Shown: in pieces, positions 1 through 64,000 of the stretch | Layout: every line of letters begins with the position of its first letter | Position numbering within the stretch: position 1 is the first letter of the stretch | Source of the DNA: Thermosipho atlanticus DSM 15807 | GTDB taxonomy: Bacteria; Thermotogota; Thermotogae; Thermotogales; Fervidobacteriaceae | Direction: 5' to 3' | DNA: 64,000 nucleotides | Assembly (NCBI RefSeq): GCF_900129985.1 | Contig: NZ_FQXN01000004.1 | Span: forward strand, 124,001-188,000 | Notes under the pieces: generated by a model | The model's database searches: none | What the model saw: only the letters and a program-made list of their open reading frames with translations | Told to the model about the DNA's origin: nothing | Translations under genes and position numbers: made by a program

Positions 1-1127
1 TGAGGAAGGATCCAAGAAAAACCAAATGCATCTGGTAGCCAACAAACTCTTGATTGTTTCCCGAATTTTTGAGTAAAATATTTTTGGCCATAGTAAAATT
101 GTCTAATTAGTGATTCAGTTCCTGGAATGTTACAATCTGATTCTATCCACATGCCTCCTACTGGTTCCCATTGTCCGCTTTTAATAAGTTGTTTAATTTC
201 TTTAAAAAGCTCAGGGGATTCTTTTTCCAGATCTTCATACATTTGGGCTGAGGATTGAGTGAAAATAAAATAAGGATATCTTTTTGCAAGCTGAATAGCG
301 TTAGCAAAAGTTCTCAAAATTTTTCGTTTTGTTTCTTCTATTGGCCACAACCATGCATAGTCAATATGTGCGTGCCCTACCAAAAATACTTTTCCTATTT
401 TCGGGAATATTTTATTTAAACTTTCAATCGTTTCTTTGTAGGAAGTGAATTTATTGAGAATTTCATTTTTTAATTCTGGAGTTATTCCGTATGAAACTGG
501 AAAATCTATAGTAGACCATGTAGTTGTTATATCATATTCAATAGTGGGATTTTCAGTAACTTTCGTTATAAAATGACTTGTTGAATGAGAGTTGTTGATC
601 GAATATAGAAATTGGTTTGTTAATTCTACCAATTTTTTTCTCAACGGTTCATTTTTTGTTTCTTCGCAGAGTTTAATTACATTAGATGTGTAATTTATAA
701 CTTTTTTAATTTCATTGTCAAATTCAATTAAATATGCTTCTTTGAACAATGGCTCTTCCTTTTTTCCAAATAGAGTTCTAGGTACTGTTTCTATCTTTAT
801 AGAATGAACACTGTTATCGCAAAATGGGGAAAGATTTACCATGGAATGATATACATTTATTTCTCCATATGGTTTATTATCCACTTTTACAAGGCTCTCC
901 CCGCCAAACCAACCTGATAAGTAAGTTGGATTTTTCCTTTCAAGTTTTACGGTTGTTTCAAAAATTGCAGGGATTTTTTCTTCGTCCCATTTATATGGAA
1001 AAGTTATATCTAAGTCAAAATATTTCCAATTAAACAAGGGGGTTTTTTTTATAATAGAATATGGAGTTAGCTCTCCAAGAAGTCTTTTTAAATGTCTTAT
1101 TTCAAAGTCTAACCTTCTTATCATCAT
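1..1127 (-). CDS. Alpha-mannosidase, GH38 (N-terminal part, cut by window edge)
   Basis: Glycoside hydrolase family 38 alpha-mannosidase, which removes alpha-linked mannose from glycans. About 375 residues of an expected roughly 1000 are visible; the 3' part lies outside the window. The zinc-site motif GHAHIDYAWLW is seen with His252, His254 and Asp256, and the motif WLPDAFGFS carries Asp366, which by family knowledge is both zinc ligand and catalytic nucleophile. The residues before about 245 match the N-terminal beta domain usual in bacterial GH38 enzymes. Start: ATGATG at 1127-1122 behind an AGGAGG box. No signal peptide, so it is probably cytoplasmic. It runs in the same direction as acpP but lies beyond a terminator, so it is a separate unit. 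Confidence 0.9.
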   Translation of the reverse strand, partial: MMIRRLDFEIRHLKRLLGELTPYSIIKKTPLFNWKYFDLDITFPYKWDEEKIPAIFETTVKLERKNPTYLSGWFGGESLVKVDNKPYGEINVYHSMVNLSPFCDNSVHSIKIETVPRTLFGKKEEPLFKEAYLIEFDNEIKKVINYTSNVIKLCEETKNEPLRKKLVELTNQFLYSINNSHSTSHFITKVTENPTIEYDITTTWSTIDFPVSYGITPELKNEILNKFTSYKETIESLNKIFPKIGKVFLVGHAHIDYAWLWPIEETKRKILRTFANAIQLAKRYPYFIFTQSSAQMYEDLEKESPELFKEIKQLIKSGQWEPVGGMWIESDCNIPGTESLIRQFYYGQKYFTQKFGKQSRVCWLPDAFGFSWILP

Positions 1128-1183
1128 ATGCCTCCTATTCTGTATAGTTATATTTTATACTATTTTTATTTTTTTTAAAAAAA

Positions 1184-1207
1184 AGATGGCTCAATTTTGA
1201 GCCATCT
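1184..1207 (-). terminator. Intrinsic terminator after acpP
   Basis: Perfect 9-bp stem AGATGGCTC/GAGCCATCT around a 6-nt loop. Read on the minus strand it is followed by a run of eight T. It ends the acpP transcript before the mannosidase gene begins. Confidence 0.85.
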
Positions 1208-1227
1208 CTTATTTTTGGAATTATTTA

Positions 1228-1458
1228 CTACACTTTTTGTGATATTAGATCAATAATATCTTTTACTGTTTTGATTCTTGAAAGGTCCGAATCTTCAACT
1301 TTTATTCCAAACTCATCTTCAAAAGCCATAACAAGATCTACCATATCTAAAGAGTCCGCTCCTAAATCATCGGTTAAATTTTTGTCATCTGTTACTTCAG
1401 ACACATCCACTCCAAGTTGTTCAGCAATAAGCTGTCTGATTTTTTCAATTTCTGCCAT
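1228..1458 (-). CDS. acpP: Acyl carrier protein
   Basis: Acyl carrier protein (76 aa), the soluble carrier of growing acyl chains in fatty-acid synthesis. The 4'-phosphopantetheine attachment motif DSLDMV is present with Ser36, in the usual four-helix acidic sequence. The start at 1458 follows an AGGAGGTG box; the frame is open further upstream, but those residues are not ACP-like and lack a ribosome site. It has its own near-consensus promoter and terminator, so it is monocistronic. It is separate from the plsX cluster at 44-47 kb and is not next to fab genes here. Confidence 0.97.
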   Translation of the reverse strand: MAEIEKIRQLIAEQLGVDVSEVTDDKNLTDDLGADSLDMVDLVMAFEDEFGIKVEDSDLSRIKTVKDIIDLISQKV

Positions 1459-1485
1459 ATTAACACCTCCTTTATCACAATAAAA

Positions 1486-1514
1486 ATAATACCACATCAA
1501 AAAGTTAGTGTCAA
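1486..1514 (-). promoter_or_regulatory. Sigma-70-type promoter of acpP
   Basis: On the minus strand TTGACA (1514-1509), a 17-nt spacer and TATTAT (1491-1486). The start codon at 1458 lies about 28 nt past the -10 box. The match to the housekeeping consensus is 11 of 12 bases with ideal spacing. Confidence 0.85.
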
Positions 1515-1554
1515 GCAATAAAGTTAAATCGGTTTAATTTTTTAATAAAAACAA

Positions 1555-1577
1555 AACCTCCCATTTAATGGGAGGTT
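1555..1577 (-). terminator. Terminator of the TPR/HIT/beta-helix/MBL operon
   Basis: Inverted repeat AACCTCCCATT/AATGGGAGGTT with a very short loop, just past the TPR stop codon. On the minus strand it is followed by a T-rich tract. Confidence 0.8.
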
Positions 1578-1585
1578 AAGTAAAG

Positions 1586-3184
1586 TCAAAAATTTAAATG
1601 TTTAGTAAAAAATTCAGCAGTTTTTCTAAAGGTTGTGTTTGGTAGGTGTTTGGTATCTTCAATATGCGGAGAGTAACTGAAAAATTCAAACAATTGAAGT
1701 AAGAAATCCAAAATATTTTCAGGTTCCTTGAAGTTGTCAATGAAGTCATCCAGTGAAGTTTTTTCATTTTCAAGGAGATCTGCGATTTTTTTAGAAATTG
1801 GGTAATGAAATTCGGAGATAATTTCTAAGGTTTTTTCAATTATAAATTCTATAGGGTCGTTAGTGAATAAAATAGAAAGATAAAATGTTGTTAATGTTTT
1901 TGCAAGAACAACTCCTTCGCCGTCGCCAAAAAGAGTAATAGAAATTTTGATAGCGTTTTTTTCTATAAGTATTGGGTCTGCCCCTGCAATGTACATACCT
2001 GAAATTATGAAGGGAATGAATTTATAAAATTCATTTTTCTTTTCCCCAATATTTTTAATCTTTAATGTTTCCATGAATTTATCTAGAAGGATTTCACCAT
2101 TTTCATCGGTGAGATCGAATATTATTTCTAATTCTGAAAATGGGAAATCACATTCTTCTAATTTTTTCTCTATGTTATCTTTGTTTCTAAGCACATTTTT
2201 TAAAAATTCCGTGTATTCAGGATCGTATTCTTTTAATTCTTTTAAGATCTCTTCCTTTATACCTTCTATGAATAACTGAACCTTGAGATAATTCTCTCGA
2301 TATTCGTCACCTGCGAGTTTAAGATTTTCTTTGGCTTCTTCGTAAAAACCAAGATTTTTTTGTAACAAACCAAGCTCATTGTATACTTCGGATGAGGGAT
2401 AGTTATTTACTAGTTCTTTTAAAAGTTGAAGGGCTTGCAAATGTTTTCCTAATCTTGTTAAAGTATACGATAAATTGTAGGCAATTTCTGGCTTGTATTC
2501 AATCGATAGGGCTTCTTTGAAAACTTTTTCTGCATTTTCAAATTGATATCTTGTATTGTATAATACTCCAAGTCTTAAGTAAACTTCGGGTAATTTTTCA
2601 ATTTTTAACGCTGCTTTATAGGCAAGTTCTGCATCTTTCAATTGATTATTTTCAAAATACACGTCACCGATTTTTAAAAGGGGTAAAGAAAATTCTTTGT
2701 TGAGTTCAAGAGATTTCATGTACATCTCTATGGCTTCATCATAGTCTTTTTTTAAATACAAGATATTTCCAAGTTCATAATACCCGAGGTAGAAATTTGG
2801 GTTTAGTGAAATTGCCCTTTTCAATTCAATTTCCGCATTATCATAATCGGAAAGTTTTGAAAATAGTAGGCCTAAATAAAAGTGATATCTGTAATCGTAC
2901 ATAGTGTTCTTTGCTTTTTCTAAATATTCTTTTGCTTTTTCTAATTGGTTTTTGTTTAGGTGTTTTTTAAACGCTTCGTAATAAAAATAAGCAAGATAAC
3001 TACCCCAGTAGTCATTTTTTTCAATTTCATATTGAGCTTCAAGACCTCTTATTATAACTTCTAACGGTATTTTATCTATTTCTGTAATTAGAGGTAAATC
3101 TTCCACTAATACTGGAAGTTTTATTGGAAGATTATGTGTTTTCGCTATTTCCGGTTTTATTGGCAAGTAAACTATTGCTTTAAT
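1586..3184 (-). CDS. TPR-repeat protein with probable ATT start
   Basis: Protein of about 532 aa built largely of tetratricopeptide repeats (roughly residues 55-300), helical pairs that form protein-protein interaction scaffolds. The C-terminal third is helical and unassigned. No signal peptide or membrane segment is seen. A TTG at 3166 is possible but lies about 26 nt from the nearest ribosome site. An in-frame ATT at 3184 sits 8 nt after a strong AGGAGGGG box (3198-3191) and would give the N-terminus MKAIVYLPIKPE, so ATT is preferred. The box overlaps the stop of the HIT gene, indicating translational coupling. It is last in a four-gene minus operon. The specific function is unknown. Confidence 0.75.
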   Translation of the reverse strand: MKAIVYLPIKPEIAKTHNLPIKLPVLVEDLPLITEIDKIPLEVIIRGLEAQYEIEKNDYWGSYLAYFYYEAFKKHLNKNQLEKAKEYLEKAKNTMYDYRYHFYLGLLFSKLSDYDNAEIELKRAISLNPNFYLGYYELGNILYLKKDYDEAIEMYMKSLELNKEFSLPLLKIGDVYFENNQLKDAELAYKAALKIEKLPEVYLRLGVLYNTRYQFENAEKVFKEALSIEYKPEIAYNLSYTLTRLGKHLQALQLLKELVNNYPSSEVYNELGLLQKNLGFYEEAKENLKLAGDEYRENYLKVQLFIEGIKEEILKELKEYDPEYTEFLKNVLRNKDNIEKKLEECDFPFSELEIIFDLTDENGEILLDKFMETLKIKNIGEKKNEFYKFIPFIISGMYIAGADPILIEKNAIKISITLFGDGEGVVLAKTLTTFYLSILFTNDPIEFIIEKTLEIISEFHYPISKKIADLLENEKTSLDDFIDNFKEPENILDFLLQLFEFFSYSPHIEDTKHLPNTTFRKTAEFFTKHLNF

Positions 3185-3196
3185 TTTTTTCCCCTC

Positions 3197-3529
3197 CTAA
3201 CCTATTTTTCCAAGTTTTCTACCTGCAATTATATGAAAGTGTATGTGATGAATCTCTTGACCTGCTTCTCTACCATTGTTAACAACAACTCTATAACTTT
3301 CAAATCCAAGCTTTTTTGAAATATCTTTGATGATTGAAAATATTTTCCAAAATCTTCTTCTGTCATCTTCACGTAATTCATTGATTGTTGGTACGTGTTT
3401 TTTATAAATTAGTAATAAATGTATAGGAGCAACAGGTTTTATATCTTTTATTATTATAAAATCTTCGTCCTCAAACAACTTTTCTGAGGGTATTTCTCCA
3501 TTGATTATTTTGCAAAAAACACAATCCAT
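3197..3529 (-). CDS. HIT-family nucleotide hydrolase/transferase
   Basis: Histidine-triad (HIT) protein of 110 aa. The triad is H95-I-H97-F-H99-I-I, with His97 expected to be the nucleotidylated residue. The N-terminal CVFCKI (Cys3, Cys6) matches the zinc-binding pair found in many bacterial HIT/HINT proteins. HIT proteins cleave AMP-linked substrates such as aminoacyl-adenylates; the substrate here is not known. The start at 3529 follows an AAGGGGGA box. The stop codon overlaps the ribosome site of the downstream TPR gene. Confidence 0.92.
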   Translation of the reverse strand: MDCVFCKIINGEIPSEKLFEDEDFIIIKDIKPVAPIHLLLIYKKHVPTINELREDDRRRFWKIFSIIKDISKKLGFESYRVVVNNGREAGQEIHHIHFHIIAGRKLGKIG

Positions 3530-3546
3530 ATATTTTCCCCCTTTTT

Positions 3547-4809
3547 TCAATATTCTTCGATTATAGAAGAATTATCTTTTTGAATTTCCAAGTATACGGT
3601 AAATTTTTTTGAAATTTTGGATTTAAACAATGAGAGTTTGTGGATCGTTATTTTGTTAAGTGTGGCAACTGAATAATTTGATAGATTAAGAGATTCAAAT
3701 AAAGTGTTTTTTGAATGAAGGTACACACCTTTATCTAATTTTGCGTCTAAGATGTTTGAATCGATTAACTTTATGTTTGTAAAATTTTCAATTTTAAAAG
3801 AAAAAGAAGTTAGATTGTAAGCTCTTACATTTGTAAAACCTTCAACATGAAGATTGTTAACTAAAGAATTGTTAATTATTACAGTTCTTGAGCTTACAAT
3901 ATTTAGATTTGTAATAGTTGAATTTTCAATCACCAAAAGAGGTATAAATTTGACAGAGAAATTTTCAATTATAGAGTTTTTGACAATAGCAACATTTGTT
4001 TTAGAAAGTGAGATATTTTCTTGCTTTAAATTGTCCAAGAATAGGAGTTTACCTCCATTTGAACTTATGTTTCCATTAATATTGGAAGAATTTATATAAA
4101 TTGTGCCGTTTTGTTGTAGATCTATATCTAATTTTCCAGATATTTTTACATTCTCGGGGATATAAATATTTCCCTTTATTGTAAATTGTACAGGACCAAC
4201 AGTTTTTAACTCTACGTTTGGTTCGAAAAACAATGTTGATTGTGTAGGTATAATTATTCTTCCAATAGCTTTGTATGGAGAATTTGAAGAGAGTAATATA
4301 ATTTTGTTACTGATTCCTCCTAAAGGAACTTTTGAATCAAGAGGAGTAATATTACTTACACTGGGTTTTATATATTCAAATCCGCCTAAATTTCCTGCTT
4401 CGTCTTTACTACAAACTACTATAGGGTTATAGTCAGGTCGAGTTGTGTTTTTGGTATTTAAAGGTTTAAAAAAATCTGTTCGCGAGTTTAAGTTAACTTC
4501 AGTAACTGGTTTTTCAAAAATTACTAAGTTTGGATCTTTTAAAATATAATTTGTGTTTGTCGGTGGAACAGTGTCAACAATAACTTTGAAAATAAATTCT
4601 TCAAATTGTCCAACTAATCTTAATACATGGGCACCGTCTTCATAATCGATACCATTGATTTTGTTGTTAGTTATTTCTTCACCATCAAAGAAAGCGGTTA
4701 AACCGTCGAATTCAAAATATTCATCGTTTATTCCTACAAATCTTGGAATATTAAAGGCAAAGCTGAAAGAACTAGTTAAAAGTATTAAAAGAAGAATTAT
4801 TTTTTTCAT
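3547..4809 (-). CDS. Secreted beta-helix protein, function unknown
   Basis: 420-aa protein with a clear N-terminal signal peptide (lysines, a Leu/Ile core, then FSFAF at about residues 15-19), so it is exported. Residues about 30-145 may be a beta-sandwich region. Residues 272-397 contain seven imperfect repeats of about 18 residues rich in Asn/Ser/Thr and alternating Ile/Val/Leu, as expected of a narrow parallel beta-helix. No catalytic motif was recognised. The start codon follows immediately after the TAA of the MBL-fold gene. A surface or periplasmic structural role, for example in the toga, is only a guess. Confidence is high that it is a gene and low for role. Confidence 0.7.
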   Translation of the reverse strand: MKKIILLLILLTSSFSFAFNIPRFVGINDEYFEFDGLTAFFDGEEITNNKINGIDYEDGAHVLRLVGQFEEFIFKVIVDTVPPTNTNYILKDPNLVIFEKPVTEVNLNSRTDFFKPLNTKNTTRPDYNPIVVCSKDEAGNLGGFEYIKPSVSNITPLDSKVPLGGISNKIILLSSNSPYKAIGRIIIPTQSTLFFEPNVELKTVGPVQFTIKGNIYIPENVKISGKLDIDLQQNGTIYINSSNINGNISSNGGKLLFLDNLKQENISLSKTNVAIVKNSIIENFSVKFIPLLVIENSTITNLNIVSSRTVIINNSLVNNLHVEGFTNVRAYNLTSFSFKIENFTNIKLIDSNILDAKLDKGVYLHSKNTLFESLNLSNYSVATLNKITIHKLSLFKSKISKKFTVYLEIQKDNSSIIEEY

Positions 4810-5481
4810 TTATACCTCCAGCCATTCTCCGGGTTTTAATATTTTACATTGGACGTCTAATTTTTCAACAAGTATTTTGAATTTTTCCGCATCTGCTTTT
4901 ATAATGTCCCAGGTATTGTAATGCATTGGTATAACAATCTTTGGTTGAATTATTTCTACTGCTTTTACGGCATCATCCACGTCCATTACAAAGTTCCCAC
5001 CAATTGGCAATAACGCAATATCAACTCCTTTTACAAATTCCATATCTTTGGTTAGGCCAGTATCTCCTGCGTGATATATACTTTTTTCCATTTTTAAGAG
5101 GAAACCACCCGGATTTCCTCCATAAATTATTTCGTCATTTTCAATTATCCCAGAACCATGAACGGCAGGAGTCATTTTTAATTTACCGAAATCGAACTCT
5201 TTTGAACCACCTATATGCATTGGATGAACATTTTTAACACCCTTCTTTTGAAGGTAATTACAAATTTCAAAATTAGAAATCACGGTTGAATTGAATTTTT
5301 TTGAAAGTTCTACAGTGTTTCCAATGTGATCTCCATGTCCATGTGTCACAAGTATATAATCAATTTGGGGTAATTGGAAATCGATTGGAAATGCGGGATT
5401 GCCACTGATAAAGGGATCGATAATAATACTTTTCTTGCTTTCTATTAAAAACACTGCATGACCTAGAAAAGTAATTTTCAT
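4810..5481 (-). CDS. UPF0173-type metal-dependent hydrolase (MBL fold)
   Basis: 223-aa metallo-beta-lactamase-fold protein of the UPF0173 type. The metal motif THGHGDH (His47, His49, Asp51, His52), the upstream IDPF, a later HAGDT and a C-terminal PMHYNTWD are all seen. The fold uses two metal ions to hydrolyse a substrate that is not known for this subfamily. It is cytoplasmic, with no signal peptide. The start at 5481 follows GGAGGAGGTG. It is first in the minus operon leading to the TPR gene. Confidence 0.92.
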
Positions 5482-5502
5482 AGTTACACCTCCTCCCATT
5501 TA

Positions 5503-5532
5503 ATTATACTCTATAATATACTAATTGTGCAA
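5503..5532 (-). promoter_or_regulatory. Promoter of the MBL-fold/beta-helix/HIT/TPR operon
   Basis: Minus strand TTGCAC (5532-5527), 18-nt spacer and a consensus TATAAT (5508-5503), directly upstream of the ribosome site at about 5495. Confidence 0.7.
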
Positions 5533-5589
5533 GAAAATTACTTTTTTATAAATTTTGATTCATGGTAGAATCATATAGGGGTGATTTGA

Positions 5590-6957
5590 TTGAAAGTAGA
5601 TTTGCTTTTCGCAGAAATAGGTTCAACAACCACAGTAATAACTGCATTTGATGGTTTTGGTAATAAAGTAAAGATAGTAGGTCAAGGAGAGCATTGGACT
5701 ACTGTAAACGAAGGCGATGTAACTATTGGAATTGAGAAAGCGATAAATAATTTAAAAGAAAAAATAAAAGAGAAAAATCTGACTTGGGAAAAATTTGCAG
5801 CCTCTAGCAGTGCGGCAGGAGGCTTAAAAATGACTGTTCACGGTCTTGTATATGATATGACTGTTCGAGCGGCAAGGGAGGCTGCCCTTGGAGCAGGAGC
5901 CGTTATTAAATACGTAACGGCTGGAAAGATGGATGAGTTTCATCTTAATAAGATTAAAGAAATTTCTCCTAAATTAATTCTCCTTGCAGGAGGGGTAGAT
6001 TACGGTGAGAAAGAGACAGTAATTCATAATGCAAAGCTTCTTTCAAAATTAGATTTAGATGTTCCAATAATTTTTGCGGGAAACATTGCTGCAGCTGAAC
6101 AAGTTGAATATATCTTGAGTAATGCTGGAAAGAAAGTTTTTATAACGGAAAATGTTTATCCAAAGATAGATGAATTAAATGTTGAGCCAACAAGAAATGT
6201 TGTTAAAGAAGTATTTGCACAAAATATTACAAAAGCACCTGGTATGGAAAAAATTTATGATATTGTAGATTATAAAATTCATACAACTCCCGGTGCGGTA
6301 ATGAAAACTGCAGAGTTGTTATCTGAAATGTTTAATGATGTCGCAGTAGTAGATATTGGTGGCGCTACTACTGATATTGATTCTGTTACAGAAGGAAGTA
6401 AAGAAATACAAAAAATAACAATTTCTCCTGAACCGATTGCCAAAAGAACGGTTGAAGGGGACTTAGGACTGTTTGTTAATGCAAAAACAGTAATTGATAT
6501 GATTGGTGAAGAAAATTTAAGAAAAGAGTTTGAAAATTTCGATGAACTTGTGAAAAGGATCTCTCCATATCCAAAATCAGACAGTGACGAATATTTTATA
6601 TCAAGGCTAGCTTTGTATTGTTTTCAGCAAGGACTTAGGAGACATGTAGGTAAGAAGAAACATTTGTATACTCCACTTGGAAGAAAGTTAATTGCTGAAG
6701 GTAAAGATTTGACAGCTGTAAAATATTTGTTTGGTACAGGAGGTTTTTTAAGTAGGTCAAAATATGCTAAAAATGTATTAAATTCTATTAATCATCTTTC
6801 TAGGCTTCATCCAATGAAACTTCTTCCTCAAGAAGAAGTAAAGATTTTTAGAGATAAGTATTATATTTTTGCTGCCATAGGAGTTATTTCCTCTGAAATT
6901 GATAGGAAAATAGCAAAAGATATTTTAGAAATTGATATAGAAAAGTTAGGAGGATGA
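5590..6957 (+). CDS. GlmL/MutL-family ATPase (aminomutase-associated)
   Basis: 455-aa protein of the GlmL/MutL family, actin-like ATPases encoded with adenosylcobalamin-dependent glutamate or ornithine mutases and thought to reactivate them. The first phosphate loop is EIGSTTT, followed by SSAAGGLKM, LLAGGVDYG, and the second phosphate motif VVDIGGATTDIDS; PEPIAKRTVEGDLG also fits the family. The start is TTG at 5590 behind GGGGTGATTT. The stop overlaps the following gene region. No mutase gene is in the window, so the partner is elsewhere or the protein has another client. It is first in a seven-gene operon. Confidence 0.85.
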   Translation: MKVDLLFAEIGSTTTVITAFDGFGNKVKIVGQGEHWTTVNEGDVTIGIEKAINNLKEKIKEKNLTWEKFAASSSAAGGLKMTVHGLVYDMTVRAAREAALGAGAVIKYVTAGKMDEFHLNKIKEISPKLILLAGGVDYGEKETVIHNAKLLSKLDLDVPIIFAGNIAAAEQVEYILSNAGKKVFITENVYPKIDELNVEPTRNVVKEVFAQNITKAPGMEKIYDIVDYKIHTTPGAVMKTAELLSEMFNDVAVVDIGGATTDIDSVTEGSKEIQKITISPEPIAKRTVEGDLGLFVNAKTVIDMIGEENLRKEFENFDELVKRISPYPKSDSDEYFISRLALYCFQQGLRRHVGKKKHLYTPLGRKLIAEGKDLTAVKYLFGTGGFLSRSKYAKNVLNSINHLSRLHPMKLLPQEEVKIFRDKYYIFAAIGVISSEIDRKIAKDILEIDIEKLGG

Positions 6958-6959
6958 TC

Positions 6960-7547
6960 ATGTACGAAAAGGAAAAAGTTTTGGTTGTTTCAACAGATGA
7001 AATTAACAGGTTGTGTAAAGGTAGAACAGGACTAGTTGAGGTACCTGAATGTGATATAATTAATTTAATAAAAGAAAAAGGTTTTTTTTTGGACAGAGAG
7101 AAAGCCGAATTTGATGAATCAATAAGACAAGTCATTCCATATATTCTTTTAAAAGAAGATGGAAAATTCCTACTTTTTAAAAGAACTACTGCTCAAGGTG
7201 AAAAAAGACTGCATAATAAGATTGCTATTGGGGTCGGTGGACATGTAAATTTAGATGATTCATCAGATCCTTTGGAAGCTTTTTACAAAGGGCTTAGAAG
7301 GGAAATAGACGAAGAAGTGGATGTCGAAATAAAGAAACTTGAATATGTGGGAATAATAAATGTAGTTGATACACCAGTTAGTAGGGTTCACGTGGGTTTA
7401 TGTTATATTGCAGAAGTTAAATATAACGGATTGGTAGAAAAGGAGAAATTTGAAGAGATTTTTTCAAATAGTCCTTTTGATTATTTAGAGGAGATGGAAG
7501 GATGGAGCAGAGCGGTAGTCGAATACTTAGAGCATATGCAAAAATAA
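6960..7547 (+). CDS. Nudix-family hydrolase
   Basis: 195-aa protein with a Nudix domain in its C-terminal two thirds. The box is GGHVNLDD...GLRREIDEEVDV, a variant of the G-x5-E-x7-REUxEExGU motif with the metal-binding REIDEE core kept. Nudix enzymes hydrolyse nucleoside diphosphates linked to another group; the substrate is unknown. An ATG at 6954 abuts the AGGAGG box, so the ATG at 6960, six nt from the box, is the better start. The 3' end overlaps the ispE start by 46 nt, implying tight coupling. Confidence 0.85.
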   Translation: MYEKEKVLVVSTDEINRLCKGRTGLVEVPECDIINLIKEKGFFLDREKAEFDESIRQVIPYILLKEDGKFLLFKRTTAQGEKRLHNKIAIGVGGHVNLDDSSDPLEAFYKGLRREIDEEVDVEIKKLEYVGIINVVDTPVSRVHVGLCYIAEVKYNGLVEKEKFEEIFSNSPFDYLEEMEGWSRAVVEYLEHMQK

Positions 7548-8329
7548 ATCTTTTTCTTGATGTTGTAAGAAAAAGAGATGATGGTTATCATGAAATAGTG
7601 TCTCTTTTTCAAAATATTTCAATGTATGATAGGTTGATAATCTCAAAAATTGAGCGAGGAATAGAAATCAAATCAAATATTAATTTTTCAAATAATATTT
7701 TGTATAAAGTATGGGAAATCTTTACTAGAGAATATGGCATTCCAAATTTTGGATTAAAAATAATATTAGAAAAAAACATTCCGGTTGAAGCTGGATTGGG
7801 GGGCGGAAGTTCCGATGCTGCTGCTTTTTTGAAATACCTTGGCGATGAGTATGGAATTCAAAAGGAAGAATTATTCAAATTAGCTTCAAAAATAGGAAGT
7901 GATGTACCATTCTTTTTAGAAGGTGGTACAGCAATTGTAAAAGGAAAAGGTGACGAGATAGAAAAACTTCCACCAATTAAAGGTTATAAAGTAAAGGTCA
8001 TTGCTACAAACAGAGGAATATCTACAAAAAATGCCTATGAAATGTTGAAACCTTCCTTATTTGGAAAGGCAGGATGTAATGTTTACAATTTGTACGAAGC
8101 GTATCAATTGCGCGATTTGAGAAATATTCAGAAATGTACATATAACATTTTTGAAAAAGTCGTATTGCCAATTAGGTCTGATATTATTGCAAATATAAAA
8201 AAATTAAAGAAAGATTACTTTGCAGTTTCAATGACTGGTAGTGGGAGTGCAGTTTTTGGAGTTTCTTTAAATACGGGAGAATTTGAGTTTGTTCCTAGAG
8301 GTGTAGATTATGAGGAAATTGAGCTATAA
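7502..8329 (+). CDS. ispE: 4-diphosphocytidyl-2-C-methyl-D-erythritol kinase
   Basis: IspE (275 aa), the GHMP-family kinase that phosphorylates 4-diphosphocytidyl-2-C-methylerythritol in the non-mevalonate isoprenoid pathway. Seen are the N-terminal AYAKINLFLDV, DGYHEI, the ATP-binding GLGGGSSDAAA at about residues 98-108, and a C-terminal MTGSGSAVFG. The start ATG lies inside the Nudix gene; no later start would leave the AKINL lysine segment whole. The last 20 nt overlap the protease gene. Cytoplasmic. Confidence 0.96.
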   Translation: MEQSGSRILRAYAKINLFLDVVRKRDDGYHEIVSLFQNISMYDRLIISKIERGIEIKSNINFSNNILYKVWEIFTREYGIPNFGLKIILEKNIPVEAGLGGGSSDAAAFLKYLGDEYGIQKEELFKLASKIGSDVPFFLEGGTAIVKGKGDEIEKLPPIKGYKVKVIATNRGISTKNAYEMLKPSLFGKAGCNVYNLYEAYQLRDLRNIQKCTYNIFEKVVLPIRSDIIANIKKLKKDYFAVSMTGSGSAVFGVSLNTGEFEFVPRGVDYEEIEL

Positions 8330-10661
8330 AGAATTGGTAATTCCAAATAAAATTTTACCAAGAGTAAACACAACAAAAAATGTTAGCCCTTGCGAAACTT
8401 ACATTGGACAGGAAAGTGCTTTTAAGGCAATTAATTTTGGTCTTTCCATGGATAAGAAAGGTTACAATATTTTTGTTGTAGGTCCTAGTGGGACTGGTAG
8501 AAGGTCTTTTGTTAAATCTTTTGTTAGTACATATGCAAAAAAGAAAGAAAAACAAGATGATATAGCTTATTTGGTTGATCTTGATAACCCATATTCTGCT
8601 AAAGTTGTTTTATTACCTGCAGGTTCTGGAAAACTTTTGAAAGATAGACTTCAGAAACTTTCAGATGAACTTTTTACAAGACTTCAGAGAACCTTTGAAA
8701 GTGAAGAATATGAAGAAAAAAAGAAAGAAATTGAAAACGAATATAAGGAAAGAAAAAACAAAATATTGCAAGAATTATCTAAGAAAGCTTTTAAATTAGG
8801 ATACATTGTTAAAATGTCTCCCACAGGTATTGTTTATGTGCCAGCTTTAGATGGTAAACCGATGACACCTGAACAATTTGAAAATTTGTCAGAAGAATTA
8901 AAGAGCATGTATGAGGAAAATGCAAAAAAGGTTGAACATTTAATTTCTGGAGTGGTTCATCGATTAAGAAAGCTCGATTCCGAATATTCGGAAAAATTTA
9001 ACGACTTAGATAAATACGCAATATTGTTTTCGGTAGAGGCTTTGTTTGAAGAGTTAAAAAATGAATTTTCATACAGTGAAAAACTTGTTCAACATTTCCA
9101 AGAATTAAAGGATCATATAGTTAAAAATAGCGAAAGATTGAAAAATCTTGATGAAGCAAAGGTATATTTAAAACATATTTTGACTGTAAATTTGATAGTT
9201 GATAACTCAGATGTAATTGGTGCCCCTGTAGTCTTTGAAACAAATCCAACTTATCCAAACTTATTTGGAAAAATTGAATATATATCAAAAATGGGGATTT
9301 CTTATACAGATTTTACCCTTATTAGAGGAGGAGCTATTCATAGGGCAAACGGAGGATATTTGATATTAAACGCCGAAGATATTTTCAAATATCCGTATGT
9401 TTGGGATAAGTTAAAGAAAACGTTGTTAACTGAAAAGATTGAAATAGAAAATCTTGATGCCGCATATGGTGTAAATCCTACCATTTCTTTGAAACCTGAA
9501 CCAATAGATCTAGATTTGAAAGTTATAATAATTGGAACGCCTGATTTGTATTATTTGTTGTATGAATATGATGAAGATTTTCAGAAATTGTTTAAAGTAA
9601 AAGTAGAATTTGATTGGGAGATAGACGCAACTTTGGAAAATGTAAAACAATATTATTCATTTATTTCAAATGTTGTAGAAACCAATAATTTAAAACCACT
9701 AACTTCTAAAGCTTTGAAGAAAGTAATTTGGTATTCTATGAGATTAGCGGAAAATAGAGAAAAACTATCAATGAAAATGGGAAAGGTGACAAATTTAATA
9801 TTAGAATCGGATCATTATTCGACACTTAGAAATTCAGATGTAATAGATGCAATTGATATTGAGACTGCAATAGAAGAATATGAAAATAGAGTAAAAATTT
9901 ATAGAGAAAAATACGATGAGGCTTTAAAAAAGAATGAAATAATGGTAGAAACTTCAGGCGAGCGAGTTGGACAGATTAATGGATTAACGGTGATACATTT
10001 GGGTGATTATTCGTTCGGACATCCAATAAAAATAACGGCAAAAACGTACGTAGGAAGTGTAGGAATAATAGACATACAAAGAGAATCAGAATTAAGTGGA
10101 AATATACATAGCAAGGCAGTTTTAACACTTATAGGTTATTTGGGCGGAAAATATGCAAAGGAGATACCTTTTTCATTGGGAGTTTCTATTAGTTTTGAAC
10201 AAGTGTATGGAGTTGTTGAAGGGGATAGTGCTTCACTTGCAGAAACTATAGCAATAATATCGGCTATATCTAAGATACCGATAAAACAATCAATAGCAGT
10301 TACTGGTTCTATAAATCAACATGGTTATGTTCAACCAATAGGAGGGGTTAATGAAAAGATTGAAGGATTTTATAGATTATGTAAACATAGAGGACTTGAT
10401 GGTACTCACGGAGTTGTAATTCCGGAAGCTAATGTTAAAAATTTGGTTTTATCTAGAGAAATTTTGAAAGATATTAGAAATGGAAAATTTAATATTTGGA
10501 CAGTAAACTCTGTGGACGAAGCAATTGAAATTTTAACTGGTAAACCCGCGGGTAAGTTAACAGCAAGAGGAACTTATCCAAAGGGTTCTGTGAATTATTA
10601 TGTAGTAACAGAATTAAAGAAGACATATGAAAAATTGGAAGGTAAGAAAAGAAAGAAGTAA
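8310..10661 (+). CDS. ATP-dependent Lon-like protease (LonB/YcbZ type)
   Basis: 783-aa member of the Lon family lacking the LonA N-terminal domain. The AAA region starts with Walker A GPSGTGR (58-64), followed by a long helical insertion (about 100-300). The C-terminal S16 protease domain has the GDSASLAE serine (Ser640) and the VNEKIEGF lysine (Lys683), the Ser/Lys dyad with the 43-residue spacing of the family. There are no obvious transmembrane helices, unlike archaeal LonB; it resembles the YcbZ/AAA_32 group. Role: ATP-driven degradation of damaged or regulatory proteins. It overlaps ispE by 20 nt and precedes trpS by 14 nt. Confidence 0.9.
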   Translation: MRKLSYKELVIPNKILPRVNTTKNVSPCETYIGQESAFKAINFGLSMDKKGYNIFVVGPSGTGRRSFVKSFVSTYAKKKEKQDDIAYLVDLDNPYSAKVVLLPAGSGKLLKDRLQKLSDELFTRLQRTFESEEYEEKKKEIENEYKERKNKILQELSKKAFKLGYIVKMSPTGIVYVPALDGKPMTPEQFENLSEELKSMYEENAKKVEHLISGVVHRLRKLDSEYSEKFNDLDKYAILFSVEALFEELKNEFSYSEKLVQHFQELKDHIVKNSERLKNLDEAKVYLKHILTVNLIVDNSDVIGAPVVFETNPTYPNLFGKIEYISKMGISYTDFTLIRGGAIHRANGGYLILNAEDIFKYPYVWDKLKKTLLTEKIEIENLDAAYGVNPTISLKPEPIDLDLKVIIIGTPDLYYLLYEYDEDFQKLFKVKVEFDWEIDATLENVKQYYSFISNVVETNNLKPLTSKALKKVIWYSMRLAENREKLSMKMGKVTNLILESDHYSTLRNSDVIDAIDIETAIEEYENRVKIYREKYDEALKKNEIMVETSGERVGQINGLTVIHLGDYSFGHPIKITAKTYVGSVGIIDIQRESELSGNIHSKAVLTLIGYLGGKYAKEIPFSLGVSISFEQVYGVVEGDSASLAETIAIISAISKIPIKQSIAVTGSINQHGYVQPIGGVNEKIEGFYRLCKHRGLDGTHGVVIPEANVKNLVLSREILKDIRNGKFNIWTVNSVDEAIEILTGKPAGKLTARGTYPKGSVNYYVVTELKKTYEKLEGKKRKK

Positions 10662-10675
10662 CGGAGGGGATTATT

Positions 10676-11668
10676 TTGAGGATACTTAGTGGTATGAGAC
10701 CAACTGGAAGTTTACATATTGGACATCTTTTTGGTGCATTACAATCTTGGGTTGATTTGCAGGAAAAAGGTCATGAGTGTTTTTATTTTGTAGCAGATTG
10801 GCACGCTTTAACAACTCACTATAATGAAACCGGTGAAATAGTTAAAAATTCTATTGAACTTGTGAAATCTTACTTAGCCGTTGGAATTGATCCTGAAAAG
10901 TCGACAATATTTATTCAGTCAGAAATAAAAGAACATGCCGAGTTAACTTTACTTTTTTCAATGTTCGTTTCTGTTTCAAGACTTGAAAGGGTACCAACTT
11001 ACAAAGAAATTAAACAGCAACTTTCTGAGAGAGATCTTTCAAATGCAGGTTTTCTAATTTATCCTGTTCTTCAGGCTGCAGATATTTTGATTTATCTTGC
11101 TGAGGGAGTTCCTGTTGGTGAAGATCAAGTATATCATATAGAACTAACACGAGAAATTGCCAGAAGATTTAATTATTTGTATGAAGAGGTATTTCCTGAA
11201 CCAGAACCGGTCCTTTCTAAAGTTCCAAAGTTGCTTGGAACAGATGGGCGTAAAATGAGTAAGAGTTATGGTAATACAATCCCTCTAATTTCAAACGAAC
11301 AAGAATTAAGAAAAATGATAATGCCCATGATTACAGATCCTGCAAGAAAGAGGAGAACAGATCCAGGTAATCCAGAAAAATGTCCTGTTTGGGATTATCA
11401 CAAGGCATTTGGTATTTCGGAAGAAGACGCTGAGTGGGTAAAAGATGGATGTACTAACGCCAAGATTGGATGTGTAGATTGTAAAAAGCTTTTGTTAAAA
11501 AATATGAGAGAAAAACTTGAACCAATTTGGGAAAGATACAATAGTTTAAGTGATGGTTTTGTAAGAGATGTAATTGTGGAAGGAAATAGAAAAGCAAGGA
11601 ATGTTGCTAAAGAAACCATGCAAAAAGTGAAAAACGCAATGAAATTGGATTATGATTTACTAAAATAA
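10676..11668 (+). CDS. trpS: Tryptophanyl-tRNA synthetase with Fe-S motif
   Basis: TrpRS (330 aa), a class I synthetase charging tRNA-Trp. The class signatures are GSLHIGHL (HIGH) near residue 12 and KMSKS at 193-197. Near the anticodon-binding part there are Cys236, Cys259, Cys266 and Cys269, spaced C-x22-C-x6-C-x2-C, the motif that binds a [4Fe-4S] cluster in the Thermotoga maritima enzyme. The start is TTG at 10676 after GGAGGGG. It sits in the ispE-lon-trpS-mscS run. Confidence 0.97.
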   Translation: MRILSGMRPTGSLHIGHLFGALQSWVDLQEKGHECFYFVADWHALTTHYNETGEIVKNSIELVKSYLAVGIDPEKSTIFIQSEIKEHAELTLLFSMFVSVSRLERVPTYKEIKQQLSERDLSNAGFLIYPVLQAADILIYLAEGVPVGEDQVYHIELTREIARRFNYLYEEVFPEPEPVLSKVPKLLGTDGRKMSKSYGNTIPLISNEQELRKMIMPMITDPARKRRTDPGNPEKCPVWDYHKAFGISEEDAEWVKDGCTNAKIGCVDCKKLLLKNMREKLEPIWERYNSLSDGFVRDVIVEGNRKARNVAKETMQKVKNAMKLDYDLLK

Positions 11669-11681
11669 TAGGGGGTGGACA

Positions 11682-12467
11682 ATGAAAGAATGGTTATTAA
11701 TTTATTGGGATGAAATATTATTTTCGGTTATAACGATTATAATTGCATGGATTTTCTACAAATATTTGTCGAAATTAATACAAAAATCTTTAAAGGTATT
11801 GGGAAAAGATTTAAAAGCCCCTAAAACTGTGAATTTCTTTATGGGGTTAGTAATATCGATATTTGCAATTTTGGTACTTTTAAATATTTGGAATGTTGAT
11901 CTTATGCCTTACATAGCAGGTCTAGGTATATCAGGTATTGTCGTAGGTCTTGCACTACAAGAACCGTTAGCCAATTTTATATCAGGGATACTTGTAATGA
12001 CAACGAGAAAATTGTTTGAAGGAGAAGTTGTTGATGTAAATGGAATATCAGGAATAGTTGATGAAATAAAAATAAATCATAGTTATTTAAGAACTTTTGA
12101 TGGAAAACTTGTTTTACTTCCAAACAAAAGTGTTTGGAGTGGTACAGTTACAAAATTTTGGCCAGGTCCCGTGAGAAGAGTAAAAATGGATGTAGGAGTG
12201 TCGTATAATAGTGATTTAGAGACGGTTTTAAAACTTTTACAAAGAGCTATAGATGAAGAACCTTTGGTAGTGAAAGATGGCGTTAGTAATTTTATAGCTT
12301 TTAAGCAATTTGGTTCTAGTTCAATAGATTTTACAGTTTATTTTTGGGTTGAGAGAAGTACTTACTTTGATGCTGTTAATGCTCTTGCAGTGAGAATAAA
12401 GAAAATATTTGATGATGAAGGTGTTGAAATACCATTCACTCAAATTGATGTACATATGAAAAATTAA
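11682..12467 (+). CDS. mscS: MscS-type mechanosensitive channel
   Basis: 261-aa small-conductance mechanosensitive channel of the inner membrane, releasing solutes under hypo-osmotic stress. Three transmembrane segments (about 10-30, 50-72, 78-110) are followed by the MscS beta domain. The third helix contains the family-typical Gly/Ala-rich AGLGISGIVVGLALQEP and continues into FISGILVMTTRKLFEGEVV. The length is near that of E. coli MscS (286 aa). Start ATG after GGGGGTGG; 3 nt separate it from the methyltransferase gene. Confidence 0.93.
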   Translation: MKEWLLIYWDEILFSVITIIIAWIFYKYLSKLIQKSLKVLGKDLKAPKTVNFFMGLVISIFAILVLLNIWNVDLMPYIAGLGISGIVVGLALQEPLANFISGILVMTTRKLFEGEVVDVNGISGIVDEIKINHSYLRTFDGKLVLLPNKSVWSGTVTKFWPGPVRRVKMDVGVSYNSDLETVLKLLQRAIDEEPLVVKDGVSNFIAFKQFGSSSIDFTVYFWVERSTYFDAVNALAVRIKKIFDDEGVEIPFTQIDVHMKN

Positions 12468-12470
12468 GGT

Positions 12471-13124
12471 ATGATCAAACTTCCTCCCTTTGACAAAAAT
12501 TTAGGTAGAGAGATTAAAACAGTAGATATTGATGGCCACAAACCGACTCATGCATCGGTTCTTCTGTTGTGGTATTCAAAACCAACTTCTGATGTAAAAA
12601 AAGTGTGTGAATTAGGAGCAGGCACTGGTTTTGTGACTTTTGGTTTATCCAAGCTTTATGGATTAAAAGTAATTGGAATAGAAAAAGAAAGAGATTTTTA
12701 TGAAAGAGCTCTTAAAGGGAAAGTATTGAATGAAAATTTGGATGTTGAGTTTTTTAACATAGATGTGGAAGAAGTGAAAAATAAGTTCTCTCCAGAATCT
12801 TTTGACATGGTAGTTTTTAACCCTCCATTTCATCCTTCCTCAGATAGTCCGAACAAATATCGAAAAATTAGTAGAAAAGGGGATATAACGCTATTAAAAA
12901 AGTTTGTCAAATCTGCTTTTTATTTACTGAAAAACAAGGGAACTTTTGTTAGTATTGCTTCACCATACAAGCTTCCAAGTTTTATTTCTATACTTGTAAA
13001 TAGTAGATTAGTACCCCAACAAATGTGTATTGCGTATGGTAAGAAAGCTGAATTGGTTTTAATCCGTGGTAAAAAGAATGGTGGAGAGCATCTTGAAATT
13101 GATGATCCAGTGTTTTTAAAATAA
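12471..13124 (+). CDS. SAM-dependent methyltransferase (TrmN6-like)
   Basis: 217-aa class I methyltransferase. Motif I is ELGAGTG (47-53), an acidic loop GIEKE ends the second strand, and the catalytic motif NPPF is at 117-120, as in N6-adenine and TrmN6-type tRNA methyltransferases (COG4123-like). The likely reaction is SAM-dependent methylation of a tRNA or other amino group; the exact target cannot be read from the sequence. Last gene of the operon, followed by the bidirectional terminator. Confidence 0.85.
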   Translation: MIKLPPFDKNLGREIKTVDIDGHKPTHASVLLLWYSKPTSDVKKVCELGAGTGFVTFGLSKLYGLKVIGIEKERDFYERALKGKVLNENLDVEFFNIDVEEVKNKFSPESFDMVVFNPPFHPSSDSPNKYRKISRKGDITLLKKFVKSAFYLLKNKGTFVSIASPYKLPSFISILVNSRLVPQQMCIAYGKKAELVLIRGKKNGGEHLEIDDPVFLK

Positions 13125-13150
13125 AAAAGGGGCTTTAAAGCCCCTTTTTT
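13123..13150. terminator. Bidirectional terminator between methyltransferase and tRNA-Gln
   Basis: Perfect 28-nt palindrome with GGGGC/GCCCC arms flanked by A6 on one side and T6 on the other. It can stop the plus-strand operon and, in the other direction, the tRNA-Gln transcript, whose CCA end directly abuts it. Confidence 0.9.
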
Positions 13151-13223
13151 GGCTGGGAGGGGTGGATTCGAACCACCATTGGCGGATCCAGAGTCCGCAG
13201 TCCTGCCATTAGACGACCTCCCA
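13150..13223 (-). tRNA. tRNA-Gln (anticodon CTG)
   Basis: 74-nt tRNA on the minus strand. The acceptor stem is TGGGAGG/CCTCCCA with G73 and an encoded CCA. The anticodon stem GCGGA/TCCGC closes a seven-base loop CTCTGGA, giving anticodon CTG, which reads CAG. The T-arm contains GGTTCGAATCC. The U1-A72 end is typical of tRNA-Gln. Confidence 0.93.
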
Positions 13224-13235
13224 AATTCTTCTTAT

Positions 13236-13263
13236 ATTTTAGCATATAACGTGATAAAATCAA
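13236..13263 (-). promoter_or_regulatory. Promoter of tRNA-Gln
   Basis: Minus strand TTGATT (13263-13258), 16-nt spacer and TAAAAT (13241-13236), 12 nt upstream of the mature tRNA 5' end. Confidence 0.6.
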
Positions 13264-13288
13264 GATAGAAAGTGAAAGGGGGAATTCT

Positions 13289-13936
13289 ATGAATCTATTG
13301 AAAGTTTTAGGTCCAGTTATGGTAGGCCCCTCAAGTTCCCACACATTGGGAGCTTTAAAAATTGCAAGGTTTGTTTATAAATTAATTGGCGGAGTACCAG
13401 ATGAAGTGACCTTTATTCTACATGGTTCTTTTTCTAAGACTTATAAAGGGCACGGTACTGATAGAGCCTTATTAGCTGGAATAATTGGATTGCGCCAAGA
13501 TAATCCGGAAATAAAAAATGCATATGAAATAGCAAAAAATTTTGGGTTAAAATTCCACTTTAAGTTAGAGGATTTGGGCGATGTACATCCAAATACAGTA
13601 AAAATAAAAGTAAAAAGGGATAATGTTTTTCATGAAATCGAAGGTTCTTCCATAGGTGGAGGCGATATAAAAATAACCTTTATTGATTCTGTACCATGCG
13701 AGCTTTCTTGGGATTATGATACTTTAGTAATTGTCAACAAAGATGCTCCAAGTGCATTAAAGAGTATTTTAGCTACTATTAAAGTAAATGTGGCAAATCT
13801 TTATTTAAGAAGAATAAATCTTCTTCAAGAAAAAGCTTTAACTATAATTGAACTTGATGAACCTATAGAAAATATTGAAGAGATAAAAAGTTTGCCAAGT
13901 GTATTTGAATGTTATTTCATTAGGAGGGATAATTAA
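13289..13936 (+). CDS. sdaAB: L-serine dehydratase, beta subunit
   Basis: 215-aa beta subunit of the two-subunit, iron-sulfur L-serine dehydratase, which converts serine to pyruvate and ammonia. The N-terminal GPVMVGPSSSHTLGA motif and the HGSFSKTYKGHGTD segment match the family. The C-terminal part (about 145-215) looks like an ACT domain. Start ATG after AAGGGGGA. The stop TAA overlaps the ATG of the alpha-subunit gene. Confidence 0.95.
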   Translation: MNLLKVLGPVMVGPSSSHTLGALKIARFVYKLIGGVPDEVTFILHGSFSKTYKGHGTDRALLAGIIGLRQDNPEIKNAYEIAKNFGLKFHFKLEDLGDVHPNTVKIKVKRDNVFHEIEGSSIGGGDIKITFIDSVPCELSWDYDTLVIVNKDAPSALKSILATIKVNVANLYLRRINLLQEKALTIIELDEPIENIEEIKSLPSVFECYFIRRDN

Positions 13937-14796
13937 TGTACACATGGAAAGATATTCAAAAAATGTGTAAGTCGTTACCTCTTCATGAGGTAATTTTAAA
14001 TTTGGAGATGTTTGAAACAGGTGTTGATCCAAAAAAATTAAGAGGCAAACTTTCTGATATGCTTAGAATAATACTTGAAGAAGCGAAAGATCAGTATGGA
14101 AAAAAACACAAAACACTTACAGGAATGACTGGTGAAAATGCGTATAAGTTGAATAAACATGTTCCAAAGTTTTTGAGTGAATTTAGCTATATTGCTACAG
14201 TGACCGCATTATCAATTGCAGAAAGTAATGCAAGTATGGGAAGAATTGTTGCATGTCCTACAGCAGGAGCATCTGGAATTATCCCTGGAGTATTTTATGC
14301 AATCGAAAAGGTATATAAACCGGATTTTGAAAAATTACTTGATTCGTTTATCGTAGCTGGAGGAGTAGGAAAAGTAATCGCTAATAAGGCAACAATTTCA
14401 GGTGCAGCTGGTGGATGCCAAGCAGAAATTGGTACTGCGGCTGCTATGGGAGCAGCAGCTTTATCATATTTTATTTCAAATGATCCTGAAAAAGTTGCTA
14501 ATGCATCTGCGTTAGTGTTGAAATCAGTTATGGGTTTAGTGTGTGATCCAGTAGGAGGATTTGTAGAAGTACCTTGTGTGAAAAGGAATGGAAATCTGGT
14601 TAATCTTGCTATTTCATCCGCTGAGCTTGCTTTAAGTGGAATCAAGAGCATTATACCTTTTGATGAAGTAGTAGATGCAATGAAAAGAGTAGGAAGTACT
14701 CTCCCACAAAATCTTCGCGAAACTGGAGAAGGTGGAATTGCCAATACTCCAACTGCTAAAAATCTTATTTTGAATTTACGAAAATTCCTGATTTAA
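13936..14796 (+). CDS. sdaAA: L-serine dehydratase, alpha subunit
   Basis: 286-aa catalytic subunit of the [4Fe-4S] serine dehydratase. Conserved cysteine motifs include ACPTAGASG, GGCQAEIG, VCDPVGGFVEVPCV; by family knowledge three of these hold the cluster that activates the serine hydroxyl. Glycine-rich segments around GVGKVIANKATISGAAGG also fit. The gene overlaps sdaAB by one base (TAATG). Serine-derived pyruvate could feed the por enzyme encoded 2.6 kb downstream. No terminator is visible after it. Confidence 0.95.
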   Translation: MYTWKDIQKMCKSLPLHEVILNLEMFETGVDPKKLRGKLSDMLRIILEEAKDQYGKKHKTLTGMTGENAYKLNKHVPKFLSEFSYIATVTALSIAESNASMGRIVACPTAGASGIIPGVFYAIEKVYKPDFEKLLDSFIVAGGVGKVIANKATISGAAGGCQAEIGTAAAMGAAALSYFISNDPEKVANASALVLKSVMGLVCDPVGGFVEVPCVKRNGNLVNLAISSAELALSGIKSIIPFDEVVDAMKRVGSTLPQNLRETGEGGIANTPTAKNLILNLRKFLI

Positions 14797-14861
14797 CCCC
14801 AACAAATACATTTATTTCAATTTAACTTAGAATATCAATAAAATACTAATCACTTCAACTG

Positions 14862-14890
14862 TTTACAACAGTAAATTGTTATGTTATCAT
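14862..14890 (+). promoter_or_regulatory. Promoter upstream of the DUF4912/GH57 genes
   Basis: TTTACA (14862-14867), 17-nt spacer and TATCAT (14885-14890). A short inverted repeat ACTGT/ACAGT with a 5-nt gap covers the -35 box and may be an operator. Confidence 0.6.
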
Positions 14891-14940
14891 TAAATTGATA
14901 AAATTTAAAACTAAATTTTTTTAAAAAAAGGGGGGGTAAT

Positions 14941-15759
14941 ATGGCAAATGATGGAAAGAGTGCGAGTTTAAAGAATTGGTTAAAGAGTAATCCTACAATT
15001 CAAGAACTTAAATCCAAAGCAAAAAAGTTAGGGTTAAAGGTTAAAAGGATGATGAAAAAAAGAGAAGTTGTGAAATTATTTGAGGATTATATTAAAAAAC
15101 TTGAGAAGTTTGAAGAAATAGAATTAAACAATAAATCTTCTTCATCTTCCTCATCTCCTTCAAAACCCTCAAAAGATATTCAAAGAACTCCACAAGAAAC
15201 CACTTCAGAAATTCCTCAAACGTATAACAAAGATAAATTAGTGCTCATGCCCGTTAATCCTAATTGGATACATGTTTACTGGGATTTTTCTGAAAGTACG
15301 AGAAATATATTGAAAAATCTTCCAAATGGTACAAGAACGGTACTTCGAATATATGATGTAACTTTTATTAATTTCAAAGGAAATAATGCCCATAGAACAT
15401 TTGAAATTTTGATTGATATAAACAATCAAAAAAATTATTATTTTAATGTCCCAATGCCTAATGCTGATTATATGTCCGAATTAGGTTATCTTACAAGAGA
15501 TGGCAGGTTCGTTCCTATTTTAAGATCAAATGTTTGTAGAACTCCATCTAATTCTCCAAGCCAAAGTACAAGGGAAAGATGGCTTGATATTAGGAAAAAG
15601 AGAAAAATTGTCAATCCTTCAGATGGGCCAGTTATTAAAGAAGTGGAAAGGGTTGCAAGTTCTATATTTGGGTTAGAAAGAGAGATTTCAAAAACTTTGT
15701 CTGGGAAAAGTTTTAACTGGCAGTTAATTAGCGTGTTTAGAAGTGGAAGGGGGATATAA
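14941..15759 (+). CDS. DUF4912 protein with Rho-N/SAP-like N-terminus
   Basis: 272-aa protein. Residues about 12-55 are basic and helical (TIQELKSKAKKLGLKVKRMM), resembling Rho N-terminal or SAP-type nucleic-acid-binding modules. A Ser/Pro-rich linker (about 63-90) follows. Residues about 95-225 match DUF4912: LVLMPVNPNWIHVYWDFS, a domain often found beside glycogen-type genes in thermophiles. The function is not established. The stop is just upstream of the GH57 start, so the two are translated together. Start ATG behind a long AAAGGGGGGG tract. Confidence 0.8.
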   Translation: MANDGKSASLKNWLKSNPTIQELKSKAKKLGLKVKRMMKKREVVKLFEDYIKKLEKFEEIELNNKSSSSSSSPSKPSKDIQRTPQETTSEIPQTYNKDKLVLMPVNPNWIHVYWDFSESTRNILKNLPNGTRTVLRIYDVTFINFKGNNAHRTFEILIDINNQKNYYFNVPMPNADYMSELGYLTRDGRFVPILRSNVCRTPSNSPSQSTRERWLDIRKKRKIVNPSDGPVIKEVERVASSIFGLEREISKTLSGKSFNWQLISVFRSGRGI

Positions 15760-15760
15760 C

Positions 15761-17368
15761 ATGCCAAAAGGAAATATAATCCTTGTGCTTCATGCACATC
15801 TTCCTTATATACATCATCCACAGTATGACTTTTTCTTAGAAGAAAATTGGTTGTTTGAGGCAATTACAGAAACGTATGTTCCCCTTTTACGGATCTTTAA
15901 AAGACTTGAGGATGAGAACAAAAAATTTCACCTTACTATGACAATTACTCCCCCTTTAATGGAAATGTTAGCAAACGAAGATTTACAGCAGAAGTACATT
16001 GCGAAAATGGAGAAGTTAATAAAGCTTGCTGAGAGGGAAATAGAGAGGACAAAAAGTGAGAATTCAAAGAAACATAAGATGGCTAAATTTTATTACAAAG
16101 ATTTTAAAGAAATATTGTATATTTTTAAAGAATTATATAAAGGTAATATATTAAAAGGTTTTAGAGAATATATGGAAAAGGGTTATCTTGATATTATTAC
16201 TTGCAATGCAACACACGGATTTCTTCCTTTTATGGAACAATATCCTCAAGCTATCCGAGCGCAGATTGAGCAAGGTGTAAAGACATATGAAAAACATATG
16301 GGGAAAAAACCACGGGGAATTTGGCTTGCAGAATGTGCATACTTTCCAGGATTAGATAAATATTTAGCAGAATATGGAATAGAATTTTTCTTTGTCGATT
16401 CACATGGATTTTGGTATGCAGATGAAAAACCCAGATACGGAGTTTATAGGCCTGTAATAACTCCAAATAATGTGTTTGTTTTCGCCAGAGATCCTGAGAG
16501 TAGCGAACAAGTTTGGAGTGCTGATATAGGTTATCCTGGTGATGGAAGATATAGGGAGTTTTATAGAGACATAGGATTTGATAGGGAATTTGAATATATA
16601 AAACCATATATAGATCCAAGTGGAGTAAGAGTTAACACTGGTATTAAATACCACAAAATAACTGGTAAAGATGTTCCGCTTAATGAAAAAGAGTTTTATG
16701 ATATTGATGAAGCTAAAAAAGTTGCCAAAGAACATGCGTTGGATTTTTTGAGAAAAAAAGAAATGCAAGCTTCTAATTTGTTAAATATTTTTGAAGGTTT
16801 GGAACCTATAATAGTTGCTCCGTTTGATGCTGAACTATTCGGGCACTGGTGGTATGAGGGACCAATTTTTCTAGAAGAATTTTTGAGACATGTTGATGGC
16901 AGTAAATTTGTTCGAACAACGAAAGCTTCTGATATAGTAGATATTGTGGAAAAAGTTCAAATAGTTACTCCTGCTGCTTCTACTTGGGGTGCAAATGGTT
17001 ACAATGAAGTTTGGTTAAACGGTTCTAACGATTGGATATATCTTCATCTTCATGAGCTTGTTGAAAAAATGACAGAGGCAGCTCAGAAATATCCTGATCC
17101 TTCTGAAACCCCTTCTGAAATAAAAAGAGCTTTGAATCAAATGGCGAGAGAATTATTGCTTGCACAATCGAGTGATTGGGCATTTATAATGACAACAAAT
17201 ACAAGTGTGGAATATGCTGTTAACAGAACTAAAACACATGTGAAACGTTTTTTAGAATTGTATGAAATGGTTATTAGTGGTAAAATAGACATGAGAAGAC
17301 TTTCACATTATGAATGGATTGACGATATCTTCTCAGAAATAGACTATAGTATGTATCTGAAAGTCTGA
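15761..17368 (+). CDS. GH57 1,4-alpha-glucan branching enzyme
   Basis: 535-aa GH57 enzyme that transfers alpha-1,4-glucan segments to form alpha-1,6 branches in glycogen. The motifs are HAHLPYIHHP near the N-terminus, the nucleophile region WLAECAYFPG with Glu191, and FDAELFGHWWYEGP with Asp356. These positions agree closely with Glu183 and Asp354 of the archaeal branching enzyme. The C-terminal NTSVEYAVNRTKTHV helical region fits the DUF1957 part. Start ATG at 15761 behind GGAAGGGGG; an in-frame ATG 18 nt earlier would interrupt that box. An alpha-amylase-type activity is the main alternative. Confidence 0.88.
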   Translation: MPKGNIILVLHAHLPYIHHPQYDFFLEENWLFEAITETYVPLLRIFKRLEDENKKFHLTMTITPPLMEMLANEDLQQKYIAKMEKLIKLAEREIERTKSENSKKHKMAKFYYKDFKEILYIFKELYKGNILKGFREYMEKGYLDIITCNATHGFLPFMEQYPQAIRAQIEQGVKTYEKHMGKKPRGIWLAECAYFPGLDKYLAEYGIEFFFVDSHGFWYADEKPRYGVYRPVITPNNVFVFARDPESSEQVWSADIGYPGDGRYREFYRDIGFDREFEYIKPYIDPSGVRVNTGIKYHKITGKDVPLNEKEFYDIDEAKKVAKEHALDFLRKKEMQASNLLNIFEGLEPIIVAPFDAELFGHWWYEGPIFLEEFLRHVDGSKFVRTTKASDIVDIVEKVQIVTPAASTWGANGYNEVWLNGSNDWIYLHLHELVEKMTEAAQKYPDPSETPSEIKRALNQMARELLLAQSSDWAFIMTTNTSVEYAVNRTKTHVKRFLELYEMVISGKIDMRRLSHYEWIDDIFSEIDYSMYLKV

Positions 17369-17396
17369 CAACAAATTTTAGCGAGGAGGGATAAAA

Positions 17397-17972
17397 GTGC
17401 CCGCAAAATATTTTGAAATAAGATGGCATGCAAGAGCAGGGCAAGGTGCAAAAAGTGCATCGCAAATGCTAGCAGAAGCAGCACTAGAGATGGGAAAATA
17501 TGTTCAATCTTTCCCAGAATACGGTGCTGAAAGAACGGGTGCTCCAATGAAAGCTTTTAACAGGATAGCTGATGTGCCAATCCTTGTCCACAGTTCTGTA
17601 GAAAGTCCAGATGTCGTGATCGTTATTGATGACACCATGCTTGGTCATCCAGATTTAGTCACTGGTGTTAAAGAAGATACTATTTTTATAGTCAACACAA
17701 CGAAAGATATAGAATTTGTCAAAGAAAAACTTGGAATTTCTGGAAAAATATGTGTCGTACCTGCAACTGATATTGCATTAGAAGAGATTAAAAGAGGAAT
17801 CCCAAATACAGTGATGTTGGGAGCTATAGCAAAAGTTACTGGTGCCATTACTTTAGAAAGTGCTGAAAAAAGAATTAGAAAAACATTTGGAAAAAAGTTT
17901 TCTGAAGAAATAGTTGAAGCTAACATTAGAGCATTGCGCCGTGGATTTGAGGAGGTGAAATGTAATGGCTGA
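17397..17972 (+). CDS. porC: Pyruvate:ferredoxin oxidoreductase, gamma subunit
   Basis: 191-aa gamma subunit of pyruvate synthase, which oxidises pyruvate to acetyl-CoA and CO2 with ferredoxin reduction. The RWHARAGQGAKSASQMLAEAA start and SFPEYGAERTGAPMKAF are family signatures. Start GTG at 17397 after GGAGGGAT. It overlaps porD by 8 nt. The gene order gamma-delta-alpha-beta is that of hyperthermophile-type four-subunit enzymes. The branching enzyme gene ends 28 nt upstream, so read-through from there is possible. Confidence 0.96.
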   Translation: MPAKYFEIRWHARAGQGAKSASQMLAEAALEMGKYVQSFPEYGAERTGAPMKAFNRIADVPILVHSSVESPDVVIVIDDTMLGHPDLVTGVKEDTIFIVNTTKDIEFVKEKLGISGKICVVPATDIALEEIKRGIPNTVMLGAIAKVTGAITLESAEKRIRKTFGKKFSEEIVEANIRALRRGFEEVKCNG

Positions 17973-18297
17973 ACTCAAAAATTGGAAGGAAATACCAATT
18001 GGTGGAATTATTGACAAACCAGCTACGGCAAAAGAATATCAAACTGGTACTTGGAGAGTAATTAGACCTGTTTATCAACCTGAGAATTGTATTAATTGTA
18101 TGATGTGTTGGCTTTATTGTCCAGATCAAGCTATTAAAATTGAGGTCGTAGATGGTAAACCAAAGATGAGAGGATACAACTATTATTACTGTAAAGGTTG
18201 CGGACTTTGTGCCAATGTTTGTCCAAAATCAAATGATAAATTACCTGAAGAGAAACGTGCAATAGTAATGAAACCTGAAACGGATTTTCAGGATTGA
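17965..18297 (+). CDS. porD: Pyruvate:ferredoxin oxidoreductase, delta subunit
   Basis: 110-aa ferredoxin-like subunit with two [4Fe-4S] motifs: CINCMMCWLYC at about 42-52 and CKGCGLCANVC near residue 73. It carries electrons from the thiamine-linked site towards external ferredoxin. Start ATG after GAGGAGGTG inside the end of porC. Confidence 0.96.
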   Translation: MAELKNWKEIPIGGIIDKPATAKEYQTGTWRVIRPVYQPENCINCMMCWLYCPDQAIKIEVVDGKPKMRGYNYYYCKGCGLCANVCPKSNDKLPEEKRAIVMKPETDFQD

Positions 18298-18310
18298 GGA
18301 GGTGTGTGAC

Positions 18311-19489
18311 GTGCCAGAAGTAAAAAATAGACAAGCAGTTACAGGTGCTCAGGCAGTTGCAAATGCAATGCGTCAAATAAATCCAGATGTTGTGGCAGCT
18401 TATCCTATTACTCCACAAACACCGGTGGTAGAATATTTTGCTCAATATGTTGCAGATGGTGTTGTTGAAACTGAAATGATTCCTGTTGAAAGCGAACATA
18501 GTGCAATGAGTGCAGTTGTTGGTGCTGCAGCTGCTGGTGCAAGGGCCATGACAGCAACGGCGGCTAACGGTCTTGCATTAATGCATGAAATAGTTTATAT
18601 AGCTGCATCTTCAAGGTTACCAATAGTAATGCCTGTTGCAAATAGAGCTCTTTCAGGACCAATTAATATTCACTGTGATCACAGTGATGCTATGGCTGAA
18701 AGAGATTCTGGCTGGATTCAACTTTGGGCTGAAAATGCACAAGAAGCATATGATTTAACATTGATGGCTATTAAATTAGGAGAACATGAAGATGTAAGAT
18801 TACCTGTTATGGTTAATTTTGATGGTTTTATTATTTCCCATGGCGTAGAAGTTGTAGATTTCTTAGATGATGAAGTTGCAAAGAAATTTGTTGGTGAACC
18901 AAATCCAAAATATCCGTTGCTTGATGTAGAAAACCCCGTCACATATGGTCCATTAGATTTATATGATTATTATTTTGAACATAAAAGACAACAAATTGAA
19001 GCTATGAAACATGTGAAAAGGGTGTTTAAAGAAGTAGCTGAAGAATTTGAAAAAATTTCGGGAAGAAAATATGAAGTTCTTGATAAATATATGATAGATG
19101 ATGCAGAATATATAATGATTGCTCTTGGTTCAACTGCAGGAACAATTAAATATACTGTGGATCTTTTGAGAGAACAAGGGCATAAAGTTGGGGTCATTAA
19201 ACCCTGGATTTTTAGACCTTTCCCAAAGAAAGAACTTCAAGAATTGTTAGATGGAAGAAAAGCGGTTATAGTTCTTGATAGAGCTGCATCTTTTGGCGCA
19301 GAGGCTCCACTATATGAAGCAGTAAAGAGCGCATTATACAATGTATCATCCAAACCATTGATTGGAAGCTATGTATACGGACTTGGCGGAAGAGATATTA
19401 AAATTGAACATATTAAAAAAGCATTTGAGGATGCTTTCTCAGGTGATCTTAACCCAGATGAAGAAAGATATCTTGGACTCAGAGAATGA
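18311..19489 (+). CDS. porA: Pyruvate:ferredoxin oxidoreductase, alpha subunit
   Basis: 392-aa alpha subunit, binding pyruvate and, with beta, the thiamine diphosphate site. It shows AAYPITPQTPVVEY near residue 35, VESEHSAMSAVVGAAAAGAR and ALSGPINIHCDHSD, all typical. The start chosen is GTG at 18311, 8 nt after GGAGG; an in-frame GTG at 18302 overlaps that box and is unlikely. porB follows after 13 nt. Confidence 0.96.
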   Translation: MPEVKNRQAVTGAQAVANAMRQINPDVVAAYPITPQTPVVEYFAQYVADGVVETEMIPVESEHSAMSAVVGAAAAGARAMTATAANGLALMHEIVYIAASSRLPIVMPVANRALSGPINIHCDHSDAMAERDSGWIQLWAENAQEAYDLTLMAIKLGEHEDVRLPVMVNFDGFIISHGVEVVDFLDDEVAKKFVGEPNPKYPLLDVENPVTYGPLDLYDYYFEHKRQQIEAMKHVKRVFKEVAEEFEKISGRKYEVLDKYMIDDAEYIMIALGSTAGTIKYTVDLLREQGHKVGVIKPWIFRPFPKKELQELLDGRKAVIVLDRAASFGAEAPLYEAVKSALYNVSSKPLIGSYVYGLGGRDIKIEHIKKAFEDAFSGDLNPDEERYLGLRE

Positions 19490-19502
19490 GGAGGTGTAAT
19501 GG

Positions 19503-20480
19503 ATGGCTTTAAATATAATGCAATTAGCAACGATGTTTGCAGATAAAAATCCAGGAATAACTCAGGGACATAGACTTTGTCCTGGATGTGCTGCCCCCAA
19601 CGTGGCAAAGTTTGCCCTTATGACAGCACAGTCCCTTGGTTATACACCTGTTGTAGGTCTTGCAACTGGCTGTTTGGAAGTTTCAACAACTATATACCCA
19701 TTTACAGCTTGGAATGTTCCTTACATTCACAACGCTTTTGAAAATGTTGGAGCAACAATAAGTGGTGTTGAAACAGCGTATAGAGCACTTGCAAAAAAAG
19801 GAAGAATTGTGGATCCAAACAAAAAATATGCTTTCTTTGCTTTTGCTGGTGATGGTGGAACATACGATATTGGACTTCAATCACTTTCAGGTGCAGTAGA
19901 AAGAGGTCACAAGTTTATATACATTGTATATGATAACGAAGGATACATGAATACTGGAAACCAAAGATCAGGTTCAACTCCTGCAGGTTCACAAACAACA
20001 ACACAACCCGTAGGTAAAAAACTTCCTGGGAAAGTACAGCTTAAAAAGAATATTGTAGAAATAATGGCTGGTCATGAGAATGTATATGTAGCAACAGTTT
20101 CAACATCAGAACCAATGGATTTCTTTAAAAAGATAGAAAAGGCTTTAGAATTTGATGGTCCAGCATTTATTGCAGCATTTTCACCATGTGTAAGATTTTG
20201 GAGAGTTAATGATGATAAAGCAGTAGATATTTCAAAACTTGCCATTGAAACAGGGTATTGGCCATTGTATGAAGTTGAAAGAGGAGTTTATAGAATTACC
20301 AAGAAGGTAAAAGAATTAAAACCAGTAATAGAGTTTATTAAGGCCCAAGGAAGATTTAGAAATCTTTTGAAAAGATCTGATGCCGATGAAATTATTGGAG
20401 AACTTCAAGAGTACATTACAAGAAGATGGGAAAGACTTCAAATTCTTGAGGAAGCAACAAAAGATAAACCAATAAGATAA
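19503..20480 (+). CDS. porB: Pyruvate:ferredoxin oxidoreductase, beta subunit
   Basis: 325-aa beta subunit carrying the thiamine diphosphate-binding region. It has the cluster cysteines HRLCPGCAAPN near residue 25, the GDGGTYDIGLQSL thiamine/Mg motif, the MNTGNQRSGSTPAGS segment and a third-region cysteine in FSPCVRFW. The start at 19503 follows GAGGAGGTG. A strong terminator follows at 20509. Confidence 0.96.
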   Translation: MALNIMQLATMFADKNPGITQGHRLCPGCAAPNVAKFALMTAQSLGYTPVVGLATGCLEVSTTIYPFTAWNVPYIHNAFENVGATISGVETAYRALAKKGRIVDPNKKYAFFAFAGDGGTYDIGLQSLSGAVERGHKFIYIVYDNEGYMNTGNQRSGSTPAGSQTTTQPVGKKLPGKVQLKKNIVEIMAGHENVYVATVSTSEPMDFFKKIEKALEFDGPAFIAAFSPCVRFWRVNDDKAVDISKLAIETGYWPLYEVERGVYRITKKVKELKPVIEFIKAQGRFRNLLKRSDADEIIGELQEYITRRWERLQILEEATKDKPIR

Positions 20481-20508
20481 TGAGTTTTCATTATACTTCA
20501 TATTTAAA

Positions 20509-20540
20509 CAAGGCTCTTTTTAAAAAGAGCCTTGTTTTTT
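20509..20540 (+). terminator. Terminator of the por operon
   Basis: CAAGGCTCTTTTT paired with AAAAAGAGCCTTG (20509-20534), followed by T6. Confidence 0.92.
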
Positions 20541-20567
20541 GGTATATAATAGTAAGGAGGTGATGGA

Positions 20568-21404
20568 ATGGCTGATTTGTTTACAATAATATTTCAGATT
20601 TTTTGGATGGTACTGATTGTAAGCAGTTTAACACCATTATTTAAAAGTTTTTCACTTCATGCATCAAGGGAAGGGATAATTAGAAGTATAGAGAAAAAAA
20701 GAAATAGTAGAGTTATTACACTTATCCATCGGGAAGAGTCTATAAGTTTATTTGGTGTTCCTATAAGAAGGTACATTGATATAGAAGATTCTGAAGAATT
20801 AATTAGAGCTATAAAAATGACCCCAAATGATATGCCAATTGATATAATAATTCATACTCCAGGTGGTCTTGTACTAGCAGCGGAACAGATTGCAAATGCT
20901 TTGAAAAAACATAAAAGAAAAGTCACAGTATTTGTACCACATTATGCAATGTCTGGAGGAACTTTAATAGCACTAGCTGCGGATGAAATAGTTATGGATG
21001 AAAATGCTGTGTTAGGACCCGTTGATCCTCAACTTGGACAATATCCTGCTGCCTCCATTTTGTCAGTTGTACGAAAGAAAGATATTAACGAAATTGATGA
21101 TCAAACTTTGATTTTGGCCGATGTTGCTGAAAAGGCGATAAGACAGATGAAAGAGTATGTGACTGATTTATTAAAAGAAAAGTATAATGAGAAAGCTGAA
21201 GAACTTGCAGACAAATTAGTTAGTGGTTACTGGACACATGATTATCCAATTACTATTGAAAAAGCTCGAGAATTAGGTTTAAAAGTGACTAGCGATATGC
21301 CTAAAGAGGTGTATATGCTAATGGATTTGTATAAGCAATCTGGAAAGAGAAGACCGTCTGTAAATTATGTTCCCGTTGATTATAAGAATTTAAAAGGAAA
21401 ATAA
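20568..21404 (+). CDS. Membrane-anchored ClpP-fold serine protease (SDH/DUF114 type)
   Basis: 278-aa protein with one N-terminal membrane segment (about 5-25) and a ClpP/crotonase-fold domain. IIIHTPGGLVLAAEQIANAL forms the oxyanion region and HYAMSGGTLIALAADEIVMD contains the likely nucleophile Ser129; the following DENAVLGPVDPQLG is typical of the serine dehydrogenase proteinase family. It probably acts on membrane or exported proteins. Start ATG after AGGAGGTG; a TATAAT box lies about 25 nt upstream. It is followed after 43 nt by the glycosyl-1-phosphate transferase. Confidence 0.87.
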   Translation: MADLFTIIFQIFWMVLIVSSLTPLFKSFSLHASREGIIRSIEKKRNSRVITLIHREESISLFGVPIRRYIDIEDSEELIRAIKMTPNDMPIDIIIHTPGGLVLAAEQIANALKKHKRKVTVFVPHYAMSGGTLIALAADEIVMDENAVLGPVDPQLGQYPAASILSVVRKKDINEIDDQTLILADVAEKAIRQMKEYVTDLLKEKYNEKAEELADKLVSGYWTHDYPITIEKARELGLKVTSDMPKEVYMLMDLYKQSGKRRPSVNYVPVDYKNLKGK

Positions 21405-21447
21405 TATATGATAGAATATACTTTGTGATTTAAAAAAGGAGGCAGAT

Positions 21448-22380
21448 ATGTTTTATTCACTTTTACTATCTTTTGTATTCACTATTCTTATAATTCCTTT
21501 TTTGAGAAAAGTAGCATTTAAGTATAATGTTGTAGATTATCCTGATAAAGTGTTAAAAAATCATGAAAAAGCTACCCCTTATCTTGGTGGGGTAGCTTTT
21601 ATGCTTTCGTTTTTGTTTTTTACACCGTTTAGTATTTTTAGAAAATTGTATATTCTGGTTTTAGCGTTTTTGGGGTTATACGATGATATAAAATCGTTAA
21701 ATCCTTGGTTGAGAATGTTTGTAGAGTTTTTAATAGGATATTTTGTTTCAACTCGCTTTTTAACAAATCCTGTAGAAATTGTAATTGCTACAGTGTTTTA
21801 TGCCTTTTTGATAAACTCAGTTAATATGATGGATGGTGTGGATGGGATTTGTGGAATAACTTCTGTTATTGCAGCATTTGGCCTTTTGTGGACTGTTACA
21901 TTTCCGTATGACAAGTTTTTCTTAACGGCTCTAATTGGTTCGTTAATTGCGTATCTTTTTTATAATTTTCCCCCAGCAAAAATCTTCATGGGGGATATGG
22001 GAAGTTATACGATAGGCGGTATATTGGGTGTAGCAGTAATATCATCATTTTCAAAAAGTTTGTCACATACAATAGCTTCTTTGATTATACTCTCACCTTT
22101 TTTTGTTGATATCTTTTCAAGTATGCTGAGGAGGATGTTAGCTGGAAAATCCCCATTTAGTGGTGATAGAGATCATATTTATGATAAACTGTTTAGAAAG
22201 CTCAAAAGTAAAAGAAAAACCTTTTTTGCAATGACATTTATTAGTACACTATTTTGTTTGTTGGGAATTCTTTTCCTTTATAACAGTGTTTTTTCATTGG
22301 TATTGACTGGTGTTTTTATACTATTTCTAATTTTAAAATTGAAACTTTTAAAATTTGATAGTGAGGTAAGAAATGAATAA
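21448..22380 (+). CDS. MraY/WecA/TagO-type undecaprenyl-phosphate sugar-1-phosphate transferase
   Basis: 310-aa polytopic membrane enzyme of about ten helices. Diagnostic motifs are NSVNMMDGVDGICG near residue 130, FMGDMGSYTIGG near residue 180, and the basic loop GDRDHIYDKL near 250. The reaction transfers a UDP-linked sugar 1-phosphate (usually GlcNAc) to undecaprenyl phosphate to start a surface polysaccharide. A WecA/TagO-like role is preferred over MraY because no mur/fts cluster surrounds it. It overlaps the VanZ-like gene by 8 nt. Confidence 0.88.
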   Translation: MFYSLLLSFVFTILIIPFLRKVAFKYNVVDYPDKVLKNHEKATPYLGGVAFMLSFLFFTPFSIFRKLYILVLAFLGLYDDIKSLNPWLRMFVEFLIGYFVSTRFLTNPVEIVIATVFYAFLINSVNMMDGVDGICGITSVIAAFGLLWTVTFPYDKFFLTALIGSLIAYLFYNFPPAKIFMGDMGSYTIGGILGVAVISSFSKSLSHTIASLIILSPFFVDIFSSMLRRMLAGKSPFSGDRDHIYDKLFRKLKSKRKTFFAMTFISTLFCLLGILFLYNSVFSLVLTGVFILFLILKLKLLKFDSEVRNE

Positions 22381-22927
22381 CAAAGTTAATTACAAAATTA
22401 TAGTAATCTTTTTGGTTCTAATTTTATGGATTTTCTTAATATTTTATTTTTCTTCGAGAAGTCCAGTGAAATCTTCTCAACAGTCTAGTTTTGTTACGAA
22501 TATTTTGAGAAAGATAGATCAAGCCATTGACTTTTCAAATACAGCATTGTTTAGAAAATTAGAGTTGTATATAAAGAAAATGTGGTTTAAGACGCAGTAT
22601 GTTCCTGCTGAAATGTTAGTAAGAAAAACGGCTCACTTTGGTTTATATTTTATTTTGGGTTTTTTAAGTTTTATTGGCTTTTCGAAAATAACAAAAGTTT
22701 ATATTGCATTACTTTTGGGTATTACTTTTCCAAACTTTATTGCTGTTATAGACGAATATAGTCAACAATATTATAATCGAGGTTCTTCATTAAATGATGT
22801 AATTATTGATCTTTCCGGCATAATTTTTGGAGTTCTTTTTGCCTTTTTATTACTTTTGTTATTTGAAAAGTTTATTAAATATTTTCACAAAAGGTATAAA
22901 AAGAAGTCAATAGAAGAAGATGGTTGA
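22373..22927 (+). CDS. VanZ-like membrane protein
   Basis: 184-aa protein with about four transmembrane helices. The VanZ-family pattern RKTAHFGLYFILG ... DEYSQQYYNRGSSLNDVIIDLSG is seen at about 83-150. VanZ-like proteins are linked with teicoplanin resistance and envelope functions, but the mechanism is unknown. It overlaps the transferase gene, suggesting a shared role in surface polymers. Confidence 0.85.
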   Translation: MNNKVNYKIIVIFLVLILWIFLIFYFSSRSPVKSSQQSSFVTNILRKIDQAIDFSNTALFRKLELYIKKMWFKTQYVPAEMLVRKTAHFGLYFILGFLSFIGFSKITKVYIALLLGITFPNFIAVIDEYSQQYYNRGSSLNDVIIDLSGIIFGVLFAFLLLLLFEKFIKYFHKRYKKKSIEEDG

Positions 22928-22982
22928 TTCTTTACAATGTTTAAGTATTTTTGTTAATTTAAGTTTTTGTTAGGAGGTAAAT

Positions 22983-23789
22983 TTGAGACTTTTAACTTTA
23001 AACTGTCATTCGTGGTTGGAAGAAGATCAAATGAAAAAGTTACAAATAATTGCTAATGACATCATAGAAAAACAATATGATGTTATAGCACTTCAAGAAG
23101 TAAATCAGTCAATTGGTGCAAAGTTAATAGGAGCTAATGTTAGAGAAGACAATTTTGCATTGGTGTTAATAAATAAAGTTAACGAACTTTCAAAGGAGAA
23201 ATATACACTATACTATGAAAAGTGTCATATTGGATTTGAAAAGTATGAGGAAGGAGTTGCAATAATTACAAGACATAAGGTTGTTAATGTTGAATCGTTT
23301 TTAGTATCAAAAGTTGATGATTTCTACTTTTGGAAAACAAGAAAAGTAATCAAGGCATCGGTTTTGATTGATGGAAAAGAAATTGATTTTTATTCATGTC
23401 ACTTGGGATGGTGGGATGACAAAGAAGAGCCATTTAAAGCTCAGTTTGATAAATTATATAACTTAATAGATAAAGAAAAACTAACATTTCTTATGGGAGA
23501 TTTTAATAATAATGCTTTTGTGAGACAAGAAGGATATGACTATATTTTGTCAAAAGGGTTGTTTGATACATATAATTTGGCTAAATTCAAAGATGATGGT
23601 GTTACGGTAAAAACGAGTAATTTGGATGGATGGAATGAAAGTAATAATAAATTGAGAATTGATTTTATTTTTGTAAATAAGTGTATTGAAGTTACATCAT
23701 CATTTGTGATATTTAACGGTATAAATAAGGAAGTTGTTTCTGATCATTTTGGAGTAAGTGTGTTTCAAAAATATGAAGATGTGCTTTGA
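22983..23789 (+). CDS. Endonuclease/exonuclease/phosphatase-family protein
   Basis: 268-aa metal-dependent phosphoesterase of the EEP superfamily (DNase I/sphingomyelinase-like). The motifs are LTLNCHSW at the N-terminus, IALQEVNQS (metal Glu), YSCHLGWW, GDFNNNAF, IDFIFVN and SDHFGVSV (catalytic His) in the expected order. No signal peptide is seen. The substrate could be nucleic acid, a phospholipid or a sugar phosphate. Start TTG at 22983 after TAGGAGGT. Confidence 0.88.
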   Translation: MRLLTLNCHSWLEEDQMKKLQIIANDIIEKQYDVIALQEVNQSIGAKLIGANVREDNFALVLINKVNELSKEKYTLYYEKCHIGFEKYEEGVAIITRHKVVNVESFLVSKVDDFYFWKTRKVIKASVLIDGKEIDFYSCHLGWWDDKEEPFKAQFDKLYNLIDKEKLTFLMGDFNNNAFVRQEGYDYILSKGLFDTYNLAKFKDDGVTVKTSNLDGWNESNNKLRIDFIFVNKCIEVTSSFVIFNGINKEVVSDHFGVSVFQKYEDVL

Positions 23790-23790
23790 G

Positions 23791-23812
23791 ATTCTTCGCT
23801 TATGCTCAGAAT
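23791..23812. repeat. Imperfect palindrome resembling a dispersed repeat
   Basis: 22-nt element with ATTCT/AGAAT ends and a GC-TTAT-GC centre, starting right after the EEP stop codon. It resembles short palindromic units dispersed between genes in some bacteria. Only one good copy is visible, so the repeat status is unproven. Confidence 0.3.
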
Positions 23813-23902
23813 GAAAAAAAGGAAGAACGCTCAGTTTTAAGCAGATCTGCTTTTTATGGTAAACTAAACAAAAAGAAAAAATTTACTAAAGGAGCAAAAA
23901 AC

Positions 23903-24436
23903 ATGAAATATTGGAAATTATTGGGTCTTTTTAGTATAGGTGTATTCATTGCCGGTATTCTTGTATCGAATATGTTCAATCCGTGGTTCAATATATCGAT
24001 TCATACTTTTAGCAAACTTGGAAAACCTGGATTTGCAACATATCCTTGGATTTTTTCATGCTCACTCATAATAGGTGGCATTTTGATGAGCCTCTACGGA
24101 TTTTTTATGACCCTGAAATCTTATTCAAAATCTGGAACTATTGGAGGATCGTATGTTCTTTTAAGTGGAATTTTTATGATTCTTACTGGTCTTTTTCCAG
24201 ATGGCACTAAACCGCATGATTTCATAGCCCTCTCAACTTTCCTGCTTTTCTATATAGGAGAAATGATATATGGTTTTGGCTCCTCAAAAGCGGTTAATTT
24301 TTCTACAACACTTGTGATGATCGTAGCACTAATAGCGTTATTATTTAACCCTTTCCCTTCTCTTGGATACCTTGAAATTTTTGGAGTCTCACTTGTAGTT
24401 GTGGATCTCATCATAATAATGTTCGAATCTATTTGA
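23903..24436 (+). CDS. DUF998 membrane protein
   Basis: 177-aa polytopic membrane protein of the DUF998 family with six predicted helices. The family-typical PWFNISIHTFSKLGKPG lies after the first helix, and GLFPDGTKPHDFIA near the middle. Function unknown. The frame is open upstream to 23786, but the start at 23903 has a good AAAGGAG box and begins directly at the first membrane helix. The next 430 nt hold a glycerol kinase relic on the other strand. Confidence 0.8.
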   Translation: MKYWKLLGLFSIGVFIAGILVSNMFNPWFNISIHTFSKLGKPGFATYPWIFSCSLIIGGILMSLYGFFMTLKSYSKSGTIGGSYVLLSGIFMILTGLFPDGTKPHDFIALSTFLLFYIGEMIYGFGSSKAVNFSTTLVMIVALIALLFNPFPSLGYLEIFGVSLVVVDLIIIMFESI

Positions 24437-24439
24437 AAA

Positions 24440-24865
24440 AAGTTACATTAGCAAATTTCAAGATATCAATAAATTATTAGTTAAGCCAGAAAATTTTAGC
24501 ATAGAATAAGATCAGCCAAACATTTGAATAATCTATTGCACGTATCTTATTCCTTGTTAGATTCCAAATAAGCCAACTATCAATTGTTCCAAACAATATA
24601 TTTCCTTTTTTTACTTCTTCATAACCATCTTCTTTCAATTTTTTACACGTTTCCGCTGTTCTTCTACATTATCAAACAATTGAATTGTATACAGGTTTAC
24701 TTGTTCTTCCATCCCATAATATAGTAATTTTCTGTTGATTTGTTATACCAACAATTCTCATATCTTTTACGCCAACTTCTTTTAACACTTTGTTTGCAAC
24801 ATTCTGCTTATCCATTGGAACTTGTTCCAGCCATTCTGGCTTTGGATAAATCCGTATGTGTATAA
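24440..24865 (-). pseudogene. glpK: Glycerol kinase relic
   Basis: Decayed internal part of glycerol kinase on the minus strand. In one frame it reads RIYPKPEWLEQ, VGITNQQ, KPVYNSIV, then two adjacent stop codons TGA TAA (24674-24669) exactly where Trp-Gln is expected, then [34 protein letters not shown] and DYSN. About 38 family residues are missing between GYEE and KKGN, and the N-terminal ATPase motif and C-terminal half are absent. Two further stops lie near 24478. It therefore cannot make an enzyme. No intact glycerol gene is nearby. Confidence 0.85.
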
Positions 24866-25377
24866 AATAAATGGGCAAGATAAGGAGTTAAAAAAGTTGT
24901 AATTTGAAAAAAACGATCTTTGAAAATATGAATATGAAATGTAAATATGGAATAAGGATATAGAAGAAGAATGTGAGATAAAGATATGAAAGGATATAAT
25001 AAGGTAAAAATTCGAATAAGGAAAATAACGACGGAAAAAGGAGGCAAAGAAGAGGATAACCCATGAGGAGCACATTCTGAAATATGTCAATAATTATGGA
25101 GTCTGAGGAATGAAAATATCTAAGATTAAAAATCCAGTGCAAAATATGAAAAGTTTGAAATAGTAATACTTGATTTGATAGTAGATAATACAAGTATAGT
25201 AAGAATACTTATAGATACAAGAAATGTAAAAGGAAAAATGCTAAAGGATAAGATTAACCAAATGTTTACAAAAGACGGTATTCAATGCTGGGTTGGTATG
25301 GCTGATTTGCCTTTTTGAAAATTAACATCCGCTTTCTTGACAAAGGCTCTGTAATAAATATTTAAATAACAGTTTTA
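24866..25377. other. Decayed intergenic DNA before tRNA-Met
   Basis: About 500 nt without a supportable gene. Short frames on both strands are interrupted and have no ribosome sites. One plus-strand stretch (about 25118-25318) is open for some 65 codons and ends in TGA, but I cannot assign it to a family. The composition is very A-rich. With the adjacent glycerol kinase relic this looks like old gene debris. Confidence 0.5.
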
Positions 25378-25406
25378 TTGACATCTAGATTAAATTATGA
25401 TATCAT
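25378..25406 (+). promoter_or_regulatory. Promoter of tRNA-Met(CAT)
   Basis: TTGACA (25378-25383), 17-nt spacer, TATCAT (25401-25406), 9 nt before the tRNA. Another TTGACA occurs at 25337. Confidence 0.85.
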
Positions 25407-25415
25407 ATTTTTCGC

Positions 25416-25491
25416 GGCGGCGTAGCTCAGTGGCTAGAGCAACTGATTCATAATCAGTGAGTCATGGGTTCGAGTCCCATCGCCGCCACCA
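25416..25491 (+). tRNA. tRNA with anticodon CAT (elongator Met most likely)
   Basis: 76-nt tRNA with acceptor GGCGGCG/CGCCGCC, A73 and an encoded CCA. The anticodon stem ACTGA/TCAGT closes loop TTCATAA, anticodon CAT. The T-arm has GGTTCGAGTCC. It lacks initiator features (C1 mismatch and three G-C pairs in the anticodon stem). Elongator Met is preferred; a lysidine-modified Ile tRNA cannot be excluded by eye. Confidence 0.9.
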
Positions 25492-25496
25492 TTTAT

Positions 25497-25525
25497 TAGC
25501 CCCCAATCGGGGGCTATTTTTTATT
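25497..25525 (+). terminator. Terminator after tRNA-Met
   Basis: TAGCCCCC/GGGGGCTA stem with AATC loop (25497-25516), followed by a T-rich run. Confidence 0.92.
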
Positions 25526-25581
25526 TTTTTGTTTTTTGTTTAATTTTTGATATAATTTTTAAAAGCTTGGGAGGTGATATT

Positions 25582-26136
25582 ATGAAAATAAAAAAGGGTT
25601 TAATGATATTAGGAGTGTCTTTAATACTTACTATTCTCATTTTGTCTGGGTGTACACAAATTCCATTCAGTTTACCTATACCTGCAACTAATCAATACAT
25701 TTTAAATGTAGGTCAATATGGAAATGTCCCTGTTTTGTTTAAAGACGTTATTTTTGATGAACTTCAAGGGGTGGAAGTACTTGATAGAGTCCAAATTGAT
25801 CAATTAAGAGTTGATCTTGAGATTCAAGCAACTGGAACAATTATTGGAGAAGTAAATGTTACAGTCTATGCAAGTACTACTGAGATTACTTTAAATAACG
25901 TTTCTGATAGTTTAGTAATAGCAACGCAAACCTTTACAGATACCAACAAAGTTGTTAATGTAACTCTTGATTCTTCACAATCTCCTATTTTAAGAGAAAT
26001 AATTGACTATTTCAACAATGGTGGTCGAATTTTCCATTTTGCTATTTTTGTTGAGAACATAGGTTCTAGTATTGATGAAGCTGGCGTGAGAGTAACTGGT
26101 GGCCTTTTAAAAGGAAAGTTTATAGTAATTCAATAA
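25582..26136 (+). CDS. Putative lipoprotein, function unknown
   Basis: 184-aa protein with a lipoprotein signal: basic start, hydrophobic core and lipobox LSGC (Cys at about residue 23), so it is probably anchored to a membrane by its N-terminal cysteine. The mature part is mainly beta (alternating Val/Ile/Thr), with no family recognised. Start ATG at 25582 after GGGAGGTGAT. It stands alone between the tRNA-Met terminator and its own terminator. Confidence 0.75.
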   Translation: MKIKKGLMILGVSLILTILILSGCTQIPFSLPIPATNQYILNVGQYGNVPVLFKDVIFDELQGVEVLDRVQIDQLRVDLEIQATGTIIGEVNVTVYASTTEITLNNVSDSLVIATQTFTDTNKVVNVTLDSSQSPILREIIDYFNNGGRIFHFAIFVENIGSSIDEAGVRVTGGLLKGKFIVIQ

Positions 26137-26200
26137 TAGTAGTAATTTTTAAAGCTATTAACATTTTCAAACATGTAAAATTAATTGTAAATTAATCTTT

Positions 26201-26231
26201 AAAAAGCAGAGCGATTGCTCTGCTTTTTTTT
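26201..26231 (+). terminator. Terminator after the lipoprotein gene
   Basis: GCAGAGC/GCTCTGC stem with loop GATT, preceded by A5 and followed by eight T. Confidence 0.9.
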
Positions 26232-26293
26232 ATTTCTACCGCTTTTTATCTCCTGACAAAATATTTTAGATCAAACACAAAAAATTTTATCTA

Positions 26294-26322
26294 TTGACAA
26301 AAATATTTGGTAATAGTATAAT
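26294..26322 (+). promoter_or_regulatory. Perfect consensus promoter of the DUF2089 operon
   Basis: TTGACA (26294-26299), 17-nt spacer and TATAAT (26317-26322): both hexamers match the consensus exactly. This is the strongest promoter seen in the window, so the operon may need a repressor or be highly expressed. Confidence 0.9.
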
Positions 26323-26438
26323 AAAATTTGTAGAAAGAAGGAAGAAACATTTATTTTTATTTTACTAATCAAGAATGTGCTATCAAGTTGTTGTTTTGTG
26401 AATATATTCAAAGTAAAAAACAATAAGGAGGTGAAAAA

Positions 26439-26816
26439 GTGTTGCCATTATGTCCAGTGTGTGGAAAACCAATGAAAGTAACTGAATTAAAATGTACACA
26501 TGATAATGTAAAAGTTTCAGGTTTGTTTACAGTATCGCCATTAGCTTTTTTAGATGAAGAAGATATGAGGTTTGTAATTTTATTTTTGAGAAGTAGAGGA
26601 AACTTAAAAGAGATGGAAAGAATTACGGGAATAGGATATTTTACCTTGAGAGGAAGACTTGAGAGACTTTTGGATAAAATGGGTTTAAAACCAATTGGTG
26701 AGGATGAAGTTGAAGAAACGGATGATGTATTTACAAAATTAAAGAAAGGTTTAATAACAGTTGAAGATGCTTTAAATATGATTAAAAAGAAAAGTGGGGG
26801 TGGACAAAATGGATGA
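26439..26816 (+). CDS. DUF2089-family regulator-like protein
   Basis: 125-aa protein. An N-terminal zinc-ribbon-like part (Cys5, Cys8, Cys19, His21) is followed by LAFLDEEDMRFVILFLRSRGNLKEMERITGI as separate helices of a helix-turn-helix (about 38-80). It ends in a SHOCT-like helical motif LKKGLITVEDALNMIKKK (101-118). It matches DUF2089, whose role is unknown but whose HTH suggests DNA binding. Start GTG at 26439 after AGGAGGTG. The stop overlaps the ATG of the next gene. Confidence 0.85.
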   Translation: MLPLCPVCGKPMKVTELKCTHDNVKVSGLFTVSPLAFLDEEDMRFVILFLRSRGNLKEMERITGIGYFTLRGRLERLLDKMGLKPIGEDEVEETDDVFTKLKKGLITVEDALNMIKKKSGGGQNG

Positions 26817-27747
26817 AATTAAAAAGGTATTGGAAGCTCTTCAAAAAGGGGAAATAACGGCTGATGAAGCGGAAGTGTTAATTCAAGCTATAAAGGAAAA
26901 AGAAAAAGCAGCGGAAGAAAAGATAAGATTTGAAGAAGAGCACGAAGAAAATGTTGAAGAAGAAAAAGTGTTTATGGGGGATAAAACAATAATTGCTGAA
27001 GGAGAAGTTTTTGAAGGTGATATTAATGTTGTGAGCGGTGAAGTAATCGTTAGAGGGACAGTGAAAGGTGATTGTTCAGTTGTTATGGGAAAACTTACTT
27101 TTTCTGGAGAAGTAATGGGAGATATGAATATTGTTGGTTCAAAAGTAAAATGGGAAGGGGGAATTATCCACGGGAGTTTAAATATTGTAGGGAGTAAAGA
27201 AAGTGGAAATATGCCAAAAGTTCGTGGAGGAATTACAAGGGTTAACAATCTATTTATGAGAGGTTTATTTGGTTTATTTTTAAAACCTTTTTTATCGGGA
27301 ATTGAGATAAAGAATGGGAATTTCAAAGGAAAATGGAATTTTAAGAAAAATAAAACACAAAAATTTGACACATTAATTGTAAAAGAAGGGGAAACTTTTG
27401 AAACAAAAGATGATATTGAAGCTGATGAGGTAATTGTTAATGGAAAACTTGTTTGTTCAAATTTAAAAACTGACAGTTTAGCAATATATGGTGAGATTTC
27501 ATGTGGTAATGTTTCGTCGGAAAAAATTATAGTTTCTGACTATGGAATTTTAAAATGTGGAAATATTTCTACTGAAAATATGATAATAGATGAAAATGCA
27601 TCTGTAAAATGTGGAAATATTAGTGCAGAGGATATTTATTTAAATGGTACTATTAGTGCGGGCTTTGTAAGTTGTGAAGTTATCAGGGGGAAAGGTAAAT
27701 TGAATACCGGGGGGATATCTTGTGAGGAGAATGAACTTGAGAGATAG
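26809..27747 (+). CDS. Beta-helix (bactofilin-like/polymer-forming) protein with SHOCT-like N-terminus
   Basis: 312-aa cytoplasmic-type protein. Residues 11-28 (LQKGEITADEAEVLIQAI) repeat the SHOCT-like motif of the preceding gene. A charged helix (30-55) and beta-helix repeats (about 65-135, Val/Gly-rich) follow, then a hydrophobic-basic segment (about 150-175). A second beta-helix of about 18-residue turns (200-305) has Cys216, Cys232, Cys250 and Cys268 at nearly equal spacing. It resembles bactofilins and YvlB/LiaX-type envelope-stress proteins, but no family is certain. Its end overlaps the GTG start of the MFS gene. Confidence 0.7.
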   Translation: MDEIKKVLEALQKGEITADEAEVLIQAIKEKEKAAEEKIRFEEEHEENVEEEKVFMGDKTIIAEGEVFEGDINVVSGEVIVRGTVKGDCSVVMGKLTFSGEVMGDMNIVGSKVKWEGGIIHGSLNIVGSKESGNMPKVRGGITRVNNLFMRGLFGLFLKPFLSGIEIKNGNFKGKWNFKKNKTQKFDTLIVKEGETFETKDDIEADEVIVNGKLVCSNLKTDSLAIYGEISCGNVSSEKIIVSDYGILKCGNISTENMIIDENASVKCGNISAEDIYLNGTISAGFVSCEVIRGKGKLNTGGISCEENELER

Positions 27748-29011
27748 GTTATTCGAGAAAAATTTTGTATTGTATATTTTAGGGAGATTAGTATCGTTAA
27801 TAGGATCGGGGATACAGATAGTGGCGATACCACTTTATATATTAGATTTAACAGGTTCAGGGACAGCGATGGGGATATTTACATTACTTGGAATGTTGCC
27901 AAGGTTATTGGCAGCACCCTTTGCAGGGGTGATAGGGGATAGATGGAATAGGAGAAATATAATGGTATGGACAGATTTTTTGAGGGGGATTTTGATATTA
28001 ATACTGGCGTTTTTGGCATATAAAGGTGCGATGGGGATAATAATATTGTTTATAGTACAGGCGATAGTATCGGTATTAGATGGATTTTTTGGGTCGGCGA
28101 CTGTAGCGATGTTGCCGGACATAGTAGAGAATGAACATTTAAGAGAAGCAAATTCAGTACTTGGTTCGGTAAATTCATTTTCAATGATAATAGGTCCAAT
28201 ATTGGGGGGAATCATATACGGTGTTTTAGGTATAGCGATGGTCTTTTTATTAAATGGTATATCATTTATAGTTTCAGCAATAAGTGAAATGTTTATAACT
28301 TACAATGTTGAGTTTAAAGAAAAAGGAAAATTGAACGTGACGAAGTTTTTAAAAGAATTTACACAGGGAATTGCTTTTATATTTAACAATCGAGGATTAA
28401 AGTACCTTTTTTCGTTTGCCATGGTTACAAACTTTCTGCTTAGTCCGCTTTTACAGGTGGTAGAACCGTATGTATTAAGACAGGTTGTCAAAATGAGTGC
28501 TCAACAATATGGTTTTGTTCAAACATTTTTTACTATTGGAATGTTGTTAGGGAATGTTATTTTAGTTGTATTTTTGAGTAAGGTGAAAAATAAAGTATTA
28601 ATAGTTGGGGGACTTTTTTTAGAGTTGTTCATGTTATTAGCGTTTTCCATACTGATTTTCCCAAATGTTTTGTCGAATTTTACAATTTGGAAATTTTTCT
28701 GGTTAACAGGAATTATTTATTTTGCTATAGGTCTCTTTAATATATTTGTCAATGTTCCAATATCAACAAATTTGCAACTTATGACTCCAACAAACATACG
28801 TTCGAGAGTTTTTTCTGCAGTTGAAATTTTTTCGCAACTTATGGTTCCGTTAGGTGCAGTTATTTACGGTTTTTTGTTGGATCGTGTTGCCGCTCACTTG
28901 TTATTTTTAGTTGTGAATTTAATTACAATTTTTATAGCTGTGATTTTTATAATTATTGCACCATACGAAGTTTACGAACCGAAATCGTCAGAAATGCAGG
29001 AGATTAGCTAA
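27722..29011 (+). CDS. MFS efflux transporter (copy A)
   Basis: 429-aa major-facilitator protein with about twelve transmembrane helices, of the MFS_3 (macrolide-efflux/EntS-like) type. The loop between helices 2 and 3, GVIGDRWNRRNIMVWTD, is the MFS signature. Start GTG at 27722, 7 nt after a GGGGGG tract; copy B aligns from exactly the same residue, which supports it over ATG 27731. Its first half is almost identical in DNA to copy B (31000). An ABC exporter follows at once, suggesting export of toxic or envelope compounds. The substrate is unknown. Confidence 0.85.
   Translation: MRRMNLRDRLFEKNFVLYILGRLVSLIGSGIQIVAIPLYILDLTGSGTAMGIFTLLGMLPRLLAAPFAGVIGDRWNRRNIMVWTDFLRGILILILAFLAYKGAMGIIILFIVQAIVSVLDGFFGSATVAMLPDIVENEHLREANSVLGSVNSFSMIIGPILGGIIYGVLGIAMVFLLNGISFIVSAISEMFITYNVEFKEKGKLNVTKFLKEFTQGIAFIFNNRGLKYLFSFAMVTNFLLSPLLQVVEPYVLRQVVKMSAQQYGFVQTFFTIGMLLGNVILVVFLSKVKNKVLIVGGLFLELFMLLAFSILIFPNVLSNFTIWKFFWLTGIIYFAIGLFNIFVNVPISTNLQLMTPTNIRSRVFSAVEIFSQLMVPLGAVIYGFLLDRVAAHLLFLVVNLITIFIAVIFIIIAPYEVYEPKSSEMQEIS
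27983..28113 (+). repeat. 131-nt identical block shared by the two MFS genes (copy A)
   Basis: These 131 nt are identical to 31261-31391. Flanking DNA back to about 27780 and on to about 28180 is also nearly identical, then similarity drops sharply. It uses GGG, GCG and ATA codons heavily compared with the rest of both genes. Confidence 0.85.
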
Positions 29012-29014
29012 TAT

Positions 29015-29947
29015 ATGGAAGCTTTAGAAGTTGAAGGATTAAAGAAGACATATGTTTCAAAGAACAAAAGGGTTGAAGCAGTTAGAGGTATAAGTTTTTA
29101 TGTGAACAAGGGAGAGGTCTTTTCAATACTTGGGCCGAATGGCGCAGGGAAGACCACTACTATAAAGGCTATACTAAGATTAGTTATACCAGAAGAAGGA
29201 AAAGTACATGTAAATAGAATTGATATTTCCAAACACATTTCTGAAGCACTAAAAAATTTATCTGCAGTTTTAGAAGGCAATAGAAACATTCATTGGAAAA
29301 TGACGGTATATGAAAATTTAAGATATTTTGGTTATATTCGGGGATTAGGGGGACGATTTTTAAAAAGGAGAGTAGAAGAGGTGTTAGAATTTGTTGAACT
29401 TACAGATAAAAGAAATGAACTAGCTGGAAAACTTTCTAGGGGAATGCAACAAAGATTGGCAATAGCAATAGCTTTACTTCCAGATACTCCTATTATACTT
29501 TTAGATGAACCAACATTAGGGCTTGATGTTGAATCATCTATAAAAGTTCGTGAAATGTTAATTAGATTAGCTAAAAAGGGTAAAACAATTTTATTATCTA
29601 CTCATGATATGCATCTTGTTGAAAAAGTAGCTGATAGAGTTTTGATAATAAACAATGGAAAAGTTATAGTTTGTGATAAAAAGGAGAATCTCATTAATGC
29701 GTTTAAAAAGAAAGCTTATAAGATAGTTTTTGAAGGAGAAGATCATTATGTTGATTTGAAAAAGTACGGAAAATTATATGAAGAAAATGGAGAAAAAATT
29801 CTAGAGGTGCAATTAGAAAATATGGAAGAACTATATAAAATAATGGATTATTTTAAAGAAAAACAAATAGAAATAAAACATCTTGAAAGTATTATGATTA
29901 ATTTCGAGGAAATATTTGTGAACTTTGTCAGGAGTGGTAGGCAGTGA
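29015..29947 (+). CDS. ABC transporter ATP-binding protein (ABC-2 type exporter)
   Basis: 310-aa ATPase of an ABC-2-type exporter. Walker A GPNGAGKTT near residue 40, signature LSRGMQQRLAIA (LSGGQ variant) near 140, Walker B IILLDEPTLGLD near 160 and the STHDMHLVEKVADRV switch histidine are in place. The C-terminal 90 residues are the extension usual in drug or lipid exporters. It starts 3 nt after the MFS stop and overlaps its permease by 4 nt. Confidence 0.93.
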   Translation: MEALEVEGLKKTYVSKNKRVEAVRGISFYVNKGEVFSILGPNGAGKTTTIKAILRLVIPEEGKVHVNRIDISKHISEALKNLSAVLEGNRNIHWKMTVYENLRYFGYIRGLGGRFLKRRVEEVLEFVELTDKRNELAGKLSRGMQQRLAIAIALLPDTPIILLDEPTLGLDVESSIKVREMLIRLAKKGKTILLSTHDMHLVEKVADRVLIINNGKVIVCDKKENLINAFKKKAYKIVFEGEDHYVDLKKYGKLYEENGEKILEVQLENMEELYKIMDYFKEKQIEIKHLESIMINFEEIFVNFVRSGRQ

Positions 29948-30699
29948 AATATTTAAATGTATTCAAAGGAACATTATTGAGGAGTTTTACAGAAGTAAAA
30001 CGATATTATTTAAACACCTTAACTTCTTTTGGAATAATGACAATGATTTTTTATTTTATTGTCGTTGGAATAAATAAATTTGGAAATCCAGCTGTTCTTG
30101 GTGAAAGTGTTCAAGCAATTGCGATTGGTTATATTGTCTGGATGGCTCTAATTGGTACAATGACTGATCTTTCATGGACTATTATTAACGATACTAATAT
30201 AGGTTTAATAGAACAAACGTTTATTTCACCAATTGGTCCAACAGTGATTTATTTATTGTACCAATTTTCCAATTTAATAATTGTAATACCCATGGAACTT
30301 GTCATAATGGTGATAGTTTTCAAGATTGCCGGTATACCAGTTTTAATTCCTTTAAGTTTCTTTATTGCTCTTGTATTGTTGATGATACAAGGATATGGAA
30401 TAGGATTAGTACTTGCGGGTATGACTTTAAAGTTCAAACGAACTCAATCAATTCTTACTTTGTTACAGTTTGGGATTGTGGGAGTTTTGATGGGTAATTA
30501 TGAAGGAATATGGAAGTATATTGTTCCAGCTAATGGATTTATACAAATATTTAAAAATATAGTTAATGGTAAGGGAACAACTTTAAATGATTGGTTTTAT
30601 ATGTTAATTTCATCAAGTATATATGTAATTGCAGGTATCTTGATATTTGAATGTTTTGCAAGGATTGTAAGAAGAAAAGGAGAAATTGCACAATATTGA
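29944..30699 (+). CDS. ABC-2 type permease
   Basis: 251-aa membrane subunit with six predicted helices, pairing with the preceding ATPase. The sequence fits ABC-2 permeases (for example GLIEQTFISPIGPTVIYLLY in the coupling region). Start GTG at 29944 overlapping the ATPase stop. Substrate unknown; the company of an MFS efflux pump suggests drug or lipid export. Last gene before a terminator. Confidence 0.88.
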   Translation: MKYLNVFKGTLLRSFTEVKRYYLNTLTSFGIMTMIFYFIVVGINKFGNPAVLGESVQAIAIGYIVWMALIGTMTDLSWTIINDTNIGLIEQTFISPIGPTVIYLLYQFSNLIIVIPMELVIMVIVFKIAGIPVLIPLSFFIALVLLMIQGYGIGLVLAGMTLKFKRTQSILTLLQFGIVGVLMGNYEGIWKYIVPANGFIQIFKNIVNGKGTTLNDWFYMLISSSIYVIAGILIFECFARIVRRKGEIAQY

Positions 30700-30728
30700 A
30701 ATGTAAGCGTAACCTTTATTAGAAATGC

Positions 30729-30761
30729 CATGGCCTCTGTTTATTGAGGCCATGTTTTTTT
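30729..30761 (+). terminator. Terminator of the DUF2089-MFS-ABC operon
   Basis: CATGGCCTC/GAGGCCATG stem with an 8-nt loop (30729-30754) and T7 after it. Confidence 0.92.
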
Positions 30762-30860
30762 ATAATATATGCTACTTTATTTATGCAATGAATTTATAAT
30801 TCAAGTAAAATTAATATAAAAGCAAATATTTGGCAAAATATGTAATGTAATAGTATATTA

Positions 30861-30900
30861 GCAAACTGATTTGCAATGATATAATAAAAAAAGTTATAAT
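30861..30900 (+). promoter_or_regulatory. Promoter with overlapping operator-like palindrome, MFS copy B
   Basis: TTGCAA (30871-30876), 18-nt spacer and TATAAT (30895-30900). The palindrome GCAAA-CTGA-TTTGC (30861-30874) overlaps the -35 box, so a repressor bound here would block the promoter. Confidence 0.55.
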
Positions 30901-30999
30901 ACAGTAAGGAGTTTAAAAAATTTTTTGATCTTTTCTATTCTAAAGTTCTAATTGTGTAAATAACATAGTTTTAGAACAATTCATGGGAGGGGGATCTAA

Positions 31000-32277
31000 G
31001 TGAAGAGAAAATCTCCGAAAAATAGTTTATTTGCCAGGAATTTTGTTTTATACATATTGGGGAGATTAGTATCGTTAATAGGATCGGGGATACAGATGGT
31101 AGCGATACCACTCTATATATTAGATTTAACAGGGTCAGGAACAGCGATGGGGATATTTACATTACTTGGGATGTTGCCAAGGTTATTGGCAGCACCCTTT
31201 GCGGGAGTAATAGGTGATAGGTGGAACAGAAAAAATATAATGGTATGGACAGATTTTTTAAGGGGGATTTTGATATTAATACTGGCGTTTTTGGCATATA
31301 AAGGTGCGATGGGGATAATAATATTGTTTATAGTACAGGCGATAGTATCGGTATTAGATGGATTTTTTGGGTCGGCGACTGTAGCGATGTTACCGGACAT
31401 AGTAGAGAATGAACATTTAAGAAAAGCAAATTCAGTACTTGGTTCAGTAAATTCATTTTCAATGGTAATTGGCCCAGCATTAGGTGGAATTATTTATGGG
31501 ATTTCAGGAATAGCAATAGTCTTTTTGTTAAATGGTATATCATTTGTAGTTTCTGCAATAAGTGAAATGTTTATAACATATGAAATGAGGTTTAAAAGTG
31601 ACCAAAAACTTAACTTTAAACTTTTTATTGTAGAATTCAAGGAAGGATTACTATTTATATTTAGGAAACGGGAATTAAAATATCTTGTTTCTTTTGCTTT
31701 ATTGATTAATTTCTTGTTGTATCCGCTCTATGAGGTTGTAGAACCATACGTTCTTAGGCAAGTAGTAAAATTTGACGCTCAACAGTATGGATTTATACAA
31801 GCAATTTTTACTGTGGGGTTGCTTGTAGGAAATGTTATTTTAGCGTCATTTCTGAGTAAAGCTAGAAGTAAAGTTCTTATGATCTCTGGAATCTTTTCTC
31901 AAACAGCAATGCTCATAGTTTTCAGTATATTTATTTTTCCAAATATTTTATCCCTTTATGCTATTTGGGAATTTTTCATTATAACAGGTGTAATTTACTT
32001 TGTAATAGGTTTCTTTAATACATTTGTTAATGTTCCCGTATCAACAAATTTGCAACTGATGACTCCAACAAATATAAGGTCTAGGGTATTTGCCTCCCTT
32101 GAGGTATTAATACAGCTTATGATACCACTTGGTGCAGTTTTGTATGGGTTCTTGTTAGATCATGTTCCAGCTCATCTTATATTTTTGGTAATATCCCTTT
32201 CTGTATTGGCAGTATCATTGATTTTTGTATTTATTTCACCTGAAGAGATGTTTGAGCCAAAAATAGAAGAGGCTTAA
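31000..32277 (+). CDS. MFS efflux transporter (copy B)
   Basis: 425-aa paralogue of copy A, again MFS_3 type with about twelve helices and loop GVIGDRWNRKNIMVWTD. Start GTG at 31000 after GGGAGGGGG. The first ~150 codons after the N-terminal tip are nearly identical in DNA to copy A; the second half is homologous but clearly diverged (for example EFKEGLLFIFRKRELKYLV against EFTQGIAFIFNNRGLKYLF). It has its own promoter and operator-like repeats. It ends 7 nt from a convergent gene, with no clear terminator. Confidence 0.85.
   Translation: MKRKSPKNSLFARNFVLYILGRLVSLIGSGIQMVAIPLYILDLTGSGTAMGIFTLLGMLPRLLAAPFAGVIGDRWNRKNIMVWTDFLRGILILILAFLAYKGAMGIIILFIVQAIVSVLDGFFGSATVAMLPDIVENEHLRKANSVLGSVNSFSMVIGPALGGIIYGISGIAIVFLLNGISFVVSAISEMFITYEMRFKSDQKLNFKLFIVEFKEGLLFIFRKRELKYLVSFALLINFLLYPLYEVVEPYVLRQVVKFDAQQYGFIQAIFTVGLLVGNVILASFLSKARSKVLMISGIFSQTAMLIVFSIFIFPNILSLYAIWEFFIITGVIYFVIGFFNTFVNVPVSTNLQLMTPTNIRSRVFASLEVLIQLMIPLGAVLYGFLLDHVPAHLIFLVISLSVLAVSLIFVFISPEEMFEPKIEEA
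31261..31391 (+). repeat. 131-nt identical block shared by the two MFS genes (copy B)
   Basis: Identical to 27983-28113; see the finding on the mosaic transporters. Confidence 0.85.
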
Positions 32278-32284
32278 AGGTAAT

Positions 32285-32839
32285 TTATTTATTTTTATAA
32301 TACTCTGTAACTTTATCAAAAGCTTTGTCTAATTCTTTGAGCAATCTTTCCTTGTCTTTTAAAGCAAGTTTAGAATTTTCGTTAATTTCTTTTACTTTTT
32401 GATAAAACAACATGTTTGCTTGTGTATATGACATATTGGGAGAGAGTCCCAATTTTCTAAATGCAGCTATTGTTTCTTCGTCTAACCCTACATTTTTAAG
32501 CTCTGCTTCTACATTTCTTCTTGTCTGATGGGTAATATTTTTAAATATGGAAAAGAGTATACTAAATATAATCAATGCAGGAATTATGGAAATAAATACT
32601 TTGAACAGAACGTCTAGTCCATAAAGTGGTGGATAAAATTCTAATGTAAATCTACTGAACAAAGAAAAGAATGTAAAGAAAAAGATAATTCCTATTGTTA
32701 ATGAAACAATGGATGAAATTATTTTACCAATGTTTACTCCTGCCTTACGTCTTATAAATACTTTGCTTATAATTGATAATACAAAGATAATTATAAAAAA
32801 TACTGTTATCAAAGTTTGAATATCTAAAGCTGGTGTCAT
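32285..32839 (-). CDS. Membrane protein with cytosolic helical tail, function unknown
   Basis: 184-aa protein with three transmembrane helices (about 8-28, 42-70, 80-108) and a charged helical C-terminus (115-184). The tail segment SYTQANMLFYQKVKEINENS and the following Lys/Glu helix have the helical rhythm of a J-domain, but the HPD tripeptide is absent. Start ATG at 32839 behind AAAGGGGGA. It is convergent with MFS copy B with a 7-nt gap. No family recognised. Confidence 0.65.
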   Translation of the reverse strand: MTPALDIQTLITVFFIIIFVLSIISKVFIRRKAGVNIGKIISSIVSLTIGIIFFFTFFSLFSRFTLEFYPPLYGLDVLFKVFISIIPALIIFSILFSIFKNITHQTRRNVEAELKNVGLDEETIAAFRKLGLSPNMSYTQANMLFYQKVKEINENSKLALKDKERLLKELDKAFDKVTEYYKNK

Positions 32840-32988
32840 GTGTAAATTCCCCCTTTCCAATAAATATGGAGTAAGACATTTATTTAAAAAATGGATATTA
32901 CATTTAAAAAAGATTATGTGTTAAGTAAAATATAATCATTTTTAGTATACCATGAAAGATATATTAAAAGATTAAACGGGAAAACTAA

Positions 32989-33037
32989 TTGACATATGAG
33001 GAAAAACGTTATAAAATAATTGTGAAAAAAATAACAT
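32989..33037 (+). promoter_or_regulatory. Promoter and Rex-like half site before the truncated Fe-S gene
   Basis: TTGACA (32989-32994), 17-nt spacer, TAAAAT (33012-33017). Directly downstream TTGTGAA (33020-33026), four A and ATAACAT resemble a Rex operator with one good half. The promoter looks intact although the gene is truncated. Confidence 0.55.
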
Positions 33038-33054
33038 ATTTTTGGGTGAAAAAT

Positions 33055-33213
33055 ATGGAAATAAAGGTTTGTATGGGAAGTTCGTGTCATTTGAAAGGTG
33101 CTCATAAAATTGTTGAAAAGATCAAAAAAATGAGTTTAGATAACTTAGAATTGAAAGGGTCTTTGTGTTTTGGAGAATGTGCTATACAATTTTTACATAA
33201 ATCAGTCACGTAA
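33055..33213 (+). pseudogene. Truncated thioredoxin-like [2Fe-2S] protein
   Basis: N-terminal fragment of a thioredoxin-like [2Fe-2S] ferredoxin (NuoE C-terminal/HndA type): VCMGSSCHLKG and GSLCFGEC supply the four cysteines (Cys6, Cys11, Cys38, Cys42). After Cys42 the frame runs into the reverse complement of a hydrogenase-like gene and stops at 33213, so about half the domain is missing. Start ATG at 33055, with a weak GGGTGA ribosome site. It may still make a short peptide but not a complete domain. Confidence 0.7.
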
Positions 33214-33566
33214 TATTTTCCACCAGGACAATCATTACAAACATCTTTTATTACTCCCAACCCAGGATTTTCAACTAATAATGGTGATGTACCATCTATA
33301 ATTTTTTCCATTTGTTCAGCAATTTCATATAGTTCAAGTTCTCGAACTTTTTTATAATCAAGCCCGAGAATAAATTTGATCTTTTCCTTTAAAATTTCAC
33401 GTTCGTAAAAAACACGAGTTCTACCCTCACCGTTTATTTCGGGAATTAATTTTTTAGGAATTTTCGGAAGAACATCTTTAAGATTTCCATTTCTATAGCT
33501 CTTAATTATCTCCATATAGAGCATTCTTCTTAGTTTGATTACATTATTTAGAACAAATCTTCTCAT
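33102..33566 (-). pseudogene. Truncated N-terminus of an [FeFe]-hydrogenase-like Fe-S protein
   Basis: Reads as the N-terminal ~128 residues of an [FeFe]-hydrogenase-like protein (monomeric/group B type): a helical region, then CNDCPGGKYYVTDLCKNC, the start of the ferredoxin-type cluster region. At about 33180 the natural continuation (further Cys and CP motifs) is lost and the frame passes into antisense of the fragment at 33055, ending at 33102. The catalytic H-cluster domain is absent. Start ATG at 33566 after GGAGGAGAT, overlapping the upstream stop (ATGA). Confidence 0.7.
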
Positions 33567-33826
33567 TTGATCTCCTCCAAACACGAAAAAATAATCTCTC
33601 TTAATTTTTCTGGAGTGACAGATGTATATGTTGTATCATTCACTCTTACTATTGGTGGAGTATGGCCTTTGTTACAATCCCCGAAACACAAAGAATATTT
33701 AAAATTCAAATGTTTTTTAACTTCATCAGAAAGAGTTTCAACCATATTTACTAATGCGTTTGACCCCATTAAATGACAGGCAGTACCAACACAAATTTCC
33801 ACATTAATTTTTTTCAAGTTGTTCAT
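33563..33826 (-). CDS. Thioredoxin-like [2Fe-2S] ferredoxin
   Basis: 87-aa protein with the complete [2Fe-2S] pattern of the NuoE/HndA C-terminal domain: VCVGTACHLMG-type motif ICVGTACHLMG (Cys12, Cys17) and SLCFGDCNKG. It carries single electrons between NADH- or ferredoxin-linked hydrogenase modules. Start ATG at 33826 after AAGGGAGTGAT. It is the first gene of the minus operon whose second gene is truncated, so its electron partner may be lost or elsewhere. The upstream region has a strong Rex-like operator. Confidence 0.88.
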   Translation of the reverse strand: MNNLKKINVEICVGTACHLMGSNALVNMVETLSDEVKKHLNFKYSLCFGDCNKGHTPPIVRVNDTTYTSVTPEKLREIIFSCLEEIK

Positions 33827-33879
33827 ACGATCACTCCCTTTTATTGAAATAATAACTAATTACCTATATTTACAACATA

Positions 33880-33897
33880 TTGTTATATTTTTCACAA
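33880..33897. promoter_or_regulatory. Rex-like operator upstream of the Fe-S operon
   Basis: TTGTTAT-ATTT-TTCACAA against the general Rex consensus TTGTGAA-N4-TTCACAA: one half perfect, the other 5 of 7. It lies 54 nt before the start codon of the minus-strand [2Fe-2S] gene, where it could cover that promoter. Confidence 0.65.
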
Positions 33898-34156
33898 TAT
33901 ATATTATCATTATTTTTTTAGGAACTTTGTTTAATTAAGATTAAAAATTCGAAACAAAAAGTTTTAAACATTAATTAATTTTCAATATTAAATCTTTAGT
34001 TTAAGTGTAGTAAAATTCCCTTATTCTATTTTACTACTAAAAATTGATTTTAGTTACTTGATAGGTAAAGATTAACAAGAGTTTATACTTTAACTTTTAA
34101 AAAAATTCACGTTTTTATCGAGTAATAAATTTTTAATTTTTTGTTAACCTTGGAAA

Positions 34157-34174
34157 TTGTGAAATAATTTTCAA
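34157..34174. promoter_or_regulatory. Rex-like operator upstream of rex
   Basis: TTGTGAA-ATAA-TTTTCAA: one half perfect, the other 5 of 7 against TTCACAA. It lies 65 nt before the rex start, consistent with autoregulation. Confidence 0.55.
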
Positions 34175-34238
34175 ATACTCATATTGATGATACAATAATA
34201 GATAGAAATAAGTTAAAAATGTAAATGAGGTGTAAAGC

Positions 34239-34880
34239 ATGTCAGAATGTTCTAATAATAAAAAAACATTGATGTTTCCAAAACCAACACTTGAGAGATT
34301 AAAACTTTATCTAGCGTTGTTATTGCAAGAAGAAAAAGAATATATTTCTTCGGATGAAATTGCTAAAAAATTAAAAATTACACCTGAGCAAGTTAGAAAA
34401 GATATTTCATATCTAAATTTCGTAGGAAAACCCAAAGTTGGTTATCATATTCCTTCACTTTTAAATGAATTAAATGAACTTTTTGGAGTTGATGTTACTG
34501 ATAATGTTATTGTCGTTGGAGCGGGGGGGTTAGGAACTGCTATTGCGAAATACAAAGGGTTTAAAAGAATAGGAATAGATATAGTTGCAATTTTTGACAA
34601 TGATGAAGACAAAATCGGAACTTTTGTGAGTGAACTTGTAGTTCTTCCATTGTCTGAACTTCAGAGGGTTATAAAAAGATTTAAAGTAAAAATAGCAGCT
34701 TTGTGTGTGCCAAAAGAATCAGCTCAAGAAGCCGCAGATTTACTTGTAAAAAGTGGCATAAAAGCTATTTGGAATTTTGCTCCCGCTATTTTACATGTAC
34801 CGCCTGGTATTTTAGTTGAAAATGAAGATATTACTAGGGGAATACTTTCAATTAAACATATGCTTGAAAAAAATAAGTAG
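34239..34880 (+). CDS. rex: Redox-sensing transcriptional repressor Rex
   Basis: 213-aa Rex repressor, which senses the NADH/NAD+ ratio and controls fermentation and hydrogenase genes. The N-terminal winged helix (about 15-75; SSDEIAKKLKITPEQVRKD) precedes a Rossmann fold with GAGGLG (94-99) and the DND of IVAIFDNDEDKIG. The C-terminal helix ends near residue 210, the usual length. Start ATG after ATGAGGTG. It is divergent from the Fe-S genes, its probable targets. The stop is 7 nt from the convergent MurF-like gene. Confidence 0.95.
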   Translation: MSECSNNKKTLMFPKPTLERLKLYLALLLQEEKEYISSDEIAKKLKITPEQVRKDISYLNFVGKPKVGYHIPSLLNELNELFGVDVTDNVIVVGAGGLGTAIAKYKGFKRIGIDIVAIFDNDEDKIGTFVSELVVLPLSELQRVIKRFKVKIAALCVPKESAQEAADLLVKSGIKAIWNFAPAILHVPPGILVENEDITRGILSIKHMLEKNK

Positions 34881-34887
34881 GAGATTT

Positions 34888-36435
34888 TCACATGTAGTTA
34901 TCTGGAAGATCATTTTCAAACAAAACAACATCACCTTGTTTTAAGAATTTTTTGAAAATTTCGGTAACTTCTTCAAGCGTGTCAACTACAAATATTCTTT
35001 CTTCTGGGAAATTAGAATCTAGGAGTCCTTTTTTTATTTCCTTAGTTCTATCTTTTCCAACTAAAAAGACATAGTCGGCGTATTTTGAAAGACTTTTTCC
35101 AAGTTTATAATGCTCCTCGTCTTCAATTTCTCCGAGTTCAACAAAACCTGGAGTAACAACTATCTTTCTTCTTCCATTGTAAAGTTTTAAATATTCAAGT
35201 GCCATTTTAAAGCCCTTTGGGTTTGAATTGAATGTATCATCAATAACTGTTATTGTATCATCCCTTATAATCTCTAACCTGTGTTTTGGTCTTTGAATGT
35301 CTTTGACTCTTTCTAAGACTTCTTCCACAGGTACCTTTATTTCAAAAGCAGTTACTATCGCAAGTAAAAGATTTCTTATATTTTCAATTCCAAATACGTT
35401 AGTTTCAATTTCAAAACTTACATCGTTGGGAGTTAGAAGCCTAAATTTAGAACCGTTTTTTTCTTGTTTGAGATCTTTTACTACATAATCTGCTTCATTA
35501 TTTTCAATTCCACAGGTTATTATTTTCTTATTCGAAATTTTGCTGATTACTTTTTTTACATTTTCATCATCTAGGTTCACTATTAACATCTTTCCAGATT
35601 TTTCATTTTCAAGATATTCTTTAAAAGTTTCAAAGATTTTTTCCATACTATCAAATTCTTCGAAGTGTTGAACACCAATGGATGTTAAAACCGAAATTTC
35701 AGGTTGAACAAGTTTTAAAAGTTTGTTGTATCCATATGAATCATTTTCGGCTAGCTCAACTACGAAGATTTCATGAGATTTATCAAGTTTTTCCCTTATC
35801 GTTTTTGTAATACCCATTGTGGTGTTATAACTTTCGGGAGTCATTAGAGTTTTATAATATTCTGAAACAATGTGATGAATAAAATATTTTGTGCTTGTTT
35901 TTCCATAGCTACCGGTTACGGCAATGGTTAAAGGTTTTAACCTTCTATATTTTCTAACAGCATCTTTGAAATAATAGTTGTTTATTAACCTTTCAATGGG
36001 AATCATAAGGCCATTTATTAGCCAGAAATAAATGGAATTAAATAGCACAAGAGAAAAAGTACAGATATCTAGGAGTATTGTGTTGTAAATTATTACTTCA
36101 ACAAAGAAAATTAAAAAGATTGTAAATGAAACAGTCAATAACCTTCTAAGTCTTTTTGTAAAAACCAGCGGTTTTTTCTTTTTTCTTAAAACAAATTTTC
36201 GAATATCTAGGTATAGAGAAAAAAGTCCGAATGGAATGGCGTAGAGAGGATTGAAAAAGTAGAGAATAATTGAAATTAAAAAAACAAAGTTCGAAAAATA
36301 TCTATCAAGATGGCTAAAAATCCATCTTATAAATTTTTTTTCTGAGTACTCTTCAAGTTGAAGCATATGAAGTGAATAGAACGATCTTATTAGAAAGCTT
36401 GCAGCTACTATACTGAGAAAGATGATTCTAGTCAT
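34888..36435 (-). CDS. Membrane-anchored Mur ligase (MurF-like)
   Basis: 515-aa protein. The N-terminal ~150 residues hold about four transmembrane helices with basic loops, which soluble MurF lacks. A Mur ligase domain follows: P-loop TGSYGKTST (174-182), SYNTTMGI near residue 205, the VELAEN catalytic segment, and a C-terminal domain with IDDTFNSNPKGF and the KPKHRLE-like RPKHRLE. MurF adds D-Ala-D-Ala to UDP-MurNAc-tripeptide; the ddl gene in the same operon supports D-Ala-D-Ala as substrate. Whether it is the main MurF or a specialised membrane version is unclear. It overlaps the hydrolase gene by 8 nt. Confidence 0.82.
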   Translation of the reverse strand: MTRIIFLSIVAASFLIRSFYSLHMLQLEEYSEKKFIRWIFSHLDRYFSNFVFLISIILYFFNPLYAIPFGLFSLYLDIRKFVLRKKKKPLVFTKRLRRLLTVSFTIFLIFFVEVIIYNTILLDICTFSLVLFNSIYFWLINGLMIPIERLINNYYFKDAVRKYRRLKPLTIAVTGSYGKTSTKYFIHHIVSEYYKTLMTPESYNTTMGITKTIREKLDKSHEIFVVELAENDSYGYNKLLKLVQPEISVLTSIGVQHFEEFDSMEKIFETFKEYLENEKSGKMLIVNLDDENVKKVISKISNKKIITCGIENNEADYVVKDLKQEKNGSKFRLLTPNDVSFEIETNVFGIENIRNLLLAIVTAFEIKVPVEEVLERVKDIQRPKHRLEIIRDDTITVIDDTFNSNPKGFKMALEYLKLYNGRRKIVVTPGFVELGEIEDEEHYKLGKSLSKYADYVFLVGKDRTKEIKKGLLDSNFPEERIFVVDTLEEVTEIFKKFLKQGDVVLFENDLPDNYM

Positions 36436-37189
36436 TTTTGTAAACCTCGCTCAGAAAGTTATTGAAATCACTTAAAAACTTTTCGAAATTTTCAATGTAA
36501 GGAAAATGTCCAGCATTTTTGTAGATTATAAGTCGAGAATTTCTAATTTTTTCATTGTATTTTTTTCCAATACTAACAGGAACATCCTTATCATTTTCTC
36601 CCCATATCAAAAGAGTTTTACATTTTATACTTTGAATTGTATCTGAGATATCTTCGTTTACTACTTTCTTTAAAATTTCTCTCATTGTTCCAGTTGATCT
36701 TTTGAAATCCTCTGAACCAAATTTGTTTTTGAGTTTTTCTAAAATAATCTCTTTTTTAGGAAAAACCGAGATAATCTTTTTTAAAAATTTGTAGAAGAAA
36801 ATTTTAATTGTAATTTTTAATTTTTTTTTGGTTTTTATCCCTGGAGAAGAAATTAAAACAAGACCTTTTAACCATTTAGGGTTATTACTTGCTATAATTG
36901 CAGCTACTTTTCCACCAAAGGAATGTCCAACAAGTATTGCTTCATCTATTTTTAGCTCTTCAATTAATTTCTGGATATAATTAGCATATTCAAAACTGTC
37001 AATAGTAGAGTTTGGAATGTCACTTTTCCCGAATCCTGGAAGATCAATTAAAACTGATTGATAATCTAATAGCCTCGTAATTGGGTAAAAAGAGTGTAAG
37101 TTACCTCCCCAACCATGAAGAAAAACGACAATTTTGCCCTTTCCAGTTATTTCAAAATTTATGTTTATACCATTTACATTTTTCTTCAT
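36428..37189 (-). CDS. Alpha/beta hydrolase
   Basis: 253-aa alpha/beta-hydrolase-fold protein. The oxyanion segment is FLHGWGGN, the nucleophile elbow GHSFGG has Ser90, the acid is in LIWGENDKDVP, and the base histidine is in NAGHFPYIE. A basic, hydrophobic cap region (about 125-160) may bind a lipid-like or membrane substrate. No signal peptide. It overlaps ddl by 4 nt (ATGA) and the MurF-like gene by 8 nt, so it belongs to the same pathway, but its substrate is unknown. Confidence 0.87.
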   Translation of the reverse strand: MKKNVNGININFEITGKGKIVVFLHGWGGNLHSFYPITRLLDYQSVLIDLPGFGKSDIPNSTIDSFEYANYIQKLIEELKIDEAILVGHSFGGKVAAIIASNNPKWLKGLVLISSPGIKTKKKLKITIKIFFYKFLKKIISVFPKKEIILEKLKNKFGSEDFKRSTGTMREILKKVVNEDISDTIQSIKCKTLLIWGENDKDVPVSIGKKYNEKIRNSRLIIYKNAGHFPYIENFEKFLSDFNNFLSEVYKND

Positions 37190-38298
37190 TTTGTCACCTT
37201 AATTGATAAGATGTTTGTGTCGATTGAATAAATTTTCTTTTTCTTGTCTTTGTAAACTTTTTCTGCAATGTTAATTAGATTATCAATTAAATGTGTAAAG
37301 GTTATTCCACTTGCTTGCCAAAGATAAAAAGCCATAGCGCCTGGTATGGTATTAACTTCATTTACGTAAATTTTATCTTTATACAAGAAGTCTATTCTTA
37401 TATTACCATAACAATCGAGGGATTTAAAAGTTTTTACTGCAAGCTTAATTATTTCCTGTTTAATATTTTCATCAAGCTCTGCAGGAATTTTGTGATTTGA
37501 AAATTTTTTCCCTTTGTTAATATATTTTTCCTTGAAGTCAAAAAATTCTTTTTGCTTTATAATTTCTTCAATTTCTGAGACAATTGGTTGTTTATATCCT
37601 AAAACTGCGCAATTTAATTCTTTTGCATTTTCGATGGACCTTTCCACAAGTATTTTGTTGTCAAAAGAAAAAGCTACTTCCGCCGAGGTTATAAATTCTT
37701 CCTTTGAATATACTTTTGATATTCCTATGCTTGATCCCAGCCTTGCAGGCTTAATGTACATAGGATATCCTAGTTCTTTTTCACATGTTTCAATGAATTT
37801 ATCATATGAAGAATCCCAATCTTGTTTTGTAATATATTTGAAGTCAACAACGGGGATATTGTTTTCTTTTAATATGAGTTTAGTTAGTACTTTATCCATT
37901 GCGATTGCTGAAGAAAGAATACCAGAACCAGTATATGGTATATCAAACATTTCGCAAAATCCTTGTAGCGAACCATCTTCACCGTACGTTCCGTGAGTTG
38001 CGAGAATACATAGATCGATTTCATATGTTTTAAAGTTGGTTTTTAACAAAAGTTTAGAATTCTTCTTTTTAAATTGATTAATCTTTTTAGCCTTTTTTTC
38101 AATAAGGTTTAAGTTTTTAAAATTTTCTATTTTTTCAAGTACCGAACCTGTATACCAATCCCCATCTTTATTAATGTATACAGGTATTACATTGTATTTA
38201 TTTCTATCAATTGCATTTAATATCTGATTTGCTGTTATAATGGAAATCTCATGCTCAACTGATTTTGAGCCAAAGATTACAGCTACGTTTTTTCTCAT
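37186..38298 (-). CDS. ddl: D-alanine--D-alanine ligase
   Basis: 370-aa ATP-grasp ligase joining two D-alanines for peptidoglycan. It shows FGSKSVEHEISI at the N-terminus, THGTYGEDGSLQG, KPARLGSSIGI, the omega-loop KEKY that retains the Tyr expected for D-Ala rather than D-lactate, IDFLYKDKIYVNEVNTIPG at the metal site. The unusual AFYLWQASGITF end is seen in some thermophile and clostridial ligases. Start ATG at 38298 after AGGAGGTATT. First gene of a three-gene minus operon. Confidence 0.93.
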   Translation of the reverse strand: MRKNVAVIFGSKSVEHEISIITANQILNAIDRNKYNVIPVYINKDGDWYTGSVLEKIENFKNLNLIEKKAKKINQFKKKNSKLLLKTNFKTYEIDLCILATHGTYGEDGSLQGFCEMFDIPYTGSGILSSAIAMDKVLTKLILKENNIPVVDFKYITKQDWDSSYDKFIETCEKELGYPMYIKPARLGSSIGISKVYSKEEFITSAEVAFSFDNKILVERSIENAKELNCAVLGYKQPIVSEIEEIIKQKEFFDFKEKYINKGKKFSNHKIPAELDENIKQEIIKLAVKTFKSLDCYGNIRIDFLYKDKIYVNEVNTIPGAMAFYLWQASGITFTHLIDNLINIAEKVYKDKKKKIYSIDTNILSIKVTK

Positions 38299-38400
38299 AC
38301 AATACCTCCTAGAGTTTTTCAATTATAGATTATAACATCAAATCTTGTATTTAAAAATAGAAAACTTTGAATTTTAACATATTACTCCTCTAAAAAACAA

Positions 38401-38423
38401 AACGGGTGAAGAGTTCACCCGTT
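38401..38423 (-). terminator. Terminator of the transglycosylase-to-nucleosidase operon
   Basis: AACGGGTGAA/TTCACCCGTT stem with a 3-nt loop. On the minus strand it is followed by TTGTTTTTTAG. Confidence 0.85.
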
Positions 38424-38449
38424 GTTTTGTGAATAGGATGTATTTCAAG

Positions 38450-39103
38450 TTATAACAAATGCTTTTCAAGCATTTCTGCAACAATTGCTGAAGGAAACGG
38501 AGCGAGTTTTTTGATGTTTCTTTGATATTCGATTCTTGTTTCTTCTTTACTTGTGTCTATAATAATTTTTAGAGCACAAAATTCAACTCCGTTTTCGTAG
38601 CAAACTTTTGCAATAGCTGCGCTGTCCATATCCACAATTTCTGCAAGAGTTTCATTGTATATTTTTTCTTTTTCTTTCTCAGACTCCACAAAAACGTCCC
38701 CACTTGTTATGGGTCCAAGGATAATGTTGTCATATACATCACAAATGCGTTCAACAAGGCTTTGTGAAGCAGTTATTTTTGAACATTTCATATCTCTAGA
38801 ATATATATCGTGTTCTATGTATTCTGTTCCACAAATTATTTCTCCAATTTTCCTTTCGGGGTTTAAAGCACCGGCAGATCCACAGTGAATAAAATATTTT
38901 GGTTGAAATTTGTCAATGAGTGCTTGGGCCATCATAGCTGCTTCGACTTTGCCAATGAAACCGTAAGAGAGAACGACTTCATTTGTTCCAATAAGTCCCC
39001 TAGTAAAAGGTCGTTTTAAAATTTCCCCATTTTGAAGAACAGGAAGTAATTCCCTAAAAGCACCGATAATTTCATCTTTTAGAACGCTTGTAATTACAAT
39101 CAT
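38450..39103 (-). CDS. 5'-methylthioadenosine/S-adenosylhomocysteine nucleosidase-like
   Basis: 217-aa nucleoside phosphorylase-fold protein closest to MTA/SAH nucleosidases, which split adenine from methylthioadenosine and adenosylhomocysteine. The HCGSAGALNPERKIGEI segment, the VDMDSAAIAKVC motif (equivalent to VEMEAxAI) and the catalytic Asp in IIIDTSKEE are present. Start ATG at 39103. It is the last gene of the minus operon starting with the transglycosylase. A phosphorylase with another base preference is the alternative. Confidence 0.82.
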   Translation of the reverse strand: MIVITSVLKDEIIGAFRELLPVLQNGEILKRPFTRGLIGTNEVVLSYGFIGKVEAAMMAQALIDKFQPKYFIHCGSAGALNPERKIGEIICGTEYIEHDIYSRDMKCSKITASQSLVERICDVYDNIILGPITSGDVFVESEKEKEKIYNETLAEIVDMDSAAIAKVCYENGVEFCALKIIIDTSKEETRIEYQRNIKKLAPFPSAIVAEMLEKHLL

Positions 39104-39128
39104 ATGAATTCCCCCATTCTTAACTTAT

Positions 39129-39914
39129 TTATTTATAAATCCACATTGAAAAATCTTTATCATATGTGAATTTCCCCAATTTTCCTTCGGAAAGTAGTTT
39201 GAAAAAAATATTTTTAGATCTTTCAAAATCACATTTTCCGCCTTTTGATATAAACCCCCTGGAGAGCCCAAATTTGGTTATGTAATCTTCAAAATCCTCC
39301 TCTACGTTAGCCTCAGTTTTATAAATATCAAATGCCCTTGAAATTATATCATAATTATCTATATTTTCTATTGGTAGTGAACCAACAAGTAATAGCTTTG
39401 CTGCAATATCCTTATTAAAAAGTTTTGCAAAAACTATGCCGGGAGTATCAAGAAGTTTTATTTTTCCAAGGTTAATCCATTGAACTCCCCTTGTTATCCC
39501 TGGAGTTGCACCAGTTTTTGCACTTCTTTTACCAGAAATTTTGTTGATTATAGAAGACTTTCCTACATTTGGTACTCCGGCAATTAATAGACGTGTTTCG
39601 TTGAGTTTAGTTTTAGAGTTTTTTAATACAAAGTTTTTAATTTTGGAAATTGAATCATTTTTGTTGAAAGAAATTACTGGAGCAGTTTGACCTATTGTTT
39701 GGAGCCACTTTGTTGTCAGCTCGTTATTAGCAATATCGGATTTGTTAAGTACAAATAAAATATTTTTCCCCTTGAATATATCTATTTCAAAAGCGGTTGT
39801 AGCAAGTGGGGCACGTGCATCAAGCACAATTAGTATTGAGTCAACCGCTTTTAAATATTCTTTTATCCGCCTTTTGGCTTTATTTATGTGTCCAGGATAC
39901 CATACATTACTCAC
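39129..39914 (-). CDS. rbgA: Ribosome biogenesis GTPase (RbgA/YlqF)
   Basis: 261-aa circularly permuted GTPase needed for late 50S assembly. The G4 motif NKSD comes first, then G5-like region, then G1 GVPNVGKSS and G3 DTPG, the permuted order of the YlqF family. The N-terminal WYPGHINKAKRRI is the family signature. A C-terminal helical RNA-binding part (about 180-261) follows. It overlaps pyrH by 4 nt. Confidence 0.94.
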   Translation of the reverse strand: MSNVWYPGHINKAKRRIKEYLKAVDSILIVLDARAPLATTAFEIDIFKGKNILFVLNKSDIANNELTTKWLQTIGQTAPVISFNKNDSISKIKNFVLKNSKTKLNETRLLIAGVPNVGKSSIINKISGKRSAKTGATPGITRGVQWINLGKIKLLDTPGIVFAKLFNKDIAAKLLLVGSLPIENIDNYDIISRAFDIYKTEANVEEDFEDYITKFGLSRGFISKGGKCDFERSKNIFFKLLSEGKLGKFTYDKDFSMWIYK

Positions 39915-40621
39915 TTTGAATCACCTGGAACAACTAAAGTACCTACATTTTCCCCTGTTATTGCTTTTAAAAGGTTTCCCTTTTCAAAGAAATCTAATAC
40001 CATTATATGCATATTGTATCTTTTGCAGATAGAAAAAGCTTCAGTATCCATGATTTTTAAATTTTTTTCAATTGCTTCATCAAAAGTTAGCTTTTCATAC
40101 TTTTTAGCATCATCGTAAATTTTAGGATCTTTATCAAATACTCCTGGAACTTTTGTGCCTTTTATTAATATTTCTGCCTTCATTTCCACAGCTCTCAATG
40201 CAGCTGCGGTATCAGTTGTGAAGAAAGGATTACTTGTACCACCGGCGAAGATGACAAGATATCCAGCATCAAAATACAAGTTTATATCATCATAATGTAT
40301 TGGACGGATAGATGGTAAACTAGTAACTTGTGAAACAATAACGGTCCTTATACCGTTTTTTTCGAAAATATCTTTTAAATAAAGTGCATTTATTACCGTT
40401 CCTAGCATTCCAATTTGATCGGCTATTGTTGGAGATAGTTCACTCATTTCCCTCCCCCTAAAAAGGTTTCCAGCACCTATAACGATGCCCACATTGGTAC
40501 CATATTCGAGAATTTGTTTTAATTCTTTAATGAGGTACGATATGTTGTCAAGATTGAATCCTTTTTGACCTTCACCACTTAAAACCTCACCACTTAATTT
40601 AAGTAAGACCTTTTTATACAT
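39911..40621 (-). CDS. pyrH: UMP kinase
   Basis: 236-aa hexameric UMP kinase of the amino-acid-kinase fold, making UDP for pyrimidine supply. Seen are KLSGEVLSGEGQKGF at the N-terminus, IGAGNLFRG, FAGGTSNPFFTTDTAA and the C-terminal DTEAFSICKRYN. Start ATG at 40621 after GGAGGGATC. Length is normal. Confidence 0.96.
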   Translation of the reverse strand: MYKKVLLKLSGEVLSGEGQKGFNLDNISYLIKELKQILEYGTNVGIVIGAGNLFRGREMSELSPTIADQIGMLGTVINALYLKDIFEKNGIRTVIVSQVTSLPSIRPIHYDDINLYFDAGYLVIFAGGTSNPFFTTDTAAALRAVEMKAEILIKGTKVPGVFDKDPKIYDDAKKYEKLTFDEAIEKNLKIMDTEAFSICKRYNMHIMVLDFFEKGNLLKAITGENVGTLVVPGDSK

Positions 40622-40647
40622 ACGATCCCTCCATATGTTTTTATAAT

Positions 40648-41880
40648 TTAAAGTAAATTTGCTGCTTCAGTTGCAAGTGGAGATCTTTCACCTTTGACTA
40701 GGACAACGTGTGCAGATAATTTACTATTTAAAAATTTGGTAGCTGCATATACAAGTCCATTGCTATCCTTATCTAAGTAAGGTGTATCAATTTGATATGG
40801 ATCACCAAGGAGAACTACTTTTGTATTTTCTCCTGCTCTTGTTAATATAGTTTTTATTTCATGGGGTGTTAAATTTTGGGCTTCGTCAATTATGATAAAT
40901 TGATTTGGAATAGATCTTCCACGTATGTACGTTAACGCTTCAATTTCTATGATATCTTTTTTCATAAATTCTTTCATATTGATGTTCGAGAGTTTAAACA
41001 AATATTCTAAGTTATCGTATATTGGTGACATCCATGGACGCATTTTTTCTTCGAAGCTTCCAGGAAGGTATCCAATGTCTTTTCCACCAAGAGCTACTAA
41101 TGGTTTTGCAACAATTATTTTTTCATATTTTCTTTCTATCACAGTTTTTTGAAGGGCACATGCAAGTGAAATAAATGTTTTACCTGTTCCTGCCATACCT
41201 ATTAATGAAACAAGTTTTATATCATCATTTAACATTGCATCCATTGCAAAAAATTGTTCTTTGTTTCTTGGTTTTATTTTCCACACTACAATGTCTTTAT
41301 GAATTTCGAAAATATTTTCTCCATCAAATCTATAGTACTTATTATTGTCTATCAAATAAACATTAGGATACAAAGATTTTTTATCTATATGCTCTATGTT
41401 TGATGTTTCAAAGTATCCGGGATTTAGATTTGAGAGGTTAGATCTGTCGGTTAAATAATCTTGGGAGGGTATTCCTAATGCATCTGCTTTAACTCTTAAA
41501 TTTATGTCTTTTGATACAAGAAAGGTGGGAATTTTAGAATTTTTCATTATGTGGAGCGTATAAACGAGAATCCAATTGTCAACATATTTTTCAAATAAGA
41601 AGTCTACTTTCTCTGGAATATTTCTTTCAAGGGTTAAAACTTTTAAAGTTCCTCCATTTTTTAGTTTAATACCTTTTGATAATTTTCCGTGTTGTCTAAG
41701 ACTGTCCAATTCTCTTATAACTTCTCTTGCGTATTTTCCTAAACTACCTGAATGTTTTTTTAATTTGTCCAATTCTTCAAGAACGGGTAAAGGGATAATT
41801 ACATTGTTGTCTTGAAAGGCATATATTGATTGAGGATCGTGAATCAAAACATTTGTATCAAGTATAAAGTTTTTTTTCAT
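40648..41880 (-). CDS. PIN-domain/PhoH-like ATPase
   Basis: 410-aa protein joining an N-terminal PIN nuclease domain (about 1-130; FILDTNVLIHDP with metal aspartates) to a C-terminal PhoH ATPase (about 190-410; Walker A GMAGTGKT, Walker B FIIIDEAQN). PIN-PhoH proteins act as RNA helicase/nucleases and are linked to RNA processing or toxin-like control. Start ATG at 41880; the frame is open five codons upstream without a better site. It overlaps the exonuclease gene (ATGA). The exact RNA target is unknown. Confidence 0.9.
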   Translation of the reverse strand: MKKNFILDTNVLIHDPQSIYAFQDNNVIIPLPVLEELDKLKKHSGSLGKYAREVIRELDSLRQHGKLSKGIKLKNGGTLKVLTLERNIPEKVDFLFEKYVDNWILVYTLHIMKNSKIPTFLVSKDINLRVKADALGIPSQDYLTDRSNLSNLNPGYFETSNIEHIDKKSLYPNVYLIDNNKYYRFDGENIFEIHKDIVVWKIKPRNKEQFFAMDAMLNDDIKLVSLIGMAGTGKTFISLACALQKTVIERKYEKIIVAKPLVALGGKDIGYLPGSFEEKMRPWMSPIYDNLEYLFKLSNINMKEFMKKDIIEIEALTYIRGRSIPNQFIIIDEAQNLTPHEIKTILTRAGENTKVVLLGDPYQIDTPYLDKDSNGLVYAATKFLNSKLSAHVVLVKGERSPLATEAANLL

Positions 41881-42440
41881 GGTTTTCCACCCCACTTTCT
41901 GATAAATTCTGATAAATTTTCACTTCCAATTTTTTCTGTAAGTTTTATAAAGACCTTAGCGGTAAGTAAAGCATCATCTAGTGCTCTATGAGGAACTTTA
42001 GTTCCTATCTTAAATTCGTTTATCAAGCTTTCCAAAGATCTCTTTTTGCCATATATTACCTGACACATTTCTAAAGTATCAATGTATCTAAAATTAATAG
42101 GAAATTCTCCTATTTCTTTCGTTGCAAAGTCTATAAAAGATAAATCGAAATATGCATTATGCATCACAAAAATTGTATCCTTTGCATATGCCCTAATGTT
42201 TGATACAACATTTTCAATGCTTGGTGCATTTTCAATTTCTGTGTTTGAGATGCCGTGTATTTTTTGAGTTAATGCAGGGATTTTTATATGGGGATTTACA
42301 AGAGAGTGATATATCCACTTTTCAATTATTTTATTTTTATACACTGGAACAATTGCAATTTCAACAATTCTATCACCAAAAAAGGGGTTTAATCCAGTAG
42401 TTTCTGTGTCCATAACGCAGTATACATTTTCATCTTGCAC
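41877..42440 (-). CDS. DEDDh 3'-5' exonuclease (DnaQ/epsilon-like)
   Basis: About 187-aa exonuclease of the DnaQ family. The motifs are MDTETTGLNP (Exo I), HNAYFDLSFID (Exo II) and HRALDDALLT with His and Asp (Exo III), so it is of the DEDDh class. It could be the proofreading subunit of DNA polymerase III or a repair or RNA exonuclease. A GTG at 42449 is also in frame, but it is part of the GGGTGG box; GTG 42440, 5 nt after that box, is the better start. Confidence 0.88.
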   Translation of the reverse strand: MQDENVYCVMDTETTGLNPFFGDRIVEIAIVPVYKNKIIEKWIYHSLVNPHIKIPALTQKIHGISNTEIENAPSIENVVSNIRAYAKDTIFVMHNAYFDLSFIDFATKEIGEFPINFRYIDTLEMCQVIYGKKRSLESLINEFKIGTKVPHRALDDALLTAKVFIKLTEKIGSENLSEFIRKWGGKP

Positions 42441-42458
42441 GAATTCCACCCAATCTAA

Positions 42459-43433
42459 TTAGAATTTTAAATCAACATAAAAGCTTTTAAAATCCGAGTC
42501 GAAACCAAAACTTACTCTCCAATCTTTTTGACCGTATCCAATTTTTATAGAAATGTTTTTAATATCTATAGGTTTAGAAAAGTCATAATATGCTTCAAAA
42601 GAATAACCAATTGGTTTAAAATATGAATACCCAACAATTGGGCCGTTGTACATACCTTCATTATTATACCCCAAATTATATCCAAATACAATTGAATTAA
42701 AATGATCAAGTTTAATATATGTTTTTTCTGTAAGTTCAAAGACAAAATTAGTACCTGAAGATAACTGGGTTATTAGTTTTGGAGATATATCAAAATATAG
42801 TTGACCTAAAATATCAAAGATTGTTCCAACTTCTAATGTTATATTTATACCATCAAGATTATTAACAAACCCGGCCTGTAAATAATATACTCCTCTGTCT
42901 AAAAGTGAAATATTTTCACTTATTTTTTTTGAAGCTGCAATTACTTTCTCAGCGTATTCCAAGCCTTTCTTTTTCATTTCTTTATCTTTATTAAAATTTG
43001 TTTCACCTACGTTATAAATTGCAAGAGCAGTTGAAATATCACCATACTTTTCATAGTAAAATCTTAACATACGGTCAGCTCCAAGTAGTGCTTGAAATGG
43101 ATTCCAAGCATTTACAACACCAAAGTCTTTTGCTGTGTCTGGTTTGAATTGTGCAATTCCCATAGCACCAACGTAAGATAAAGCATGAATGTTGAAACCA
43201 GATTCAATGTATGCAAGGCCTTTAATGATATTTGGATATCTCATTGTTTCAGTAAATGTATCGAATGAAACAATTTTGTAAATAATTGGGTAATATATGG
43301 AAATTTTTCCTCCATTAGTATAAAATTGAATTTGCATACCAGGTTTTGTTTCGGTTAAAAAATTTATTGGGTCGTTTAGTAAACCGAACAGTAAGGATGG
43401 AAGCAGTATAAGTATAAAAAACAATTTTTTCAT
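42459..43433 (-). CDS. Lytic transglycosylase (SLT) with beta-rich C-terminal domain
   Basis: 324-aa exported protein with a signal peptide (about 1-17). Residues 50-170 form a lysozyme-like SLT domain with catalytic Glu77 in AYIESGFN, GAMGIAQFKP and AIYNVGETN; this cleaves the MurNAc-GlcNAc bond of peptidoglycan. Residues 175-324 are unlike usual SLT proteins: alternating hydrophobic and polar residues with many Tyr/Phe, and a terminal Phe (YVDLKF), as in outer-membrane beta-barrels. It may be tethered to the outer envelope. First gene of the minus operon down to the nucleosidase. Confidence 0.87.
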   Translation of the reverse strand: MKKLFFILILLPSLLFGLLNDPINFLTETKPGMQIQFYTNGGKISIYYPIIYKIVSFDTFTETMRYPNIIKGLAYIESGFNIHALSYVGAMGIAQFKPDTAKDFGVVNAWNPFQALLGADRMLRFYYEKYGDISTALAIYNVGETNFNKDKEMKKKGLEYAEKVIAASKKISENISLLDRGVYYLQAGFVNNLDGINITLEVGTIFDILGQLYFDISPKLITQLSSGTNFVFELTEKTYIKLDHFNSIVFGYNLGYNNEGMYNGPIVGYSYFKPIGYSFEAYYDFSKPIDIKNISIKIGYGQKDWRVSFGFDSDFKSFYVDLKF

Positions 43434-43498
43434 GTTTTTCCCCCCTTAACAATATATTACCATAAATTTTAAAGCAATTTATTGTATGAGGTGTGAAA

Positions 43499-44065
43499 AT
43501 GGATTGGAAAGTAAAGGTAAAAGATGTAATTGCTAACAAGAGAATGAAATTGGAAGGTTTTTATGAAAGAGAATATATGGATTTTCATACAGGAACCTAC
43601 AAAGTAATTGAAGGTAAGTTTTATGTTAAAATTTCTTTAGTATACTCAGATGGAACAATAATTGTAGGTGGATTTGTTAAAGGAAAAGTCGAAAGACCCT
43701 GTGATAGGTGTCTTGAGTTATCTATATTAGAAATAAATGGAACAATCGAAGGAATATACGACTTGAAAAATGAACCAAATTTTAAAGATTCTGAAATGGA
43801 AAATTTAAAAAATGTGATATACTATAAAGGCGACGTGATAGATTTAGAAGATAGAATAATTGAAGCGCTGGTTGTAAGTGCACCAGATGTATTTCTTTGT
43901 AAAGAAGATTGTAAAGGATTGTGCCCGTTTTGTGGAGAAAATTTGAATAAAAATCCTGGGCACAAATGTCCTGAAAAAGAAAGATTTGAAGAAGAATTTG
44001 TAGATGTTAGGTTTAAAAAGTTAATGAAATTAAAAGATGAATTGAAAAACAACAACAATAATTAA
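43499..44065 (+). CDS. DUF177/YceD-family protein
   Basis: 188-aa DUF177 (YceD) protein, a family affecting 23S rRNA accumulation and usually encoded just before rpmF, as here. Zinc-type cysteines are seen at CDRC (middle) and CKEDCKGLCPFCG (C-terminal). Start ATG at 43499, 6 nt after GAGGTG; an earlier in-frame GTG at 43493 directly abuts that box. rpmF follows after 30 nt. Confidence 0.9.
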   Translation: MDWKVKVKDVIANKRMKLEGFYEREYMDFHTGTYKVIEGKFYVKISLVYSDGTIIVGGFVKGKVERPCDRCLELSILEINGTIEGIYDLKNEPNFKDSEMENLKNVIYYKGDVIDLEDRIIEALVVSAPDVFLCKEDCKGLCPFCGENLNKNPGHKCPEKERFEEEFVDVRFKKLMKLKDELKNNNNN

Positions 44066-44095
44066 ATTAAAAAAGGAATTAAGAGGAGGGATATT

Positions 44096-44278
44096 ATGGC
44101 AGTTCCAAAACAAAAAAGGTCAAGAAGTAGAACACATCACAAAAGAGCAAAAATTTACAAAGCATTTTCTGTGCCAGTATCAGTTTGTCCAAATTGCGGT
44201 GCGCCAAAACTTCCCCATAGAGTATGTTTGAGTTGCGGGTACTACGGTAAAAAACAGGTGTTTGAAGTCGCACAATAA
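44096..44278 (+). CDS. rpmF: Ribosomal protein L32
   Basis: 60-aa L32 of the large ribosomal subunit. The basic N-terminus MAVPKQKRSRSRTHHKR and the four-cysteine zinc ribbon CPNCG...CLSCG mark the zinc-containing form. Start ATG after AGAGGAGGG. plsX begins 2 nt after its stop, the common rpmF-plsX pair. Confidence 0.98.
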   Translation: MAVPKQKRSRSRTHHKRAKIYKAFSVPVSVCPNCGAPKLPHRVCLSCGYYGKKQVFEVAQ

Positions 44279-44280
44279 TC

Positions 44281-45282
44281 ATGAGAAAGATAGCAATTGA
44301 TATAATGGGAGGAGACAATGCGCCAGCGGAAATACTTGCTGGCGCCCTTTCTTTTGCAAAAGATAACCCTGAAGTAAAACTTTATTTGGTGGGGCTAGAA
44401 GAAAATTTCAAAGATATTGATATACCATCTAATTGTGAAAAGGTTATAACAAATGATTTTTTGCCAATGGATATAAAGCCAACTGAAGCAGTAAGAAGAC
44501 GCAATAGCACAATGTATTTGAGCTGTAAATTGGTGAAAGATGGAATAGCCGATGGAGTTGTAAGTGCAGGTAATACAGGTGCTTTACTTGCTTGTGCAAC
44601 TTTTGTAGTTGGAAGAATTAAGGGAATAGATAGGCCAACACTTGCCGTTCCGATACCTTCATCAAATGGTTTTTGTGTTATGGCAGATGCCGGTGCTAAT
44701 ATTGATGTTAAGCCTTCAAATTTACTTCAATTTGGAATTATGGCTGTAGAGTATGCTAAAATACTGGGAAAAGAAAATCCTAAGATTGGGCTTTTAAACG
44801 TTGGAACGGAAGATAATAAAGGGACCGAAAGAGAAAAAGAAGCTTTTGCAATGTTAAAGAATGTTTTTAAGGACCAGTTTATAGGAAACATTGAAGGAAA
44901 TGATATAAATACGGGAAAAGTTGACGTAGTTATTGCAGACGGTTTTGCTGGAAATGTTGCAATGAAAACCATGGAAGGTGTTGCAAAACTTATAACTGGT
45001 CTTATTAAAAATGAAACGAAGAAGAATATCGTAAGTATTTTAGGTGCACTTTTGATGAAGCCTGTATTTAATAAACTGAAGGAAAAGGTGGACCCGAGAA
45101 AATACGGAGGTACGTTCTTTATAGGTGTAAAAGGTGTGGTAGTAAAAGCACATGGTAATTCTGATAGAATAGCTATTTATAATGCTTTAAAAGTTGCTAG
45201 TAAGGGTATTGAAGAGGAACTTCCGGAGAAAATAAGGGGGGCCATTGAAAATGTGTGGAATAGTAGGAATAGTAGGAACTGA
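44281..45282 (+). CDS. plsX: Phosphate acyltransferase PlsX
   Basis: 333-aa PlsX, which makes acyl-phosphate from acyl-ACP in the first step of bacterial phospholipid synthesis; the plsY gene is at 60.8 kb. The N-terminal IAIDIMGGDNAPAEIL and later ADGFAGNVAMKTMEG and GGTFFIGVKGVVVKAHGNS are signatures. Start ATG at 44281. It overlaps glmS by 32 nt. Confidence 0.97.
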   Translation: MRKIAIDIMGGDNAPAEILAGALSFAKDNPEVKLYLVGLEENFKDIDIPSNCEKVITNDFLPMDIKPTEAVRRRNSTMYLSCKLVKDGIADGVVSAGNTGALLACATFVVGRIKGIDRPTLAVPIPSSNGFCVMADAGANIDVKPSNLLQFGIMAVEYAKILGKENPKIGLLNVGTEDNKGTEREKEAFAMLKNVFKDQFIGNIEGNDINTGKVDVVIADGFAGNVAMKTMEGVAKLITGLIKNETKKNIVSILGALLMKPVFNKLKEKVDPRKYGGTFFIGVKGVVVKAHGNSDRIAIYNALKVASKGIEEELPEKIRGAIENVWNSRNSRN

Positions 45283-47056
45283 ATTTAATGTAGGGGAACT
45301 CATTGATGATTTACAAAAATTAGAATATAGAGGTTATGATTCCGCAGGAATTGCATACATTTGTGATGGAACAATTAGTGTTACTAAATCTTTGGGAAGA
45401 ATAAAAAATCTTAGGGAGAAGATAAAACCTGTTAGATCACTTGCAGGGATTGCACATACAAGATGGGCAACACACGGTGCTCCAAATGATATTAATGCCC
45501 ATCCTCATACTGATTGTACCGGTAAAATTGCCCTTGTTCACAACGGAATAATTGAAAATTATGTTGAATTGAGAGAGTTTTTAAAGAGTCGAGGACATGA
45601 GTTCAAATCGGAGACCGATACGGAAGTAATTGCCCACCTTATAGAAGAACATTTTGATGGTGATTTGTATAAAGCTGTTTTAATGACGGTAAAAAAGTTA
45701 AAAGGTGCATATGCAATTGCGGTAATGCATGCTGATTTTCCAAATTTACTTGTAGCTGCAAGAAAAGGTAGTCCACTTGTAATTGGTAAAGCACCTGACA
45801 GACTTATTTTAGCTTCAGATGTCACTCCCATAATTAAATACACTAAAGATGTGGTGTTTTTAGAAGAAGGAGATTTAGCAATTTTAAAAGACGGGGAATT
45901 TAAAATAACTGATTCAAATGGGAATCTCGTATTGAGAAAAATTTACCACATAGATTGGGATGAAGCAGCTGCAGAAAAGTCCGGATACAAACATTTTATG
46001 ATCAAGGAAATTTACGAAGAGCCTGAAGCAATTGAAAGTGCATTAGTTGGAAGGGTAACTTTAGATGGTCCAGTATTACATGAGTTGAAAGAGTTTGATT
46101 TAGAAAACGTTGAAAAAATAAAATTAGTTGCTTGTGGAACAAGTTATCATGCAGCTTTAGTTTTTAAATACTTTGTTGAAAAGTATGCAAATATAGATAT
46201 AGAAGTTGATGTGGCTTCGGAATTTAGATATCGAAACATATATGTTGATGATAAAACATTAGTAGTTGCAATATCTCAATCAGGTGAAACTGCAGATACG
46301 CTTGAGTCGGTTAGAATTGTGAAGAAAAAAGGTGCAAAAGTAGTTGCAATTTCAAATGTTGTAGGTTCAACTATTACAAGAGAAAGTGATGTAACGGTTT
46401 ACATGAACGCTGGCCCTGAGATAGGAGTAGCTGCAACAAAAACATATGTGAATCAATTAGTTGTTTTGTACTTGCTTGGTATGGAGATTTTGAAAAAGAA
46501 AGGTATATGGAACGAAGATTTAGAAAATGACTTTGAATTTTTGAAAAGATCCCCAAATTTATTTAGAAAATTACTTGAAGATTTCAAAATTGATGAGCTT
46601 GCTTCATATTATAAAAATTACAATCATTTTATGTACATTGGACGTGGAATAAATCATCCTACTGCACTTGAGGGTGCTTTGAAATTGAAAGAAATAAGTT
46701 ATATAAATGCAACTGCTTATCCAGCAGGTGAGTTAAAGCACGGTCCAATAGCTCTGCTTGATCCAAAATTTCCAGTGTTTGCTATTGCACCGCAAGGGTA
46801 TTTATATGAAAAGATAAAGAGTAATATTGAAGAATCAAAAGCAAGAAAAGCAAGAATTATTGCAATAACAAACGAGGGTAATGAAGATCTATTAAAGATA
46901 GTTGATGATATAATTTACGTACCAAAAGCACCTGATGATATGTATCCTTTAATTATGTCACCTGTAATTCAGATGTTTGCATACTTAATAGCCGATATGA
47001 GAGGATATGATCCTGATAAACCTAGGAACTTAGCAAAAAGTGTTACTGTAGAATAA
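45251..47056 (+). CDS. glmS: Glucosamine-6-phosphate synthase
   Basis: 601-aa glutamine:fructose-6-phosphate aminotransferase, making glucosamine-6-phosphate for cell-wall amino sugars. Cys2 (Cys1 after Met removal, MCGIVGIVG) is the glutaminase nucleophile; residues about 1-220 are the class II glutaminase, followed by two SIS domains (about 280-420, 450-590), and the C-terminal KSVTVE that enters the active site. The start at 45251 is required for an exposed Cys; TTG at 45245 would mask it. No glmS ribozyme is possible inside plsX and none was seen. Confidence 0.97.
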   Translation: MCGIVGIVGTEFNVGELIDDLQKLEYRGYDSAGIAYICDGTISVTKSLGRIKNLREKIKPVRSLAGIAHTRWATHGAPNDINAHPHTDCTGKIALVHNGIIENYVELREFLKSRGHEFKSETDTEVIAHLIEEHFDGDLYKAVLMTVKKLKGAYAIAVMHADFPNLLVAARKGSPLVIGKAPDRLILASDVTPIIKYTKDVVFLEEGDLAILKDGEFKITDSNGNLVLRKIYHIDWDEAAAEKSGYKHFMIKEIYEEPEAIESALVGRVTLDGPVLHELKEFDLENVEKIKLVACGTSYHAALVFKYFVEKYANIDIEVDVASEFRYRNIYVDDKTLVVAISQSGETADTLESVRIVKKKGAKVVAISNVVGSTITRESDVTVYMNAGPEIGVAATKTYVNQLVVLYLLGMEILKKKGIWNEDLENDFEFLKRSPNLFRKLLEDFKIDELASYYKNYNHFMYIGRGINHPTALEGALKLKEISYINATAYPAGELKHGPIALLDPKFPVFAIAPQGYLYEKIKSNIEESKARKARIIAITNEGNEDLLKIVDDIIYVPKAPDDMYPLIMSPVIQMFAYLIADMRGYDPDKPRNLAKSVTVE

Positions 47057-47062
47057 TAAAAC

Positions 47063-47090
47063 AACCCCCCATTAAAAATGGGGGTTAATT
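47063..47090. terminator. Bidirectional terminator between glmS and moaB
   Basis: AACCCCC-ATT paired with AATGGGGGTT, followed by T-rich sequence on the plus strand and preceded by A-rich sequence usable on the minus strand. Confidence 0.8.
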
Positions 47091-47091
47091 T

Positions 47092-47574
47092 TTATTTTCC
47101 ACATTCAACATTTGAACCTTTAATTTTTTCAACTGCGTGTGGAATTGCAGGCAGCAAAACGTTCAAGTTTTCCTTTACCGCTTTGGGACTACCCGGTAAA
47201 TTTATAATCAAAGTTTTGTTTGCAATACCTACAATAGCTCTTGAAAGCATACCATGGGGTGTATGTTTTAAAGCTTCTACTATCATTGCTATTTCCATTC
47301 CGTATATTCTTCTTTCAATTACTTTTAAAGTTGCTTCAGGGGTGACATCCCTTGGAGTTAATCCTGTGCCTCCTGTAGTTAAAATAACATCAATATCTTT
47401 TTTTACTAAACTATTTAATTCATTTTCTATTAATTTTTCATCGTCAGGTAAAATTTTATAACCAACTAGTTTTCCATTTATTTTATTCATTAGTTCCTGG
47501 ATAACCTTTCCACTTATATCCTCTCTTTCGCCTTTAAAGCCTTTATCACTTAACGTTAATACAAAGTATTTCAC
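47092..47574 (-). CDS. moaB: Molybdenum cofactor adenylyltransferase MoaB/Mog
   Basis: 160-aa MoaB/Mog-fold protein that adenylates molybdopterin before metal insertion. LTTGGTGLTPRDVTPEA and NLPGSPKAVKENL are the family motifs. It overlaps moaC by 4 nt. In organisms using tungsten MoaB commonly takes the Mog role. Last gene of a seven-gene minus operon. Confidence 0.93.
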   Translation of the reverse strand: MKYFVLTLSDKGFKGEREDISGKVIQELMNKINGKLVGYKILPDDEKLIENELNSLVKKDIDVILTTGGTGLTPRDVTPEATLKVIERRIYGMEIAMIVEALKHTPHGMLSRAIVGIANKTLIINLPGSPKAVKENLNVLLPAIPHAVEKIKGSNVECGK

Positions 47575-48050
47575 TTCTTTTCACTCCTTTTAAAGTTCCC
47601 ACTTTTTCCTCCAGATTTCTCAAGTAAATAAATTTCTTTGATCTCCATTTCTTTGTCAATAGATTTACACATATCGTATATTGTTAATGCAGCAATACTG
47701 ACAGCAGTTAAAACTTCCATTTCCACTCCTGTTTGTGAAAATGTTTTGGCTGTTGAAAAGATTTCTATGTTATCTTTGTTTATTTTAAATTCTATATCTA
47801 TGTTAGATATAAAAATGTTATGACACATTGGAATAAGTTCGGAAGTTTTTTTTGCCCCCATAATGCCTGCAATTTTTGCAGTGGTTAAAACATTACCTTT
47901 TTTTATTTCTTCATTTACTATTGCTTTGATTGTTTCTTGTTTCATAAATATTTTTCCGTATGCTTTTGCTATTCTTAAAGAGGGTTCTTTATTAGAAACA
48001 TCAACCATACGTACATTGCCATCTTTACCTAAATGTGTTAATTCTTCCAT
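47571..48050 (-). CDS. moaC: Cyclic pyranopterin monophosphate synthase
   Basis: 159-aa MoaC, which with MoaA turns GTP into cyclic pyranopterin monophosphate. Seen are the N-terminal MVDVSNKEPSLRIA, the LIPMCHNI motif with its active-site His, and EMEVLTAVSIAALTIYDMCK. Only 1 nt separates it from moaA. Confidence 0.95.
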   Translation of the reverse strand: MEELTHLGKDGNVRMVDVSNKEPSLRIAKAYGKIFMKQETIKAIVNEEIKKGNVLTTAKIAGIMGAKKTSELIPMCHNIFISNIDIEFKINKDNIEIFSTAKTFSQTGVEMEVLTAVSIAALTIYDMCKSIDKEMEIKEIYLLEKSGGKSGNFKRSEKK

Positions 48051-48051
48051 A

Positions 48052-48993
48052 TTATCCCCCCATTTTATGCATAGGTATTGTTTTTTCTATTTCATTAAAA
48101 TAATGTTTTTCAGGTTTTTTGTTTATCGCAAATTTGATTCTTTCTTTTAATTTTTCTTCATCGTGAATTACGTCTTTTAAGGAGATATGATAGTCAAAGG
48201 CTAGACAAGGATATATTAAGCCATTTGCCGATATCCTAATTTTGTTGCAGGAATAACAAAAATTATGTGTCATTGCTGATATAAATCCAATGTATGAGTT
48301 TAATTCTTTGATTAAGAAATACCGTGAAGGTCCAAAACCGAGTTTTTTTGTTATGGGAATAAGTGTATATTTTTCCTTAATTTTTGATTTTAGATTGTCT
48401 TCACTAACAAAGTTTTCTTCTTTGTAACTGTTTCCTACAGGCATTAATTCAATGAATCTAATGGGAACTTCAATTTTTGAAGCAAATTCAATTAAATCGA
48501 AAATTTCATTGAAATTAATTTTTTGAACAACGGTGTTTATTTTTACATTCATTCCTAAACTTACAGCTTTTTCCAACCCTTCTAAAACATTTTTTAAATC
48601 ATCTCTTTTTGTGATTTTTCTGAAGGTTTCCCTATTTAAGGAATCAAGACTAATATTAATATTTGTGAGACCGTTTTCTTTTAAATCTTTTAAAAGAAAT
48701 GATAAAAGGGAACCATTTGTTGTCATACTAAAGTTTCCAAAATATTTTTTTAACATTTTTGCGATTTCTACAATGTCAGGTCTTAAAGTAGGCTCTCCAC
48801 CGGTTATCCTAATGTGTTTAATTTTCATTTCTTTTAGAACTTTTATTAATGTTTCTAATTGTCTTAGATTTAAAAGTTCATCATTAGGTAAAAATTCTGC
48901 ATTTTCATCCATGCAGTAGTTGCATCTGAAATTACATTTGTCTGTAACTGATAATCTAACGTAATTTATGTTCCTTTTGAATTTATCAATCAT
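48052..48993 (-). CDS. moaA: GTP 3',8-cyclase (radical SAM)
   Basis: 313-aa radical SAM enzyme, first step of molybdopterin synthesis. The SAM cluster is CNFRCNYC (Cys20, Cys24, Cys27); ITGGEPTLRPD binds SAM; the second cluster cysteines are in NFCYSCNKIRISANGLIYPC. It ends in GG, the flexible C-terminal tail needed for activity. The frame is open 71 codons upstream but that part is antisense-like and lies in the permease gene; ATG at 48993 follows a GAGGT box. Confidence 0.95.
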   Translation of the reverse strand: MIDKFKRNINYVRLSVTDKCNFRCNYCMDENAEFLPNDELLNLRQLETLIKVLKEMKIKHIRITGGEPTLRPDIVEIAKMLKKYFGNFSMTTNGSLLSFLLKDLKENGLTNINISLDSLNRETFRKITKRDDLKNVLEGLEKAVSLGMNVKINTVVQKINFNEIFDLIEFASKIEVPIRFIELMPVGNSYKEENFVSEDNLKSKIKEKYTLIPITKKLGFGPSRYFLIKELNSYIGFISAMTHNFCYSCNKIRISANGLIYPCLAFDYHISLKDVIHDEEKLKERIKFAINKKPEKHYFNEIEKTIPMHKMGG

Positions 48994-48998
48994 GTTTA

Positions 48999-49775
48999 CT
49001 ACCTCGATTCTGTGTATTTCCAAATATTTTGAACAATTCTTATAATTACGAAAATAATCATGGATATGATAAATATCAAGGCTGTTAAAGCTAACGCTTG
49101 GTTTAATCCATATCCTTGAAATTTGTCGTATGTTAAAACAGATAATGTCATTGGATAGTACGCTAAAATAGCAACAGCTCCAAATTCTGAAATACCTCTT
49201 GCCCACATTAATAAAGATCCAGTTATCATTTCGTGTTTAACTAAAGGAAGGGCAACGTAAAAAAAAGATTTAAAAGGAGTTGCCCCTAAAGAACGTGCAA
49301 CTTTTTCATACCTTATATCAACCTTTTTAAATCCATCCTTTACAGAACTAACATATATACTAAAACTAAGAAATCCCATTGCTGCAACAATACCCCAAAA
49401 TGTCTGAACAAACGATATACCAAATATACTTGCGCCTTTGCCAATTAAGGAAGCCCTTCCTAGCGTTAGTAATAAAGCAATACCTGCAGCTGTGTGTGGA
49501 ATAGTTTGCGGAATATCTACAATTGCTTCTAGAAAAGATTTTAAGGGGAAATTATATCTCGCTACAAAGTATGCAAATGGTGTACCAAAGAAAATAGCAA
49601 TTAATGTGGCGATAAAGGCTGCTGAAAATGTTATTTTTACTGAAGTAATAAACTCCTTGCTTTTTGCAATTTCTATAAGTAGGTGATAATCTACATTTAA
49701 GAAAACTGTCAAAAATGGTAATATTATACTCAAAACAAAGATTATGCTAATAATCATAACTAGGTACTTGAACAT
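48999..49775 (-). CDS. wtpB: Tungstate/molybdate ABC transporter permease
   Basis: About 258-aa inner-membrane permease with five to six helices. The EAA-loop region YEKVARSLGATPFKSFFYVALPLVK contacts the ATPase. The SBP in the same operon is of the WtpA type, so tungstate is the likelier ion. ATG at 49775 lies 10 nt from AGGAG; an upstream in-frame GTG at 49781 at 4 nt is possible. It overlaps the ATPase gene by about 29 nt. Confidence 0.87.
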   Translation of the reverse strand: MFKYLVMIISIIFVLSIILPFLTVFLNVDYHLLIEIAKSKEFITSVKITFSAAFIATLIAIFFGTPFAYFVARYNFPLKSFLEAIVDIPQTIPHTAAGIALLLTLGRASLIGKGASIFGISFVQTFWGIVAAMGFLSFSIYVSSVKDGFKKVDIRYEKVARSLGATPFKSFFYVALPLVKHEMITGSLLMWARGISEFGAVAILAYYPMTLSVLTYDKFQGYGLNQALALTALIFIISMIIFVIIRIVQNIWKYTESR

Positions 49776-50412
49776 TGTCACTCTTCTCCTTTTTTAGTGT
49801 ACTATGAACAATTCTGTACACTGCACAATCCCCGATTATTTCACTTTTATCGTGAGTTACGTGAATACAAATTAGATTATATTCCTGACATAACTGGTGT
49901 AGCAATTCCAAAATTTCCATCTTTATATCCTGATCCAACGCTGATAAAGGTTCATCAAGTAATAATATTTTTGGTTTGGTTACTAGTGCCCTTGCTAAAG
50001 CAACTCGCTGTTTTTCCCCGCCAGATAAATTTTGGACTTTTCTATTTAATATATGTGAAATATTGAACCTGTTTACGATATAGTTGAAAAATGTTGGATC
50101 TTTAATTTTTTTCATTTTTAAGCCAAATTCTATGTTTTTTTTGACATTTAAATGTGGAAATAAATGATAATTTTGATACATAAAACCTATATTTCTCTTT
50201 TCAGGCGGAAGAATCGAAATATCTTGGTTATTAAATAATATTTTACCAGTCTTTAGAGTAACAAATCCAGCAATGGCTTCAAGTAACAATGTTTTCCCCG
50301 AACCAGTAGGTCCTAATATATAAACGTATTCACCTGGATTTACTTTTAAATTATTTACATAAAGTTTGAAATTACCAACTTCAATTTTTAAATTTTGAAT
50401 TTGTAATTCCAA
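49747..50412 (-). CDS. wtpC: Tungstate/molybdate ABC transporter ATPase
   Basis: 221-aa ATPase of the oxyanion importer: Walker A GPTGSGKT, signature LSGGEKQRVALARA, Walker B ILLLDEPLSALD, switch HVTHDK. It lacks the C-terminal regulatory domain of longer ModC proteins. The start codon is 1 nt past the SBP stop region; it overlaps the permease. Confidence 0.9.
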   Translation of the reverse strand: MELQIQNLKIEVGNFKLYVNNLKVNPGEYVYILGPTGSGKTLLLEAIAGFVTLKTGKILFNNQDISILPPEKRNIGFMYQNYHLFPHLNVKKNIEFGLKMKKIKDPTFFNYIVNRFNISHILNRKVQNLSGGEKQRVALARALVTKPKILLLDEPLSALDQDIKMEILELLHQLCQEYNLICIHVTHDKSEIIGDCAVYRIVHSTLKKEKSDNVQVPSYDY

Positions 50413-50413
50413 T

Positions 50414-51334
50414 TTAGAACCCCCATATTTCTTTCAACTCTTCTGGTAAGTTATCAGGATTATCTACCAATACGAACAGTTCCATACCATTTTCTTTGAA
50501 AATTTTTCTTCCTTTATCTGAATACATAAATTTTACAAATTCAATTGCCGCTTTTTTGTTTTGGGCATTTTTGAGAATAGTAAAGCTAAAATTGATGGGT
50601 TTACCAAAAATTTTCATGGGATTACCATCTTTACCTGGTACTTCTACGGATACTTTCTTATAATTTTCTTTATATTCATCTGAAGAGAGATTAATTTCAT
50701 CAGGAAGTTCTAAGTACTTTAGATTATATTGAAAGGCAACAGATTTATACAAAAATGCATAATCTAATTCACCTGCTTCCAGGTATGCAACAAGATCAAT
50801 TGATTTTTTAAGGATAAATTTATTTTTTGCATTTATAAATTTTTCAAATAACTCATTTTTTGAATAAAAATCTTCAGCTAACTTCATTACCATCAACGTT
50901 CTATATCCTGCAGGATCTAGATCAGGATTTGAATGGCCAAATAAGACTCCTTTTTTGAAAATTATTTCATACCAGTTATTTTTGTTTATTAAATCACAGT
51001 ATTTTGACTTGTTCGTGTATGCAAGAACGATACTATTGTTGGAAAATACCACATTGTAATTTGCATAATGATCATAAAGAAATTCAGGTATTATAGTATA
51101 ATCTGCTACAAAGGCAAGATCAGCTATTTGATGTAACTCAGTTATTTTCCTTGCAACAACTAAGCTACCTGCTGCTACTAGTTTTACATCTATTTTTGGA
51201 TATTCTTGTTCAAATGCCTTTGAAAGTTCGTGAAGAACATTTGTTAATGAACCTGCATGAAAAATTATCAGGTCTTCTGCGTAAATATTTAATATTACAA
51301 AGAATAATAACAGTAAAATAACACTTTTCTTCAT
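50414..51334 (-). CDS. wtpA: Tungstate/molybdate-binding protein (WtpA type)
   Basis: 306-aa periplasmic binding protein with a signal peptide cut near IYA-ED. Motifs FHAGSLTNVL at the N-terminus and FGHSNPDLDPAGYRTLM near residue 130 are those of WtpA, which binds tungstate and molybdate in octahedral form. Length is slightly under the archaeal WtpA. Start ATG overlapping the MOSC stop. Metal preference is inferred from the family and from the thermophile setting. Confidence 0.87.
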   Translation of the reverse strand: MKKSVILLLLFFVILNIYAEDLIIFHAGSLTNVLHELSKAFEQEYPKIDVKLVAAGSLVVARKITELHQIADLAFVADYTIIPEFLYDHYANYNVVFSNNSIVLAYTNKSKYCDLINKNNWYEIIFKKGVLFGHSNPDLDPAGYRTLMVMKLAEDFYSKNELFEKFINAKNKFILKKSIDLVAYLEAGELDYAFLYKSVAFQYNLKYLELPDEINLSSDEYKENYKKVSVEVPGKDGNPMKIFGKPINFSFTILKNAQNKKAAIEFVKFMYSDKGRKIFKENGMELFVLVDNPDNLPEELKEIWGF

Positions 51335-51786
51335 GCGCTTTGTTCCTCCTCAAGGTAGAATATAACTTCATCGTTGATTTTTATTTCTCCTCCTTTAATC
51401 ACTTTCAAAAATATTCCTTCAATTGGCATTATACATTTCCCTATTTTTTTGGAAATAGCACAAGACAGGTGACATTTTTTGCCAATTTGGGTAATTTCAA
51501 GTAAGGCATTGCCTATTTTGACCTTAGTTCCAATGGGGAACTTGTGAATTTCCCCGTTTTTAATTGTAATGTTCTCTGCGAAATCTCCATAATTTATTTC
51601 ATAACCATATTTTCTCATCTTTTCAATACTTTCAGCTGAAAGCATCGATATTTGTCTGTGCCAATTCCCGGCATGGGCATCACCAATTATGCCCCAATTT
51701 TCTTTTAATATAGCTTTATCAACTGGTTTTTTTGTTTCACCTTTCTTTTCGGATATATTGATAGAAATAATATAGCTTTTGAACAA
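51331..51786 (-). CDS. MOSC-domain protein
   Basis: 151-aa MOSC domain protein, related to the C-terminal part of Moco sulfurase and probably handling sulfur or metal at the pterin cofactor. Seen are GIIGDAHAGNWHRQISMLS, the ENITI strand and a Cys in KKCHLSCAI. Start TTG at 51786 after GGAGGGAG. First gene of the minus operon; divergent from moeA. Confidence 0.88.
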   Translation of the reverse strand: MFKSYIISINISEKKGETKKPVDKAILKENWGIIGDAHAGNWHRQISMLSAESIEKMRKYGYEINYGDFAENITIKNGEIHKFPIGTKVKIGNALLEITQIGKKCHLSCAISKKIGKCIMPIEGIFLKVIKGGEIKINDEVIFYLEEEQSA

Positions 51787-51940
51787 GATACTCCCTCCAA
51801 ATTAAAAATTTCCTTTTTACTATTATATCACTGTATTGTTTATCAAAAATAGGTGTTTTTTGTAGAAAAACAATTATAGTATAATTATTTTAAACATTTT
51901 CCTGAATACTTAAAGATATTCAACAAAAGGAGGTTATCAT

Positions 51941-53173
51941 ATGAAAGATAGATTTCACACATTTATTCCGAGGTTGAAGGTATACAGTGATTTTTTTGAT
52001 AAATTAGTGGTTAGAACGAAAGTTTTGGAGCTAGGTACAGAGGAAATCCTTGGATATGCAAGTGCTGAAGATGTATATTCACCTGAAAATTTACCAGGTT
52101 TTGATAAATCTACAGTTGATGGTTATGCAGTTATTGCTGAGAATACTACTAATGCAAATAAAAGCACACCGGTAGTTTTAAAAGTTGTAGGAGAAATTTA
52201 TATGGGAGAAGAATTTAAGGAAGAAATAAGTTCAGGAGAATGTGTTAGGATTCCAACAGGTGGAATGTTACCTAAAGGTGCAAATGCTTGTGTAATGATT
52301 GAAGATACTAAAGAATTTAATGGAAACGTTGAAATATATAAACCAGTTGTTTCAGGTGAGAATGTTATAAAAAAAGATAAAGATGTGAAAAAAGGAAGTT
52401 TGGTAGTAAAAAAAGGGGAAACGATAAATATTGGACATATACATAATTTACTGAGTTTGGGTATTACAAAAGTAAAAGTTTTCAAAAAACCATCTGTTTG
52501 TATAATTCCAACGGGAGATGAAATAATTGAACCTTCGGAGAAAAGGATAAAAACTCAAATTAGAGATGGTAATTCATATGCGTTAATGGCTTGGTTGAAA
52601 AGTCTTGGTTATGATGTAAGGAAATATAAAGTAGTTAAGGATGATCCGGAAGAATTTAAAGAAGCGGTAAAATGGGGACTTGAAAACGGAGATGTTGTAG
52701 TTCTTTCAGGTGGTAGTTCTGTAGGGGCTAGAGATTATGCATTATCAACAATCGAATATTTTGGAGAAGTTTTGTTTAGCGGAGTTCAAGTAAAACCTGG
52801 GAAGCCAGTTATATTTGGTAAAACTGATAAGAAGTTGATATTTGGATTACCTGGAAATCCTACTTCCTTTATTGTTAGTTCTTATCTTTTCTTAATTCCG
52901 GTTTTGAAGAAAATTTCTGGACATGAAGATTTTTTACCAAAACTGACCTGTTATGTAAGAGTTACAGAAGATATACCCAATACTTCTGGAAGGGAAAAAT
53001 TTGTGTTTGTAAAATTAAGAAATGAAGGTAATGAGATATTAGCTCAACCGATTTTCGGAGAGTCGGGAATTGCTTCACCAATGAAATTTGCAGATGGACT
53101 TATTAGAATTCCTTTAAATAAGGAAATTATTTATAAAAATGAAATATGCGAATTTTATTCATGGAGAAGTTAG
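51941..53173 (+). CDS. moeA: Molybdopterin molybdenumtransferase MoeA
   Basis: 410-aa MoeA, inserting Mo or W into adenylated molybdopterin. N-terminal domain with GFDKSTVDGYAV, IPTGGMLPKGANACVMIEDT, and the MoaB-like domain with LSGGSSVGARDYA and GLPGNPTSF. Length normal. Start ATG after AAGGAGGT; a TATAAT (51880-51885) lies upstream. Divergent from the MOSC/wtp/moa operon, 154 nt apart. Confidence 0.96.
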   Translation: MKDRFHTFIPRLKVYSDFFDKLVVRTKVLELGTEEILGYASAEDVYSPENLPGFDKSTVDGYAVIAENTTNANKSTPVVLKVVGEIYMGEEFKEEISSGECVRIPTGGMLPKGANACVMIEDTKEFNGNVEIYKPVVSGENVIKKDKDVKKGSLVVKKGETINIGHIHNLLSLGITKVKVFKKPSVCIIPTGDEIIEPSEKRIKTQIRDGNSYALMAWLKSLGYDVRKYKVVKDDPEEFKEAVKWGLENGDVVVLSGGSSVGARDYALSTIEYFGEVLFSGVQVKPGKPVIFGKTDKKLIFGLPGNPTSFIVSSYLFLIPVLKKISGHEDFLPKLTCYVRVTEDIPNTSGREKFVFVKLRNEGNEILAQPIFGESGIASPMKFADGLIRIPLNKEIIYKNEICEFYSWRS

Positions 53174-53260
53174 TTTTTGCGATTTATTTTACAAATTTTA
53201 TTTTGATAAAATAATAATATATGATTTTTGATTAATACATCTTACAAGGGAGGGATAGTT

Positions 53261-54010
53261 ATGAAAAAATGGGTTGCTTTGTTTGTTGCAGTGTTAATTA
53301 TTGGAACTATTTTTTCTGGAACACTTGCTGAAATAAAAGAAAGAGGAAAACTTATTATCGGAACAGAGCCAACATTTCCGCCATTTGAATATGTAAACGA
53401 AAAAAATGAAATAGTCGGATTTGATATTGATATTGCTCAAAAAATAGCCGATGAACTTGGAGTGGAACTTGAAATTGTGAATCTTCCTTTCGATTCCTTG
53501 ATTCCAGCATTAATGTCCGACAAGATTGATTTAATAGTTGCTGGAATGACGATTACTGAAGAAAGGGCAAAAGTTATTGATTTTTCAATACCTTACTTTA
53601 ATGCAAATCAGGCAATTGTTGTGAGAGGAAATGAAGGATTTATGCCCGCAACATTGGAAGATCTTAAAGGAAAGAGAGTAGCAGTACAGCTTGGTACAAC
53701 GGGAGATCTTGTTGTATCAGATATAAAAGAAATAATGGTAACAAGATTTCAAAAATTTACAGATGCCTTTTTGGAATTACAAAACAAAAGAGTTGATGCT
53801 GTAGTGCTCGATGAAGCAGTTGCCAATGCATATGTAAAGACGTTTCCAAAATTTGTTGTTTCCGCTATTATTGATACAGGAGAAAAATATGGAATTGGTG
53901 TAAAAAAGGGAAACACAGAATTACTTGAATTTGTTAACACCGTTGTTTCGAATCTTTTCAAAAGTCCGTATGATTTGTTAGTCGAAAAGTGGTTTGAGGA
54001 AACTAAATAA
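53261..54010 (+). CDS. Polar amino-acid ABC transporter, binding protein
   Basis: 249-aa family 3 solute-binding protein with a signal peptide (1 to about 20, then LAEIKERG). GTEPTFPPFEYVNEKNEIVG, GFDIDIAQKIADEL and AGMTITEERAKVIDFS mark binding of an amino acid such as Gln, His or Arg. The start at 53261 follows GGGAGGGAT; the open frame extends 11 codons upstream without a site. A hairpin follows before the permease. Confidence 0.93.
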   Translation: MKKWVALFVAVLIIGTIFSGTLAEIKERGKLIIGTEPTFPPFEYVNEKNEIVGFDIDIAQKIADELGVELEIVNLPFDSLIPALMSDKIDLIVAGMTITEERAKVIDFSIPYFNANQAIVVRGNEGFMPATLEDLKGKRVAVQLGTTGDLVVSDIKEIMVTRFQKFTDAFLELQNKRVDAVVLDEAVANAYVKTFPKFVVSAIIDTGEKYGIGVKKGNTELLEFVNTVVSNLFKSPYDLLVEKWFEETK

Positions 54011-54011
54011 C

Positions 54012-54037
54012 ACAGGCAGCAGAGCTGCCTGTTTTTG
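54012..54037 (+). terminator. Internal terminator between binding protein and permease
   Basis: ACAGGCAGC/GCTGCCTGT stem with 3-nt loop (54012-54032) and T4-5 after it. Its position inside the operon fits partial termination that keeps the binding protein more abundant. Confidence 0.75.
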
Positions 54038-54060
54038 TTAAAGAAAGGGGTTGTAATAAT

Positions 54061-54711
54061 ATGGAAGCAGTATCGGTTGTATTTGAGAATTTACCTTTTC
54101 TTTTATTAGGAGCCTGGGATACTTTAAAACTTACTTTTTTTGCTGTTTTAATTGGACTTATCATTGGAACTTTTATAGGAATGGGAAGGCTTTCTAAAAT
54201 AAAAATTATAAATATTCCATCAACTGTATATGTTGAATTTTTAAGGGGGACACCTCTTTTAGTTCAAATATCCATAGTCTATTTTGGTCTTCCTCAACTT
54301 GGTATTCAACTACAAGCTTATCCAGCTGCAATTGTGGCTCTTGGTTTGAACAGTGGAGCGTATATTGCTGAAATTGTAAGGGCAGGAATCCAATCAATTT
54401 CAAAAGGTCAATATGAAGCCGCGAGATCCTTGGGACTTTCACATTGGCAATCTATGAAATATATTATACTTCCTCAAGCTTTCAAAAATATATTGCCGGC
54501 ACTTGGCAATGAGTTCATAACACTTACAAAAGACAGTTCTCTTGCTTCTGTTATTGGAGTTACAGAACTAATGAGAAGGGGACAGTTTGTAATAACGAGA
54601 ACATTTCAAACTTTTTCTATATATTTTGGAATTGCCGTTATCTACTTTATAATGACATTTACAATTTCTAGAATAGTAAGATACGTAGAAAAAAGGATGG
54701 CGGTAGCATGA
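54061..54711 (+). CDS. Polar amino-acid ABC transporter, permease
   Basis: 216-aa HisM/GlnP-type permease with five helices. The loop [23 protein letters not shown] is the EAA motif. It follows the internal terminator and overlaps the ATPase gene by 4 nt. Start ATG after AAAGGGGTTG. Confidence 0.94.
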
Positions 54712-55451
54712 GTGGACAAGGAAATGTTGTTCTTGAAGTTAGAGATTTACACAAGAGTTTTGGACATTTGAATGTTTTGAATGGAATAAATTTGAAAATA
54801 GAAAAGGGAGAAACAATAGTTATAATTGGACCTAGTGGTGGAGGAAAGAGTACTTTTTTAAGGTGTATAAATCATCTTGAAGATTATCAAAAGGGAGAGA
54901 TAATCTTTTTGGGGCAAAAAATAGATAGGCACACTACGAATTTAAATGAAATAAGGACAAAAATAGGAATGGTATTTCAGCATTTTAATTTGTTTCCTCA
55001 TATGTCAGTTTTAGAAAATCTAATTCTTGCACCCACAAAAGTGAAAAAAATTCCTGAAAAAGAAGCTATAGAAAAAGCAAAAAAGATTTTAGAAAGAGTA
55101 GGTCTTATAGAGAAAATTGAAGCATATCCAGATAACTTATCGGGAGGCCAAAAACAGAGAGTTGCAATCGCAAGAGCTTTGATGATGGAACCTGTTCTTA
55201 TGCTTTTTGATGAACCAACATCTGCACTTGATCCAGAACTTGTCGGTGAAGTTTTGGAAGTTATGAAGGATCTTGCAAGATCTGGGATGACGATGATTGT
55301 GGTAACTCACGAAATGGGATTTGCAAAAGAGGTGGCAGATAGAATAATATTTATTGATAAAGGGGTAATAGTGGAAGAAGGAACACCAGATGAGATTATG
55401 AAAAACCCAAAGAATCAGCGAACCAAAGAATTTTTAAGACATATTTTATAA
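54708..55451 (+). CDS. Polar amino-acid ABC transporter, ATPase
   Basis: 247-aa HisP/GlnQ-type ATPase: Walker [11 protein letters not shown]-loop [18 protein letters not shown], signature [15 protein letters not shown], Walker [15 protein letters not shown], switch VVTHEM. Completes the importer. Confidence 0.95.
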
Positions 55452-55452
55452 A

Positions 55453-55480
55453 AAAAGGCAGGTTTTAAACCCTGCCTTTT
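55453..55480. terminator. Bidirectional terminator between amino-acid and sugar ABC operons
   Basis: GGCAGG/CCTGCC core flanked by A and T runs, between convergent genes; usable in both directions. Confidence 0.85.
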
Positions 55481-55482
55481 TA

Positions 55483-56292
55483 TTAACCTTTAACTGAACC
55501 TGCAAGAAGTCCTCTAATGAAGTATTTTCCGAGAAGAATGTATACTATTAAAGTAGGTAGAGCGGTTAAAAGAGCTCCTGCCATCTGAACATTCCATTCA
55601 ATAACTTGACTTCCCGCAAGATTAACCAAAGCAACAGTTACAGGTTGTTTATCAGGGCTACTGGTAACAGTTACTGCAAATAAGAATTCATTCCAAATAT
55701 TTGTAAATTGCCAGATTATAACCACTACAAATGCTGGGATTGAGATGGGAAATAAAACTTTGGTGTAAGTTTTAAAAAATCCTGCACCATCCATGTATGC
55801 TGCTTCTACAAGTTCATTGGGTACTTCACTGTAGTAGTTTCTAAAAATAAGTGTGGTGATGGGTATTCCGTATACTACATGAACTAAGATTAAACCGGGA
55901 ATGGTGCCGTATAACTTTATACTTTGTAAGAACCTAATTAACGGGAATAATATACTTTGATATGGAATAAACATTCCAAAGAGTATTATTGCAAAAACAA
56001 GGTTTGCGTATTTAAACTTTATTTTTGAAAAAACATATCCGTTTATTGAACCAATAAACGAAGAGATTATAGTAGCTGGAATCGTAAGATAAAAACTATT
56101 TTTTAAATTTGGCCCAAGTTTTTGAAATGCTTTTATAAAGCCACTTAGTGACCAATCTTTAGGTAACTTCCACATGTCTGACATACCAATTTCTTGCAAA
56201 GGCTTAAAAGTAGTAGCAAGAAGCACGTAAAGAGGAATAAGTATGTACACAGAAATAAGAATTAGAAAAAAATAGGTGATTATTTTCCTCAT
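55483..56292 (-). CDS. Sugar ABC transporter permease (MalG-type)
   Basis: 269-aa inner-membrane permease with six helices. EAA loop ELVEAAYMDGAGFFKTYTKVLFPIS. Ends in GSVKG as many MalG-type subunits do. It overlaps the partner permease by 4 nt. No ATPase gene is in the operon; such importers often share one encoded elsewhere. Confidence 0.93.
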   Translation of the reverse strand: MRKIITYFFLILISVYILIPLYVLLATTFKPLQEIGMSDMWKLPKDWSLSGFIKAFQKLGPNLKNSFYLTIPATIISSFIGSINGYVFSKIKFKYANLVFAIILFGMFIPYQSILFPLIRFLQSIKLYGTIPGLILVHVVYGIPITTLIFRNYYSEVPNELVEAAYMDGAGFFKTYTKVLFPISIPAFVVVIIWQFTNIWNEFLFAVTVTSSPDKQPVTVALVNLAGSQVIEWNVQMAGALLTALPTLIVYILLGKYFIRGLLAGSVKG

Positions 56293-57209
56293 CTTTTTTC
56301 ACCTCTCAGACTGGTGACAAGGTATGGTACGATTACTACTGCAACAAGTAAAAGCATAATAATCGCGATTGCGGAACCTAATGCATATCTATTGCTTCTA
56401 AATGTTAATTCGAACATGTATATTGCAGGGACATCAGTTACGAAATTTGGGCCACTACCGGTCATTGCAAATACAAGATCAAATATTTTTAATGAGATAT
56501 GTCCCAATATTATTAAAGCACTTAAAGTAATTGGTGTAAGGAGTGGCATTTTAATTTGCCAGAATATTTTCCAGTTGGAGGCTCCATCAACTTTTGCAGC
56601 TTCGATAATATCATCAGGAATACCTCTAAGTCCTGCTAGGTACATTGCCATAGTATAACCAGATAATTGCCATATTGCTGCGATAATAACAGGAATGAGG
56701 GCAAGATTAAACCTTCTTAGAGAATCAGTCGAGGTATACCAACCCCACATCAAGTTATCAAGTCCCAATTTATGAAATAAAAGGTTTAGACCTTGTGGGT
56801 TGTTAGGAAGAGTTCCTGGAGCAAATATCCAACTCCAAACGGTACCTGTAACAACAAATGAAATAGCCATTGGAAAAAGAAAGAGGTTTTGGAAAATTCT
56901 GGAGCTTTTTAAACCTCTATCAACCAAGATAGCCATTAAAATTCCAAGTGCAATTGTACCGAAAAGGAAAAATATTGTGAAAAATAAAGTGTTCCAGAGA
57001 TCAATCTGAAATCTTGTATCTTGAAACAACCTAATATAATTTCTCAAGCCTACAAATTTGTATTCACCTCTTAAAAGTGCCGAAAAGCTATTCCAATTTG
57101 AAAAAGAAACTCTTAATGTCCATGAAATAAAGCCATATACAAATATTGCGATTGCAATTATTGAGGGTGTTAAAACGGATATTCCTATAACAAGATTTTT
57201 CTTTTTCAA
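56289..57209 (-). CDS. Sugar ABC transporter permease (MalF-type)
   Basis: 306-aa permease with six to seven helices; the EAA loop is DIIEAAKVDGASNWKIFWQIKMP. Pairs with the MalG-type subunit. It is separated from the binding-protein gene by a strong hairpin. Start ATG at 57209 after AAAGGGGTG. Confidence 0.93.
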   Translation of the reverse strand: MKKKNLVIGISVLTPSIIAIAIFVYGFISWTLRVSFSNWNSFSALLRGEYKFVGLRNYIRLFQDTRFQIDLWNTLFFTIFFLFGTIALGILMAILVDRGLKSSRIFQNLFLFPMAISFVVTGTVWSWIFAPGTLPNNPQGLNLLFHKLGLDNLMWGWYTSTDSLRRFNLALIPVIIAAIWQLSGYTMAMYLAGLRGIPDDIIEAAKVDGASNWKIFWQIKMPLLTPITLSALIILGHISLKIFDLVFAMTGSGPNFVTDVPAIYMFELTFRSNRYALGSAIAIIMLLLVAVVIVPYLVTSLRGEKR

Positions 57210-57233
57210 AATCTTTCACCCCTTTATAAAAGC

Positions 57234-57255
57234 TGGGGCGGAAGATTCCGCCCCA
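57234..57255 (-). terminator. Internal hairpin between sugar-binding protein and permeases
   Basis: Perfect 10-bp stem TGGGGCGGAA/TTCCGCCCCA with a 2-nt gap. On the minus strand it is followed by GCTTTTAT, a weak T-run, so partial termination or mRNA protection is likely. Confidence 0.75.
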
Positions 57256-57273
57256 ATTATGTTATTGAGATGC

Positions 57274-58521
57274 TTAATCTGTTACGTAACCATTATCATC
57301 AGCAATCCAAAGAATTTCTTTAAATGTTTTGTCAACATTTTGTTCTGTAACGAAAATGTTAATTGCATCCATTAATGCTGTTGCAAAGGATTCTGGCGCT
57401 GCAGAACCGTGAATTATTGAAGGACATATTGTTTTGGTGGAGAAATCTTTCATTGACCATTGTAGGTAAATATCATATTTTGACTTATCTGCATCGATTC
57501 TTGCGGGAATTGACCCCTTGATTGGGTTGAATATGTCTTGTGCTTCCACTGTTGCCAATAATTTTAACCATTTAATAGCATTTTCTCTGTGAGGAGCATT
57601 TTTTGGAAGTCCGAAAGTATCGGAGACTAGCATGAACGCATTTTGGGTTCCAGGAAGAGCAAACCATCCAAAGTCTACTCCAGGTTTCCAACCAAGTGTT
57701 TTAAGATAACCTTCGGCCCAGTCCCCCATCATGTTTGCAAATGCTTTTCCCTCAAAAACAAGCCTTGTAGCATCTTGCCATGTAAGAGCAGAATGGTCAG
57801 AATTGACGTATTTCAATACGTCTTTCATAATTGCTAAAGCATTTTTAATTGCAGGATCGTTAAATGATGCTTCACCTTTCCAGAGTTTGTTGTATTTCTC
57901 TGGACCAAGCTCGGAAAGCATAATGCTTTCAAATAAGTGTAATGATGTCCACTTATTTTTGTCACCAAGGGCTATTCCCGTGTATCCCAATTTTTGTGCT
58001 TTATCAAGATACATCAAAAATTCTGCCCAAGTTGTTGGTTCCTTAGTCATTCCAATTTCTTTGGCAATTTTCTTGTTGTAGAATACCACATTTGCTCTGT
58101 GAACGTTCACGGGAATGGAATAAACTTCTCCTTTGTAGCTGACGATATCTATTAAGTCTTTTGGAAATTTGTCTAAAACGCCCATATCTTTCAATATCCA
58201 GGTAATTGGTTCCATGAGTCCAGGAATTACATAAGTATCTGTTAATTCCATTCCGGCGTGTACTTGGAATGAATCTGGTGGATTTCCTCCGAGCATTCTT
58301 GTTTTTAAAACAGCTTTTGCATTTGTACCTGCCCCACCTGCAACTGCTGCATTAATGATTTCAACATCCGGGTAATATTTATGGAATAAATCAAAAAGCG
58401 CTAAAAGACCTTCTTCTTCCCCGCCACCTGTCCACCAACTGAAAATTTCTAAAGCATTTTCAGCGGCAAAAATGCTGAACGAAAAGATAATAACGGCAAG
58501 AACAATAACGAAACGTTTCAT
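57274..58521 (-). CDS. Glucose/mannose-type sugar-binding protein
   Basis: 415-aa exported solute-binding protein with a signal peptide (1 to about 19, SIFA-AE). The sequence agrees closely with the Thermus glucose/mannose-binding protein: IFSWWTGGGEEEGL, AGGAGTNAKAVLKTRMLGG, PPDSFQVHAGMEL, NIMGDW-like NMMGDWAEGYLKT and HGSAAPESF. So glucose or mannose is the likely ligand, from family knowledge. Start ATG at 58521 after GGGAGGTG; 50 upstream open codons include the promoter and are discarded. Confidence 0.88.
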   Translation of the reverse strand: MKRFVIVLAVIIFSFSIFAAENALEIFSWWTGGGEEEGLLALFDLFHKYYPDVEIINAAVAGGAGTNAKAVLKTRMLGGNPPDSFQVHAGMELTDTYVIPGLMEPITWILKDMGVLDKFPKDLIDIVSYKGEVYSIPVNVHRANVVFYNKKIAKEIGMTKEPTTWAEFLMYLDKAQKLGYTGIALGDKNKWTSLHLFESIMLSELGPEKYNKLWKGEASFNDPAIKNALAIMKDVLKYVNSDHSALTWQDATRLVFEGKAFANMMGDWAEGYLKTLGWKPGVDFGWFALPGTQNAFMLVSDTFGLPKNAPHRENAIKWLKLLATVEAQDIFNPIKGSIPARIDADKSKYDIYLQWSMKDFSTKTICPSIIHGSAAPESFATALMDAINIFVTEQNVDKTFKEILWIADDNGYVTD

Positions 58522-58555
58522 CTTTACACCTCCCTTTTGAGTGTTCAACGATATT

Positions 58556-58609
58556 ATTTTATCACAAATCTTAGTTGAAATTACAAAACTATAAAGTGTA
58601 TGATAAAAT
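58556..58609. promoter_or_regulatory. Divergent promoters between sugar-binding protein and MFS permease
   Basis: Plus strand: TTACAA (58581-58586), 17-nt spacer, TAAAAT (58604-58609). Minus strand: TAAAAT (58561-58556) facing the binding-protein gene. Both -10 boxes lie in identical TGATAAAAT elements placed symmetrically around a shared -35 region, so one regulator could control both directions. Confidence 0.6.
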
Positions 58610-58627
58610 ATCAGAAGAGGTGATTTT

Positions 58628-59734
58628 GTGGGAAAAATTTTTGTCATAATAAATATTTTTATTTCTTCCATTATAATTAACTCTACTGCTCCTCTGATGC
58701 CAGTTTTCCAAAATTATCTTGGAATTTCTATTTCGCGTTCTTCATATATCCCTGTATTCGGAGTTCTCGGAACGACGATTTTTTCATTTTTAATGTCGAT
58801 TTTGGTTTCAAAGTTTGGATTAAAAAAATCGAATTATTTTGGTTATTTTTTGTTGTTTTTGGGACTTTTGTTCTTTTCATTTTCAAAAAATTTTTTTGGA
58901 ATAATTTTAGCTTCATTTTTAGCCGGAGCTTCAACTGCCGTTCTTTTTACATCTCTAACTACATTATTAATTCACCTTGAAAATCCTCGTTTTGGCTTAA
59001 CACATGCATTTTTTGGCTTGGGAGGGATTGTCGCCCCAACGTTGGTTTCTTTTTCAATAAAGAGCAATTTTAGTTATAGGTATTTGTATATGGGATATTT
59101 TTTGGTAGTTATAATAATCTTTATCTGGAATATTTTTATAAAACTGCCGGATGCAAAATACGAAACTATGAAGTTTAATAAGATAAAGAAAACAATTTTA
59201 AAGCCCGTATTTTTTATTTCTATTATTTCTTTTTTCCTGTATTCAGGAAGTGAAATAGGGCTTGTTACTTGGTCCTCAAATTTGTTTATACATTTTGGTT
59301 TTTCTGAAGACAAGGCTGCTCTCGTAATTAGTATGTTTTGGATTTTTTATACACTTTCTAGGTTTTTAAGCGACTTTGTCTTAAAATTAATAAGTGAAAA
59401 AAAGATAGCAATTTTTTCTACGTTTTTTGCATCGTTTTTAATATTTTTCATGCTATTAACCAAAAATGCTTATATTTTCCCTTTGGTTGGTTTTACAATG
59501 GGATCTACCTTTCCAATGATACAAAGATATGCTAATATGAATTTAAACAAGGAAGAAGTCGGGTTGTTGAATGGTGTTACATATGGTTCTACAGGAATAG
59601 GTGGGATTTTGTTCTCATACTCTATGGGTTTTCTTTCTGATTTTAGCATTCCCGCAATGTTTGTTTTGCCTCTTGTAGGGTTAATATTAGTAGCGATTGT
59701 TCAACTTTTGTGGAAAAGGGGGAATAGAGGTTGA
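58628..59734 (+). CDS. MFS transporter, FucP/GlcP-like sugar permease
   Basis: 368-aa major-facilitator protein with about eleven to twelve helices. GLTHAFFGLGGIVAPTLVS and YSGSEIGLVTW resemble the fucose/glucose:H+ symporter group, and its promoter is shared with a glucose-type ABC binding protein, so sugar uptake is the likely role. Start GTG at 58628 after GAGGTGATTT. Its stop overlaps the wecB start codon. Confidence 0.78.
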   Translation: MGKIFVIINIFISSIIINSTAPLMPVFQNYLGISISRSSYIPVFGVLGTTIFSFLMSILVSKFGLKKSNYFGYFLLFLGLLFFSFSKNFFGIILASFLAGASTAVLFTSLTTLLIHLENPRFGLTHAFFGLGGIVAPTLVSFSIKSNFSYRYLYMGYFLVVIIIFIWNIFIKLPDAKYETMKFNKIKKTILKPVFFISIISFFLYSGSEIGLVTWSSNLFIHFGFSEDKAALVISMFWIFYTLSRFLSDFVLKLISEKKIAIFSTFFASFLIFFMLLTKNAYIFPLVGFTMGSTFPMIQRYANMNLNKEEVGLLNGVTYGSTGIGGILFSYSMGFLSDFSIPAMFVLPLVGLILVAIVQLLWKRGNRG

Positions 59735-60798
59735 AGATAGGGATTGTTTTTGGCACAAGGCCAGAGGTAATTAAAATAGCACCAGTGTATTTAAAGGCAA
59801 AAGAAAAGGAAATAAATGTGGTTGCAATAGCTACAGCTCAGCATAGGGAAATGATGGATATGATGTTAAAAGTATTTGATATGTCTCCAGACTATGATAT
59901 GAACATCATGACAGCAAATCAATCTTTAAATAGCGTAGCTGCAAAAGTTTTAGTAAAACTGGAAGAAATTATTAAGGAAGAAAAATTGGATTGGATATTT
60001 GTCCAAGGAGATACTACAACTGCAATGGCTGGAGCGTTGTCTGGGTTTCATATGGGAATAAAGGTTGGTCATATTGAAGCCGGTCTTAGAAGCGGTAATT
60101 TGCGAGATCCGTTTCCTGAAGAGATGAATAGACGGGTAATTGATCAAGTGTCCGATTTAATGTTTGCCCCAACAAAAAACGCAAAGAAGAACCTGTTAAA
60201 AGATGGATTTTCAAAAGATAGAATTCTTGTAACTGGTAATACAGTTGTAGACTCACTCATTTACGTTCAAGAAAAATTCGATCTTGATTCTATACGAAAA
60301 CAGTATACAAGTGAAGATGATTATATATTAGTTACCTTACATAGAAGAGAAAATTGGGGAGAAAAGATGAAGAATATTTTAGAAGGTATAAAGAAGTTTT
60401 CCATTGAATACAATTTACCAATTGTATTTCCCGTTCATTTGAATCCAAAAGTAAGAAAGGTGGTAAATGAAGTACTTGGAGAATATGATAAAGCAATTTT
60501 ACTTGAGCCGGTGGATTATATTTCATTTTTGAGTTTGTTAAAAGGTGCAAGGATTGTAGCTTCTGATAGTGGAGGAATACAGGAAGAAGCTCCAAGTTTT
60601 GGAAAATTTGTCGTTGTATGCCGAAATACCACGGAGAGACCAGAACTAATTGAAAGTGGGTACGGCATTTTGGCTGGAACTGAGAAGTTATCGGTTTTTA
60701 AGGCACTTGTAAAAGGTTTTAATGTAAAGGTTGATAAGTCAAGGAATCCTTTTGGTGATGGTAAAGCATCAATACGAATTTTGGAAGCTGTGTTATAA
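59731..60798 (+). CDS. wecB: UDP-N-acetylglucosamine 2-epimerase
   Basis: 355-aa non-hydrolysing UDP-GlcNAc 2-epimerase making UDP-ManNAc for surface polysaccharides. Seen are FGTRPEVIKIAPV, TAQHREMMD, GDTTTAMAGAL, HIEAGLRSG, PEEMNRRVID and SDSGGIQEEAP. Start TTG at 59731 behind AGAGG, overlapping the MFS stop. It may work with the WecA/TagO-type transferase at 21.4 kb. Confidence 0.95.
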   Translation: MKIGIVFGTRPEVIKIAPVYLKAKEKEINVVAIATAQHREMMDMMLKVFDMSPDYDMNIMTANQSLNSVAAKVLVKLEEIIKEEKLDWIFVQGDTTTAMAGALSGFHMGIKVGHIEAGLRSGNLRDPFPEEMNRRVIDQVSDLMFAPTKNAKKNLLKDGFSKDRILVTGNTVVDSLIYVQEKFDLDSIRKQYTSEDDYILVTLHRRENWGEKMKNILEGIKKFSIEYNLPIVFPVHLNPKVRKVVNEVLGEYDKAILLEPVDYISFLSLLKGARIVASDSGGIQEEAPSFGKFVVVCRNTTERPELIESGYGILAGTEKLSVFKALVKGFNVKVDKSRNPFGDGKASIRILEAVL

Positions 60799-60830
60799 TT
60801 TTAATGTAGAAAGGTTAAAGGGGGTACAAA

Positions 60831-61442
60831 GTGAGAGAGTATCTTTTTCCCATCCTTTTGGGATACTTTATTGGTGCAATTCCTTTTAGCTTTATAATTG
60901 CAAAGATTAAAGGAATTGATCTCAGAAAAACAGGTAGTGGTAATGTAGGTGGCACAAATGTACTAAGAAACGCGGGAGCCTTATACGGTGGTATTGCGTT
61001 TTTTCTTGATATTTTTAAAGGATTTGTTGTGGTATTGATCGTTAAAGATTTGGGAATTAATGCTCAGCTTTTGGCGGGAAGTTTTGCAGTCTTTGGTCAT
61101 TGCTTTCCAATTTATTTGAAATTCAAAGGAGGTAAGGGTGTAGCGACTACCCTTGGGATGTTTTTTGGAGTTTATCCTTTATCTGGAGCCGTGTTCTTTG
61201 GGATATGGCTTTTAGTTGTTGGTGTAACTCAATATGTATCATTAGCTTCAATTATTGCACTTTTAAGTGCAAGTATATTTACACTTTTAGCAGGTAAAGA
61301 TTACTGGTTAATCTTTCTTGCGCTTTCATTATTTTCTATTTTAAGACATAGGTCAAATATTCAAAGGTTAGTAAATGGTGCTGAGCGAAAAACGGATGTA
61401 ATTGACATTTTCCTTAAGATTAGAAGCAGAAAAAAGGGATAG
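60831..61442 (+). CDS. plsY: Glycerol-3-phosphate acyltransferase PlsY
   Basis: 203-aa membrane acyltransferase using acyl-phosphate from PlsX to acylate glycerol-3-phosphate. The three motifs are GSGNVGGTNVLRNAG, FGHCFPIYLKFKGGKGVATT, and LRHRSNIQRLVNGAE. Start GTG at 60831 after AAAGGGGGT. About five helices. Confidence 0.96.
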   Translation: MREYLFPILLGYFIGAIPFSFIIAKIKGIDLRKTGSGNVGGTNVLRNAGALYGGIAFFLDIFKGFVVVLIVKDLGINAQLLAGSFAVFGHCFPIYLKFKGGKGVATTLGMFFGVYPLSGAVFFGIWLLVVGVTQYVSLASIIALLSASIFTLLAGKDYWLIFLALSLFSILRHRSNIQRLVNGAERKTDVIDIFLKIRSRKKG

Positions 61443-61453
61443 GGGGTTTGTAA

Positions 61454-62116
61454 ATGGAAAATACCATTATTCCAGAAGGTTTGCTGGTTTATTTAAGGCC
61501 TGTAATAGAATACTGGTATTATTCTTTAATTATTGGTATATTTTTGGTTTTTGCGGCAAAGTTTGTTGAAAAAATTTCTATAGCCTTACTTGGATTTTTA
61601 CTAGGTATAAATGTGTTATTCCCCGTCTTATTAAACCAATTTCCTCAACTTAACGAATTGCTTACAGACCCAGCGTATTATCAAATTTCAATGTTAGTGT
61701 TTGGTGTGATTGTTGCTGCCGTGTTGTTTGCTTTGTATAAATCCTTTGTGTTTATTGCAGGATTTGGTGTTGTTGGTATTATAGGATACTACCTTGCAGA
61801 TTTTACTATTCAATTTTTTGATATACAACTTAATTTTAATCCGTTATATATTACCGCTTTAATAGGAGTGATTTTGGGGTTAATTGGTGGAATTATTTCA
61901 ACAAAAAAGAGTTCTGAAGTTATTTCAATAATGTCCATTGTTGTAGGTTCAGCAACTTTAAGCGCAGTTGTGGTTGGGTTAATTACACGTAACAACATTG
62001 AAGAGAAAATCACAGAACCATTATACTCTTCAATTTTCATAGGAGTGTTTTTAGCACTTGTAATACTTGGATCAGTGTGGAATTTTAAGAGATCAAAGAA
62101 GTCGGAGGTGGCGTAA
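61454..62116 (+). CDS. Polytopic membrane protein (DUF4203/TMEM198-like)
   Basis: 220-aa protein with about seven transmembrane helices and small-residue motifs such as GLIGGIIST and AGFGVVGIIGYYLADF. The arrangement resembles DUF4203/TMEM198-type proteins, but I am not certain. Function unknown. Start ATG after AGGGGGTT; the pheT start follows immediately, with its ribosome site inside this gene. Confidence 0.72.
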   Translation: MENTIIPEGLLVYLRPVIEYWYYSLIIGIFLVFAAKFVEKISIALLGFLLGINVLFPVLLNQFPQLNELLTDPAYYQISMLVFGVIVAAVLFALYKSFVFIAGFGVVGIIGYYLADFTIQFFDIQLNFNPLYITALIGVILGLIGGIISTKKSSEVISIMSIVVGSATLSAVVVGLITRNNIEEKITEPLYSSIFIGVFLALVILGSVWNFKRSKKSEVA

Positions 62117-62117
62117 G

Positions 62118-64000
62118 TTGAGGCTTTCAATAGAGTGGTTAAGAGATTTTGTCAATGTTTCCGCATCTGCTGAAGAAATTGCCGAAAAATTCAGTCTGAG
62201 TGGTAATAATATAGAGGAGATGATATCTCCGTTCAATGTTTCTGGGAAGATAGTTGCTGGAAAAGTAATAGAAGTTCAAAAGCATCCAAATGCTGATAGA
62301 CTTATTGTCTGTAAAGTAGATATTGGTAATGAGATAAAGACAATTGTTACGGGAGATTTAAGTGTAAAAGAAGGAGATATAGTTCCCCTTGCACTTGAGG
62401 GAGCAAGACTAGGTGACTTAGTAATTACTCCCAGGAAAATGAGAGGTATTTTATCAGAAGGAATGATGTGTTCCCTTGAAGAATTGGGTTTAGAAGAAAA
62501 ATCTGATTCAGTGTATAGATTTAAGGAAAAACTAGAACCGGGCACGGATATAATTTCGTATTTGAAATTAGATGACAAAGTTTTGGACGTTGAAATTACA
62601 CCAAACAGGCCAGATTGTTTGAGTGTAATAGGACTTGCAAGGGAAGTATCTGCACTTTTTGATGTAGATTTAAAAATGCCAAAAGGTACTTTTGAAATAG
62701 ATGGCGACTGTGATGTTTCAGTTGAGATTGAAAGTGAAGGATGTTGGAGATATACTGCTAGAGTTGTAAAGGGAGTAAAAGTTGAACCAAGTCCTCTTTG
62801 GCTTCAAAGAAGGCTTATAGCAGCTGGAATTAGACCAATAAATAACGTAGTTGATATAACAAACTATGTTTTACTTGAAACAGGACATCCCGTGCACGCT
62901 TTTGATTTGAACCTTCTTTCAAGTAAGAAGATTGTTGTTAGAGACGCAAGAAAGGGTGAGAAAATTCTTCTTTTGGATGGAAAGGAGTATGAACTTACAG
63001 GAGATGAAGTTCTGATTACCGATGGCGAAAGACCTCTTGCACTTGCAGGAATAATGGGTGGGGAAGAAAGTGGAGTTAATGAAAATACAACAGATGTATT
63101 ACTTGAGGTTGCTATGTTTGATCCAGTAAGGATAAGGAAGACTGCAAAAAACCATGGTATTATGTCGGAATCTTCTTACAGGTTTGAGCGAGGAGTTGAT
63201 CCTAATGATTCTGAGTATGTTATAAACAGACTTTCAGAGTTATTGTACAAACTTGCTGGAGGTATTTCAACAAACATTGTTGATGTTTACCCAAAGAGAA
63301 TAGAACCAAGAGTGATAAATTACCCAAAAGATTTAACTGTTAAAGTAATTGGAGAAGATATTGATGAAAATGTTCAGAAAAAAATTCTTGAAAGACTTGG
63401 GTTTAAAGTTGAAGATATAGATGAAAAATCTTGGAAAATTACTGTTCCTACCTTTAGATATTTTGATGTTGAAAGACCTATAGATATTGTTGAGGAAATT
63501 TCAAGGATATACGGAAACGATATGCTTGAAGGTGAACCATTTAGGATTTTAGTTGGTGGTACTGGAAGAACTAAGAAACAAAAGTTAAGATACAAATTGA
63601 AAGAACATATGATTTCTGAGGGATTCAGTGAAGCAATAACTTTAACATTTGTCTCGGAAGCAATAGTTGATAGATGGAATTTTGTAAACGAAAAGGTGAA
63701 AATTAAGAACCCAATCAACGAAGAGATGGATGTTGTGAGACCTACATTAATATATGGCCTTCTTGGTTCTCTATCGTACAATTACAAAAGACAAAACAGA
63801 GATGTGAAGTTATTTGAAATCGGAAAGGTATTTAAAGGAACAAGCGAAAATCCTGTGGATATTGAAAAAATAGCCGCCGTTGCTGTGGGAAGAATTAACA
63901 AATACGATTATACTGATTATAGAACATTTACATTTTACAATTTTAAAGGAATAATTGATAACCTGTCTAGTATTTTAAGAGTAAAATTTGAATACAAAAA
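62118..64000 (+). CDS. pheT: Phenylalanyl-tRNA synthetase beta chain (cut by window edge)
   Basis: First ~627 residues of PheRS beta (about 790 expected). N-terminal SIEWLRDFV, an OB-fold tRNA-binding domain (about 40-150; VIEVQKHPNADRL, GMMCSLEELGL), B3/B4 domain (about 200-390; NRPDCLSVIGLARE, ETGHPVHAFDL, the editing region), B5 domain (about 390-470) and the start of the catalytic-like core (ERPIDIVEEISRIYG). Start TTG at 62118 after GGAGGTGG. pheS is not directly upstream, unlike in many bacteria. Confidence 0.96.
   Translation, partial: MRLSIEWLRDFVNVSASAEEIAEKFSLSGNNIEEMISPFNVSGKIVAGKVIEVQKHPNADRLIVCKVDIGNEIKTIVTGDLSVKEGDIVPLALEGARLGDLVITPRKMRGILSEGMMCSLEELGLEEKSDSVYRFKEKLEPGTDIISYLKLDDKVLDVEITPNRPDCLSVIGLAREVSALFDVDLKMPKGTFEIDGDCDVSVEIESEGCWRYTARVVKGVKVEPSPLWLQRRLIAAGIRPINNVVDITNYVLLETGHPVHAFDLNLLSSKKIVVRDARKGEKILLLDGKEYELTGDEVLITDGERPLALAGIMGGEESGVNENTTDVLLEVAMFDPVRIRKTAKNHGIMSESSYRFERGVDPNDSEYVINRLSELLYKLAGGISTNIVDVYPKRIEPRVINYPKDLTVKVIGEDIDENVQKKILERLGFKVEDIDEKSWKITVPTFRYFDVERPIDIVEEISRIYGNDMLEGEPFRILVGGTGRTKKQKLRYKLKEHMISEGFSEAITLTFVSEAIVDRWNFVNEKVKIKNPINEEMDVVRPTLIYGLLGSLSYNYKRQNRDVKLFEIGKVFKGTSENPVDIEKIAAVAVGRINKYDYTDYRTFTFYNFKGIIDNLSSILRVKFEYK

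Follow-up and report, generated by a model that had tools for sequence, protein, structure and literature searches.

A deletion of about 8.4 kb very probably truncated two convergent hydrogenase-operon genes in Thermosipho atlanticus DSM 15807

Architecture of the broken locus

The window, a 64,000-nucleotide stretch of contig NZ_FQXN01000004.1 of the heat-loving bacterium Thermosipho atlanticus DSM 15807, contains two broken hydrogenase-operon genes that meet at positions 33177-33184. The locus was compared with that of G002, the closest genome of the same genus that carries it (G002 region L017), and comprises the following features.

32285-32860, minus strand: conserved hypothetical protein of 191 aa on the left flank, collinear and 73% identical in G002
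32989-33017, plus strand: promoter-like site of the sigma-70 type, TTGACA-17-TAAAAT, ahead of the truncated [2Fe-2S] gene; 11 of 12 positions agree with the consensus
33020-33037, plus strand: Rex-box-like palindrome TTGTGAAAAAAATAACAT, one mismatch to the pattern, identical in G002 at L017:4642
33055-33184, plus strand: 5' ~43 codons of a truncated NuoE-like [2Fe-2S] gene (PF01257, E 7.8e-4), with antisense read-on to 33213, 52 aa in total
33177-33184, no strand: very probable deletion joint; the left-hand sequence ends no later than 33184 and the right-hand one starts no earlier than about 33177, with up to ~8 bp in common
33177-33566, minus strand: 5' ~128-130 codons of a truncated group B monomeric [FeFe] hydrogenase gene (TIGR04105), with antisense read-on to 33102, 154 aa in total
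33563-33826, minus strand: intact thioredoxin-like [2Fe-2S] protein, first gene of the broken minus-strand operon (PF01257, E 2.3e-10, 40.9 bits)
33880-33897, minus strand: Rex-box-like palindrome TTGTTATATTTTTCACAA upstream of the minus-strand operon; G002 has TTGTGATATTTTTCACAA at this position
34239-34880, plus strand: rex, encoding the redox-sensing repressor, on the right flank, collinear and 80% identical in G002

The plus-strand ORF (33055-33213) encodes MEIKVCMGSSCH...GSLCFGEC followed by AIQFLHKSVT, and the minus-strand ORF (33566-33102) encodes MRRFVLNN...TDLCKNCIAH followed by antisense residues; past 33177-33184, each ORF is the antisense of the other gene. The initial annotation had already described two hydrogenase-type Fe-S genes, each reading into the antisense of the other, and had placed the break at about 33174-33183, close to the joint given by the alignment with G002. 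Its term "head-to-head" has to be corrected, as the broken genes converge and hence meet tail to tail. The plus-strand stub keeps all four cysteines and lacks the C-terminal ~34 residues (the G002 counterpart has 77 aa); being cut short, it scores 19.7 bits against PF01257, below the 24.8-bit cut-off, compared to 39.6 bits for the G002 counterpart. The minus-strand stub matches positions 3-126 of the 462 positions of TIGR04105 (FeFe_hydrog_B1) with 71.2 bits, below a cut-off of 450 bits that is set over the whole protein, whereas the full-length G002 counterpart (500.8 bits) and a paralogue on contig C1 of the window genome (512.7 bits) both exceed it. This stub ends before the later [4Fe-4S] motifs and is devoid of the H-cluster domain; profile search found no PF02906 (H-cluster domain) in it, compared to an E value of 5.1e-60 for the G002 protein. 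The upstream [2Fe-2S] gene is intact, as previously proposed, and is 79% identical to that of G002, with a dN/dS of 0.054 at a dS near saturation.

The promoter-like site, of which TTGACA and TTATAAAATAATTGTGAAAAAAATAACAT are conserved in G002, agrees with the earlier proposal that the plus-strand gene has its own promoter. Both Rex-box-like palindromes resemble the published Rex operator consensus TTGTGAANNNNTTCACAA (PMC6391272), and, as judged from sequence, they are probably Rex operators through which Rex would bind and control the two operons. Over the whole window five Rex-box-like sites were found against 2.4 expected, a number that is not significant by itself. Another such site, with one mismatch, lies ahead of the [2Fe-2S] gene that accompanies the surviving group B paralogue (L020:5877; C1, ~437.9 kb). 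Further to the left, two closely similar MFS transporter genes (27722-29011 and 31000-32277) bracket an ABC transporter pair (29015-30699); this block is also present in G002, and G003 has two tandem MFS copies.

Comparison with the whole locus of G002

Search of 61 genomes revealed a 486-aa full-length counterpart of the minus-strand product in G002, with a sequence identity of 76%; the antisense tail has a separate match 8.4 kb off on the same contig. Alignment of the two loci gave a left block (window 28465-33184 against L017 1-4813) and a right block (window 33177-33960 against L017 13212-13993), followed by a further block that covers rex and the genes beyond (window 34154-37567 against L017 14530-18001). 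In the synteny comparison proposed in the initial annotation, the two G002 genes are complete and convergent, lie ~8.4 kb from each other, and have flanks that are collinear with the window on both sides. On the plus strand, the G002 interval encodes the rest of the [2Fe-2S] gene, a 541-aa HydS-like hydrogenase and a 400-aa SpoIIE-type phosphatase; its minus strand encodes a SpoIIE-type phosphatase (386 aa), a PAS protein (165 aa), a [2Fe-2S] protein (87 aa) and the remaining part of the 486-aa hydrogenase. It also holds a transglutaminase-like protein and a transposase-like fragment that was named by eye and has no match in Pfam. The 541-aa HydS-like protein contains PF02906 and no PAS domain above threshold, and its C-terminal part is 37% identical to part of the neighboring PAS protein. 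The minus-strand genes at L017:10210-13990 form one operon, in which a group B [FeFe] hydrogenase is accompanied by two [2Fe-2S] proteins, one PAS protein and one SpoIIE-type phosphatase; this layout suggests a signalling role for this hydrogenase copy.

When the window genome was searched with the missing G002 segment, the sole matches were the two stubs and, at C1:436 kb, a distant paralogue (66% DNA identity), and no reciprocal junction was found; the protein of this older group B paralogue is 57% identical to the broken one. Collinear flanks around two intact genes in a relative, together with a segment that occurs nowhere else in the window genome, point to a deletion of ~8.4 kb. We are therefore highly confident that a single deletion truncated both genes and left their front ends fused tail to tail, in line with the earlier view that one rearrangement had removed the catalytic part. 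The length of 8.4 kb is an estimate, since the transposase-like fragment and the transglutaminase-like gene may be particular to G002.

In the proposed course of events, the ancestor would have had, between rex and the MFS/hypothetical block, two operons that converge. The plus-strand operon would have encoded a [2Fe-2S] protein, a HydS-like sensor hydrogenase and a SpoIIE-type phosphatase, and the minus-strand operon a [2Fe-2S] protein, a group B [FeFe] hydrogenase, a second [2Fe-2S] protein, a PAS protein and a SpoIIE-type phosphatase. Breaks at about codon 43 of the first plus-strand gene and about codon 129 of the gene for the hydrogenase would have led to the loss of everything in between. 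Bacterial deletions occur between short repeats or by end joining. At the break, TG[T/A]GC[T/A]A is common to the two parental sequences of G002, left and right, a homology of at most ~8 bp, the exact length of which is uncertain as G002 has diverged at the joint (right side TGAGCAA versus TGTGCTA in the window); end joining or short-repeat slippage may thus have sealed the ends. The stubs should still be transcribed toward each other, and would encode no hydrogenase.

Age of the deletion and alternative readings

Compared to G002, there are no gaps, stops or frameshifts in the 128 codons of the hydrogenase fragment or in the 44 aligned codons of the [2Fe-2S] fragment. The dN/dS values of the two fragments are 0.131 and 0.137, respectively, and those of intact neighbors range from 0.05 to 0.18. 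The dN/dS of the 191-aa flank gene was set aside, as its alignment for this purpose had an identity of only 7.9%, probably owing to a misaligned start. Relative-rate tests of the hydrogenase fragment revealed no excess of amino-acid changes on the window side (2-8 unique to the window against 3-7 unique to G002, depending on the outgroup); for the [2Fe-2S] fragment, the counts of 5 on the window side against 1 are not significant in such a short sequence. In a neutral simulation, in which G002 stands in for the ancestor and indels are ignored, the probability of having acquired no stop over 20% of the branch is 0.055, 0.012 and 0.0055 for a branch dS of 0.4, 0.6 and 0.8, respectively, and the simulated amino-acid changes at this point already exceed the number seen. 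The undecayed fragments and the lack of a significant excess of amino-acid change indicate that the deletion is young compared with the split from G002, in keeping with the initial annotation, in which the loss may be recent, and the simulation dates it to within roughly the last 10-20% of the branch. Selection on the stubs, as an alternative to a recent deletion, is less likely and is not needed.

It is very improbable that the stubs serve as small, functional Fe-S proteins of 52 and 154 aa, retained under Rex control, instead of being pseudogenes. Their open frames, the intact four-cysteine [2Fe-2S] motif, the conserved promoter-like site and Rex-like boxes, and the dN/dS of 0.13-0.14 would fit such a role; however, the low dN/dS mostly reflects the time before the deletion, and antisense residues have taken the place of the C-terminal part of the [2Fe-2S] fold and of the entire H-cluster domain. 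Moreover, full-length homologues with exactly these C-termini, which had been named as the finding that would speak against a break, were absent from the 61 genomes searched; other genomes match the native part in full-length genes, or the antisense tail as a separate gene. An assembly artefact, namely a collapsed or chimeric joint, is very improbable. The assembly is a draft of 11 contigs and both sides of the joint encode related Fe-S proteins, but the ~8 bp at most that are shared are too short for assembler collapse, as assembler word lengths normally lie far above this; in addition, the lost genes are on none of the contigs, and the assembly has a completeness of 99% and a contamination of 0.02%. 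There is an even slimmer chance that the stubs persist as convergent transcripts under the control of Rex and still regulate the remaining hydrogenase genes, either through their short Fe-S products or as mutual antisense RNAs. As for the earlier wording "inversion or deletion", only the deletion stands: an inversion, in which the other gene ends would lie reciprocally joined elsewhere in the genome, would give facing fragments of the same appearance when the window is viewed alone, but it has next to no probability and was rejected, since the 3' part of neither gene occurs elsewhere in the assembly, no reciprocal junction exists there, and the nearest relative with the locus already has convergent genes between the same flanks. 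Following the deletion, both stubs are very probably pseudogenes that arose by ordinary pseudogenisation, and the locus by itself is a case of ordinary gene decay with an unusually clean scar.

Hydrogenases of the genus and comparison with known systems

The window genome retains a 587-aa HydA-like hydrogenase, the group B paralogue and the HydG maturase; these remaining genes would explain why the loss could be tolerated, a part of the initial annotation that is plausible. Most of the 41 genomes searched, G001 and G002 among them, have a HydS-like gene, and the same query detected only distant hydrogenases in the window genome (best E 1.2e-23, 32% identity). The best HydB match is 92% identical in G001 and 52% identical in G002, G003 and the window genome. 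In G007, G010 and G012 the gene order is [2Fe-2S], HydS-like, SpoIIE-like, HydC, HydB, HydA and Rex, and G001 has the same order from HydS-like through Rex; in G002, the convergent group B operon adjoins rex in place of HydCBA. Within the genus the hydrogenases are thinned out stepwise: a close HydB occurs in G001 alone, HydS-like genes are confined to G001 and G002, and G003 has just one PF02906 protein. In G031 (C1:1435766-1437324), the HydS-like match falls into two overlapping parts, of 306 and 263 aa, that lie in separate open frames, possibly due to a frameshift. Our literature search on Thermosipho hydrogenases and Rex found nothing specific. Altogether, the locus records a recent, roughly dateable loss of sensor-type and group B hydrogenase operons that fits the wider thinning, and the genus provides a small natural series in which the role of the poorly understood sensor hydrogenases can be studied.

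Compared with known bacterial deletions via short repeats or end joining, the event shares the clean single loss of several kilobases and the few shared bases at the joint, and is unusual only in cutting two convergent related operons at once. Gut group B [FeFe] hydrogenases are active in H2 production and ferredoxin reoxidation (PMC12578642). The minus-strand stub matches the N-terminus of the group B monomeric [FeFe] hydrogenases in TIGR04105, but ends after ~128 of 486 codons, without the catalytic domain. The plus strand of G002 carries the [2Fe-2S]/HydS-like/SpoIIE-like set known from HydS, the sensory [FeFe] hydrogenase of Thermotoga maritima (PMC10055695), without HydCBA. Compared to the HydS operon of Thermotoga maritima, the window genome keeps only ~43 codons of the first gene and has lost the HydS-like and SpoIIE-like genes, and no close HydB was found in it.
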